Of a stretch of DNA of 37,517 bases, positions 1-37,517 are shown one piece after another. A program made the position numbers and the translations under genes. Under the pieces are notes generated by a model. It was not told where the DNA came from and made no database searches. It was given only the letters and a program-made list of their open reading frames with translations. This stretch comes from Trichodesmium sp. MAG_R03 (lineage in GTDB: Bacteria; Cyanobacteriota; Cyanobacteriia; Cyanobacteriales; Microcoleaceae). Location of the stretch: the NCBI GenBank assembly GCA_023356535.1, contig JAKQYF010000020.1, positions 1-37,517 of the forward strand. Reading direction: 5' to 3'. Each line of letters starts with the position of its first letter. Position 1 is the stretch's first letter.

Positions 1-118
1 TTCAGTTTGCCATGAAATTTAGCTATTTTTAGCCTGGCTTTTTCATATCCTTTAGAACCCTTAGTTTTTTTAGATAATGACTTACTTAGTTTTCGGTACT
101 TCGAGCAGGGCTTTTTCA
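1..118 (-). pseudogene. TnpB (IS200/IS605-type) transposase remnant, cut by window edge
   Basis: Read on the minus strand from about 118 down to 1, one frame gives KYRKLSKSLSKKTKGSKGY followed by EKARLKIAKFHGKL. This is the pattern of TnpB-like proteins of the IS200/IS605 family, where a Lys/Arg-rich LSRK-KGS segment precedes a KARLKVAKLHEK segment. Just upstream the frame changes (ENEKALL sits in another frame), so the copy is frameshifted. It runs off the window at base 1, and nothing upstream of 118 aligns clearly. A plus-strand open frame over this region (77-346) has no recognisable content. Family identity rests on memory of the consensus, not a search. Confidence 0.5.
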
Positions 119-369
119 TTCTCCAAAATTAGTAGTCAATTTTTGGAGAAAAGTTATGTTTTTTCCTCCCTAATCTTACTCAATTCTAATTTAATTGATT
201 CTGATTTTTCCGGAAAACAACTTTCTCTATTTTTTGAACTTAAAAACTTAAGCTCATCCTTTTCAAACAAGAGATTATCTTTTTATTCTCATTTGTTATC
301 CGATTTGTTTTTACTAAAAACATATTTTTATTGTCTATTTAAGTAGAGAATGCTAAAATTTTCTCCCAA

Positions 370-1295
370 TTATTTCCTAACCAATATATTCCTTGTTTTA
401 TTTATTGAGTCAAAACCAAAACTTCGGTAAACATTCATAATTATTGTGTACAAAAGTGACAGATTTCGAGCTGCTTGTAGTTCTTTTATCTTTGATTTAT
501 CTTCATTAAAAATTACATCTTTTACCCAATGTACTTGATTTTCTATTAACCAATGTCCTCTAATTTTGGCTGCAATTTTTTTTGATGGTAATACTTTACT
601 ACTAATATAATACAAAGTTTCTTCAGACTTTTTATTTCCTCTTATTCCTGTTCTCTCTACCAAGATATTGCTTTGAATCTGAGGATAATTTTTATGTTTA
701 ATCTTTTCGGCTTTAAATACACTAATTTTTCGCACTTATTTGGCGCCCATAACTTTTGTCTATTTCTTGATATTTACTGATAGGCTCTTCTACTTTTGCT
801 AAGTCTTTTAAGGGATTAAATAACTTGATTTGGTTGGCTTTTACTGTAATTAAATAATCATTTTTACTTTCAATTATCATCTGAGTTGTTTGTTTATTGC
901 GGCCCAAGTGCATCCAAAGTAAATGTCTTATTCTCTAAACCGCTATCTCTTATCAGCTATTGCACTTGCTTGATTTCTGAACTTTTTTTACTTTCAAATG
1001 TTTTTGATTTAATAATTAGTTTTGTCTCCAGACTAAACCCTGATACTATTACTAACATATTTTGTCCGTTTTGTTCATAATTGGTCAAGGTATTTTTTAA
1101 ACTTTTCCCATCAACTGCAATCCAATCCTCTTGATGCTCTGAATCATTAGCTGATATTATTGCATCAAAAATTAATTGTATCTCTGATTCTTTTACTCCC
1201 ATCATAACTCTCCTAATCGTACTATATGAAGGTAATTTTTTTGAGGGTATATTTAAGATATTTATTAGTTGCTCCTGATTGTTATTACTAAACAT
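370..1295 (-). pseudogene. ISAs1-family transposase, broken by frameshifts and a stop
   Basis: Three consecutive minus-strand pieces in three frames together make one ISAs1-family (H-repeat-associated type) transposase. Piece 1 (1295-957) carries LPSYSTIRRVMMGV and WIAVDGKSLKNT, with the Asp expected in the DDE domain. It ends at an in-frame TAG near 950 and continues as LIRDSGLENKTFTLDALG. Piece 2 (913-722) carries KQTTQMIIESKNDYLITVKANQ. Piece 3 (735-370) carries the C-terminal signature IRGHWLIENQVHWVKDV and FNEDKSKI. The order is correct, so this is one decayed gene with at least two frameshifts and one stop. The usual first 50-60 residues are absent before 1295. It must be inactive. Insertion-sequence ends were not identified. 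Confidence 0.85.
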
Positions 1296-1734
1296 TTCTA
1301 TTTATTTCTAACTACTATTGCCTGTTAAAATACTGAAAACTATTATGCTTAATACTAGCCAAACTTCATGTCTTTTACCCTGATTTTGGCGGAAGTCCTT
1401 GACTTTTTTCAACCTCTCAAGTATAGTATTAATCATAATGTATTTAAAATAAAAGTTAAGTGCTATTTTTTGATTTTATCAAAAAAAAAGAGCGCTTTTA
1501 TTTTAAGAGCGATCGCTCGATCTGGAAAAAGCCCTGGTACTTCGAGCATTCGTTTCTTTAGTGGTTTTGGTCCATCATTTTTTTTTACCCTGTACGGACG
1601 TTGCATGAGGGATCGATTGTCAGACATAAACCAGAGCCCGGTAAAGTCATCCGGTTCTTAGGGGCGAGTGCTTAATTTATGTTTTTCCCCAACAATACAA
1701 TAATCAAAACTATGGATCTTTGTAGCTATTAAAT
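1296..1734. other. Gene-poor stretch with mixed repeat debris
   Basis: No credible gene. A 97-codon plus-strand frame (1368-1661) is low in information and matches nothing I recognise. The stretch contains a HIP1 palindrome inside GAGCGATCGCTC (near 1507) and a short segment, GAAAAAGCCCTG then GTACTTCGAGCA (about 1526-1550). Its two halves also occur in the TnpB remnant near 92-118, with one half inverted. The stretch near 1590-1610 resembles a degenerate copy of a sequence seen at 13,730 (CATGCAACGTCCCTACAT). Confidence 0.5.
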
Positions 1735-2775
1735 TTATAGTTATCTGGAATGGTGCCAGTCGATGCAAAGCTAGATTCCAGAAGGAGTAGGTGGAATTAG
1801 TAGGATTAGTAGCCACAAGCAAAATATCCAAGTCATCAGTGCGGATAGTATTTACCTACTCAGATAGATTTCCCGATCAATTTTTGGACAAATCTACCTT
1901 TTGACATAAAACCACCACCATATCATTTGTTATAGAAAAATAATATAGCACTATTTCAAAGTTATGTCTATCTAAATTTTCCAGAATAGAAATAAAAGTA
2001 AAGGTATCCTGTTGAAAGCTTAATTTATCCATCAATATTCCCAAACTAATAAAGATAGCTTTGGGAATTAATACTGTAGTTGGTGCGCCAATTTTATTCA
2101 GGGGATATGTCATTAAGTTGAAATCTAATAATAAATCTCTTCCTAATTGAATAGTTTTCAGATAAGACCAATCTTTATATAAATTTTGGGTGCCACAATA
2201 AGCAGCTACACAGGCAGAATTATCTTCTACTCCTGGTTCTAAAATTAGGCTACGGCAAGAGAAAGCTCAGCCTACTTTTGGATCTGTTTCTGCTAGTTTG
2301 ACAATTTCTTCAATACAGTTCGGTTCAAGCAAGTCATCCTGAAAGAGAAATTTAATATATTTACCTTTTGCTAAATAAATACAGAAGTTTAACCTGCCGA
2401 CTCAGCCAGAATTCCGATGACAAATCATCTGAAAGTTTATTTGGGGATTTTCTGATTGTAATATTTTGACTATTTCCATAGTTTTGTCGGTGGAGTTATC
2501 ATCATAAATTATGACTTCTAGGTTGGAGTATGCTTGGGAAATGGCACTATTGATGGCAGCTATAATAAAATTTTTCTGTTGTAAGTAGGAATGCAAATAC
2601 TGACAAGTAGAGATTTCTTAAGAGGAGAAGGTTGAGATAATTTTGTAGCTGGAATATTGGTGAAACTTTCGGTAATGTTGGCAATATATTCTAGGGAAGT
2701 TTTGATTTTTTTACCGATGGTTTCTGGGCTGAGTAATAGTAAGATTACTATACCCTTATAAATATAATCAAATTA
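1735..2775 (-). pseudogene. Chimeric glycosyltransferase pseudogene: GT2 front, GT41-like back
   Basis: The minus strand from about 2775 reads LLLSPETIGKKIKTSLEYI, then SLLVSICIPTYNR, the start of a GT-A family 2 domain. After a one-base frameshift near 2585 it continues FIIAAINSAISQAYSNLEV, IIYDDNSTDKT, and after a stop KGKYIKFLFQDDLLEP with a DxD-like QDD. The same frame then runs into SILENLDRHNFEIVLYY and VNTIRTDDLDILLVATN and NLALHRLAPFQIT. These resemble the C-terminal domain of cyanobacterial TPR/O-GlcNAc-transferase-like (GT41) proteins. After the frameshift all segments share one frame, broken by stops near 2403 (TGA), 2263 (TGA), 1877 (TGA) and 1856 (TAG). I infer that two glycosyltransferase genes were fused, near 2045, and then decayed. 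The GT2 call is strong and the GT41 call moderate. Confidence 0.7.
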
Positions 2776-2887
2776 TTGGTAATAAACTTATTTCAATCAG
2801 GACTTACACAGTACCACTATATATCGTTTATAATTTAAGCATTACATTGGATATTGTCAATATCAGGAAAACTTTCAATCAGACCTA

Positions 2888-4582
2888 ATGACTCCAGCTA
2901 CATTGTATTTTTCAGAAACTTCTGTTTATCAAGAATTACTCAAATTTATTCCCGCCGATGCTAAAGTTATTTTAGAATTAGGTTGTGGTAATGGCACAAT
3001 AGCTTCTCAATATAAACAGATTAATCCTCATTGTCGTTATATTGGTATCGAATCTAATCCCAAGTTTGCTAAAAATGCTGCTGCAAAATTAGATGAAATT
3101 TTAGTGGGAAATATCCAACAAAATATTCATACTTTAAAGATCTCTCCAAAAACAGTAGACTGTCTAATTTATAGTTGGAATTTAATGGATATATCTAACC
3201 CAACTGAAATTTTGAAATACTGTCAAAGTTTGTTAACAAATGATGCTCAAGTCTTGGTAATAATAGCAAACTTACAGTATTGGCACAGAATTATTAATTT
3301 ACTCAAAGGTAATTGGGAAAACTCGGAAATAATTCGACATTGGTTGAGTCTGGAAAGTCTCAAATCAGATTTTGCTACAGCAGGCTTACAAATATATGAA
3401 GTACAAACTCGTGGAGAAAAGGGAGAGGAATTTGAAAAGTTTCTCCAACTTAGCGAACCTCTGGTTGATGCTTTGGGTTTAGATAGAAAAAAGTTTGCTA
3501 CTCAGACGGCTGCTGAATATTTCATTGTACGTGCTACCAAATCTCTTATTCCTCCCCGGAGGTTATTAATTCAAACCCTAATTATGGAGCCGAAAGCTTG
3601 TGGTACTGTGAGAGTGTTGGAACCTGATAGGTTTAGTGCTACTATTGCTGGAGTCAGAACTATTTCTACTGTTAAAACTGCTGATTTGAATTTAGGGTGG
3701 CCTCAAGAGGAAAAGGTATTTATTTGGCAACGCACAATTTTAAGTTATCCCTCTGACTTCCATAAACTTAAGTCTTTACTGGAAAAGAATTATCTGATAG
3801 TAGCTGAAATTGATGATAATCCTTTACGTCGTCCTGAATATGCTGAAAATAATTATCTTAGTTATCGTGGCTGTCACTGTGTTCAAACTTCTACTGAGTC
3901 TCTAGCTAAATTTTTACGTCAATATAATCCCAACGTTATAGTTTTTCCGAATCAATTAGCTAAAATACTACCTTTATCTGAGCAAAAATTACCCCATGAT
4001 AGCTATCCTAGCATATTTTTTGGGGCTATCAATAGGGAACTAGACTGGAAAGAAATTATGCCAATAATTAATCAAATTTTGTCAGATCATCACGATAAAA
4101 TTAGAGTTAAGGTAATACATGATGAGTTATTTTTTAAAAGTTTAAATACAGCTAATAAAGAATTTTATCCATTTTGTGCTTATGATCAGTATCTGGAGAT
4201 ACTGGCAAGTTGTGATATTGCTTTATTACCTCTAAATGACAATCAAATTAATCAAATGAAATCCGACTTAAAGTTTCTTGAATGTGCCGGTTATGGGGTG
4301 GCTGTGCTGGCTAGTCCAACAGTTTACAAAAATCCAATCATTGATGGTGAAACAGGTTTAATGTATTATTCTCTGTCAGATTTTGCCAAAAAATTTATCA
4401 AACTTATAATCAATAAAAATTTCCGAGAAAGAATAGTAAATCAGGCTTATAATTGGGTGAAAAATAATCGTTTACTTTGTCAATATTATCGTCAGCGCCG
4501 AGATTGGTATCTGCACATGAGCGATGAATTACCACGTTTAAATGAAGAGTTAAAAAATCGTGTTCCTGAATTGTTTTCTTGA
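2888..4582 (+). CDS. Methyltransferase-glycosyltransferase fusion protein
   Basis: The 564-residue product has two parts. Residues about 15-215 are a class I SAM-dependent methyltransferase: motif I VILELGCGNGT at 27-37, and an acidic residue (E55) in YIGIESNP ending strand 2, expected to hold the SAM ribose. Residues about 225-560 resemble a GT-B glycosyltransferase C-terminal half: IKTADLN-like linker, ILASCDIALLPLND, then KSDLKFLECAGYGVAVLAS, the usual donor-nucleotide site of GT4-type enzymes, and IIDGETGLMY. No signal peptide or membrane segment is visible. The protein probably works in the cytoplasm on glycan assembly. The gene stands alone between a dead glycosyltransferase and another glycosyltransferase-like gene. 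ATG start; no clear Shine-Dalgarno. Acceptor and donor sugars cannot be told. Confidence 0.75.
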   Translation: MTPATLYFSETSVYQELLKFIPADAKVILELGCGNGTIASQYKQINPHCRYIGIESNPKFAKNAAAKLDEILVGNIQQNIHTLKISPKTVDCLIYSWNLMDISNPTEILKYCQSLLTNDAQVLVIIANLQYWHRIINLLKGNWENSEIIRHWLSLESLKSDFATAGLQIYEVQTRGEKGEEFEKFLQLSEPLVDALGLDRKKFATQTAAEYFIVRATKSLIPPRRLLIQTLIMEPKACGTVRVLEPDRFSATIAGVRTISTVKTADLNLGWPQEEKVFIWQRTILSYPSDFHKLKSLLEKNYLIVAEIDDNPLRRPEYAENNYLSYRGCHCVQTSTESLAKFLRQYNPNVIVFPNQLAKILPLSEQKLPHDSYPSIFFGAINRELDWKEIMPIINQILSDHHDKIRVKVIHDELFFKSLNTANKEFYPFCAYDQYLEILASCDIALLPLNDNQINQMKSDLKFLECAGYGVAVLASPTVYKNPIIDGETGLMYYSLSDFAKKFIKLIINKNFRERIVNQAYNWVKNNRLLCQYYRQRRDWYLHMSDELPRLNEELKNRVPELFS

Positions 4583-4899
4583 TGATTAAAAAAATGGATT
4601 CTTTATAATTGAGTAAACTATAGTAATCCTATTTTTATATTCTCCCAAATATTAGGGCTTTTTAGGATAGGGGTTTGGGTACAATATTTAATGGGCAAGA
4701 GTTTAGGAATTTATTTCTAGTTTTTGAATTGTCACAACCTATTTGGTATTGCCATAATGTTTTAACTCTTTTTTGTAGTTCTATAGTGTTGGAAAAAATG
4801 TATTTTTTTTTACATAAAGCTGCAAAAGAAAATTATCAAATTAGTGAATTTTGTTATTCCCTATTTCTAATTTACTAATTAATTCAAGAAAAAGGAAAA
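4583..4899. other. Intergenic stretch, AT-rich
   Basis: No gene is supported. A 67-codon frame at 4675-4878 is Phe/Leu-rich and resembles nothing. Just before 4900 the sequence AAAAAGGAAAA provides a plausible Shine-Dalgarno for the next gene. Confidence 0.5.
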
Positions 4900-5847
4900 A
4901 TGCGAATATTATTTACAATTCCTCATTTTTTTAACCCTGAAGGTAGCGGAAAACATGGTTCTTTACGCAAAGATCCACAAACGCGCAGAATAGCTCTTAC
5001 TACTTGTTTAACTGCATTGAAAGCCTTATACGGTAAATATCAGTATATGATTGATATAAGCAGATACCAAGCTATTCCTGCTAATCAAAACAATGGAAAT
5101 GATGTGGATATTATTGTTTGCACAACTCAAGGTTTTCATCTATTATCTCAGATTCCTTTGGCCTCAGATTTTCTGATGCACCACAACACTCATGTGGAAC
5201 CCATGTTATTAGGATTTGAATGTCAAGCTGTACTTAAATCATGTCTAGGAAAGTATGATTATTATTGTTATTTAGAAGATGATTTAGTTCTACACGACCC
5301 TTGGTTCTTTGTAAAATTAAAATGGTTTAATCACCATACAGGAAATGGTAATTTACTTCAACCTAATCGTTATGAAATTTCACCTTTGGGGACTTTGCAA
5401 AAAGCTTATATAGATGGAAATTTAAATCCAGAAATAACAGCTAAATTTCAAAATATCCGAGAGCAACCTCAACTAAAGGGCAAAATTATGGACAAGTTGA
5501 TTACTTTTCACAAAACTTATAACCCCCATTCTGGTTGTTATTTTTTGAATGCTGAACAAATGGTGGAATGGGCAAGTAAACCTTATTTTTTGGATAGAGA
5601 CACCAGTTTTATTGGTCCGTTAGAAAGTGCTGCGACTTTGGGAATTATGCGGAGTTTTAGGGTTTATAAACCTGCTGCTGCTGATGGGAGTTTCTTGGAA
5701 ATTCAACATTTTGGTACTACGTTCCTGAGTTTAATTGGTAATCAAATATCACTCTTGGAAAGACAAGTTCAGGGTAAAGAAACAACTCAGACTGAAGCTA
5801 AAAATCAAGGGAAGGAAGAAGTAAAAACAGAAACTCAAGCTAATTAG
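4900..5847 (+). CDS. Probable glycosyltransferase with EDD motif
   Basis: The product has 315 residues. It opens MRILFTIPHFFNPEGSGKHG, the usual first strand of many sugar-transferase folds. It contains YYCYLEDDLVLHDPWF around residues 121-136, where E126-D127-D128 look like the metal/nucleotide-sugar DxD site of GT-A enzymes. HSGCYFLNAEQMVEWA and a conserved-looking IGPLESAATLGI segment follow. The last 25 residues are Lys/Glu/Gln-rich and probably disordered. No membrane segment or signal peptide. A purine-rich AAGG lies about 5 bases before the ATG. Position between a methyltransferase-glycosyltransferase fusion and an RTX protein fits glycan modification, but no family name is certain and the substrate is unknown. 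Confidence 0.65.
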   Translation: MRILFTIPHFFNPEGSGKHGSLRKDPQTRRIALTTCLTALKALYGKYQYMIDISRYQAIPANQNNGNDVDIIVCTTQGFHLLSQIPLASDFLMHHNTHVEPMLLGFECQAVLKSCLGKYDYYCYLEDDLVLHDPWFFVKLKWFNHHTGNGNLLQPNRYEISPLGTLQKAYIDGNLNPEITAKFQNIREQPQLKGKIMDKLITFHKTYNPHSGCYFLNAEQMVEWASKPYFLDRDTSFIGPLESAATLGIMRSFRVYKPAAADGSFLEIQHFGTTFLSLIGNQISLLERQVQGKETTQTEAKNQGKEEVKTETQAN

Positions 5848-5930
5848 GGTTTGCTCTTTCTTGTCTTTTTTAAGGAGAAGGGGAGTAGGGGAATAGAGAG
5901 TAGTTAGGAGGAACAGGAAATTTATAGAAG

Positions 5931-6090
5931 AGGTAGTTGGATATATTTGTCTCTTAATTTTTATGCCATGGTTAGCCCAAAATACTAACTTTTCGATCTT
6001 GAAAGACTGAAAACCAGGCATTTTTGTTGACAAAAAAATGCTAAAACTTTTAACTATCAAGGCTTTTATATTTTATCAGCAAGCCCTAAT
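5931..6090 (+). repeat. Dispersed repeat R1, copy a
   Basis: About 160 bases that recur at 12,108-12,378 and 13,772-13,933. Shared landmarks in order: GTAG-(T/C)GGATATATTT, CCCAAAATACTAACTTTT, GACTGAAAACCAGG, a T-run/A-run hairpin (GCATTTTTG / CAAAAAAATGC here), and a right end TTTATCAGCAAGCCCTA. No open frame is conserved between copies. The right end also occurs alone, inverted, near 25,025 and 32,945. Confidence 0.8.
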
Positions 6091-6299
6091 TAATATTAAA
6101 TCTTCAATTATGAACTTGAAGGGAGAAAGGAAAACTCATGGAACCCAGAAAATTTTTGTGAACTAATGAGAGGAGAAAGGGTAACAGTTAGAATGGTCAT
6201 TCTACCTTTTCCTATTGTCTACCCTGTCTCTCTTTTCCCATAATTATGAGTGTTAACAATGCACAGTAGAAAGTTGTCTACTGAGGGGGGTATATCCCA

Positions 6300-6500
6300 A
6301 AGTCTATAAGAAAATCTTATAAACTCTTCTTTTGCTACTTATGTTGCCTTGGTTGTCGGTGCTCAGAGAAGTTAATTGGCAAGACCCTGGCGCTTCTTTA
6401 ACTTGTAGGGTTATGAGCTCTCATAGTAGTCAGGCGCCAGCACCTCTAACTACTCTACTTGTGAGATTATAGCATGATTAGTAGCTTTGAATCCCAAACT
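6300..6500 (+). ncRNA. Candidate structured RNA, 6S-like long hairpin
   Basis: A GC-richer island between two convergent genes folds as one long interrupted hairpin. Outer pairing is TGCTA (6333-6337) with TAGCA (6470-6474). The middle is AGAGAAGTTA (about 6366-6375) with TAACTACTCT (about 6449-6458), 9 of 10 pairs. Inner pairing is CTGGCGC (6387-6393) with GCGCCAG (6434-6440), and the tip is TATGA/TCATA. A long rod with a central bubble and about 180-200 nt fits 6S RNA architecture, but I cannot confirm primary-sequence homology and the strand is a guess. No open frame explains the region. It could instead be a terminator complex or decayed repeat. Confidence 0.4.
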
Positions 6501-6540
6501 ATCAACCCCCAAATCTTGGCACTCAAACAGCTATTTCCTT

Positions 6541-6606
6541 CAGGCAGAAACAGCCTGATCCCAGAGGGAGGTTGTTTTAGAACCAATTTCTTTGAGAACC
6601 TTTTTT
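6541..6606 (+). terminator. Possible rho-independent terminator after the RNA candidate
   Basis: Stem CAGGC (6541-6545) / GCCTG (6553-6557) is followed by GGTT (6570-6573) that can pair with AACC (6581-6584 or 6597-6600), the latter running directly into six T (6601-6606). It would end a plus-strand transcript just before the convergent RTX gene. Confidence 0.3.
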
Positions 6607-6617
6607 AATCGATGGGA

Positions 6618-8516
6618 TTAGATGATAAAAATATCGCTTGCATTGATATCTGGATTGCCGTTAAGACGAGCAATAGTAATAACTTCATCACCATTACCAC
6701 CACTACCATCGGGATCGTATTTTAATAGACCAGAATCTATTCTCTTATTATCTACATTTAAAGGCTCAATCTCGTAGATAATTGTAGGATTATCACTACT
6801 AGCATTATTGTCATAGTTCTTACCTGGGTCAAGAGCGAGAAAATCAGCATTACGAATAACTTGGTCTGCTTTAGAGTTGGCTAAACGAAATCCAGCATCA
6901 CTAAGTAATATTCGATCGTCATTGGGATCAAAGTCTACGATAACGCTCGATTTAGTAGTTATACTGGCTTCAAAGAAAACAAAGCTATCGTTTCCTTCAC
7001 CACCAATTAATGAGTCGCCTATACCGTTAATACCTGCTGCAATATAGTCGTTACCAGCACCACCAATAATTGTATCTATTCCTCCACGACCAAATATAAT
7101 GTCATCCCCTGCACCAGCAACAATACTATCATTTCCGCCTTCATTGGTATCACCACCAACAATAGAATCATCACCAGCTCCAGTAACTAGGGTGTCATCT
7201 CCAAGACCACCACTTAAGGTGTTACTACCTAGAGTATCTTCTATCGTGAATGAAAATAAAGTATCTGTCTGAAATGCAATGATAGTGTCATTACCTTCTT
7301 TATCACCTATTAACTTATCGTTAGTTCCTCCAAACTGAATAAAGTCATTGCCTGTACCACCATCAAAGAAATTAGATACCCCACTACTAGTATTACCTAA
7401 TAGACTGTCATTACCTGCACCACCAATCAAAGTGATTTGAGTAGGAACACTACCTAAATCTACACCAGTAGCATCTATGGTGTCATTACCTGCACCACCA
7501 TCTCCCTGATTGAATATACCAGACAAGAAGTCATTACCCTGACCTCCGATCATTGTATCAGTTTGAGATGCTGCTTCTAAAGTATCATTACCTACACCAC
7601 CATCTAATCTATTTTGACCAGAAGAACCTCCATCAAAGAGAGTTACAACAATGGAGTCATCACCTGCACCACCAATCAAAGTATCCTTTGCACCTTGGCC
7701 TTTAAGAGTATCGTTGCCAGCTCCACCATCTAAAGAATGTCTACTACTAGAATCAGATTCTATAAACCCACCTTGAATAGAATCATCACCTTCACCACCT
7801 AATAGAGTAGACCTTTCTATTGACAGATTAGTAGTAATTTGGTTAACGATTGTGTCATTGCCTTGATCTCCGCTTACACGAACTTGACTGCCAAAAAAAT
7901 ATAATGTATCGTCATCTTTACCACCATAGATTGTATCCCTATTGCCCAAAGCTACAACTAAATCTGCATCTCGGTTTGCAGAAATAAAGTTCCTATCATA
8001 TTTTGTACTAGGTTCTAGTGTATCTAGATTTTCCTGCTCTAGATTTGGTAATTCTTGCTCAGATGGAAAACTAATAGTATCTGAGCCTTTACCGCCATAA
8101 ATACTATCTCTTGTGCCTATGAAGATCGTATCATTACCTTCATTGGCAGAGAACCAGTTATCACTAATAATGCCTCGGAGAAAGTCATCTCCAGCACCTC
8201 CATAAAGACTAGTGCGGGAAGCAGCTCTTAAGGTATCATTACCTCCGTTTCCAAATCCAAAACCTGATGCAGCGTCGAATACTAAGGTGTCATCTCCACT
8301 ACCACCTTCTAGAGTATCAGGTTGACCAGAGTTGCCAATGCCAGATGGACCCTGAGAACTTAGAGAATCGTTTCCACCTCCACCTCGAACTGAACTACCT
8401 CCTTGGGTAGAAGTCGATATTGTGTCATCTCCACCAAGAGCTTCAATTGTATCAGGTATCTGGCTTCCTACTGCGTCCTGACTGTAGTTATCGTCTCCAT
8501 TAGTTAATCTAACCAT
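6618..8516 (-). CDS. RTX (hemolysin-type) calcium-binding repeat protein
   Basis: The 632-residue product is built almost entirely of glycine/aspartate nonapeptide repeats of the GGxGxDxLx type. Examples are GGAGNDTLKGQG, GGEGDDSIQGG, GGAGNDYIAAG and GGEGNDSFVF, spread over residues about 30-545. Such repeats form calcium-loaded parallel beta-rolls outside the cell. The last 90 residues (from about 545) are a non-repeat cap ending INASDIFII, as usual in type I secretion substrates whose signal is C-terminal. There is no N-terminal signal peptide and no catalytic domain, so the role could be surface coat, adhesion or bacteriocin-like. No type I exporter gene is in the window. A good Shine-Dalgarno, GAGGAG, lies about 9 bases before the ATG on the minus strand. 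Confidence 0.9.
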   Translation of the reverse strand: MVRLTNGDDNYSQDAVGSQIPDTIEALGGDDTISTSTQGGSSVRGGGGNDSLSSQGPSGIGNSGQPDTLEGGSGDDTLVFDAASGFGFGNGGNDTLRAASRTSLYGGAGDDFLRGIISDNWFSANEGNDTIFIGTRDSIYGGKGSDTISFPSEQELPNLEQENLDTLEPSTKYDRNFISANRDADLVVALGNRDTIYGGKDDDTLYFFGSQVRVSGDQGNDTIVNQITTNLSIERSTLLGGEGDDSIQGGFIESDSSSRHSLDGGAGNDTLKGQGAKDTLIGGAGDDSIVVTLFDGGSSGQNRLDGGVGNDTLEAASQTDTMIGGQGNDFLSGIFNQGDGGAGNDTIDATGVDLGSVPTQITLIGGAGNDSLLGNTSSGVSNFFDGGTGNDFIQFGGTNDKLIGDKEGNDTIIAFQTDTLFSFTIEDTLGSNTLSGGLGDDTLVTGAGDDSIVGGDTNEGGNDSIVAGAGDDIIFGRGGIDTIIGGAGNDYIAAGINGIGDSLIGGEGNDSFVFFEASITTKSSVIVDFDPNDDRILLSDAGFRLANSKADQVIRNADFLALDPGKNYDNNASSDNPTIIYEIEPLNVDNKRIDSGLLKYDPDGSGGNGDEVITIARLNGNPDINASDIFII

Positions 8517-9317
8517 ACCGTTTCACTCCTCTACATCTATTAATATTTATGGTCAACTGTTCTGTTTGGTTATACCACTTAAGAACAGAAATAATTTTAT
8601 ATTTGGCTGTAGTTTAGCCTGTTTATCTAGAATAAGTCTAGCCTTTTTAACTACAAAAATTACTAGCCAAAGTTGGCCCTAACTACCTGCCTATAGATTT
8701 ACTCTTATTGACTTTAAAGTACAACTTAGTATTTATTCTAAGGCAGCATATTTTTAACTTAATCCCCATCCAAGTACCAATCAATTAGGTAGTTTGGTGT
8801 TCCACAAAGCTACACCTTTAACCAACCATAGCTAAATTGCTATTCTTAGCAAAAAGTTGCTTAGCATTAATCGCGGAAAACTGCCTGCTACTATAATCAA
8901 ATAGTCTATTATAACTGTTGTACAATACCTGCACAACTTGGTCGGCAAAGCCAGGAAAAACTTCGTAATCTCAGTCAAAGAACTTGATTCCTGCTTCAAC
9001 CTAGGACCTCGGCCTACAGTTCACAGGCCTAACTTTTGGATACGGCCTACCATACTAAATTGATTAACTTCCCCCTATTGAGAGAGCACAAAAAAGTTTA
9101 GTCTTTGGAAGACGGATGTCTTCCTGTGGAAGCTATGTAGGACCAAGAGAGTTTTCAGATTCTCAAACCCTAACGGTTTGAATTTGGAAACCTACCCCAT
9201 AAGTAACAGCATTGGTGTTGCCTACTCTATTAATTGATTATAGTTTATAGTATTAACATTATTGGAGGACGAGATTAATTAATTTTAGGTTCCCAGATAG
9301 GTCAATTTTGAAGATAA
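8517..9317. other. 800-base intergenic stretch with small hairpins
   Basis: No gene is supported on either strand. The part near 8520-8600 should hold the RTX promoter. Two perfect small hairpins stand out further on: GGAAGAC-ggat-GTCTTCC (9107-9124) and CAAACC-ctaac-GGTTTG (9164-9180). Nearby GGCCTA-type short repeats occur at 9010-9055. The hairpins could belong to a small RNA or repeat; nothing identifies them. Confidence 0.4.
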
Positions 9318-10589
9318 CTAGAATGTGGACAAGGTTAGAGATGGTTTTTTCTCTGTACCTATAGTTGGCGTTAGGGTACGATTGGCAACTTGATTAATTA
9401 GTTCTAAATGTTTTACCAATAAATTTGATAGATTATATCGTTCTAAGACTGTTTGACGGGCTTTAACACGGATTTCTGCCATACGGGTTGAATGATCCAA
9501 GACTTCTTCGATACGGTCAGCTATCTGTTTGGGAGAAAAAAAGTCTACTAAGAGGCCATTTTCCCCATCTTTAATAACTTCCCTGACTGGTGCTGTGTCT
9601 GACCCCACAATTAAGCAGCCAGTTGATAAGGATTCAATCATTGACCATGATAGTACAAAAGGCCTAGTTAAGTATACATGAACATCAGATGCTTGAATAA
9701 CTTTCAAATATAGTCCGTATGGCAATGAGCCAACAAAATGAACTCGCGATAAGTCCAAGGGGATTTTTTCTAGCATCTCTTGTTTGTAAGTTTTACCATT
9801 GGGTAAAGATTTACCATAGCAAACTCTCTCGGAACCTACCACTACTACATGACAGTTTGGCCTCCTTTCTTGGAGGTAGGCGATCGCTTCGATAAATTCT
9901 GGAAAACCACGATAGGGTTCCATTCCTCGTGCTACATAGGTCACCAGTTCATCTACTCCAGACAAGTCTAAATTGGGTAGCACCAATTTTGCCCCAGGAT
10001 TAGGTTGGAAATAGTTCGTATCTACCCCATCATGAAGAACAGATAGTTTGCCTTGAAGTTCTGGGGGAAATTGGGACCGCTGCCAGTGTGTAGGAGATAA
10101 TCCCCAATCACAAGAGTACAAATCTATTAGAATAGGGGCATTTTTTATCCTGATTCTGGCCATATCATCTACTGTTAGGGGTTCTGCGGGGTCAAAATCT
10201 GCATCGGAATTCTGAGAATGATAGAACCACTCGAAGTAGCACAAAATCGGAGTTCCTGGAAATGCTTCTTTGACAAATAAAGTTGGTCCCCAGCCAGAAT
10301 GGCCACAAATTACATCTGGCACAAATCCCTGGGCCTTAAGTTGTTCTGCCATTCTAAATACGGCTTGTCCATATATTACTGCACTTTCTAGAGGGCGCAC
10401 ATAATGGTGAGTTTCTGGACGGGGTTCCCGACTGGGGTTGAATAGTGCTTTGTAAACTCCTGGTATTTTCCATTCTGGACGTTCATTTTTTGTACCAAAT
10501 ACCACTTTATTTTCTGGATTTGCTCCTAAAGCAGTAACAATATGACGATATTGGGCTGGAAAATTCGGGTGCAGAAATAAGGCTTTCAT
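9318..10589 (-). CDS. Glycosyltransferase family 4
   Basis: The 423-residue GT-B protein transfers a sugar from a nucleotide-sugar donor, presumably in cell-surface polysaccharide or glycolipid assembly. It opens with MKALFLHPNFPAQYRHIV, the acceptor-side N-terminal domain found in a subset of cyanobacterial GT4 enzymes. VLHDGVDTNYFQP (about residues 184-196) marks the interdomain linker. The donor domain has YVARGMEPYRGFPEFIEA, VVVGSE, VHFVGSLPYGLYLKVIQASD and SWSMIESLSTGCLIVGSDT, then IKDGENGLLVDFF. No signal peptide or membrane helix. The last 25 residues look disordered. It is upstream of the RTX gene on the same strand, but 800 bases separate them, so co-transcription is doubtful. Confidence 0.9.
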   Translation of the reverse strand: MKALFLHPNFPAQYRHIVTALGANPENKVVFGTKNERPEWKIPGVYKALFNPSREPRPETHHYVRPLESAVIYGQAVFRMAEQLKAQGFVPDVICGHSGWGPTLFVKEAFPGTPILCYFEWFYHSQNSDADFDPAEPLTVDDMARIRIKNAPILIDLYSCDWGLSPTHWQRSQFPPELQGKLSVLHDGVDTNYFQPNPGAKLVLPNLDLSGVDELVTYVARGMEPYRGFPEFIEAIAYLQERRPNCHVVVVGSERVCYGKSLPNGKTYKQEMLEKIPLDLSRVHFVGSLPYGLYLKVIQASDVHVYLTRPFVLSWSMIESLSTGCLIVGSDTAPVREVIKDGENGLLVDFFSPKQIADRIEEVLDHSTRMAEIRVKARQTVLERYNLSNLLVKHLELINQVANRTLTPTIGTEKKPSLTLSTF

Positions 10590-10866
10590 AAGTTTGATGA
10601 TTGTAATTTAATACTAAATTACTAGAAACTTCCAAATAAAAAACATACAACTACCCTAAATTCTAAATTGACAAATTCAGGTAAGTTGTTGTGCATTGAA
10701 ACGACTTATTGTTATGCACCTTGTTCAAAGAAAAACCCTGATAAATTCTACTTGCTAAAGGTGCATCTTAAATGGGTATTAGCTGAGTAAGGGGTAGGGA
10801 ATAGAGACAGGGAAACAAACAGGTCTAGTTCAAAAAATGATTTATTTTTTCCTATTTTCTTAATTG

Positions 10867-11604
10867 TTAATTATTTTCAGGTGCTTGACAAATCCAAACA
10901 CAATCTCTAGGAACTGAGTTAATATCTTTATGAATAATTTGGTAATTAAGATAGGAAAGAAACTTTTCCATTATTGTGTCTGTCATTACTGAGTGGGCTG
11001 TACCATTTCGTTTACCCATAAGATTTTTATCCCAATCTTTGATAAATCTTTGCCAGCCTAAATTACTAAGAGTATTTGTGTGATGAAAAATACAAAGCTT
11101 TTGCCCTTTTAATTTGGCAGGAATTTTAGTTAAATAATTGAAAATATCTCTAGGCTCTAAATGCACCATTGTGTCGTAGCAAAAGCAAATATCTGCTACT
11201 TGTGAGTCAATTTCATTTAATGTTATTCCGTCAACTTTAACATATTTTATTTTATCTTCACCAAGTCTATTCTTAGTAGCATTTAACATAAAATTGGAAA
11301 TATCAGCACATATTAATTCTTGGCAATATTTGAGCAACAATGCTGCGGTTCTTCCCCCTCCAATTCCTATCTCTAATACTGTGTCTTTTGGTTTTATATA
11401 TGGTACAATAAATTTTTCTTCTATTAATTTTTCATACTCTGGTAATGAGTTTGCTGCTCCGGCCGCTTTGCCTATCCATTCATCACCTACATAGGTTAAT
11501 TCTGGGTAATATTCTTGCCATTTTTTTGCATATTCTTCCCAGGCGTTTTCATAATCAATAGTCATGTTATAGTTATGTTTTGTAAGTTTGTTAGCTATAA
11601 CCAT
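10867..11604 (-). CDS. Class I SAM-dependent methyltransferase
   Basis: The product has up to 245 residues. Motif I is VLEIGIGGGRTAALLL (about residues 76-91), the SAM-binding glycine loop. LICADIS follows, with the Asp expected to bind the ribose, then YVKVDGITL (motif II region) and CFCYDTMVHLEPRDI, the usual motif after strand 4 in family 11/25-like enzymes. No membrane segment. A second ATG 13 codons in (11565) begins MTIDYENAWEEYAKKW and may be the true start, since the first residues look unconserved and neither start has a Shine-Dalgarno. It lies between a GT4 glycosyltransferase and a sulfotransferase on the same strand, so the target may be a sugar, but small-molecule substrates are equally possible. 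Confidence 0.8.
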   Translation of the reverse strand: MVIANKLTKHNYNMTIDYENAWEEYAKKWQEYYPELTYVGDEWIGKAAGAANSLPEYEKLIEEKFIVPYIKPKDTVLEIGIGGGRTAALLLKYCQELICADISNFMLNATKNRLGEDKIKYVKVDGITLNEIDSQVADICFCYDTMVHLEPRDIFNYLTKIPAKLKGQKLCIFHHTNTLSNLGWQRFIKDWDKNLMGKRNGTAHSVMTDTIMEKFLSYLNYQIIHKDINSVPRDCVWICQAPENN

Positions 11605-12107
11605 TTAGCTATCAGCTAAGTCTCTATGTGAAATTAATTACATATTTTGTTCCTAAATTATCAAGAACTTTTTTTGAGATCTTGAAGTAAGATGTTTCAG
11701 TTTTTGGGTATCCCCTAAGCTAAAAGAGACCTCTCCAAAAATGCCGATTTTGGAACCTCGGGGTAAGGGTTTTAGACCCTTTTCTGGATATTTCTAGTAT
11801 GCATTTAAGATTCGTCTTCACAACTCAGAGGTCAGAAGCAAGTACATAATTCTGAGGTCCCTTCAGAATGTAAAACCCATTATACCAGTAGGTAGGCAAC
11901 CAAAATATTTTTATTTTTTTTAATGCTACAAAAATGTCATCTCAATTAGGTATACTTAAAAATAGCTGCTCTAATTTATTTTAGATTGCTTTATCTCTCA
12001 TTTGTCTAATTTTTTTCTATTTTTCCCTCTTCTTCCTTTTTCCTTCTTTATTCTTGCTTGATTCTACTATCTGTAACAAACATTTATGAAATTGGTATAA
12101 CCCCTCC

Positions 12108-12378
12108 TAGGAATGGTCAGTCCAAAATACTGACTTTTTAAGGTTGAAGGACTGAAAACCAAGCACTTTTTTCTACAAAAAAAGCTAAGGCTTTTATGTT
12201 TCAATGCTTTTATATAGCTATGAGCACTCACATATTTGCATATTACTATCGTCTTTAAATGTAGTATAAATTTCTGTTACTATATACCGATACTTTCACA
12301 TATATTACATTAAAAGCAATTTATATTATGCAAACATACCAGCGCACTTTGCTATATTTAATCAGCAAGCCCTACTTA
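12108..12378 (+). repeat. Dispersed repeat R1, copy b, split by an inserted element
   Basis: The left part (12,108-12,214) and right part (12,357-12,378) together reproduce copies a and c. The two are separated by a 140-base element at a TA dinucleotide. Landmarks CCAAAATACTGACTTTTT, GACTGAAAACC, the T-run/A-run hairpin (AGC / GCT base) and ATTTAATCAGCAAGCCCTA are all present. Confidence 0.8.
12213..12356 (+). mobile_element. Small TA-flanked inverted-repeat element (MITE M1), copy A
   Basis: About 140 bases. The left end reads TATAGCTATGAGCACTCACA; the right end, reverse-complemented, reads TATAGCAAAGTGCGCTGGTA, giving imperfect terminal inverted repeats of about 30 bases. Two other copies lie at 21,808-21,949 and (inverted) 24,610-24,753. 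No coding capacity. It interrupts repeat R1 between TTTTATA and TATTTAATCAG, where uninterrupted R1 copies read TTTTATATTTTATCAG and TTTAATATTTAATCAG, so insertion duplicated TA. TA duplication is typical of IS630/Tc1-mariner elements. Confidence 0.85.
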
Positions 12379-12411
12379 ATTGTGTAACCGCTTATTGCCA
12401 AGGGTTAATTG

Positions 12412-12444
12412 TTAGTTTATGAGGTTCAATGCCTCATAAACTAA
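12412..12444. other. Perfect 13-bp hairpin between two minus-strand genes
   Basis: TTAGTTTATGAGG (12412-12424), loop TTCAATG, then CCTCATAAACTAA (12432-12444). Outside it AGGGTT and ACCCT can extend the stem. It lies 125 bases downstream of the sulfotransferase stop on the minus strand. No T-run follows on either strand, so it may be a repeat or RNA-processing structure rather than an intrinsic terminator. Confidence 0.6.
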
Positions 12445-12569
12445 ACCCTATCCTGCCCCGCCTCAAGAAGACAGGGATGACCGCGATAGTGTTTTGAAAT
12501 TTTCCACAGCAAAGAAAAAAGTTATTACCTAGCCTGATTACCTACTTGATTCTTGCAAAAGTTGAATGC

Positions 12570-13322
12570 TTACAAATGAATTCTCATATATTCAGCTAAT
12601 TTTTGATTGTATGGTTGAAAATACTCTACTAATTCTTGATATATTTCTTCCTTGGGTTGTGAATAATTACCAGAATTATATTGAAGATATTTTTCTAAGG
12701 AATGTGAAGGTAGTTCCAAAAATTGAAATACTTTGTTCATAGTTTCTTGAGGGCAACTAAATAAGTTTTTACTTTTGAGTATGAGAAATTGTTCTTTGGG
12801 AAAAATGCTCATCCAATTTTGGAGTTGTTCAATATATTTGCCCCTTGCTAGATATGTATAATGTTGATGGTTAAAACTATAATATGTTCCTGTTTGAATG
12901 ATTTTATTAACTTCTCCTTCTAAGCGAGTTGATTCGGTAGCGATCGCCTTTTTCAAACTTAAAGATTCACATCCTAATCTTACTTCATGGTAGTAATGAG
13001 AAATAGCTCTTTCTGCTGGATCCCTCAAAATAACAATTAGTTTAATCTGAGGATACTTCTCAAAAACTCTTTGAGCTACTAGAGGATGAAATAAATAGTA
13101 AGGACTTGATTCTCCAGTAATCATTCCTGGTTCTAATTCTGGAAATTGTGATTGATACCATTCTAAATCTTTATCAAAATTTAAGTCGAAATAATGAACT
13201 TCATGTTGTAAAGAGGGAGCAACTAATGGATGTTGGACTAAATAGTTATATAAGGAATTAGTACCACATTTTTGCCCTCCAATCATCAAAAAATGAGGTT
13301 TATTGCTGTTAATTTTTGTCAT
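12570..13322 (-). CDS. Sulfotransferase (PAPS-dependent)
   Basis: The 250-residue product is expected to move a sulfuryl group from PAPS to a hydroxyl or amine of a carbohydrate or other acceptor. FLMIGGQKCGTNSLYNYL (residues 11-28) is the 5'-phosphosulfate-binding loop, and LIVILRDPAERAISHYYHE (about 94-112) is the 3'-phosphate-binding segment with Arg and Ser. ITGESSPYYL and the GKYIEQLQNW region are typical of the heparan-sulfate/NDST-like bacterial group. There is no membrane helix, so it is probably cytoplasmic. It sits in the glycan neighbourhood, suggesting sulfated surface polysaccharide. Start ATG; no Shine-Dalgarno. The stump of a tandem paralogue overlaps its start. Confidence 0.9.
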   Translation of the reverse strand: MTKINSNKPHFLMIGGQKCGTNSLYNYLVQHPLVAPSLQHEVHYFDLNFDKDLEWYQSQFPELEPGMITGESSPYYLFHPLVAQRVFEKYPQIKLIVILRDPAERAISHYYHEVRLGCESLSLKKAIATESTRLEGEVNKIIQTGTYYSFNHQHYTYLARGKYIEQLQNWMSIFPKEQFLILKSKNLFSCPQETMNKVFQFLELPSHSLEKYLQYNSGNYSQPKEEIYQELVEYFQPYNQKLAEYMRIHL

Positions 13323-13416
13323 TGATATGGTTGTGAAATTGTTTATTAAAGTTCATACCAATATATTCATTTAGTTTTTGATTATATGGTTGAAAATATT
13401 TAATTAATTTCTGATA
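13309..13416 (-). pseudogene. C-terminal stump of a second sulfotransferase
   Basis: The minus strand reads LYQKLIKYFQPYNQKLNEY, nearly the same as IYQELVEYFQPYNQKLAEY at the end of the intact sulfotransferase. About 14 extra residues then run to a TAA overlapping the start of the intact gene. Upstream the match stops exactly where repeat P begins (TACAGC at 13,415). This is the 3' end of a tandem duplicate whose front has been lost or displaced by the repeat. Confidence 0.8.
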
Positions 13417-13520
13417 CAGCGCTTTCCTTTGTTATGAGGTAGATTTACGCGGGCAAGATGCCCGCACTACATAATTTTTTAACATTTACCCTGTACATTA
13501 TTTGCCAGAAATCTGCTGTA
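13415..13520. repeat. Dispersed repeat P, copy 1
   Basis: About 105 bases that recur at 34,299-34,403. Shared landmarks: TACAG-G-TTTCC, AAGATGCCCGCACTA, ATTTACCCTGTACAT, and ATTTGCC-GAAATCTGCTGTA. The ends form a short inverted repeat (TACAGC / GCTGTA). The central GCGGGCAAGATGCCCGC folds as a hairpin in this copy. No coding capacity. It abuts the truncated sulfotransferase stump. Confidence 0.75.
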
Positions 13521-13771
13521 TGTTTTTGAATCAATAAGCTGTTAACCCACATTCCGCACTTCAAATATACTACCAAGGTCTTTTCAACAAAGAAGGTGGA
13601 TTACAGCCTCTGTTATTGCTAATAATTATTAATATTTTTTTGTAATATGTATTTTTGCTGACAAAGTTCATAGTTAGGATCTGCTGATCAAAAGTCTTTT
13701 TAAAAAAGCAGAGGAGTCGGTAGGGACTTTCATGCAACGTCCCTACATAAGAATAGGGAATGTATAGACTC

Positions 13772-13933
13772 AGGTAGTCGGATATATTTCTCCATTGATT
13801 TTTCGGGCATGGGAGCGCCCAAAATACTAACTTTTTCAGCCTTATTGGACCGAAAACTAGGTGGTTTTTTCGACAAAAAAAAGGCTAAGACCTTTATGTG
13901 TCAATCCTTTAATATTTAATCAGCAAGCCCTAG
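13772..13933 (+). repeat. Dispersed repeat R1, copy c
   Basis: Uninterrupted copy of R1: GTAGTCGGATATATTTC, CCCAAAATACTAACTTTTT, GACCGAAAACTAGG, a TTTTTT/AAAAAAAA hairpin and ATTTAATCAGCAAGCCCTA. It supplies the empty site for the element inserted in copy b. Confidence 0.8.
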
Positions 13934-14052
13934 TTATTATCAGGCAAAGCTTTTAATGACCAGTCTGAAATACTACATTTTGATGTGGGGAATGTAAGTG
14001 TTAAGCATTTAAATGACGTATAATAGAAATAAGACAATCAGGAGAATACTGA

Positions 14053-14379
14053 AATATACCAGCTAAAGGGTATCTCAAGCTAGAGCAAAAAGAAAGACTA
14101 CAAAAAGCTTTAAAAGAGGAAGAAAATGTAGAAATTAGGGAAAGGATTTTTATCCTACTGTTGTTAGATGATGGAAAAACCCAGGAGATAATAGCTAAAT
14201 TTCTGGGCTGCGGGACCAAGAAAGTGTCCTATTGGTGTATTCACGGAAAGCCAGATAATCTGGAAAGTTTAAGAGATAAAAGATAGTCCAGATTACAAGC
14301 TAGTTGAATTGGTTTGGCATTCAGCCAAAGAGTATATTGCTAATCGTCTTTTCAAATCAATTGAAGAGTTAAGGTATGA
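14053..14379 (+). pseudogene. IS630-family transposase, internally deleted
   Basis: The front half reads PAKGYLKLEQKERLQKALKE, then ERIFILLLLDDGKTQEIIAK and KKVSYWCIHGKPDNLESL. This is the helix-turn-helix N-terminus of IS630-type transposases, ending at TAG near 14,284. Immediately after, in another frame, comes SPDYKLVELVWHSAKEYIAN then RLFKSIEELR, the far C-terminus of the same family. The catalytic DDE middle (roughly 150-200 residues) is missing, and the join lies at about 14,283. Upstream is an in-frame stop, with no obvious start codon. It cannot be active. A minus-strand frame over it (14,001-14,219) is only a shadow. Confidence 0.8.
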
Positions 14380-14747
14380 TTCCTTCCCTCTATGATTTTC
14401 TTCACTATTATATATTATTAACTTATATTAAGTACAGCTTCATAGAGAATTGGTATAAGGTTGCATCGCCGATAAAATTGTGATATTATAAGTTTAATAG
14501 TGGTTCTTGGAAAATATACATGATTTTTTATTCAACAAAGAAAGACTATATTGATCAGCAAAAATTTTCCCCCAAACCATTGTGGGCGATCGCCTAAAAT
14601 TAATTATCATTTTCTGAAACTTTAACAAAACTATCAGTGTAGTTAGGTAGTATCGCCAAAAAAAATTGTGATACTGTATGTATTTATAGAGTTATTTAAC
14701 TATGAAATTTAGTTACCCCAAACCAAATCCTGTAGCTACAAGCCAAA
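14380..14747. other. Gene-free stretch downstream of dnaJ
   Basis: No gene seen. It has one HIP1 site (near 14,587) and a pair of similar short sequences, GCATCGCCGATAAAATTGTGAT (about 14,464-14,484) and GTATCGCCAAAAAAAATTGTGAT (about 14,649-14,671). The pair suggests a local duplicated repeat. Confidence 0.4.
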
Positions 14748-15749
14748 TCAAAGAGGCAAATCTCTACGTGGCTTAAACCTCTCAACCTCCCGTAACTTCT
14801 GATAGATCTCCAGCTCTTCTTGACTAGGCTCCTTCGGAGTTACAATCTTAATCTCCACCAACTGATCCCCACGATCACCTCTCCCATCAGGATACCCCTT
14901 ATTAGCAAGTCGTAAACGTTGACCAGAAACAACCCCCGCCGGCAACTTCATCTTCACCCAACCATCCAAAGTAGGGACCTCAATATCCCCTCCCAAAACT
15001 GCCTCCACAAGAGTAACAGGTAACTCGCAAAAAATGTCCACCTCCTGCAACTGATAAAAACCATGAGGAGCAATCATAATATTCAAATACAAATCTCCTC
15101 CACCAATACCTTGATTTCTCAAACGAATTCTTTGACCACTAATCATAGCTGCCGGCATATTTACCTCTATCGAGCGCCCATCTTCCAAACGTATTTTTTC
15201 AATTCCTCCCACATAAGCTTTTTCTAAAGGCAAAGTCAATCTAGCCTCAATATTCTTTTTTGGTTCTCGCTCCCTTGCTTTATACACAGCCTTTTTCTGG
15301 CCAGGGCGATAAACATTGGATGACTGAGCTTTTAGTTTTGTTGCTGTTTGGGGAGTCTTAACTTCCCGACGACGACCCAACAATTGATCTACAAAAGTAT
15401 TAAAATCTGAAAAATCACTAACATCAACATCCTTGCCAGACTGATGTCCATTCCCAGAAAGATTATCTCTCCAATTTCTCAAATCAGGGACTCGTACCCC
15501 CATCTTACTGGCAATTCCTTTTGGTTTCCAATATCGAATAAACTTATCGTACTCTAAACGTTTCTCTACATCCGATAAAATATCATAGGCTTCATTAATA
15601 TCTTTAAACTTTTCTTCCGCCTCTTTACTTCCTGGATTTACATCTGGATGAAATTGTCGCGCTAATCTTCTGTATGCTTTCTTAATTTCATCAACTGAAG
15701 CATCTTTATAAATATCTAGAATCTGATAATAATTCCGAAAGTTTTCCAT
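14748..15749 (-). CDS. dnaJ: DnaJ-type co-chaperone, no zinc finger (DnaJ3-like)
   Basis: The 333-residue J-domain protein would stimulate the ATPase of a DnaK partner and deliver clients. The J domain spans residues about 6-71 with the essential HPD at 34-36 (RQFHPDVNPG). There is no Gly/Phe-rich stretch and no CxxCxGxG zinc repeats. A linker of about 95 residues leads to two DnaJ C-terminal client-binding domains (from ARLTLPLEKAYVGG near residue 168; GGGDLYLNI; VTLVEAVLGGDIEVPT; MKLPAGVVSGQRLRL). It lies downstream of dnaK on the same strand. In Synechocystis dnaK3 (sll1932) and dnaJ3 (sll1933) are also neighbours, supporting the DnaJ3 assignment. Here 547 bases separate the two. No Shine-Dalgarno at the ATG. 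Confidence 0.9.
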   Translation of the reverse strand: MENFRNYYQILDIYKDASVDEIKKAYRRLARQFHPDVNPGSKEAEEKFKDINEAYDILSDVEKRLEYDKFIRYWKPKGIASKMGVRVPDLRNWRDNLSGNGHQSGKDVDVSDFSDFNTFVDQLLGRRREVKTPQTATKLKAQSSNVYRPGQKKAVYKAREREPKKNIEARLTLPLEKAYVGGIEKIRLEDGRSIEVNMPAAMISGQRIRLRNQGIGGGDLYLNIMIAPHGFYQLQEVDIFCELPVTLVEAVLGGDIEVPTLDGWVKMKLPAGVVSGQRLRLANKGYPDGRGDRGDQLVEIKIVTPKEPSQEELEIYQKLREVERFKPRRDLPL

Positions 15750-15838
15750 CTGCTAAATTAAACTTATAAATAACTTATAATATAGTTTTAACTATAAATA
15801 TTTTCTCTGACCCCTTGAAGCAAAATTTTACCAGATGT

Positions 15839-15990
15839 TATACCATTTCTCAAAAATTTTGCTATACTTGGAAGCTGGCAAAATTGCTTTTCTTCATAAC
15901 CGAAGTTACCAAACATCAAGCATTTGCTGGAACGAATAATATTTATAAATATAAAATTCAGATATAGCAAAGTTTCTGGTAATTGGTATG
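15839..15990. mobile_element. Inverted-repeat element (M5) between dnaK and dnaJ
   Basis: About 150 bases with imperfect terminal inverted repeats. The left end is ATACCATTTCTC then AAAAATTTTGCTATA. The right end, reverse-complemented, is ATACCAATTACC then AGAAACTTTGCTATA, with 22 of 27 positions matching. No real coding capacity (a 74-codon minus frame crosses it). A single similar end, ATACCAATTACCATATACTT, appears at 27,650. Confidence 0.6.
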
Positions 15991-16296
15991 AGACTTCTCG
16001 TTTAAAAGCCACAACATAGCAATTATAGCACTACGCAAATAGATGAGGACATTTGTAAATCTTATTTCTGGAGGGTTTTTGTAGGAAAAACTCAATCAGA
16101 AATTACTCTTAACTTTTGACTTTCAACTTGGGCGTAGCATTATACCAATTCAGTTAGGACATTATCAAATTCTCAGGGCCCAGTCACAGCAATAACTTAA
16201 CTATTAACTTTTGAATATATAGCATTTCATCTCAGTTATATCTTAACTAACGACTGAGAAATTACCTCCTGCCCCATCTATAAAGATCCACAATAG

Positions 16297-18300
16297 TTAT
16301 AGCCAATCATCATCATCATCCCAATCTTTACTTTGATAATAACGAGTCGGTCGATTAGAACTAACTCGGTCAGGAGGACGACTATAAACCCTACTTTCAT
16401 AATCATAACGTTCCCTGGGCTTACGATCTTCGCCAGATATTGTCCGGCGTACAGATCCAAAGAAATCATCATCACTTTCTTCCGAGGTATAAATTGAAAC
16501 TTCACGTTTCAAATCGTAGAGAGCATCTTGCAAATCAACTCCTACCTGATCAATACCGCGCTCATCATCCTGTTCCAAACTATCCCGCAGTTCCCTAATC
16601 AACATCTCAATGCGTTGACGATTTCTGGCCCCAAACTGCATACCATAATCTAAGGCTACCTCTCGCAGTTGTCGTTCCGCCTGAAAAGCCAAAGCCTCAG
16701 CCCGGTTACGCTTGTCTACTCGTTCCCGTTTGAGTCGGTCTGCTTCAGCAAATTTTTCTGCATCCCGAATCATCTGAGTAATTTCCTGCTGACTTAAAGT
16801 AGAGGCTCCTTGAATAGTAATGCTTTGAGTTCTACCAGTGGTTTTGTCCATTGCTGTTACCTGCAAAATACCATTGGCATCAACATCAAAAGCTACTTGC
16901 ACCTGGGGCACACCTCTTGGTGCAGGGGGAATACCAGTAAGCTTAAATTTTCCAAGAGACTTATTATCAGCAGCTATTTCTCGTTCTCCCTGAATAACAT
17001 GAATCTCAACTAAAGTCTGATTATTTTCTGCCGTAGAAAATATATCAGAACGCCGTACTGGGATCATAGTATTCCGAGGAATAAGTTTTTTCATTACCCC
17101 CCCAATAGTTTCTAAGCCCACAGACAATGGAGTCACATCCAACAGTAGCACATCTCGCACATCACCAGCTAGAATACCCGCCTGAATAGCTGCCCCCACT
17201 GCCACAACTTCATCAGGGTTAACTCCCTGATTTGGTTCTCTATCTATCAGAGAATAAACCAAGTCTTGGACAAAAGGAATGCGAGTTGAACCACCTACTA
17301 ATACTACCTCATCAATCATAGAAGGAGTAATACTAGCATCTTTCAAGGCCATTTTTACAGGACGTCGGATTCTAGGAACTAAATCTTCACAAAGTCCTTC
17401 AAATTGGGATCTAGTTAGCCTAGTTTCCAGATGCTTAGGGCCATCTTCTGTAGCAGTAATAAAGGGTAGATTAATCTCTGTTACCCCAACTCCAGATAAT
17501 TCAATTTTGGCTTTTTCTGCAGCTTCAGTCAGTCTTTGTAGAGCTTGACGGTCCCTTCTTAAGTCTATTGCTTCGGCCTCTAGAAATTGTTCAGCTAACC
17601 AGTCAACTACTCGTTGGTCAAAGTCGTTACCCCCTAATTGAGTATCTCCACTAGTAGACTTGACTTCAAATACTCCATCTCCTACTTCTAAGATTGAAAC
17701 ATCAAATGTACCTCCACCTAAGTCAAAGACAAGAATTACCTGATTTTCTGTATTTTCTAATCCATAAGCCAAAGATGCTGCCGTTGGTTCATTCAAAATA
17801 CGTTTGACTTCTAAGCCGGCAATAGTCCCTGCATCGCGAGTGGCTTGTCTTTGGGAATCATCAAAATAGGCTGGTACGGTAATTACTGCTCCTGTTACTT
17901 CCTCTCCCAGATAACGACTTGCTTCATCTGCTAGTTTCCGCAGTATCATGGATGAGAGTTCTTCAGGAGCAAAATCTCGTTTCATTCGAGGACATTTGAT
18001 TTTGATGTTGCCGTATTCATCCCGGCGTATCGTATACGGAACCCGCTTTGACTCTGGGGATAGTTCAGAGTATTTACGTCCAATGTATCGTTTGACTCCA
18101 TAGAAGGTGTTCTGGGGATTCAGAACTATTTGCCTTCTGGCCATTTGTCCAACTATTCGTTCTCCTTCCTTTGTGAAGCCGACTACAGATGGTGTTGTCC
18201 GCATTCCTTCTAAATTAGCTATTACTATTGGTTTTCCGCCTTCCATGACGGAGACGACGGAGTTTGTTGTACCCAGGTCTATGCCGACTACTTTGCCCAT
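16297..18300 (-). CDS. dnaK: Hsp70 chaperone DnaK (DnaK3-like)
   Basis: The 667-residue Hsp70 folds proteins in an ATP-driven cycle. The nucleotide-binding domain occupies residues 1 to about 385: [15 protein letters not shown] (phosphate-1 loop), [44 protein letters not shown] and [14 protein letters not shown]. The linker [16 protein letters not shown] follows, then the substrate domain (to about 520) and a helical lid. The tail is divergent and ends in a run of Asp with WL. Cyanobacteria have several DnaKs. The adjacent zinc-less dnaJ points to the DnaK3 type, which is thylakoid-associated in studied species, but the subtype is inference. AAGG lies upstream of the ATG. Divergent from pds. 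Confidence 0.95.
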
Positions 18301-18653
18301 GCCTTAGTTTATTTTTTTTTGTCCTTTTATTAATCCTATTGTGTCAAATTCTTTGGTATTTTGAGGATTGCCTCACCATCTTAATATATATTGACTATGT
18401 ATTGGCCTTTTGTTTGAGCCTATTTCTAGCAAGCATTCTTACATTTTATTAGGATAATACAAATTTATTACTAATTTAAATTTTAATTCTACCATACTTA
18501 GTACTTTTCTGTCAAAACTAATGACAGAAATTAATTTTTAGAGAAATCAAAAATAACTTAATCAGGTCTTGCTGAATTTTGTAACAACTTGTAAAGTTAT
18601 AATTAAGGAAAAAATAAGTAAATTTATTATTTTAAGAGGTTTTTACCAAATAA
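18301..18653. promoter_or_regulatory. Divergent promoter region of dnaK and pds
   Basis: 353 bases between the dnaK start (minus) and the pds start (plus). It is strongly AT-rich, and no CIRCE-type inverted repeat (TTAGCACTC-N9-GAGTGCTAA) is visible near dnaK. Individual promoter boxes cannot be assigned with confidence. Confidence 0.5.
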
Positions 18654-20033
<1,380 letters not shown>

Positions 20034-20095
20034 AGCTTTTATTCACCTTGAATCTCATGCAAACCTGCAACGAAAAATCCCAAAGCCAGCAAAGA

Positions 20096-21034
20096 ATGCT
20101 GCAAAGGTCTAAATCTTTTCAACGTATGACTTGTTCATCCTTGGTATCTATAGAAGAGTCTTATGAGCTGTGCCGTCAAATTACAGCTACCTATTCTAAA
20201 ACTTTTTATATGGGTACTCAGTTAATGCCAGAGGCTAAAAGTAAAGCTATATGGGCAATTTATGTCTGGTGTCGTCGTACAGATGAACTAGTTGATGGAC
20301 CTATGTCAAATGCTACAACCACAGAAACTCTCCAAAAGTGGGAACAAAATCTTGAATCTATCTTTGCTGGCTATCCTTTAGAGGATGTAGATGTAGCATT
20401 GGTAGATACCTTATCTCGATTCCCCATAGATATACAACCATTTCGGGATATGATTGCAGGTCAGCAAATGGATCTATATAGCAGTCGCTACCAAACATTT
20501 GACGAACTAAAACTTTACTGTTATCGAGTCGCAGGTACAGTTGGTTTAATGACTATGCCAGTTATGGGCATAGAAAGACCAAATTTTGCTACTCCCTGGA
20601 ATTCCCACCAACAAATTCATTCTCCTACATCAGAGGCGATCGCCCTAGGAATTGCTAATCAACTGACAAATATTTTAAGAGATGTAGGAGAAGATGCTCG
20701 CCGGGGTAGAATTTATCTTCCTTTGCAAGAATTAGCTCTATTTGATTATACTGAAGAAGATTTATTGAATGGTGTAATTGATGAGCGTTGGCGAGAGTTG
20801 ATGAAATTTCAGATTCACAGAGCGCGTAAGTTTTTTATTGATGCACAGAGAGGTATTAAGTCTTTAAGCGCTGATATTCGTTGGCCTGTTTGCTCAGCTT
20901 CTATGCTTTATAGCAAGATTTTGGATGCTATTGAGCATAATAAATATGATGTATTTAATCGTCGAGCCTACGTTTCTACTCCTTGCAAGTTCCTATGTCT
21001 GCCTGTAGCATTTTTGAGGTCAAAAGTTTTATAG
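20096..21034 (+). CDS. crtB: 15-cis-phytoene synthase
   Basis: It condenses two geranylgeranyl diphosphates into phytoene, the first committed carotenoid step, and its product feeds the upstream desaturase. With ATG at 20,096 it has 312 residues. IEESYELCRQITATYSKTFY opens the fold. CRRTDELVDG holds the first Asp-rich motif (DELVD), and LTNILRDVGEDARRGRIYLP holds the second (DVGED), both binding Mg-diphosphate. I chose this start because related proteins begin MLQ followed by a short Ser-rich stretch; ATG 20,057 or TTG 20,048 would add 13 or 16 residues. None has a clear Shine-Dalgarno. It starts 62 bases after pds and is probably co-transcribed. Confidence 0.93.
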   Translation: MLQRSKSFQRMTCSSLVSIEESYELCRQITATYSKTFYMGTQLMPEAKSKAIWAIYVWCRRTDELVDGPMSNATTTETLQKWEQNLESIFAGYPLEDVDVALVDTLSRFPIDIQPFRDMIAGQQMDLYSSRYQTFDELKLYCYRVAGTVGLMTMPVMGIERPNFATPWNSHQQIHSPTSEAIALGIANQLTNILRDVGEDARRGRIYLPLQELALFDYTEEDLLNGVIDERWRELMKFQIHRARKFFIDAQRGIKSLSADIRWPVCSASMLYSKILDAIEHNKYDVFNRRAYVSTPCKFLCLPVAFLRSKVL

Positions 21035-21057
21035 AACTCATTTGGTATCTTTTTCAA

Positions 21058-21089
21058 GCTAAATTAGCTTCTGAAGTAGCTAATTTAGC
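21058..21089 (+). terminator. Hairpin terminator candidate after crtB
   Basis: Perfect 12-bp stem GCTAAATTAGCT (21058-21069) / AGCTAATTTAGC (21078-21089) with loop TCTGAAGT, followed by AATTTT. It lies 24 bases past the crtB stop. The stem is AT-rich and the T-run short, so efficiency is uncertain. Confidence 0.6.
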
Positions 21090-21220
21090 AATTTTGACCT
21101 CGGTAATGGCCGAGTGGAGGGTATTTGTACCAATAAGGATTAAATCAAGAAGCTGTAAGGCTGATGATTAGCCAAGGAGATTTCAAATGGTTTCTACATA
21201 ACCCCTGCTGATTAAATCTA

Positions 21221-21243
21221 AAAAACTTACACAGTAAGTTTTT
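21221..21243. other. Perfect 10-bp hairpin AAAAACTTAC/GTAAGTTTTT
   Basis: AAAAACTTAC-aca-GTAAGTTTTT reads symmetrically on both strands and ends in a T-run, so it may be a second, bidirectional terminator. The core ACTTAC/GTAAGT also matches the ends of the GGACTTACGCA elements nearby and could be an element scar. Confidence 0.4.
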
Positions 21244-21361
21244 AAGGCATCTTTATCATAAGGAATATTTACCTCTTTGAAGCTAAAATACACAAATTTT
21301 TAGGCATCTATTTGCAGCAACTAAGTATAAAAAAGTGGGCCAATCTAGGCCGACACCAGAA

Positions 21362-21455
21362 AATTTTAAATGGTCACTCAATAACCGACTATCCCCAGAT
21401 AATCCATGGATAATAATGGCCAGTTTGATTCCGTGGGAGGAATTTGAACCGGAAC
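21362..21455 (+). pseudogene. N-terminal scrap of a DDE transposase
   Basis: Translation gives NFKWSLNNRLSPDNPWIIM then ASLIPWEEFEPE. The pattern NRW-MA-LIPWEE-E-EY is typical of the N-terminus of cyanobacterial IS5/IS1182-like transposases. The frame is open only for about 31 codons and stops matching exactly where the AGGACTTACGCA element begins (21,456). No other part of the transposase is found nearby. The family call is from memory. Confidence 0.55.
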
Positions 21456-21543
21456 AGGACTTACGCAAAGGCACTAATTATAGTGTAAAGATCTAAAATA
21501 ATCACCAAAAATACATCATATATAGCGGTACTGCGTAAGTCCT
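21456..21543. mobile_element. Small element Z with AGGACTTACGCA ends, copy 1
   Basis: 88 bases bounded by AGGACTTACGCA and TGCGTAAGTCCT, a perfect 12-base terminal inverted repeat. The interior is non-coding. It cuts a transposase remnant on its left. A second copy with both ends is at 32,781-32,870, and one left end at 23,143 interrupts a glycosyltransferase gene. Confidence 0.8.
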
Positions 21544-21665
21544 CCGTAATATTGGATCAAAGGCGAGCTCGATGAAAATCAAAAACCCAAAATTAACTAT
21601 TTTCAGAATTTTTTGCCAAGCTTAGACTAGAAAATAGCCTCTTAATAAGTCCTGATCATGTCACT

Positions 21666-21805
21666 AGAGTTGTTGGGAATTAAGCAAAAAAAAAGGCTAA
21701 AACCCAAATTAAGTCAAAGTTTATAGTGTTTTTTAGTCCTAAAATACTGAAAACCATTAAGAGTAAGCTTTTAAGTATTTTAAATTTTTATTTGCCAACA
21801 ACTCT
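21666..21805. mobile_element. Inverted-repeat element M6
   Basis: About 140 bases bounded by AGAGTTGTTGG (21,666-21,676) and its inverse CCAACAACTCT (21,795-21,805), flanked on both sides by ACT, a possible 3-base target duplication. The interior is A-rich and non-coding. The only copy in the window, so the element status is tentative. MITE M1 copy B starts two bases beyond its right edge. Confidence 0.45.
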
Positions 21806-21807
21806 AC

Positions 21808-21949
21808 TATAGCAATGAGCGCTCACATATTTACATATTACTATAGTATTTAAATGTAGTATAAATTCTGTTCGTATTATCAATACTTTCATATATATTA
21901 TATTAGTAGTATTTTGTAATATGCAAACATACCAGCACACTTTGCTATA
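21808..21949 (+). mobile_element. MITE M1, copy B
   Basis: 142 bases: left end TATAGCAATGAGCGCTCACA, interior TATTACTATAGTATTTAAAT, right end ACCAGCACACTTTGCTATA. It matches copies A and C along its length. A 69-codon minus-strand frame across it is meaningless. Confidence 0.85.
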
Positions 21950-22265
21950 AATGCCTGTCACATATAAAGCTTCTATAATCAAATCCCATTTTGTCAAACA
22001 AGTAATCTAGTACAGAAGTAAATACAAGACTTGAACTCTTAAGCAATCTCTAGCTGCCGTTTGGCTGTTTATCATCTTTTTTTAGCTGTTCGGAGATTCC
22101 TATAATATCAATTTTTACAACTCAAATAATAGTCACAAGAATATTTATAGCCTTCTCTACTAATTGAGACATACTGTGAAATAGTATAAATGCCTTTGAC
22201 TTTCAGGACTATAACTGCAAAAATCACTAATTGTACGTCACTGCTAATTTAGTTTTACTTCAACA

Positions 22266-23141
22266 ATGAACTCTGATCAAAAACGGAAGTGGGAAGACTC
22301 TTCACAACTCTATCGTCAAACTTTGAAGTTGAAGCCAGATTCGATTTGGGCTGATCATAACTTGGGTGTAGTTTTGGTTAATTTGGAGCAATTTGAAGAG
22401 GCTTATGAGTGTTTCAAGAAAGTTAGCTCGCTAAAATCTGATTTCTGGGATCTTAACAATAACAAGATCAAGTACACATTGGAGTTGCAACAGAACCTAG
22501 GGGATTATTTTATTCGAGCAGCAGCGCTAGGAAGATGCGGTAGCTGTGTATCTGCGAGTGATTACTTTGAATTCAGATTTTGCCTGGGGGCATTTTAATT
22601 TGGGGCTGACTTTGAGGAAGATGGGTAAGTTTGAGGAGGCTATTGCTCCCCTAACAAAGGGGATAGAGTTGAATCCTGAAATTACCCGTTTACATCAATT
22701 CCAAAAACCAGATTTGCTTTTAAAGTATAATCAAGTAGATAATTTAAAAACCGAGGCTCAAGTATGTTTAATTGCCTTTTTCCTTCCTCAGTTTCATTCT
22801 ATTCCAGAAAATGATGAATGGTGGGGTAAAGGGTTTACAGAGTGGACAAATGTTACCAAAGCAAAGCCACTGTTTGAAGGACATTATCAACCAAAACGAC
22901 CTACTGATTTAGGATTTTACGATTTGCGCTTGCTAGAAGTGAGGGATGCCCAAGCAAAATTAGCAAGAAAGTATGTTGTTCATGGTTTCTGTTATTATTA
23001 CTATTGGTTTGCAGGTAAGAGATTATTAGATCGACTAATTGTTGAGATTTTACACAGTAAGCAACCTGATTTTCCTTTCTGTTTGTGTTGGGCTAATGAA
23101 AACTGGACTCGTCGTTGGGATGGTTTAGAACATAAAATTTT
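22266..23141 (+). pseudogene. TPR plus WbsX-type glycosyltransferase, frameshifted and truncated
   Basis: The front (from ATG 22,266) encodes TPR-like repeats (WADHNLGVVLVNLEQFEEAY). Near 22,532 one extra base shifts the frame, and the other frame resumes at once with [20 protein letters not shown] and [20 protein letters not shown], continuing the TPR array. From about 22,765 it is a WbsX/GH99-like domain: [55 protein letters not shown] and [13 protein letters not shown]. This domain is about 330 residues in full-length relatives, but here it ends after about 120 where AGGACTTACGCA begins at 23,143. So the gene is dead twice over, unless the frameshift is a sequencing error. It probably served surface polysaccharide synthesis. 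Confidence 0.85.
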
Positions 23142-23142
23142 C

Positions 23143-23243
23143 AGGACTTACGCAAAGACACTATATATAGCGCATGACAATTTTGACGAACTTCACTATA
23201 GTCACGTGTAATACAGCTAACGCCACGCTCCGCGAACGCCTAA
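23143..23243 (+). repeat. Single left end of element Z plus CGCGAACGCC-type repeat
   Basis: AGGACTTACGCAAAG at 23,143 equals the left end of element Z copy 1, with ACTATATATAGCG resembling its interior, but no right end follows. Further on, GCTAACGCCACGCTCCGCGA (about 23,216-23,235) matches a short repeat common in many cyanobacterial genomes. The combination marks the break point of the WbsX gene. Confidence 0.55.
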
Positions 23244-23265
23244 CTATTTTTATTCAACAAACCTT

Positions 23266-23359
23266 TATAGTCATTCCGAATAAGAATGGGATACTTTTTT
23301 AGCGAAAAACCCTTTCACAGCAAGAAAATCTTGTCTCAATCTAAATCAGAATGACTATA
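23266..23359 (+). mobile_element. Small element M3, copy X
   Basis: 94 bases with ends TATAGTCATTCCGAATAAGA and TCTAAATCAGAATGACTATA (terminal inverted repeat TATAGTCATTC). It aligns over its whole length with 24,283-24,375, including CAGCAAGAAA and TCTCAATCTAAAT. TA at each border is compatible with TA-targeting. Non-coding. Confidence 0.75.
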
Positions 23360-23388
23360 CATATAAAGCCTTAAGTGGAGCTTATAGT

Positions 23389-24300
23389 TTGCATACAGCT
23401 ATAAACTTGTTACGTAATTTACCTATTCAAACACAAGAACATCTAAATCAGTTGACTAATGAGCTGAAACTGAGAGTTAAAAATCTACAAAGAAGTATAG
23501 AATTATTAATTAAAGAGATTGAATTAAATATAAATAAAACCGTTTTCTCATTCTTAATTCAAGATGTTAAATTAAGTAATCAAGATTGCTATCCTATTTG
23601 TTTTGATGCTCCTGTTATTAATGCTAAGTTTCACCAAGATAAGTACTTAAATATTTCTGGGTGGTGTTTCAGTAATTGTGGTGAAAAAGTAAAAAAAATA
23701 AAAATATGTAGGTCTAGTTATATTGTTTTAGCCACTTTACCAGTCAGGAATTACCGTCATGATGTTGGTAAAGTTTATCCACAATGTAAACATTTGGATG
23801 TAGGATTTAATGGTGCTATTAAGGCCGCTAATTTATTGGCTGATGACAAACAATATACTAATGTAAAACTCAAAGAACTCGTGTACGTTTCTAGTCCTCG
23901 AACAAGGTGTCTGTGTTCTGGTTATTGGATATTCGATTATTTGCGCCAGTTTTGGGCAAACTCAAATGATTATTCAAAGCCTAAAAATAAATTTAGGAAA
24001 ATTTATATTAGTCGTGAAAAAACATGGAAACGAAACATCTTAAATGAAGATGATGTTTGGTCATTTCTTGATAGTTTTGGCTTTGAAAAGATTATTGCAG
24101 AAGAAAAATCAATTTCAGAAATAGCACAAATATTTTATGAGGCATCACATATCGTTGGACCCCATGGAACTGGCTTTACAAATATAATATTTTGTCAGAA
24201 AAACACAAGAGTGATGGAGTTCTATTCTGAGCATATCACAAACGATTACAGAAATATTTGCCATCAATTGGGTTTTAAGTATTATAGTTATTTCAAATAA
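23389..24300 (+). pseudogene. GT61-family glycosyltransferase, truncated between two M3 elements
   Basis: The open frame (303 codons, TTG start) has an N-terminal coiled-coil (TQEHLNQLTNELKLRVKNLQ), then a beta-rich module with YLNISGWCFSN as seen beside some glycosyltransferases. It ends with a GT61 catalytic C-terminus: KIYISREKTWKRNILNEDDV, FGFEKIIAEEKSISEIAQIF and SHIVGPHGTGFTNIIF. The upstream frame is open (YKALSGAYSL) back into element X, so the true start is lost. The last codons (YSYFK stop) lie inside element Y, so the stop comes from the element. The early GT61 domain also looks shortened. If translated it would be a partial enzyme. It follows the broken WbsX gene on the same strand and was probably its operon partner. 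Confidence 0.7.
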
Positions 24301-24375
24301 AAATGAAACACTTTTTCTGCTGAAACTTAGTCATAGCAAGAAATAGTTATCTCAATCTAAATTAAAATGACTATA
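24283..24375 (+). mobile_element. Small element M3, copy Y, at the 3' end of the GT61 gene
   Basis: 93 bases from TATAGTTATTTCAAATAAAA to AAATTAAAATGACTATA, aligned end to end with copy X. It supplies the last residues and stop codon of the preceding open frame. Confidence 0.75.
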
Positions 24376-24388
24376 TGTTTTCCAAGGA

Positions 24389-24517
24389 ATGAATAAAAAC
24401 AAAGAAAAGCTATCTCTAAACTCAATCAAAAATAAGAGAAGGTGTCAAATTAATATTGAGCCTATTTACATACCAATAGATGAACTTCACGAGTCCTTTG
24501 ATCGTTTCCTTCCATAG
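24389..24517 (+). pseudogene. Short open frame, possibly the detached GT61 C-terminus
   Basis: A 42-codon frame starting MNKNKEKLSLNSI and ending IYIPIDELHESFDRFLP. The ending resembles the closing beta-strand plus helix of GT61 enzymes (a V/I-D-x-x-x-L pattern), and it begins just after element Y, which cuts the GT61 gene. I infer it is the displaced tail of that gene. It could also be a chance frame. Confidence 0.35.
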
Positions 24518-24589
24518 TTATATAGAGTCTGGTTATACAATAGACTTGTGTGGAATTCAGCTAAAAAAGTAGTTAAAAGCCTTATTAAT

Positions 24590-24815
24590 TATAGCAATGA
24601 GCCCTGGCATATAGCAACGTGCGCTCGTATGTTTACATGGGACAAATTGCTACTAATATAGTACATGTGAAAGTATTGGTAATAGTAGCAGAAATTTGTA
24701 CTACATTTTCCAGACTATAGTAATATATAAATATGTGAGCACTCATTGCTATACTTGCTACTACTATTGTATTTAAGGGTAGTAAATACTCTGCTACATG
24801 AGCGATATTTTTCAT
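24590..24815 (+). mobile_element. Degenerate MITE M1, copy D, interrupted by copy C
   Basis: The left piece TATAGCAATGAGCCCTGGCA (24,590-24,609) and the right piece starting after 24,753, CTTGCTACTACTATTGTATT then TAAGGGTAGTAAATACTCTG, join to match the left half of copy B (TATAGCAATGAGCGCTCACA ... TATTACTATAGTATTTAAAT ... GTAGTATAAATTCTG). The right half has diverged. The gap is exactly filled by copy C. Confidence 0.6.
24610..24753 (-). mobile_element. MITE M1, copy C, inverted and nested in copy D
   Basis: Starts TATAGCAACGTGCGCTCGTA (the right end of copy B, inverted) and ends TGTGAGCACTCATTGCTATA. The full length matches copies A and B in reverse. It sits at a TA inside copy D. A 60-codon minus frame over it is spurious. 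Confidence 0.8.
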
Positions 24816-25429
24816 CTGTGCTAGAACTCCGTTCCCCTGTCGCGAGCAAACTCACCTTAAAGTTTGATATCTATTACCTGTAAACTTTTCTACCTGTATC
24901 TTGATATAGGGAGTAGGGGAATAGTAAAAATTAAGAATAATTAATACTAACTGGTTAATAATCATCAAAAAGATGATTTGGTCTGTGTTAATTACTTCAT
25001 AGTTGAAGTGTCGTTTAAGTAGGGCTAGCTGATTAATTCTCAAAGTATTGACACAAATTATACTCATAGCCAAATTAAGGAGTTTCAAAAAGGACCAGAA
25101 GTTCTGTGGCTCAAGCTCATGCATAGAAAGGATTTCCGCCATACCTAGGCCGAAAAATCAGGGGACAATTCTTACTACACCAGACCTGTTGACCAAGCCA
25201 TTTATCCGTGCCGACCTGCTTCCGTGTTTCTGTGCTGACCTGCAACAATCCTCACCCCATTTGAAAATCCATATCCTAACCCTAAGTATAGCATTGCTTA
25301 TGGGAATTGGTATTATAGACTCCCGCGTTGGACTTTGATTTAACAGACAACTAAAAAATCATAGTATTATGTGAGCGCGATCGCCACCTTCATGGAACCA
25401 AGCCTATCAAAGAAATAATTGATATCTTT
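24816..25429. other. Gene-free stretch with scattered repeat ends
   Basis: Two overlapping 96-codon frames (24,852-25,142 minus and 25,048-25,338 plus) have no recognisable content. Near 25,020-25,040 TAGGGCTAGCTGATTAATTC is a lone inverted right end of repeat R1. A HIP1 site lies at 25,376. The part near 25,140-25,330 is GC-richer, but no function is visible. Confidence 0.45.
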
Positions 25430-25905
25430 CGCCACTACGGAAAAACTTGAGGTAGTTCAAGTGCATCTGCATCTACACCCAATACAAAAATTATCAAATT
25501 CCTTGAGTCTTTGTCTGAGCCAATTTTTTCACACAAACCACCAACGTTCTATCTGATTAAAATCTAGGGATAATGGTGGTAAATACCAGATCTTACACTT
25601 GGCTTTGGCCACTAATTATTGAATATAAACTGATTTATGAAATGTTGTATTATCCAGTACGATAACTTGTCCCGGTTGTAATTTTGGTAGTCAACAATTT
25701 TCTAACCAGTTCTCAAACAAATCACGATCACAACTTCGGTGTAAATGCTAAAGAAACAAACATTTTTGATTGATTTATAGCTGCACAAAAACTTACTATC
25801 TCAGTTTTTTTTCCTAACTTCTAATGGTGGTACTCTTGTTCCAATTCTATATAACCATAGGGATAATCTTCTGGCTTATCTATTCTGGATTCATATACAT
25901 ATACA
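25430..25905 (-). pseudogene. IS630-family transposase remnant (catalytic half)
   Basis: The minus strand reads ESRIDKPEDYPYGYIELEQE, then KLGKKTEIVSFCAAINQSKM, DRDLFENWLENC, LPKLQPGQVIVLDNTTFHKS, LVAKAKCKIWYLPPLSLDFN, QIERWWFV and KNWLRQRLKEFDNF. This is the DDE half of an IS630 transposase, with Asp in VLDN and Glu in NQIE. It is broken by at least one frameshift (near 25,733) and several stops, including TGA codons where Trp would be expected. The N-terminal half is not found next to it. Together with the deleted copy at 14,053 it shows IS630 elements once lived here. Confidence 0.85.
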
Positions 25906-26158
25906 ATCTTTATATACAAAAATAATTTTGTGTACCTATTTAGGTATAGAAATGGTTACAAAACCATATCTACAATAGAGTTGTCGCTAAATAGAGGGAA
26001 AAATCGCTCCAACCTAGACAGAGCAATAATTTCAAGTTTTTTAACTTGCCAATAGCTACAATCTTTACAGAACAAGGTTTTTGGTGATTTTTAAGTTATA
26101 AAGCGACAAGTCTAATGATGTCAGTTTGACAATATTTTTGAGTTTATTCGACTGATTC

Positions 26159-26635
26159 CTAAGAATTACTGGTAGCTGTCAAACGTTGCTTTAATTCTGC
26201 TAAAGCATCAGCCCAACGAGGGTCAGGTTGAACTGCTTCATTATTACTAGAGCTAGGACTACTAGCAGTTTTAGATGATCCTCCTTTATCCTTGTCACGA
26301 CGAGATTTTTTACTTTTGCTAGTGTTGTTTTTAGTAATTGGTTTAGGTTCAGTCTCAGTATTTTCCGACTCACTCTTATTTTTAGAGCGAGGTAATGCTT
26401 TTTCAATCTTTAAAAGAGTTTCTCTAAACTGATAACCATTATACTTTTCAATAATGTGGTCAACTTGTTCATCATTTTTGACTGTTACAAAGCCAAAACC
26501 ACGACATTTACCAGTTTTGCGATCTGTGATCAATTTAGTGGTAACACTTTCACCTTCTTCCTTAAAAACTTCTTGCAATTCTTGACGTTCCATTACCTCT
26601 TTAGGTAAATTACCAATATATAAACGAATTGACAT
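26159..26635 (-). CDS. RNA-binding protein, single RRM (Rbp type)
   Basis: The product has 158 residues. One RNA recognition motif fills residues 3-82: RNP2 LYIGNLP (5-11) and RNP1 KCRGFGFV (43-50). It binds single-stranded RNA in the cytoplasm; cyanobacterial relatives are often cold-induced or involved in mRNA localisation. The C-terminal 75 residues are Ser/Lys/Asn-rich and disordered rather than Gly-rich, ending in a short helix-like block DPRWADALAELKQRL that also caps some longer cyanobacterial Rbp proteins. A strong Shine-Dalgarno, GGAGGAA, lies 7-8 bases upstream of the ATG. It is preceded by a long gene-free leader region. Confidence 0.93.
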   Translation of the reverse strand: MSIRLYIGNLPKEVMERQELQEVFKEEGESVTTKLITDRKTGKCRGFGFVTVKNDEQVDHIIEKYNGYQFRETLLKIEKALPRSKNKSESENTETEPKPITKNNTSKSKKSRRDKDKGGSSKTASSPSSSNNEAVQPDPRWADALAELKQRLTATSNS

Positions 26636-27414
26636 AGGAAAATTCCTCCAGACTTTGAATTTTACTTGTTTAAATTACAAAAAACTACAACTTAGTTAAC
26701 TGAGATTTATTGAACACAAAACAAGAGCAGAATCAAAAAAAACTGCTCAGACTTTGAAATGTAAAAAACTTTGACAAATAGTTATATTCATTGTTACTAC
26801 AAATGAAATTATTTCCCATTTCCCATTTTCCATTTTGGTCAACTTTGGCAAATAATTTTATTGTGTCAGGTTTTTCTTTAAACTTTTTGCTCATCAATCA
26901 ACAAACAAAACTATAGGCCTTGGTTAATTACTTTTTTTGATATTGATTTGCTAAACGTTGATCATCCAACTTTATAAATATCACTTTAAAGCCTGCTAAA
27001 CTCAAACAACCCAATTGCTCATATGATAACTAACTAGGCAGAATTAATTACCTAATTTGATTGCCAAATCACTGGGAAAATATGCTTTTCAGCTTCAAAG
27101 TATTTGTAATTAATCCTGCATAACTACTTATTAATTTAAAGTATACTTCCTACTGGGTAAAGACTAAAACTTTAATCATAATATTTTACTTATTTTTCAA
27201 CTAAACCGGCAATGCTTACAGCTTATCTTTCCAGCGGTCAGTTATTGACCAGTATAAACTTATCATAATCCTAAGTCAATATCTACTATTTTTCTTAAAT
27301 TTAACTATTTAGCGAAAAATTGGGTTTAAAGCCTCGCCCATAAGCGGGCGACTATTTTAGTTGATTTCTTTTCACAGGTCATGTTATGATGTTTTTTAAT
27401 TCACAAGAAATATA
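26636..27414. promoter_or_regulatory. Long region upstream of the RRM gene
   Basis: Nearly 780 bases without a credible gene. It should contain the promoter and 5' leader of the RRM gene. A short tandem stretch of CATTTCCCATTTTCCATTTT type lies near 26,815-26,835. No specific regulatory motif can be assigned. Confidence 0.35.
27334..27351 (-). terminator. Hairpin downstream of the small membrane protein gene
   Basis: TCGCCC (27,334-27,339) pairs with GGGCGA (27,346-27,351). On the minus strand the stem is followed by AGGCTTTAAACCCAATTTTT. It lies 65 bases past the stop of the small minus-strand frame, so it may terminate it. Confidence 0.35.
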
Positions 27415-27585
27415 TTAGTCGCGGGTGGGCAATCCGAGACAAAAAACGGACATTGAGGCCAGCAGCCAGACTACTGCCAAAGTAGCAGCAGCCTGTAAAA
27501 TGTCAACCCGCCGAGGGGCTAAGGCTCGGTTGTTACCCAGTTCCTTTAGGCCGGGGACGATGTCAATTCTATCTTCTATAGTCAA
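27415..27585 (-). CDS. Small single-pass membrane protein, or C-terminal remnant
   Basis: From TTG at 27,585 this encodes 56 residues: M-TIEDRIDIVPGLKELGNNR, ALAPRRVDILQAAATLAVVW and LLASMSVFCLGLPTRD. It has a charged N-terminal part, a positively charged APRRVD, and one clear membrane helix (about residues 31-52), so the N-terminus would face the cytoplasm. GC content is distinctly higher than the surroundings and codons look used, which argues for a real or recently real gene. There is no ATG. The frame stays open back to a TAA near 27,655 (DFADIYRFLGFWITEQLN), so it may be the tail of a longer truncated protein. I do not recognise the family. No Shine-Dalgarno. Confidence 0.5.
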   Translation of the reverse strand: MTIEDRIDIVPGLKELGNNRALAPRRVDILQAAATLAVVWLLASMSVFCLGLPTRD

Positions 27586-27655
27586 GTTAAGCTGTTCAGT
27601 AATCCAGAAACCTAGAAACCTATAAATATCTGCAAAATCTATCAGGACTTATACC

Positions 27656-28060
27656 AATTACCATATACTTTGCTAAGGTGAATACACCAGCTGATAGTTC
27701 ACTAATATACTTCATTGTACCAAGAACAATCTAGTTTGACTATTGCTACCAGCAGCTTATGTAAATCAATAGTAGTAGGAAACTTAATTTTGCTGTCTGG
27801 ATTATGTTGGCTATAATCAAATATATCTTTGGTTAGGTACTAGACATTGCAAAGTTCTTGGAATAGCTATTACTAGCTAAGGCTTTCAGGAATCTCTAGG
27901 TTATCAACTCTTTATTGATAACTGTAAGTACTGTAAGTATTTTTCAGTAATACTTTCAGTAAGATCAGCAAATCGTTTTTGAGAATAACTTTGTACTCTC
28001 CAGTTAGGCATAATCTCCGTTAATTCAAAAATACATCTTTTTCTTTAGATAATCTGAACA
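27656..28060. other. Gene-free stretch
   Basis: No gene seen on either strand. ATACCAATTACCATATACTT (27,650-27,669), followed by TGCTAAGG, matches one end of element M5. Near 27,920-27,960 ACTGTAAGTACTGTAAGTAT and nearby TTTCAGTAA repeats form a short degenerate tandem. Confidence 0.4.
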
Positions 28061-30841
28061 TTAAAATCGGCCCATGCATACCATATAAGTTCCCCACATA
28101 GCAATAGCAAAAGCTACAATGGTTGACCATATAGGATGACCACTGTTAATAGATTGACCATGTTCAGTTTTCAGAGTATTTATATCTATCCAAGGAGTGG
28201 CTCCTCGCCTCCACCAACCAGTTACAGTTATAGACTTACCAATAAAATCAGCAGGACGATTTATTTGAGGACATAAGTTACCAAGAGGCCCCAATTGATT
28301 AGAATAATGCAACCTGACCAGGCCCATTGTTGTTTGCAAAATCAAATCTTGTCCCAACCAATTACTCATTCCGCTTTTACCAATAAGTTGGCCTTTCAAC
28401 TGAATTACTTGACTATCTAATGGCAAAGCTTTTATATCACTTAACAATTCTAATAAGTCAGGATTTTGCCAAAGTTTAGTCAGTTTTAGATCAGGAAAAA
28501 AATGATTAATTCTCATCAAAATACCAATACTGAAACCCATAGCTGAACAACCAACTAAAATGGAAATATCTCCAAATAACCAATCTAAACGCCAAAAACC
28601 AACAGCAGATAAAATTACACCTATTAACCACAAAAAAATAGCAAAACCTAGACCTATTAATATACCCAAAAATGGCGCTCCCTGAAGCAACAGTTTCTGC
28701 CAATCGAGATTTTGTGGAATTGAAATTCTCTTTTCTTGAGTGCCATTGAATTGATTTTTTGCAGTTATATCAACATTGATATTTTCGAAATTTAACTCTG
28801 TTTCTAGTTTCCAGAAATTAGCATATAAACCTAATCTTTTTAAGCGATCGCCAAGCAAAGGATGACTATTATTAATCTCTAACCATCGACGGTATGGGTT
28901 AACAATATCCCAGTTAAAAATAGATTCAAAACCACTGTATGAAATAACACTACCAGCAGTAATAGCCTGGTTTATTCCTACTGGCATTAATATTGCAAAA
29001 CTCTCTAGTAAATTCCTAACTTTACCTTGATTTTCCACATCATTAGCCATACCAATTGTGATTTTTAGAAGAGCTCGTGTGAGACCATTAGGATTACCAG
29101 TTAAATTACAAGCTAGGCGATCGCTATAATAAATCCGCCGACGTGATAACCCTAAAATAGGCAATTTTAGTAACCAATATAAACCATAACTAAGAGTGGA
29201 AATTATTGCAACGAAGACTCTAAAAACCGATACTAAAATCGGCAAAAAATATTTAATAAATTCTGGTAAAAGATCGGGTAATTGATGATTTATAAAATCT
29301 AAGATAAAATCAGCCCAAAAAGTTAATTGCCAATAGATAGTGTAGGGAACTTGAAGCATCAGATTAGCCAGAGACATTAATCGGAAATCTCCATTTTGAA
29401 TATGACTAATTTCCCTTGCATAAATAGTAGCAATTTCATCTTCTGTTAGATTATCTAATAATCCTTGACTGACAACTATTCTGTAAAAACGAGGCAACCA
29501 TCCATAACTAAATGCTATAGGAACATCTATTGGTAAAACTTTCAATGTGATTTTCTGTATTTTATGTTTTTTACAAAAAGTACGGAGCAGTTTATTTGCT
29601 TCTTTACTGTAATTAATTAGAGTTGTTGTTAGTAGACTTTGGAGACCATAAGTAAGTATTAATAATCCATCAATTAACCAAGGAGATAATATAAATAATC
29701 CAAGAATAAAAATTATAAAATTTCGAGTTGGATCTCGATAAAAAAGTTGAATAGGTCGAAAGTGTGGTAGCCAAACTAGAAAATTATTTGTAGCATCTAA
29801 GCTAAATTTTAGTAAACTAATACTTAACCAAAATATAACAATAATTACAACTATTTGTTCTAACCATAAAAGAGTTAAATTAAGTGATTTTAAGCGACGA
29901 CTTCCTTTTGCCCGTCCTGCTTCACGCCATTTCAATTTAGGTGCATTTTCTGATTTTTCTACAGCAATTTCTGTGAATGTTTGATGGGATTCATTTGTGC
30001 TTTCTGAATTTGATTTATTAACTAGACTTGATAAAGAAGATGATTGATTTTTGTTTAGCTCTATATCATTTTTCTTTGGCTGATAATTCTGTACCACATC
30101 TAAATTTTTACTAGGATTTGTTTTGTGGATATCTGGTAATTCTGAGATTTGTTTAAAATCATTTTCTACAGATAAATCAAGATTTTGTTTGGAGCTATAA
30201 TCGGTACTTTTGTCAGATTTAGATTTATTTAAAGTAGGATTAAAAGGAGCAAATCCTGTTTCAATATGTTGTTTATTTTGGGGATATGTTTCTGGAGTTT
30301 TAGGGGTAGAATTTGTTTTGAGATTATTTGTTTTTTTTGAGATTGGTTTATAACCAGTTTCTAGAGAGAAACCAATATTTTGTTTAGAGATTTCACTGCT
30401 ATTTTTGTCAGGAGTTAAAGTGGATGTATCTGAAGTAGGATGAAAAGGAACAAATCCTGTTTCAATAGGTTGTTGATTTTGAGGAGATGTTTCTGAAGTT
30501 TTAGGGGCAATAATTGTTGATTTTTTAATATTTTTTGGTGGATATCGCTTTAATAATTCCTTGAGATGACGATTAGCAAAACTTTTAATTTCCCTATGAG
30601 AAATTTTAGCAAGATTACGACATAGATAAATAGCTTTATCTATTTGTTTAGTTCTTTCATAAGCAATAACTAAACCCATCTGAGCTTTGAATTTTTGTTT
30701 GATAGGTTCTTGTTGAGCAATTATTTCTAGATGAGCGATCGCCTGTGAGTAATCTTTTTGCTTAAGGGCAAGTAATCCAGTTTTTAGGGATGGTTTTTCT
30801 GCTACATAGTCATCTTGAGCAGAAGATGTGTTATCTATCAT
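28061..30841 (-). CDS. TPR and M48-like membrane protein lacking the HExxH zinc motif
   Basis: The 926-residue product starts with a TPR-like helical repeat region (about 15-100). A disordered Ser/Asn/Lys-rich linker (about 105-300) contains a tandem duplication (PIETGFVPF and HIETGFAPF units, with KQNIGFSLE and KQNLDLSVE). Next are membrane segments (about 325-350, 375-405) and an M48/HtpX-like domain (about 425-685): AFSYGWLPRFYRIVVSQGLL, LTEDEIATIYAREISHIQNG, and NNSHPLLGDRLKRL. The zinc motif expected as HExxH is R476-E-I-S-H480, and the usual E-A-D third ligand is YYSD (571-574). More membrane helices and a beta-rich OB-like module (about 820-895) end the protein. It is therefore probably a non-catalytic M48 relative at a membrane. 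Divergent from cysS. Confidence 0.8.
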   Translation of the reverse strand: MIDNTSSAQDDYVAEKPSLKTGLLALKQKDYSQAIAHLEIIAQQEPIKQKFKAQMGLVIAYERTKQIDKAIYLCRNLAKISHREIKSFANRHLKELLKRYPPKNIKKSTIIAPKTSETSPQNQQPIETGFVPFHPTSDTSTLTPDKNSSEISKQNIGFSLETGYKPISKKTNNLKTNSTPKTPETYPQNKQHIETGFAPFNPTLNKSKSDKSTDYSSKQNLDLSVENDFKQISELPDIHKTNPSKNLDVVQNYQPKKNDIELNKNQSSSLSSLVNKSNSESTNESHQTFTEIAVEKSENAPKLKWREAGRAKGSRRLKSLNLTLLWLEQIVVIIVIFWLSISLLKFSLDATNNFLVWLPHFRPIQLFYRDPTRNFIIFILGLFILSPWLIDGLLILTYGLQSLLTTTLINYSKEANKLLRTFCKKHKIQKITLKVLPIDVPIAFSYGWLPRFYRIVVSQGLLDNLTEDEIATIYAREISHIQNGDFRLMSLANLMLQVPYTIYWQLTFWADFILDFINHQLPDLLPEFIKYFLPILVSVFRVFVAIISTLSYGLYWLLKLPILGLSRRRIYYSDRLACNLTGNPNGLTRALLKITIGMANDVENQGKVRNLLESFAILMPVGINQAITAGSVISYSGFESIFNWDIVNPYRRWLEINNSHPLLGDRLKRLGLYANFWKLETELNFENINVDITAKNQFNGTQEKRISIPQNLDWQKLLLQGAPFLGILIGLGFAIFLWLIGVILSAVGFWRLDWLFGDISILVGCSAMGFSIGILMRINHFFPDLKLTKLWQNPDLLELLSDIKALPLDSQVIQLKGQLIGKSGMSNWLGQDLILQTTMGLVRLHYSNQLGPLGNLCPQINRPADFIGKSITVTGWWRRGATPWIDINTLKTEHGQSINSGHPIWSTIVAFAIAMWGTYMVCMGRF

Positions 30842-31285
30842 TGACTAATTTGATTCAATTAAGGAATAAATAAAAATGAATTAGGAAGGTTAGCTGATTT
30901 AGCTTGACACGAAATTTTAATTTTATGAAATATTTTAATACTAAGTAAATGCTGACAATTTTAGCTATTAAACACTGTTTTACCAAAATAGCTCAATTCT
31001 TACTATACAAAATTTTTGCTTTAATTGATTTTTATTAGAATAGACAATATAAATAGTTAACAGCTTATACTCACATCTAGATTTTCAAAGAATCAAGCAA
31101 TTACTAAGGTTAGCTGATGACCAATTTTATTTCCTGCGGAATGCTGCACAAACGTAAATGTTCATCTTTATTCAAGACAAATTCCCCCTTTGGTGTGATA
31201 ATAAGTTAATAATTTATAGCTGAATAGCTATATAAAGCTATACTCCTTATAATTTAAATTAGATAAAACTAGCATCAATTAATTT
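30842..31285. promoter_or_regulatory. Divergent promoter region (M48-like gene and cysS)
   Basis: 444 bases, AT-rich, no gene. A GC-richer patch (about 31,105-31,160) includes TTCCTGCGGAATGCTGCACA. No T-box features (tRNA-Cys specifier hairpin with anti-terminator) are evident before cysS, in line with cyanobacteria not using T-boxes. Confidence 0.45.
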
Positions 31286-32755
31286 ATGACTCTCAAACTG
31301 TACAACTCACTAACTAGTCAAGAAGAAAAATTTGAATCCTTAGAACCAGATAAAATTAAAATGTATATCTGTGGTGTAACAGTGTATGACTATTGCCATT
31401 TGGGTCATGCTCGTTCCTATATTGTATGGGATACAATACGCCGATATTTAATGTGGCGTGGTTATCAGGTACAGTATGTGCAAAATTTTACTGATATAGA
31501 TGATAAAATTATCAATCGGGCCAGAGAAACAGAGAGTTCTATGGAATCGGTGGTCGAACGTTTCATAGAAGCATACTTTGAGGATATGAAACGCTTAAAT
31601 GTTTTAGAAGCAGATGAATATCCTCGGGCTACCCATAAAATAGATGCAATTAAGCGATTAATTCATGATTTAGAAAAAAGAGGTTTTGCTTATTCTTCTG
31701 GAGGGGACGTGTATTATCAGGTGCGGGAATTTTCCGAATATGGGAAACTCTCAGGTCGTTGTGTGGAAGAAATGCAAGCTGGCGCGAGCGGTAGAGTAGA
31801 GTCAGAAGATTTAGAGGCTGCTAAAAAGAAAAACCCATTTGATTTTGCCTTATGGAAAGCAGCAAAAGTTGGAGAACCTGCATGGAATTCTCCTTGGGGA
31901 AAAGGAAGACCAGGTTGGCATATTGAATGCTCAGCAATGGTGAAAGATTGTTTAGGAGAAACTATTGATATTCATGGTGGGGGAGCAGACTTAATTTTTC
32001 CTCACCATGAAAATGAAATTGCCCAGTCGGAAGCTTCCACTGGAAAATCTTTGGCTAGATATTGGCTCCATAATGGTTTTGTTACTATTAACGGAGAAAA
32101 AATGTCAAAGTCTTTAGGGAATTTTACCACGATTCGGGATTTATTGAATAGACCTATAGACCCAATGGCTGTAAGAATGTTTGTTTTAACTGCTCAATAT
32201 CGCAAACCTATTGATTTTACTGAAGAGGCGATCGCTTCTGCCAAAAATGGTTGGAATACTATTAAGGAAGGTCTATTATTTGCTTATCAATATGGTTCTC
32301 AGTTGGGATGGGAAATGCCAGAAAAAACTTTATCTGAAGAAACAAAGTTATTAACTTTTCAGGTAGAAAAATTCCAGAAAGCAATGGATGATGATATTAA
32401 TACTCCTGCTGCTTTAGCTGTTTTATTTGAATTAGCTAAAGAGTTACGTCGAGAGGGTAATTTTCTAGTACATGAAGGGAAAACTAAAACATCTTTAGAA
32501 AAATTACAAAAACAATGGGTTACTCTAGTAAATTTATCACAAGTATTAGGCTTAGAAGTTAAAATAGATGAACAAGTTAGCAGTATATCTGGAGATTTAA
32601 GTGATGCTGAAATTGATTCTTTAATTCAGCAACGTTTAGAGGCAAAAAAAGCTAAGAATTATTCGGAAGCAGACCGCATTAGAAATGAACTTCAAAATGA
32701 AGGTATTAAGCTAATAGATAAACCTGATGGCATAACAAATTGGCATCGAAATTAA
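31286..32755 (+). CDS. cysS: Cysteinyl-tRNA synthetase
   Basis: The 489-residue class I aminoacyl-tRNA synthetase charges tRNA-Cys with cysteine in two ATP-dependent steps. The HIGH motif is HLGH at 38-41 within YDYCHLGHARS, and KMSKS is at 272-276. Zinc that selects the cysteine thiol is held by C29 (MYICG), C215 (WHIECSAM), H240 and E244 (FPHHENE), all present. The C-terminal helical part carries LIQQRLEAKKAKNYSEADRI and ends DKPDGITNWHRN. Length is normal. No clear Shine-Dalgarno before the ATG. It is an isolated gene, followed by an element Z copy. Confidence 0.97.
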   Translation: MTLKLYNSLTSQEEKFESLEPDKIKMYICGVTVYDYCHLGHARSYIVWDTIRRYLMWRGYQVQYVQNFTDIDDKIINRARETESSMESVVERFIEAYFEDMKRLNVLEADEYPRATHKIDAIKRLIHDLEKRGFAYSSGGDVYYQVREFSEYGKLSGRCVEEMQAGASGRVESEDLEAAKKKNPFDFALWKAAKVGEPAWNSPWGKGRPGWHIECSAMVKDCLGETIDIHGGGADLIFPHHENEIAQSEASTGKSLARYWLHNGFVTINGEKMSKSLGNFTTIRDLLNRPIDPMAVRMFVLTAQYRKPIDFTEEAIASAKNGWNTIKEGLLFAYQYGSQLGWEMPEKTLSEETKLLTFQVEKFQKAMDDDINTPAALAVLFELAKELRREGNFLVHEGKTKTSLEKLQKQWVTLVNLSQVLGLEVKIDEQVSSISGDLSDAEIDSLIQQRLEAKKAKNYSEADRIRNELQNEGIKLIDKPDGITNWHRN

Positions 32756-32780
32756 AACAATATTTGGATTTAATAATATC

Positions 32781-32870
32781 AGGACTTACCCACGGGCACT
32801 ACAGGAAGGTGAGGGCGAATGCCATTCGCCCCTACATATAGCGTTTTCAAGATGAATTTGCGTAAGTCCT
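32781..32870. mobile_element. Small element Z, copy 2
   Basis: 90 bases bounded by AGGACTTAC and GTAAGTCCT, with the inverted repeat extending outward (ATATC / GAATAT). The interior holds the hairpin GGGCGAATGCCATTCGCCC, a type common in cyanobacterial intergenic DNA. It lies 25 bases after the cysS stop. Confidence 0.75.
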
Positions 32871-32939
32871 GAATATATTCACGAAACAGAAAGTATCTCC
32901 AAAATACCAAGAGCTAATTTTTTTCTTGAGTGTTTGCTT

Positions 32940-33015
32940 AATATGCCTAATTAGAGCTTGCTGATTAATTATAAAAGCATTTCTGCTCCTTAAAAGACTT
33001 TTTGAGCAAGCCTTA
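32940..33015 (-). repeat. Partial repeat R1 (right end, inverted)
   Basis: AGAGCTTGCTGATTAATTAT followed by AAAAGCATTTCTG is the reverse complement of the R1 right end (ATGCTTTTATATTTAATCAG then CAAGCCCTA). A second AGCAAGCCTTAATTAG at 33,003-33,018 may be another fragment of the same end. It overlaps a meaningless 66-codon minus frame. Confidence 0.5.
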
Positions 33016-33060
33016 ATTAGTTTAATTTTTTTGGGAACAACTGGCATAACCTAAAATTAT

Positions 33061-33095
33061 TAACTTTTAACTTTTAGCTTTTAGCTTTTAATTTA
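33061..33095 (+). repeat. Heptanucleotide tandem repeat
   Basis: Five 7-base units in a row: TAACTTT, TAACTTT, TAGCTTT, TAGCTTT, TAATTTA. This resembles the short tandemly repeated sequences known in filamentous cyanobacteria. It ends 21 bases before the next ATG, so it lies in that gene's leader or promoter. Confidence 0.75.
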
Positions 33096-33116
33096 TAACC
33101 TATTTAAGTAGTTACT

Positions 33117-34223
33117 ATGAAACCTGAACAAAGGATTTCTATTTCTGTGTCTAACCTACTGTTAATTCTTAGCAGTTTTTTAATATTAATTATTTTATGG
33201 CAAGTTCGAAGTCTAATCGTATTGTTGATGATTGCAGTAGTTTTAGCTTCATCAATTTCACCATTAGTAAATATAACAGAAAGAATTAGATTACCTCGTT
33301 GGTTAGGGGTAATTATTGTCTATTTAACTATAATTTTTGGATTTATCAGTGTAGTATTAACTATTGGCCCACCAGTCTTCGAGCAAATTGAAAGGCTTTT
33401 ACGACAGTTACCATTATTTTCTGAGAGTATCAGCGATAATTTTAAAGATTTTGTTAGTTCCTTAATTCAAAGTCCCCCTAATTGGATTAATCAACTTTTT
33501 GATACTAAATATGTCACAAGTTGGGTAATTCGTTCTAGTCAACAATTTTTATTACGTTCTTATAGTTTAACTAAAGGTGTATTGGGAGGCATAGTCAGTT
33601 TAATATTGGCTTTATTTATTTCAGGTTATATGGTATCCGATAGTCAAACTTTAATTAGCAGTATAATAAAGCTTTTTCCTCAACCTTGGGATAAACGTCT
33701 GGAAAATCAAGTTATTCCTGTAACTGAAAGAATGGGAAGTTATATTAGAGGCAGAATTATAGTGTCTGCTATTTTAGGCATAGCAACAACCACTGGTTTA
33801 GGATTTTTAGAATTGCAAGATTTTTCCCTAGGTTTAGGAGCAATAGCTGCTGTGACAAACCTAATTCCTTTTATAGGTCCAATTCTCGGTGCAGTTCCAG
33901 CTTTAATTGTGGCTATTGCTAAAGGCGGATGGTTGTTTTTATGGGTAATAATTTTGTACTATATTATCCAAAATATAGAGACTTATGTACTCGATCCTTT
34001 ACTGGTAGGTTCTTCTGTTGGAGTGCATCCTTTGTATCAATTACTATCAGTTTTAGTAGGGATTCAATTATTAGGAATTATTGGTGCCTTAGTTGTTCCG
34101 CCTTGGTTTGCTGGGGGTGCTGCCTTGATAGAAAATTTATATTTAAAACCTAAGTTAGAAGCAGAAAAGATAAAATCTATTATTACAAATAATGGCGATA
34201 ATAATCCACCAACTGTAATCTAA
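33117..34223 (+). CDS. AI-2E family (PerM/UPF0118) membrane transporter
   Basis: The 368-residue multi-pass membrane protein has helices visible at about 12-48 (two closely spaced), 60-85, 150-172, and four more between 215 and 345. LPRWLGVIIVYLTIIFGFIS and the family core TNLIPFIGPILGAVPALIVA (about 246-265), with YVLDPLLVGSSVGVHPLYQL following, identify the group. Members are proposed exporters of autoinducer-2 or other small molecules, or Na/H antiporters; the true substrate here is unknown. The last 20 residues are polar. No good Shine-Dalgarno. A heptamer tandem repeat precedes it. Stands alone on the plus strand. Confidence 0.92.
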   Translation: MKPEQRISISVSNLLLILSSFLILIILWQVRSLIVLLMIAVVLASSISPLVNITERIRLPRWLGVIIVYLTIIFGFISVVLTIGPPVFEQIERLLRQLPLFSESISDNFKDFVSSLIQSPPNWINQLFDTKYVTSWVIRSSQQFLLRSYSLTKGVLGGIVSLILALFISGYMVSDSQTLISSIIKLFPQPWDKRLENQVIPVTERMGSYIRGRIIVSAILGIATTTGLGFLELQDFSLGLGAIAAVTNLIPFIGPILGAVPALIVAIAKGGWLFLWVIILYYIIQNIETYVLDPLLVGSSVGVHPLYQLLSVLVGIQLLGIIGALVVPPWFAGGAALIENLYLKPKLEAEKIKSIITNNGDNNPPTVI

Positions 34224-34298
34224 GCATTCAGCTATCAGCTATGAGTTATTAACGAATTTACTAATTTAGGAACACCAGATAAAATTTATATATAAAGA

Positions 34299-34403
34299 TA
34301 CAGGGTTTTCCGTTGTTATAAAGTACACCTAGGCGCTCAAGATGCCCGCACTATATGATTTTCACTATTTACCCTGTACATCATTTGCCCGAAATCTGCT
34401 GTA
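34299..34403. repeat. Dispersed repeat P, copy 2
   Basis: 105 bases matching 13,415-13,520 (AAGATGCCCGCACTA, ATTTACCCTGTACAT, GAAATCTGCTGTA). The GCGGGC half of the hairpin seen in copy 1 has diverged to GCGCTC. It lies 60 bases before the response-regulator gene and could affect its leader. Confidence 0.75.
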
Positions 34404-34462
34404 AAATGCCAATGGTGGATGATTATCGCCATAATTGTCTTATTGAAAGGTAGAACAATAGT

Positions 34463-34840
34463 ATGGTTAAGATTCTCTTAGTTGAAGATAATGAGATGAA
34501 CCGGGATATGTTGTCTAGACGTCTCATGCGTAAAAATTTTGAAGTAATTATTGCTATTGATGGTATAGAGGGTGTAGAAATGTCCATATCAGAAGCACCA
34601 GATATAATTCTAATGGATATGAGCCTGCCTGTGCTAGACGGGTGGCAAGCAACTCAAAAGATTAAAGCTAACTCCCAAAGTAAAAATATTCCAGTAATAG
34701 CAATGACAGCTCATGCTATGGTAGGAGACCAAGAAAAATGTTTACAAGCTGGATGTGATGATTATGATACAAAACCAGTGGAATTTCCCAGACTATTAGA
34801 CAAGATAAAAAATCTTATAGATAAAGAACCAACGCAATGA
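34463..34840 (+). CDS. Single-domain response regulator (CheY-like)
   Basis: The 125-residue receiver domain has no output domain. The acidic pair E8-D9 binds Mg, D52 (IILMDMSLP) is the phospho-acceptor, T82 (AMTAHA) is the switch Thr and K104 (DTKPV) the conserved Lys, so it should be phosphorylatable by a histidine kinase or phosphotransfer protein, none of which is in the window. AAAGG sits about 13 bases upstream of the ATG. Its stop overlaps the start of the adenylate cyclase gene by 4 bases (ATGA), implying coupled translation and a shared pathway. Confidence 0.95.
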   Translation: MVKILLVEDNEMNRDMLSRRLMRKNFEVIIAIDGIEGVEMSISEAPDIILMDMSLPVLDGWQATQKIKANSQSKNIPVIAMTAHAMVGDQEKCLQAGCDDYDTKPVEFPRLLDKIKNLIDKEPTQ

Positions 34841-35895
34841 AACATGGCCAGGGCAATTTGCTGGTTGTAGATGATAATCAATTCAACCGTGACCTTTTAG
34901 TTCGCCGAGTGAAAAGACAAGGCCATATGATAAGTTCTGCATCTGATGGGTTTCAAGCTTTAGAAATGATGAGAAATCAACCATTTGATCTGGTACTACT
35001 GGATATCATGATGCCACAAATTAACGGTTATCAAGTCCTTGAAACTCTTAAAGCTAATCCAGCGTTACGCCATATCCCAGTAATAATGATTTCTGCAGTG
35101 AGCGACATTGATAGTATAGTCCGTTGTATCGAATTGGGAGCTGAAGATTATTTGTCCAAACCTTTTAATCCTATATTGCTCAAAGCTAGAATTAACGCTT
35201 GTTTAGAAAAGAAACGACTTCGGGATCAGGAACAAGCTTATATCAAGCGACTGGCTGAGGAACAAGAAAAGTCAGAAAGGTTATTATTGAATATTTTACC
35301 AGAACCAATTGCTCAAAGGTTAAAACAAGGAGAAAAAACTATAGCTGATAGTTTTAGTGATGTAACTGTTTTATTTGCTGATTTAGTAGGGTTTACTAAA
35401 ATTTCGGCCAATTTATCTCCTGCTGAATTGGTAGAATTACTGAACATGATTTTTTCTTGCTTTGATGAGTTAGCAGAAAAATATGGACTGGAGAAAATCA
35501 AAACTATTGGTGATGCTTATATGGTTGTTGGTGGCCTTCCCACTCGGAGAAAGGACCATGCAGAGGCGATCGCGGAAATGGCTTTAGATATGTTACATAA
35601 AGTCAAAGAAATTTATTCAAATCAGGAAAAACCTTTACAAATTCGCATTGGTATTAATACGGGAGCAGTAGAAGCAGGTGTTATTGGGACAAAAAAATTT
35701 GCTTATGACCTTTGGGGAGATACAGTAAATACAGCTCATCGCATGGAATCTCATGGCATTCCTGGTATGATTCAAGTAACTGAGGATACTTATAATTGTC
35801 TAGCTAATAAGTATATATTTAAGGAAAGAGGCATGATTGAGGTTAAAGGAAAAGGTATGATCAGGACTTATTTACTTATAGGTAGAAAAGAATGA
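34837..35895 (+). CDS. Receiver-adenylate cyclase (class III)
   Basis: The 352-residue product has a receiver domain (about 6-122; D56 phospho-acceptor, K108), a helical coiled-coil linker (about 122-172, EQAYIKRLAEEQEKSERLLL and NILPEPIAQRL), and a class III cyclase domain (173-350). Metal-binding Asp are D182 (LFADLVGFT) and D226 (TIGDAYMV). The base-selecting pair is K222 and D291 (YDLWGD), the adenylate combination rather than the Glu/Cys of guanylate cyclases. The transition-state pair N298 and R302 is present. It should make cAMP from ATP under control of phosphorylation of its own receiver. Soluble. It overlaps the preceding single-domain regulator by 4 bases, so the two are co-translated. 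Confidence 0.95.
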   Translation: MKHGQGNLLVVDDNQFNRDLLVRRVKRQGHMISSASDGFQALEMMRNQPFDLVLLDIMMPQINGYQVLETLKANPALRHIPVIMISAVSDIDSIVRCIELGAEDYLSKPFNPILLKARINACLEKKRLRDQEQAYIKRLAEEQEKSERLLLNILPEPIAQRLKQGEKTIADSFSDVTVLFADLVGFTKISANLSPAELVELLNMIFSCFDELAEKYGLEKIKTIGDAYMVVGGLPTRRKDHAEAIAEMALDMLHKVKEIYSNQEKPLQIRIGINTGAVEAGVIGTKKFAYDLWGDTVNTAHRMESHGIPGMIQVTEDTYNCLANKYIFKERGMIEVKGKGMIRTYLLIGRKE

Positions 35896-36098
35896 AGTTA
35901 GAAATCAGAAGTCATCTCTGGCTGAGTTGAAGCAATATATCAATTCTAACACATAATTATAGCACTACAAAAAGGTGTTAGGAAATTAATACAATTGAAA
36001 TTTTTTACAACCTATAGTTTTGATTTGAACTGATAGCTAAATGCTTGAAGCTATACTATAAAATTAAAAAGTATATCTACACAATTACTAAGAAAAAA

Positions 36099-36629
36099 AT
36101 GTTATTAACTACAGAATTATTTATCGCTTTTAAATGGTTTGGTATTGCTACAATTGGATTTTTTCTTTTGACAACTCTTGGCTTTATTTTGAATTGGGAA
36201 TTTAGATTTAGATTGGTGGGAATAACAGGTTTTATGGGAGTTTTAACTGTTGGTTTATTTGGCTTAAGTTTAGGATTATTCAACCGGGTAGAAATTCCAG
36301 GAGCAGTTCCATATACATTAGTTTATGATAATGGTGCAACTCAAACAGTAATAGCTGTTTCTCCTACTATTACAGAACCGGAATTAGCAGCAACTATGGA
36401 ACAAGCAGCAGGAGATTTATTTTCTCTAGGTCGTTTAGGTGGAGAGGATAAATTAACTATTAGAGTCAGAACTATTATTCATCCAGAAGAAGGTGTTTCT
36501 CAACCACTTTATTTAGGGAAGGTGAAGCGTTCTTTATATCAACGGGAAGATGAAAATATAGATATTAAAATATTTCCTGAAACTTTGGCAAAGTTGGTAG
36601 ATTATCAGAGTCATAATTTGGAGAGTTAA
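36099..36629 (+). CDS. ycf51: Ycf51 family protein
   Basis: 176 residues from ATG 36,099. Two membrane helices fill the front: FKWFGIATIGFFLLTTLGFI (about 8-27) and VGITGFMGVLTVGLFGLSLG. A soluble domain follows: IPGAVPYTLVYDNGATQTVI, ELAATMEQAAGDLFSLGRLG and TIRVRTIIHPEEGVSQPLYL. This matches the conserved Ycf51 protein of cyanobacteria and some plastids, whose function is unknown. An upstream TTG (36,045) would add 18 Lys/Tyr-rich residues; I prefer the ATG because family members start next to the first helix. A 54-base piece of its coding sequence recurs downstream at 36,807. Confidence 0.88.
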   Translation: MLLTTELFIAFKWFGIATIGFFLLTTLGFILNWEFRFRLVGITGFMGVLTVGLFGLSLGLFNRVEIPGAVPYTLVYDNGATQTVIAVSPTITEPELAATMEQAAGDLFSLGRLGGEDKLTIRVRTIIHPEEGVSQPLYLGKVKRSLYQREDENIDIKIFPETLAKLVDYQSHNLES

Positions 36630-36653
36630 GATAAAAATATAGAGATATCTTTG

Positions 36654-37145
36654 AATGGGCTGAAAAGTCTTTCTATTTAATGTAGGTTGGGTAGAACGAA
36701 GTGAAACCCAACAAAGCTTAATTATTGTTGGCTTTTGTCCCTCAGGTACGCTTATTAATGTTGGCCCTAGAAGAAGGAAGCGACACCAAACAAAACTTAA
36801 TTTTAGTCGTTTAGGTGGAGAGGATAAATTAACTATTAGAGTCAGAACTATTATTCATCCAATGGGTTGAAAAAGTCTTTCTATGTCATATAGGTTGGGT
36901 AGAACGAAGTGAAACCCAACAAAGCTTGATTATGGCTGAGTTTTGTCCCTCAAGTACCCTTATTAATGTCGGCCCTTGTAGTTGGGTTTTGTCCCTCAAC
37001 CCAACCTACCCTTATTGCATCATTTTAGCTATGTCAATAACTTAACTATATCAATGTCGGCTTTTGTAGAAGGAAGTGAAACCCAACAAAACTTAATTGT
37101 AGTCGGGTTTTGTATCTCAACCCAACCTAATCTTATTATACCATT
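36654..37145 (+). repeat. Array of AACGAAGTGAAACCCAAC-type repeats with a ycf51 fragment
   Basis: Unit 1 (36,654-36,767) and unit 2 (36,861-36,975) share AAGTCTTTCTAT, TAGGTTGGGTAGAACGAAGT, GAAACCCAACAAAGCTT, TTTTGTCCCTCA and TTATTAATGT-GGCCCT. A more degenerate unit lies at 37,050-37,130. TTGGGT and ACCCAA arms make each unit a hairpin. Between units 1 and 2, bases 36,807-36,860 are identical over 54 bases to 36,431-36,484 inside ycf51. The stretch CCTTATTGCATCATTTTAGC near 37,009 recurs as TCTTATTATACCATTTTAGC near 37,132. No gene in the array. Confidence 0.85.
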
Positions 37146-37204
37146 TTAGCTGTTTCAGTCAACTATTGGAATGAATATTATTAATTTAAGGAGATTTTTA
37201 ATAA

Positions 37205-37517
37205 ATGGAAAATCAGAGACATTTATTGAAAAGATTATTTAATTCTTTTAAACCTTTTGAACCTCTACAACCTGATAGTCCAGTATATGTTGACTGTCGG
37301 GAAGTTAGGGGAGATGGAGATGTTATTACAGATTTAGCTATTAATATTGAATACTCTGATGATAATACTTGTCAACTTTATGCCGGACATCGAGGTGCGG
37401 GTAAGTCAACTGAACTTTTACGACTGAAAGAATACCTGGAAAATCAGGGATATTTTGTAGTTTATTTTGCTGCGGATGAAAATGATATTAATCCAGAAGA
37501 TACGGAATATGTTGATA
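37205..37517 (+). CDS. P-loop ATPase, 5' part only (runs off window)
   Basis: 104 codons are visible from ATG 37,205, preceded at about 10 bases by the good Shine-Dalgarno AAGGAG. Residues 1-60 (LLKRLFNSFKPFEPL, YVDCREVRGDGDVITDLA) lead to a Walker A motif GHRGAGKST at 61-69 after a hydrophobic-ended strand (CQLYA), then LLRLKEYLENQGYFVVYFAA. This N-terminal layout is typical of cyanobacterial AAA/STAND-like ATP-binding proteins with a GHRG(A/S)GKST loop. Downstream domains, Walker B and any effector are outside the window, so the function cannot be assigned. Confidence 0.85.
   Translation, partial: MENQRHLLKRLFNSFKPFEPLQPDSPVYVDCREVRGDGDVITDLAINIEYSDDNTCQLYAGHRGAGKSTELLRLKEYLENQGYFVVYFAADENDINPEDTEYVD

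Follow-up and report, generated by a model that had tools for sequence, protein, structure and literature searches.

M1, a short TA-flanked element of Trichodesmium, and its probable relation to an IS630 element

The window, by which we mean the whole stretch of 37,517 nucleotides analyzed from Trichodesmium sp. MAG_R03, carries three copies (A, B and C) of a short element, M1, together with several other repeats and the remains of an IS630 element (Table 1). Copy A lies within R1, a repeat of about 200 bp with at least 44 copies in the genome at 77-93% identity; the 430 candidates seen in a first look suggest many more copies than 44. M1 is inserted into R1 at two different TA sites. A sulfotransferase gene (12570-13431, 250 aa) has part of its 3' end repeated upstream of its start (12586-12662 compared with 13361-13437, 75%). 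An imperfect palindrome of about 87 bp at 21457-21543, GGACTTACGC...GCGTAAGTCC, is repeated across the genome and serves as an M1 target (L007, L017). Two identical 56-nt direct repeats are found at 36430-36485 and 36806-36861, with a spacing of 376 nt, and further degenerate repeats around this pair reach 37157.

The window also holds M2, a second TA-flanked MITE of 94 bp (23266-23359, TATAGTCATTC...GAATGACTATA) present in at least 40 copies. M2 is young, as these copies are 95-100% identical. An IS630 element of the same genome at C478 (L052:1040-1984, 945 bp, one stop) has similar ends, and a degraded partial copy of M2 at 24331-24375 is 84% identical to 23315-23359. At C79, one M2 copy is nested in an M1 copy, at a TA and with TA duplication. 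We rejected an 1878-bp element at C79 as an autonomous copy, as it is an M1 holding a different nested IS and M2, beside an IS630 gene remnant.

Table 1. Positions of M1, R1 and the dead IS630 partner in the window
Feature	Position	Strand	Remark
R1 without M1 (empty-site homologue)	5931-6094	+	empty-site homologue 5968-6094
R1, part left of copy A	12113-12212	+	
M1 copy A	12213-12356	-	144 bp including both flanking TA; element proper 12215-12354
TA target duplication at copy A	12213-12214 (left), 12355-12356 (right)		R1 copies align to the joined flanks with a single TA
R1, part right of copy A	12357-12382	+	
R1 without M1 (empty-site homologue)	13735-13945	+	
M1 copy B	21808-21949	-	142 bp
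Dead partner, overall	24590-25911		
Dead partner, outer part of 3' terminal repeat	24590-24609	-	severed by copy C
M1 copy C	24610-24753	+	at a TA within the 3' terminal repeat of the dead partner
Dead partner, remainder of 3' end	24754-24869	-	
Stretch without partner match between 3' end and body	24870-25314		diverged R1 fragment at 25015-25055
Dead partner body, IS630 transposase remnant (DDE_3)	25315-25911	-	77-84% nucleotide identity to partner elements

The M1 family and its target sites

Copy B is 86% identical to copy A, and copy C, which is oriented opposite, is 83% identical to copy B. The M1 strand is given in the sense of the partner transposase described below, so that copy A has its GTGC end, corresponding to the partner 5' end, on the right. 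The consensus of 38 copies measures 143 nt, starts with TATAGCAATGAGCACTCACATATTTACATATTACTATC and finishes with GTAATATGTAAACATACCAGCGCACGTTGCTATA; its termini form a 34-nt imperfect inverted repeat in which 27 of 34 positions are identical. The ends are fixed as TATAGC...GCTATA in every verified copy, and beyond them we found an A/T bias only and no fixed sequence. The longest stop-free stretch in copies A-C spans 47 aa. A preliminary description of the window had placed the three copies correctly, and the imperfect ends of about 30 bases and the lack of a coding frame that it reported agree with these figures.

Searching the genome with copy B, as had been proposed there, gave 41 matches at 80-100% identity, nearly all of full length. 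Allowing up to three mismatches, the M1 terminal pattern was matched 63 and 61 times genome-wide compared with 0 matches for the reversed-pattern control, which is far above chance. Counting ends in this way yields about 62 copies, while the individually verified set comprises 43 distinct two-ended copies, 136-147 bp long in 38 cases and longer in five. TA flanks both sides in 40 of the 43. Short, multi-copy and non-coding, with fixed inverted-repeat ends and a target duplication, M1 is a MITE.

To read the target duplication, we brought the two flanks of every copy together with 0, 2 (TA) or 4 (TATA) bases between them and searched for homologues of the resulting sequences. An uninterrupted homologue spanning the join was available for 12 copies, mostly in the form of paralogous repeats, not of orthologous loci, and the TA version fitted best in all 12. 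It was gapless at the join in 11 of them, copy C having a 1-nt gap nearby, while the 0-base and TATA versions had two gap positions each (three for copy C). Besides copy A, clear empty-site pairs were L025 with L041 (95.7%), L026 with L054 (93.9%) and L018 with position 27042 of the window (88.8%). At the target dinucleotide, nine of the best homologues have TA, two have CA and one has GA; the three homologues with CA or GA are diverged relatives of the target and not the ancestral site. Two further copies (L019, L035_3764) gave a spanning match in the zero-base version only, with a gap at the join, and, for lack of a clear target, were counted neither as support nor as exception. For copy A, the joined flanks align with the two R1 copies at 84% over 87 nt (6008-6094) and 84% over 85 nt (13852-13936), in both cases with a single TA and gapless across the join. 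These alignments uphold the earlier view that copy A interrupts R1 at a TA and that intact R1 copies display the joined sequence. Unfixed ends, a general lack of TA flanks or empty sites unrelated to the flanks of copy A, each of which would speak against that view, were not encountered.

The IS630 partner and its remains in the window

End-only matches in the genomes of relatives led to full elements with M1 ends around a transposase gene, which we refer to as the partner: an IS630-family element of about 1.4 kb present in Okeania, in another Microcoleaceae genome and in Trichodesmium. The search for IS630 elements sharing the M1 terminal repeats, also suggested in the preliminary description, was thus successful. 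Elements of 1370 bp (L089), 1419 bp (L072) and 1459 bp (L125) were found, as well as a degraded one of 1373 bp from the same genus, Trichodesmium (L073), which keeps both ends and has broken frames. Full copies have TA at both ends, except for one TG end in L073. In L089 the M1-type ends enclose two overlapping frames that match HTH_Tnp_IS630, DDE_3 and the NCBIfam IS630 model. With scores of 129.7 bits for PF13358 (cut-off 28.6), 48.7 bits for PF01710 (cut-off 21.3) and, for the catalytic part, 137.4 bits for NF033545 (cut-off 100), the predicted product is a transposase of the IS630 family. Its putative triad, placed by reading the sequence, is DD34E, with 34 residues between the second D and the E.

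In a further copy from the same genus (L123) both frames are open; the contig includes its 3' end and stops short of its 5' end. We did not accept L125 as an intact partner, as it reads through an A10 run but has three stops, nor the 1086-bp L077 as a full one, as its ends match and its transposase is truncated. The two frames meet at A9 in L089, L072, L077, L123 and a remnant in the own genome (L122), and at A8 or A10 in other copies. The conserved A9 junction suggests programmed -1 frameshifting or transcript slippage.

Joining the flanks of copy C (24590-24609, TA, 24754 onward) restores a sequence that shares 83% identity with the 3' ends of both L125 and L089, which indicates that copy C landed in the terminal repeat of a member of its parent family. 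The preliminary description had mentioned two dead IS630 transposases nearby. The one beside copy C is clear (DDE_3 at 72.6 bits, eight stops), whereas the second candidate at about 14053-14392 scores 21.1 bits for DDE_3, below the cut-off, and no M1-type end was found there. The relevant dead IS630 is, as judged by its sequence, the corpse of the partner itself. Elsewhere in the own genome, a remnant at C20 came to light by protein search only, consisting of one end (5') and an N-terminal part of the transposase, with 74% identity. Apart from the locus in the window, no IS630 gene of this genome found by Pfam had M1-type ends at its boundaries, and the assembly (93% complete, 486 contigs) yielded no intact partner, which makes present mobility doubtful.

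Probable origin and proposed mobilisation of M1

The M1 left (GAGC) end shares homology with the partner 3' end for about 40 nt past the terminal repeat. Comparing M1 positions 35-80 with the partner 3' end gave z-scores of 8.1 (L089) and 9.5 (L125), and none of 500 shuffles was as good. In addition, M1 keeps the letters that are specific for each end, GTGC of the partner 5' end and GAGC of the partner 3' end. In contrast to the left end, the right (GTGC) end did not match the 5' end of the partners compared past the terminal repeat. We conclude from both ends that M1 would have kept about 70 nt of the partner 3' end and little beyond the repeat at the 5' end. The partners seen offered no source for the GTGC end and the interior (about nt 75-110), and accordingly none of them was identified as the exact parent of M1. 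With a probability of roughly 93%, M1 belongs to the type I MITEs and, at about 140 bp, is what internal deletion left of an IS630/Tc1-mariner element of approximately 1.4 kb from the Trichodesmium/Okeania lineage. An independent origin, in which M1 acquired its ends by chance or recombination and was merely captured by the IS630 transposase, would account for a right half and interior that lack partner homology past the terminal repeat; we consider it improbable, given the homology of the left end past the repeat and the conserved end-specific letters.

The pairwise identity of 38 M1 copies averages 77% and reaches 90% at most, which points to an old burst. This free divergence also bears on the idea that the copy number reflects function and that selection retains M1 because it acts as a terminator, a promoter or a hairpin in transcripts. 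Copy B does fold somewhat better than its shuffles (z -2.4, 3 of 200), as any sequence with inverted-repeat ends would, but the copies diverge, they sit in other repeats that have decayed, and further insertions have broken up several of them, all of which makes selective maintenance very improbable. Least credible of all is movement by another group of transposases that duplicate TA, for instance the IS427 group within IS5: duplication of TA is by itself not diagnostic of IS630, but wherever M1 ends were found flanking a transposase, the element carries an IS630-type DDE_3 gene.

Derivation from the IS630 partner is therefore the reading we follow, and the earlier proposal that the TA duplication and the structure of M1 fit mobilisation by an IS630/Tc1-mariner transposase gains support from the shared ends and from the one-TA fit in 12 of 12 copies. 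The step in trans is drawn by analogy with ISY100, an IS630/Tc1-mariner element of Synechocystis sp. PCC 6803 whose transposase cuts at the element ends and directs insertion almost exclusively to TA, which is duplicated, and for which mini-elements with 30 bp of each end suffice for transposition (PMC2170065). By this analogy M1 would be served in trans by the partner transposase, whose two frames probably become one product through a -1 shift on A9. The transposase would bind the M1 ends, excise the element and insert it at TA sites, many of them inside other intergenic repeats. The burst would be an old one, and the partner appears to be dead in this genome now, as far as searched.

Age, distribution and comparison with known systems

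M1 or its ends were found in 13 of the 59 genomes searched, the own genome included: all seven of Trichodesmium, five of a second genus and one of a third. Trichodesmium sp. MAG_R04 (G006), Trichodesmium erythraeum GBRTRLIN201 (G005), Okeania sp. SIO3B5 (G018) and Microcoleaceae cyanobacterium MO_207.B10 (G013) are among the genomes compared. In the public genome collection, the strict M1 end pattern matched only in Trichodesmium, Okeania and one further Microcoleaceae genome. M1 thus appears to be confined to the Trichodesmium/Okeania lineage, as far as searched. One insertion is common to a relative (G001, C67) and the own genome (C140), with flank identities of 93% across 654 nt on one side and 87% across 195 nt on the other, and we infer that at least one M1 insertion is older than the split from the nearest relative.

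M1 and its partner give, for a nitrogen-fixing genus of ecological importance, both a MITE family and the autonomous family from which it derives, and the corpse of the parent and its MITE derivative are nested in one window. Insertions are stacked, M2 in M1, M1 in R1 and M1 in the terminal repeat of its own dead partner. Where such nested insertions have readable empty sites, the order of past transposition bursts can be reconstructed. It is possible, though we would not yet lean that way, that the stacked insertions and the M1 copy shared with a sister genome amount to a readable relative clock, recording one IS630-driven burst after another, and that these bursts produced part of the non-coding DNA in Trichodesmium genomes.

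Bacteria are well known to carry IS630 elements and MITEs of these, so the interest of M1 is modest: the family is new, and its kind, the type I MITE of an IS630 element, is already known. Among the papers that full-text searches for Trichodesmium with MITE or IS630 brought up, none has a title or abstract describing M1; the literature collection is incomplete and leaves ISfinder outside its scope, so M1 may already bear a name. Stowaway-type MITEs of eukaryotes are short deletion-type derivatives that duplicate TA and are moved in trans by mariner-like transposases. They are likened to M1 by this general description and differ from it in their hosts.

Among cyanobacteria, Nezha (Zhou et al. 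2008, via PMC10969869), compared here by its title alone, is a short non-coding MITE with terminal inverted repeats. The MITEs of Anabaena sp. 90 resemble M1 in being cyanobacterial, multi-copy, 77-541 bp long and mostly intergenic (PMC3542288). However, they were classed as type II, their ends being found on none of the IS in that genome (PMC3542288), whereas M1 is of type I, with ends common to IS630. ISY100 resembles the M1 partner as a cyanobacterial IS630 element with short imperfect terminal repeats, and like M1 it targets TA, with duplication of the TA (PMC2170065). It is 947 bp long, with 24-bp repeats and a single frame of 282 aa (PMC2170065), whereas the M1 partner measures 1.37-1.46 kb, has repeats of about 34 nt and two frames meeting at A9, and M1 itself is geneless.

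Follow-up and report, generated by a model that had tools for sequence, protein, structure and literature searches.

The locus studied here lies on a contig of Trichodesmium sp. MAG_R03. The window, that is, the whole stretch of DNA analysed (37,517 nucleotides), holds three copies, A, B and C, of a short mobile element called M1, and copy C is surrounded by other mobile sequences. The 20 bases on the left of C and the sequence on its right are referred to as D. The features discussed below are the following:

12213-12356, plus strand: M1 copy A.
21808-21949, plus strand: M1 copy B.
24590-24609, minus strand: by homology, the outer 20 bp of the right terminal repeat, on the side away from the transposase, in an IS630-family relic (left part of D); matches position 1 to 18 or 23 in four complete IS copies.
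24610-24753, minus strand: C, an M1 MITE copy with TA at each end (target duplication), core at about 24612-24751; 83% identity to copy B.
24752-24869, minus strand: rest of the IS630 right end, by homology (right part of D), starting at the target TA 24752-24753; matched by the IS-end HMM in unjoined sequence.
24870-25021, unstranded: first part of an M2 MITE, a second insertion in the IS relic, probably at TA; 75-83% identity to seven copies in three relatives.
25022-25288, unstranded: M3 element nested in M2, with ends uncertain by a few bp, TAAGTA being common to both sides; 72-76% identity to 8 copies in one congener.
25289-25315, unstranded: last part of the M2 MITE; 172-bp alignment across the M3 join in L115 (E 3e-35).
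25315-25911, minus strand: remains of an IS630 transposase gene, namely its C-terminal DDE part, and of the region downstream of it, interrupted by several stops; 77-84% nucleotide identity to four complete IS copies.

Rfam gave no match at gathering score in the window. Beside the glycosyltransferase-61 ORF at 23389-24300 there are two copies of a ~94-bp repeat (23266-23359 and 24283-24375), and the stop codon of the ORF lies within the downstream copy. This ORF is next to 22546-23211, where a WbsX glycosyltransferase domain is matched only to position 125 of the 350 positions of the model. The counterparts of 22669-23078 and 23543-23859 lie side by side on the orthologous contig L062, which means ~464 extra bases for the window at this point. 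Elsewhere, two identical 56-bp direct repeats (36430-36485 and 36806-36861) are found 376 bp apart, the first of them overlapping the 3' part of the ORF at 36045-36629.

M1 is a MITE of ~142 bp that has 40 matches in the genome of the window (40 scored among 129 candidates, with copy B as the query). It was detected in eight of the 20 genomes searched: this one, six congeners and G012, which belongs to the same family. C is an inverted full-length copy that occupies exactly 24610-24753; no ORF of at least 100 aa overlaps it, and M1 is short, multi-copy and lacks a transposase of its own. TA is present at both extremities in 35 of the 40 copies of this genome. Other arrangements were also observed: in the congener G006 two M1 copies directly abut each other (L072:415-697), the copies L078 and L070, from the genome of the window and a congener, are split at about position 25-29 by other DNA, and copy L045 has a 29-bp displaced end that was detected by BLAST.

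The sequences on which C lies were compared with IS630-family elements from related genomes. The transposases of the relatives L064, L060 and L065 match PF13358 (DDE_3), and the HTH frame of L064 matches PF01710 (HTH_Tnp_IS630, 51.4). With NF033545 (transpos_IS630, cut-off 100), L064 and L060 reach 141.5 and 128.9 bits, the L065 fragment remaining below the cut-off (68.9). A scan of the named genomes with the L064 protein retrieved 27 cyanobacterial loci. When up to 4 mismatches are allowed, the repeat TATAGCAAYGWGCGCTGGY borders ten of these loci, five of them on both sides; the ten come from records of Trichodesmium and Okeania and from a single Microcoleaceae MAG. The reference set consists of four complete copies, found via the L064 protein and 82-87% identical to it. 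They are 1,370-1,459 bp long and carry the terminal repeat at both ends; TA stands at both of their outermost ends in three of the four, L085 having TG at one. In two of them (L082 and L083) the HTH part (124 aa) and the DDE part (184 aa) lie in overlapping frames, with a -1 shift at an A-run, and this overlap may be a programmed frameshift.

In the window, homology to these elements starts with a right end at 24590, extends past 24815 up to 24869, where it breaks, and resumes after the second insertion at 25315. The left end was not found in the window and homology stops at 25911. Matches to the transposase protein at 25487-25777 and 25689-25910 contain internal stops and are read on the minus strand. 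The genome as a whole has eight transposase matches, of which two are the relic itself, and its 93%-complete assembly yielded no transposase of this clade that is intact. The sole stop-free match is 51% identical and its locus lacks such a terminal repeat within 4 mismatches.

The initial annotation had read D as a degenerate M1 left half made of the left 20 bases and the sequence after C. The alignment behind this claim was confirmed. After removal of 24610-24753, the remainder matches an HMM built from 39 M1 copies of this genome (C omitted) with 21.6 bits. The excised interval holds TA at both ends, one of which is the target's; once the cut is corrected to keep one TA, the same model gives 27.1 bits, the best join. 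Dinucleotide shuffles of the whole joined piece gave any match in just 142 of 2,000 cases, with a maximum of 8.3 bits, and when the right flank only was shuffled and the left 20 bases were kept (n = 2,000) the maximum was 17.9 bits. The rejoined flanks therefore align with M1 better than shuffled sequence does.

Two readings of D were weighed against this background. One is that D is an older, decayed M1 copy and C a younger insertion, in which case identity to one consensus would give their ages. The rejoined alignment, far above the shuffles, speaks for it, and so does plain identity: D is on average 72% identical to the M1 copies and the best of them (67/87, 77%) exceeds the three weakest IS ends, the nine ends of the IS-end HMM ranging from 74 to 82%. 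Yet plain identity is less sharp than the HMMs, and these favor the IS. When both models are applied to one stretch of D (83 nt), the IS-end HMM built from nine copies yields 61.7 bits and the M1 HMM 27.0; a longer piece gives 72.4 and 29.9 bits, respectively. Among the 13 diagnostic columns in which the IS and M1 consensuses differ, D is IS-like in 10, M1-like in two and neither in one; its left part carries CTGGC like the IS ends, as opposed to CTCAC in the M1 consensus. With the IS-end HMM, the scores of three known IS ends are 112.4, 105.4 and 94.3 bits (the first two being members of its training set and L144 lying outside of it), and with the M1 HMM they are 26.4, 22.2 and 18.9 bits; since these ends and D score alike with the latter, the M1 score of D is typical of an IS end. 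Moreover, the unjoined right flank (24751-24869) matches positions 20-139 of the IS-end HMM (49.6 bits, E 1.2e-14), and the homology runs on into IS-specific sequence and the transposase relic. At E <= 0.001, the M1 HMM found A, B and C and no other place in the whole window. The view that D is an M1 copy was thus rejected in the light of the HMM scores, the diagnostic columns and the continuation into IS sequence, and we regard that reading of the locus as highly improbable.

The IS-end HMM was derived from 12 inspected ends. Three of them were omitted (L080, L084 and L110, the last on the transposase 5' side according to the reading of its sequence) as their similarity to D is limited to the outer 21-33 bp. 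L098, the fifth locus flanked by the repeat on each side (spacing 938 bp), contributed to the HMM and is not among the complete reference copies; L095 seems to be the same end as L094 and was not used.

Given the HMM scores, the match of the unjoined flank and the IS homology that resumes at 25315-25911 with stops, D is, as judged by homology, the transposase-distal end of a dead IS630-family copy of ~1.4 kb that has been invaded by C. Consequently, the nesting of C proposed in the initial annotation and the relative order that follows from it still stand, the older element having a terminal repeat of the same kind, but this older element is not an M1 copy.

The place where C entered the relic can be compared with the same place in other IS ends. 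Among the 12 ends inspected, nine have an uninterrupted TA there, at columns 21-22 in eight of them and, owing to an offset of one base, one column later in L065; the other three are L061 and L080, with TC, and L094, which differs. A duplication of the target TA fits these observations, since the target has a single TA and C is bordered by TA on either side. ISY100, a cyanobacterial member of IS630, targets TA and duplicates it in vitro, according to excerpts of PMC2170065. A search of the congeners with 24200-25900 retrieved long matches downstream of D and some contigs with an M1-like end a few hundred bases off; none of the six congeners searched has this same locus with D uninterrupted, and at the orthologous place in the congener G005 the whole D region and C are absent. 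The empty site is for these reasons a paralogous one. For the left flank (24376-24612), nothing but short matches (25-54 bp) turned up within the genus. Five matches to the right flank (24751-24870) were obtained from four congeners; three of these matches are IS ends (L142, L143 and L144), and the other two (L145 and L146) are matched by neither the IS-end nor the M1 model. In the IS end at L144:1489-1608 (G004), the match to the IS-end HMM begins at position 17, and the outer 16 bases may be cut off or displaced.

It could be argued that C and the IS relic were brought together by a rearrangement or a misassembly and not by transposition, as the assembly is a draft of 486 contigs and repeats are where assemblies err. 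Nevertheless, the sequences on either side of C follow directly on one another in the IS (positions 1-20, then from about 20), and C is complete and has TA at both ends, a register that is unlikely to survive a chance join. A junction of this kind appears extremely improbable, and the insertion of C by transposition into the right end of the relic is retained. C was presumably moved by an IS630-type transposase.

The relic was interrupted a second time. The 445 bp between 24869 and 25315 are an M2 MITE that is itself interrupted by M3; in six of the seven loci with M2 (L115-L120) the alignments cross the join obtained by skipping M3, and that of L121 ends just short of it. There are accordingly three levels at one locus (24870-25315), M3 (about 267 bp) lying within M2 and M2 within the IS630 relic. 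The target of M2 can be recognized in other copies: AAGTTTGATAGACTC, which includes TA, is exact in four of the nine IS ends of the HMM and has TA or GC in place of GA in three more, the pattern not being found in the remaining two. An insertion at TA with duplication of TA is only probable for M2, whose left edge has no clean terminal repeat. The tail of M2, TGGGAATTGGTATTA, also occurs at the orthologous place in G005, where the sequence corresponding to 25298-26790 is 90% identical; as the tail is present there, M2 probably entered the relic before the species of the window and G005 parted. However, L061, a different IS copy of G005, has an insert of its own that ends with TTGGTATTA at the same place, so the tail could instead have been carried within an IS subfamily.

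The initial annotation had also suggested a relative age series based on percent identity to the family consensus. With 91.6% identity to a consensus made from the other 39 M1 copies, C ranks 16th of 40 (range 87.1-93.7%), this consensus giving a slight advantage to the 39 copies that it includes over C, which it omits. For D, identity to the consensus of nine IS ends is 85.5%; these ends stem from different species and themselves reach 72.9-94.2% when each is left out in turn. C and D are thus measured on different yardsticks and both fall within the ranges of their families; percent identity was rejected as a measure of age. Nesting alone gives an order: the IS preceded C and M2, and M2 preceded M3. 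The order of C and M2 cannot be set at this locus, and the comparison with G005 cannot date C because both D and C are absent there.

Taken together, the locus is with high probability made up of stacked mobile elements, the host being a cyanobacterium of the Trichodesmium/Okeania group: a dead IS630 copy forms the base, C sits in its right end, and M2 and then M3 were added. The base layer is an IS630-family (Tc1/mariner-like) insertion sequence of ~1.4 kb with the terminal repeat TATAGCAATGAGCGCTGG, now dead, its transposase gene being broken and its far end missing beyond 25911. C entered it inverted, at a TA starting with base 21 of the right end, and duplicated that TA. M2, from another MITE family, separately entered the relic at 24869/24870, and M3 later entered M2. 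Such an arrangement is ordinary mobile-element stratigraphy.

The resemblance between D and M1 raises the question of the origin of M1. The left part of M1 aligns better to the right than to the left end of the IS in all four complete copies (70/88 identical with L081), and its right part is closer to the IS left end in three of the four comparisons. In 25 of 39 M1 copies the left end has GAG, like most IS right ends, and the right end GTG, like the left ends of the four complete copies; the exceptions are the right end of L098, which has GTG, and L110, which has GAG and is read as lying on the transposase 5' side. The simplest reading of these similarities is that M1 would be an internal-deletion derivative of this IS630 group, from which we infer that it arose. 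On this view the element that C entered, at a TA lying 20 bp inside its terminus, would belong to the family from which M1 probably descends. This would name a likely transposase source group for an abundant MITE of Trichodesmium and Okeania, and the locus supplies an empty site that, although paralogous, is clean and shows its TA. The case further illustrates how a short terminal match can make a parent IS resemble an old MITE copy, so that an age series based on divergence breaks.

The presence of C in an end of its probable parent may suggest that the IS630-family machinery prefers its own ends as targets and that self-insertion is a regular outcome. One of the 40 M1 copies of this genome does sit in a family end, two M1 copies abut in L072, and the end at L144, matched from position 17 on, may be interrupted as well. 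Yet the other 39 M1 copies have no second M1 or IS-end match in the fetched flank (up to 400 bp) at E <= 0.001, a threshold that misses short fragments such as the displaced end of L045. Furthermore, the family makes up roughly 0.1-0.4% of the genome, so that, among 40 to about 130 insertions, chance alone should produce between 0.1 and 0.5 self-hits. Since that many are expected by this rough estimate, one self-hit needs no special cause, and a general preference for own ends seems highly improbable. One may go further and propose a self-limiting loop, in which M1 and its IS630 parent favor TAs within their own terminal repeats and the MITE disables its own transposase sources; this would explain why only broken parents are found in a genome full of M1. 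We consider such a loop very unlikely, if marginally less so, and retain the ordinary stack of insertions described above.

A search of the literature, of partial coverage, found no description of this element in Trichodesmium; its absence there is unproven. Among known systems, ISY100 and the IS630-Tc1-mariner group resemble the relatives of the base element in the DDE_3 and HTH_Tnp_IS630 domains, in the terminal inverted repeats and in the TA at insertion sites. In contrast, the copy in the window is dead and interrupted, and two of the complete copies have two overlapping frames at an A-run, whereas PMC2170065, on ISY100 of Synechocystis, mentions single transposase genes. M1 resembles the type I MITEs, defined in the paper on Anabaena sp. 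90 as sharing their repeats with an IS: it is short, non-coding and present in many copies, has terminal inverted repeats and also occurs in congeners. The MITEs of Anabaena sp. 90 itself were classed as type II in PMC3542288, since they showed no evident similarity to the inverted repeats of the IS there; unlike these, M1 has repeats in common with an IS630 group that could be identified.
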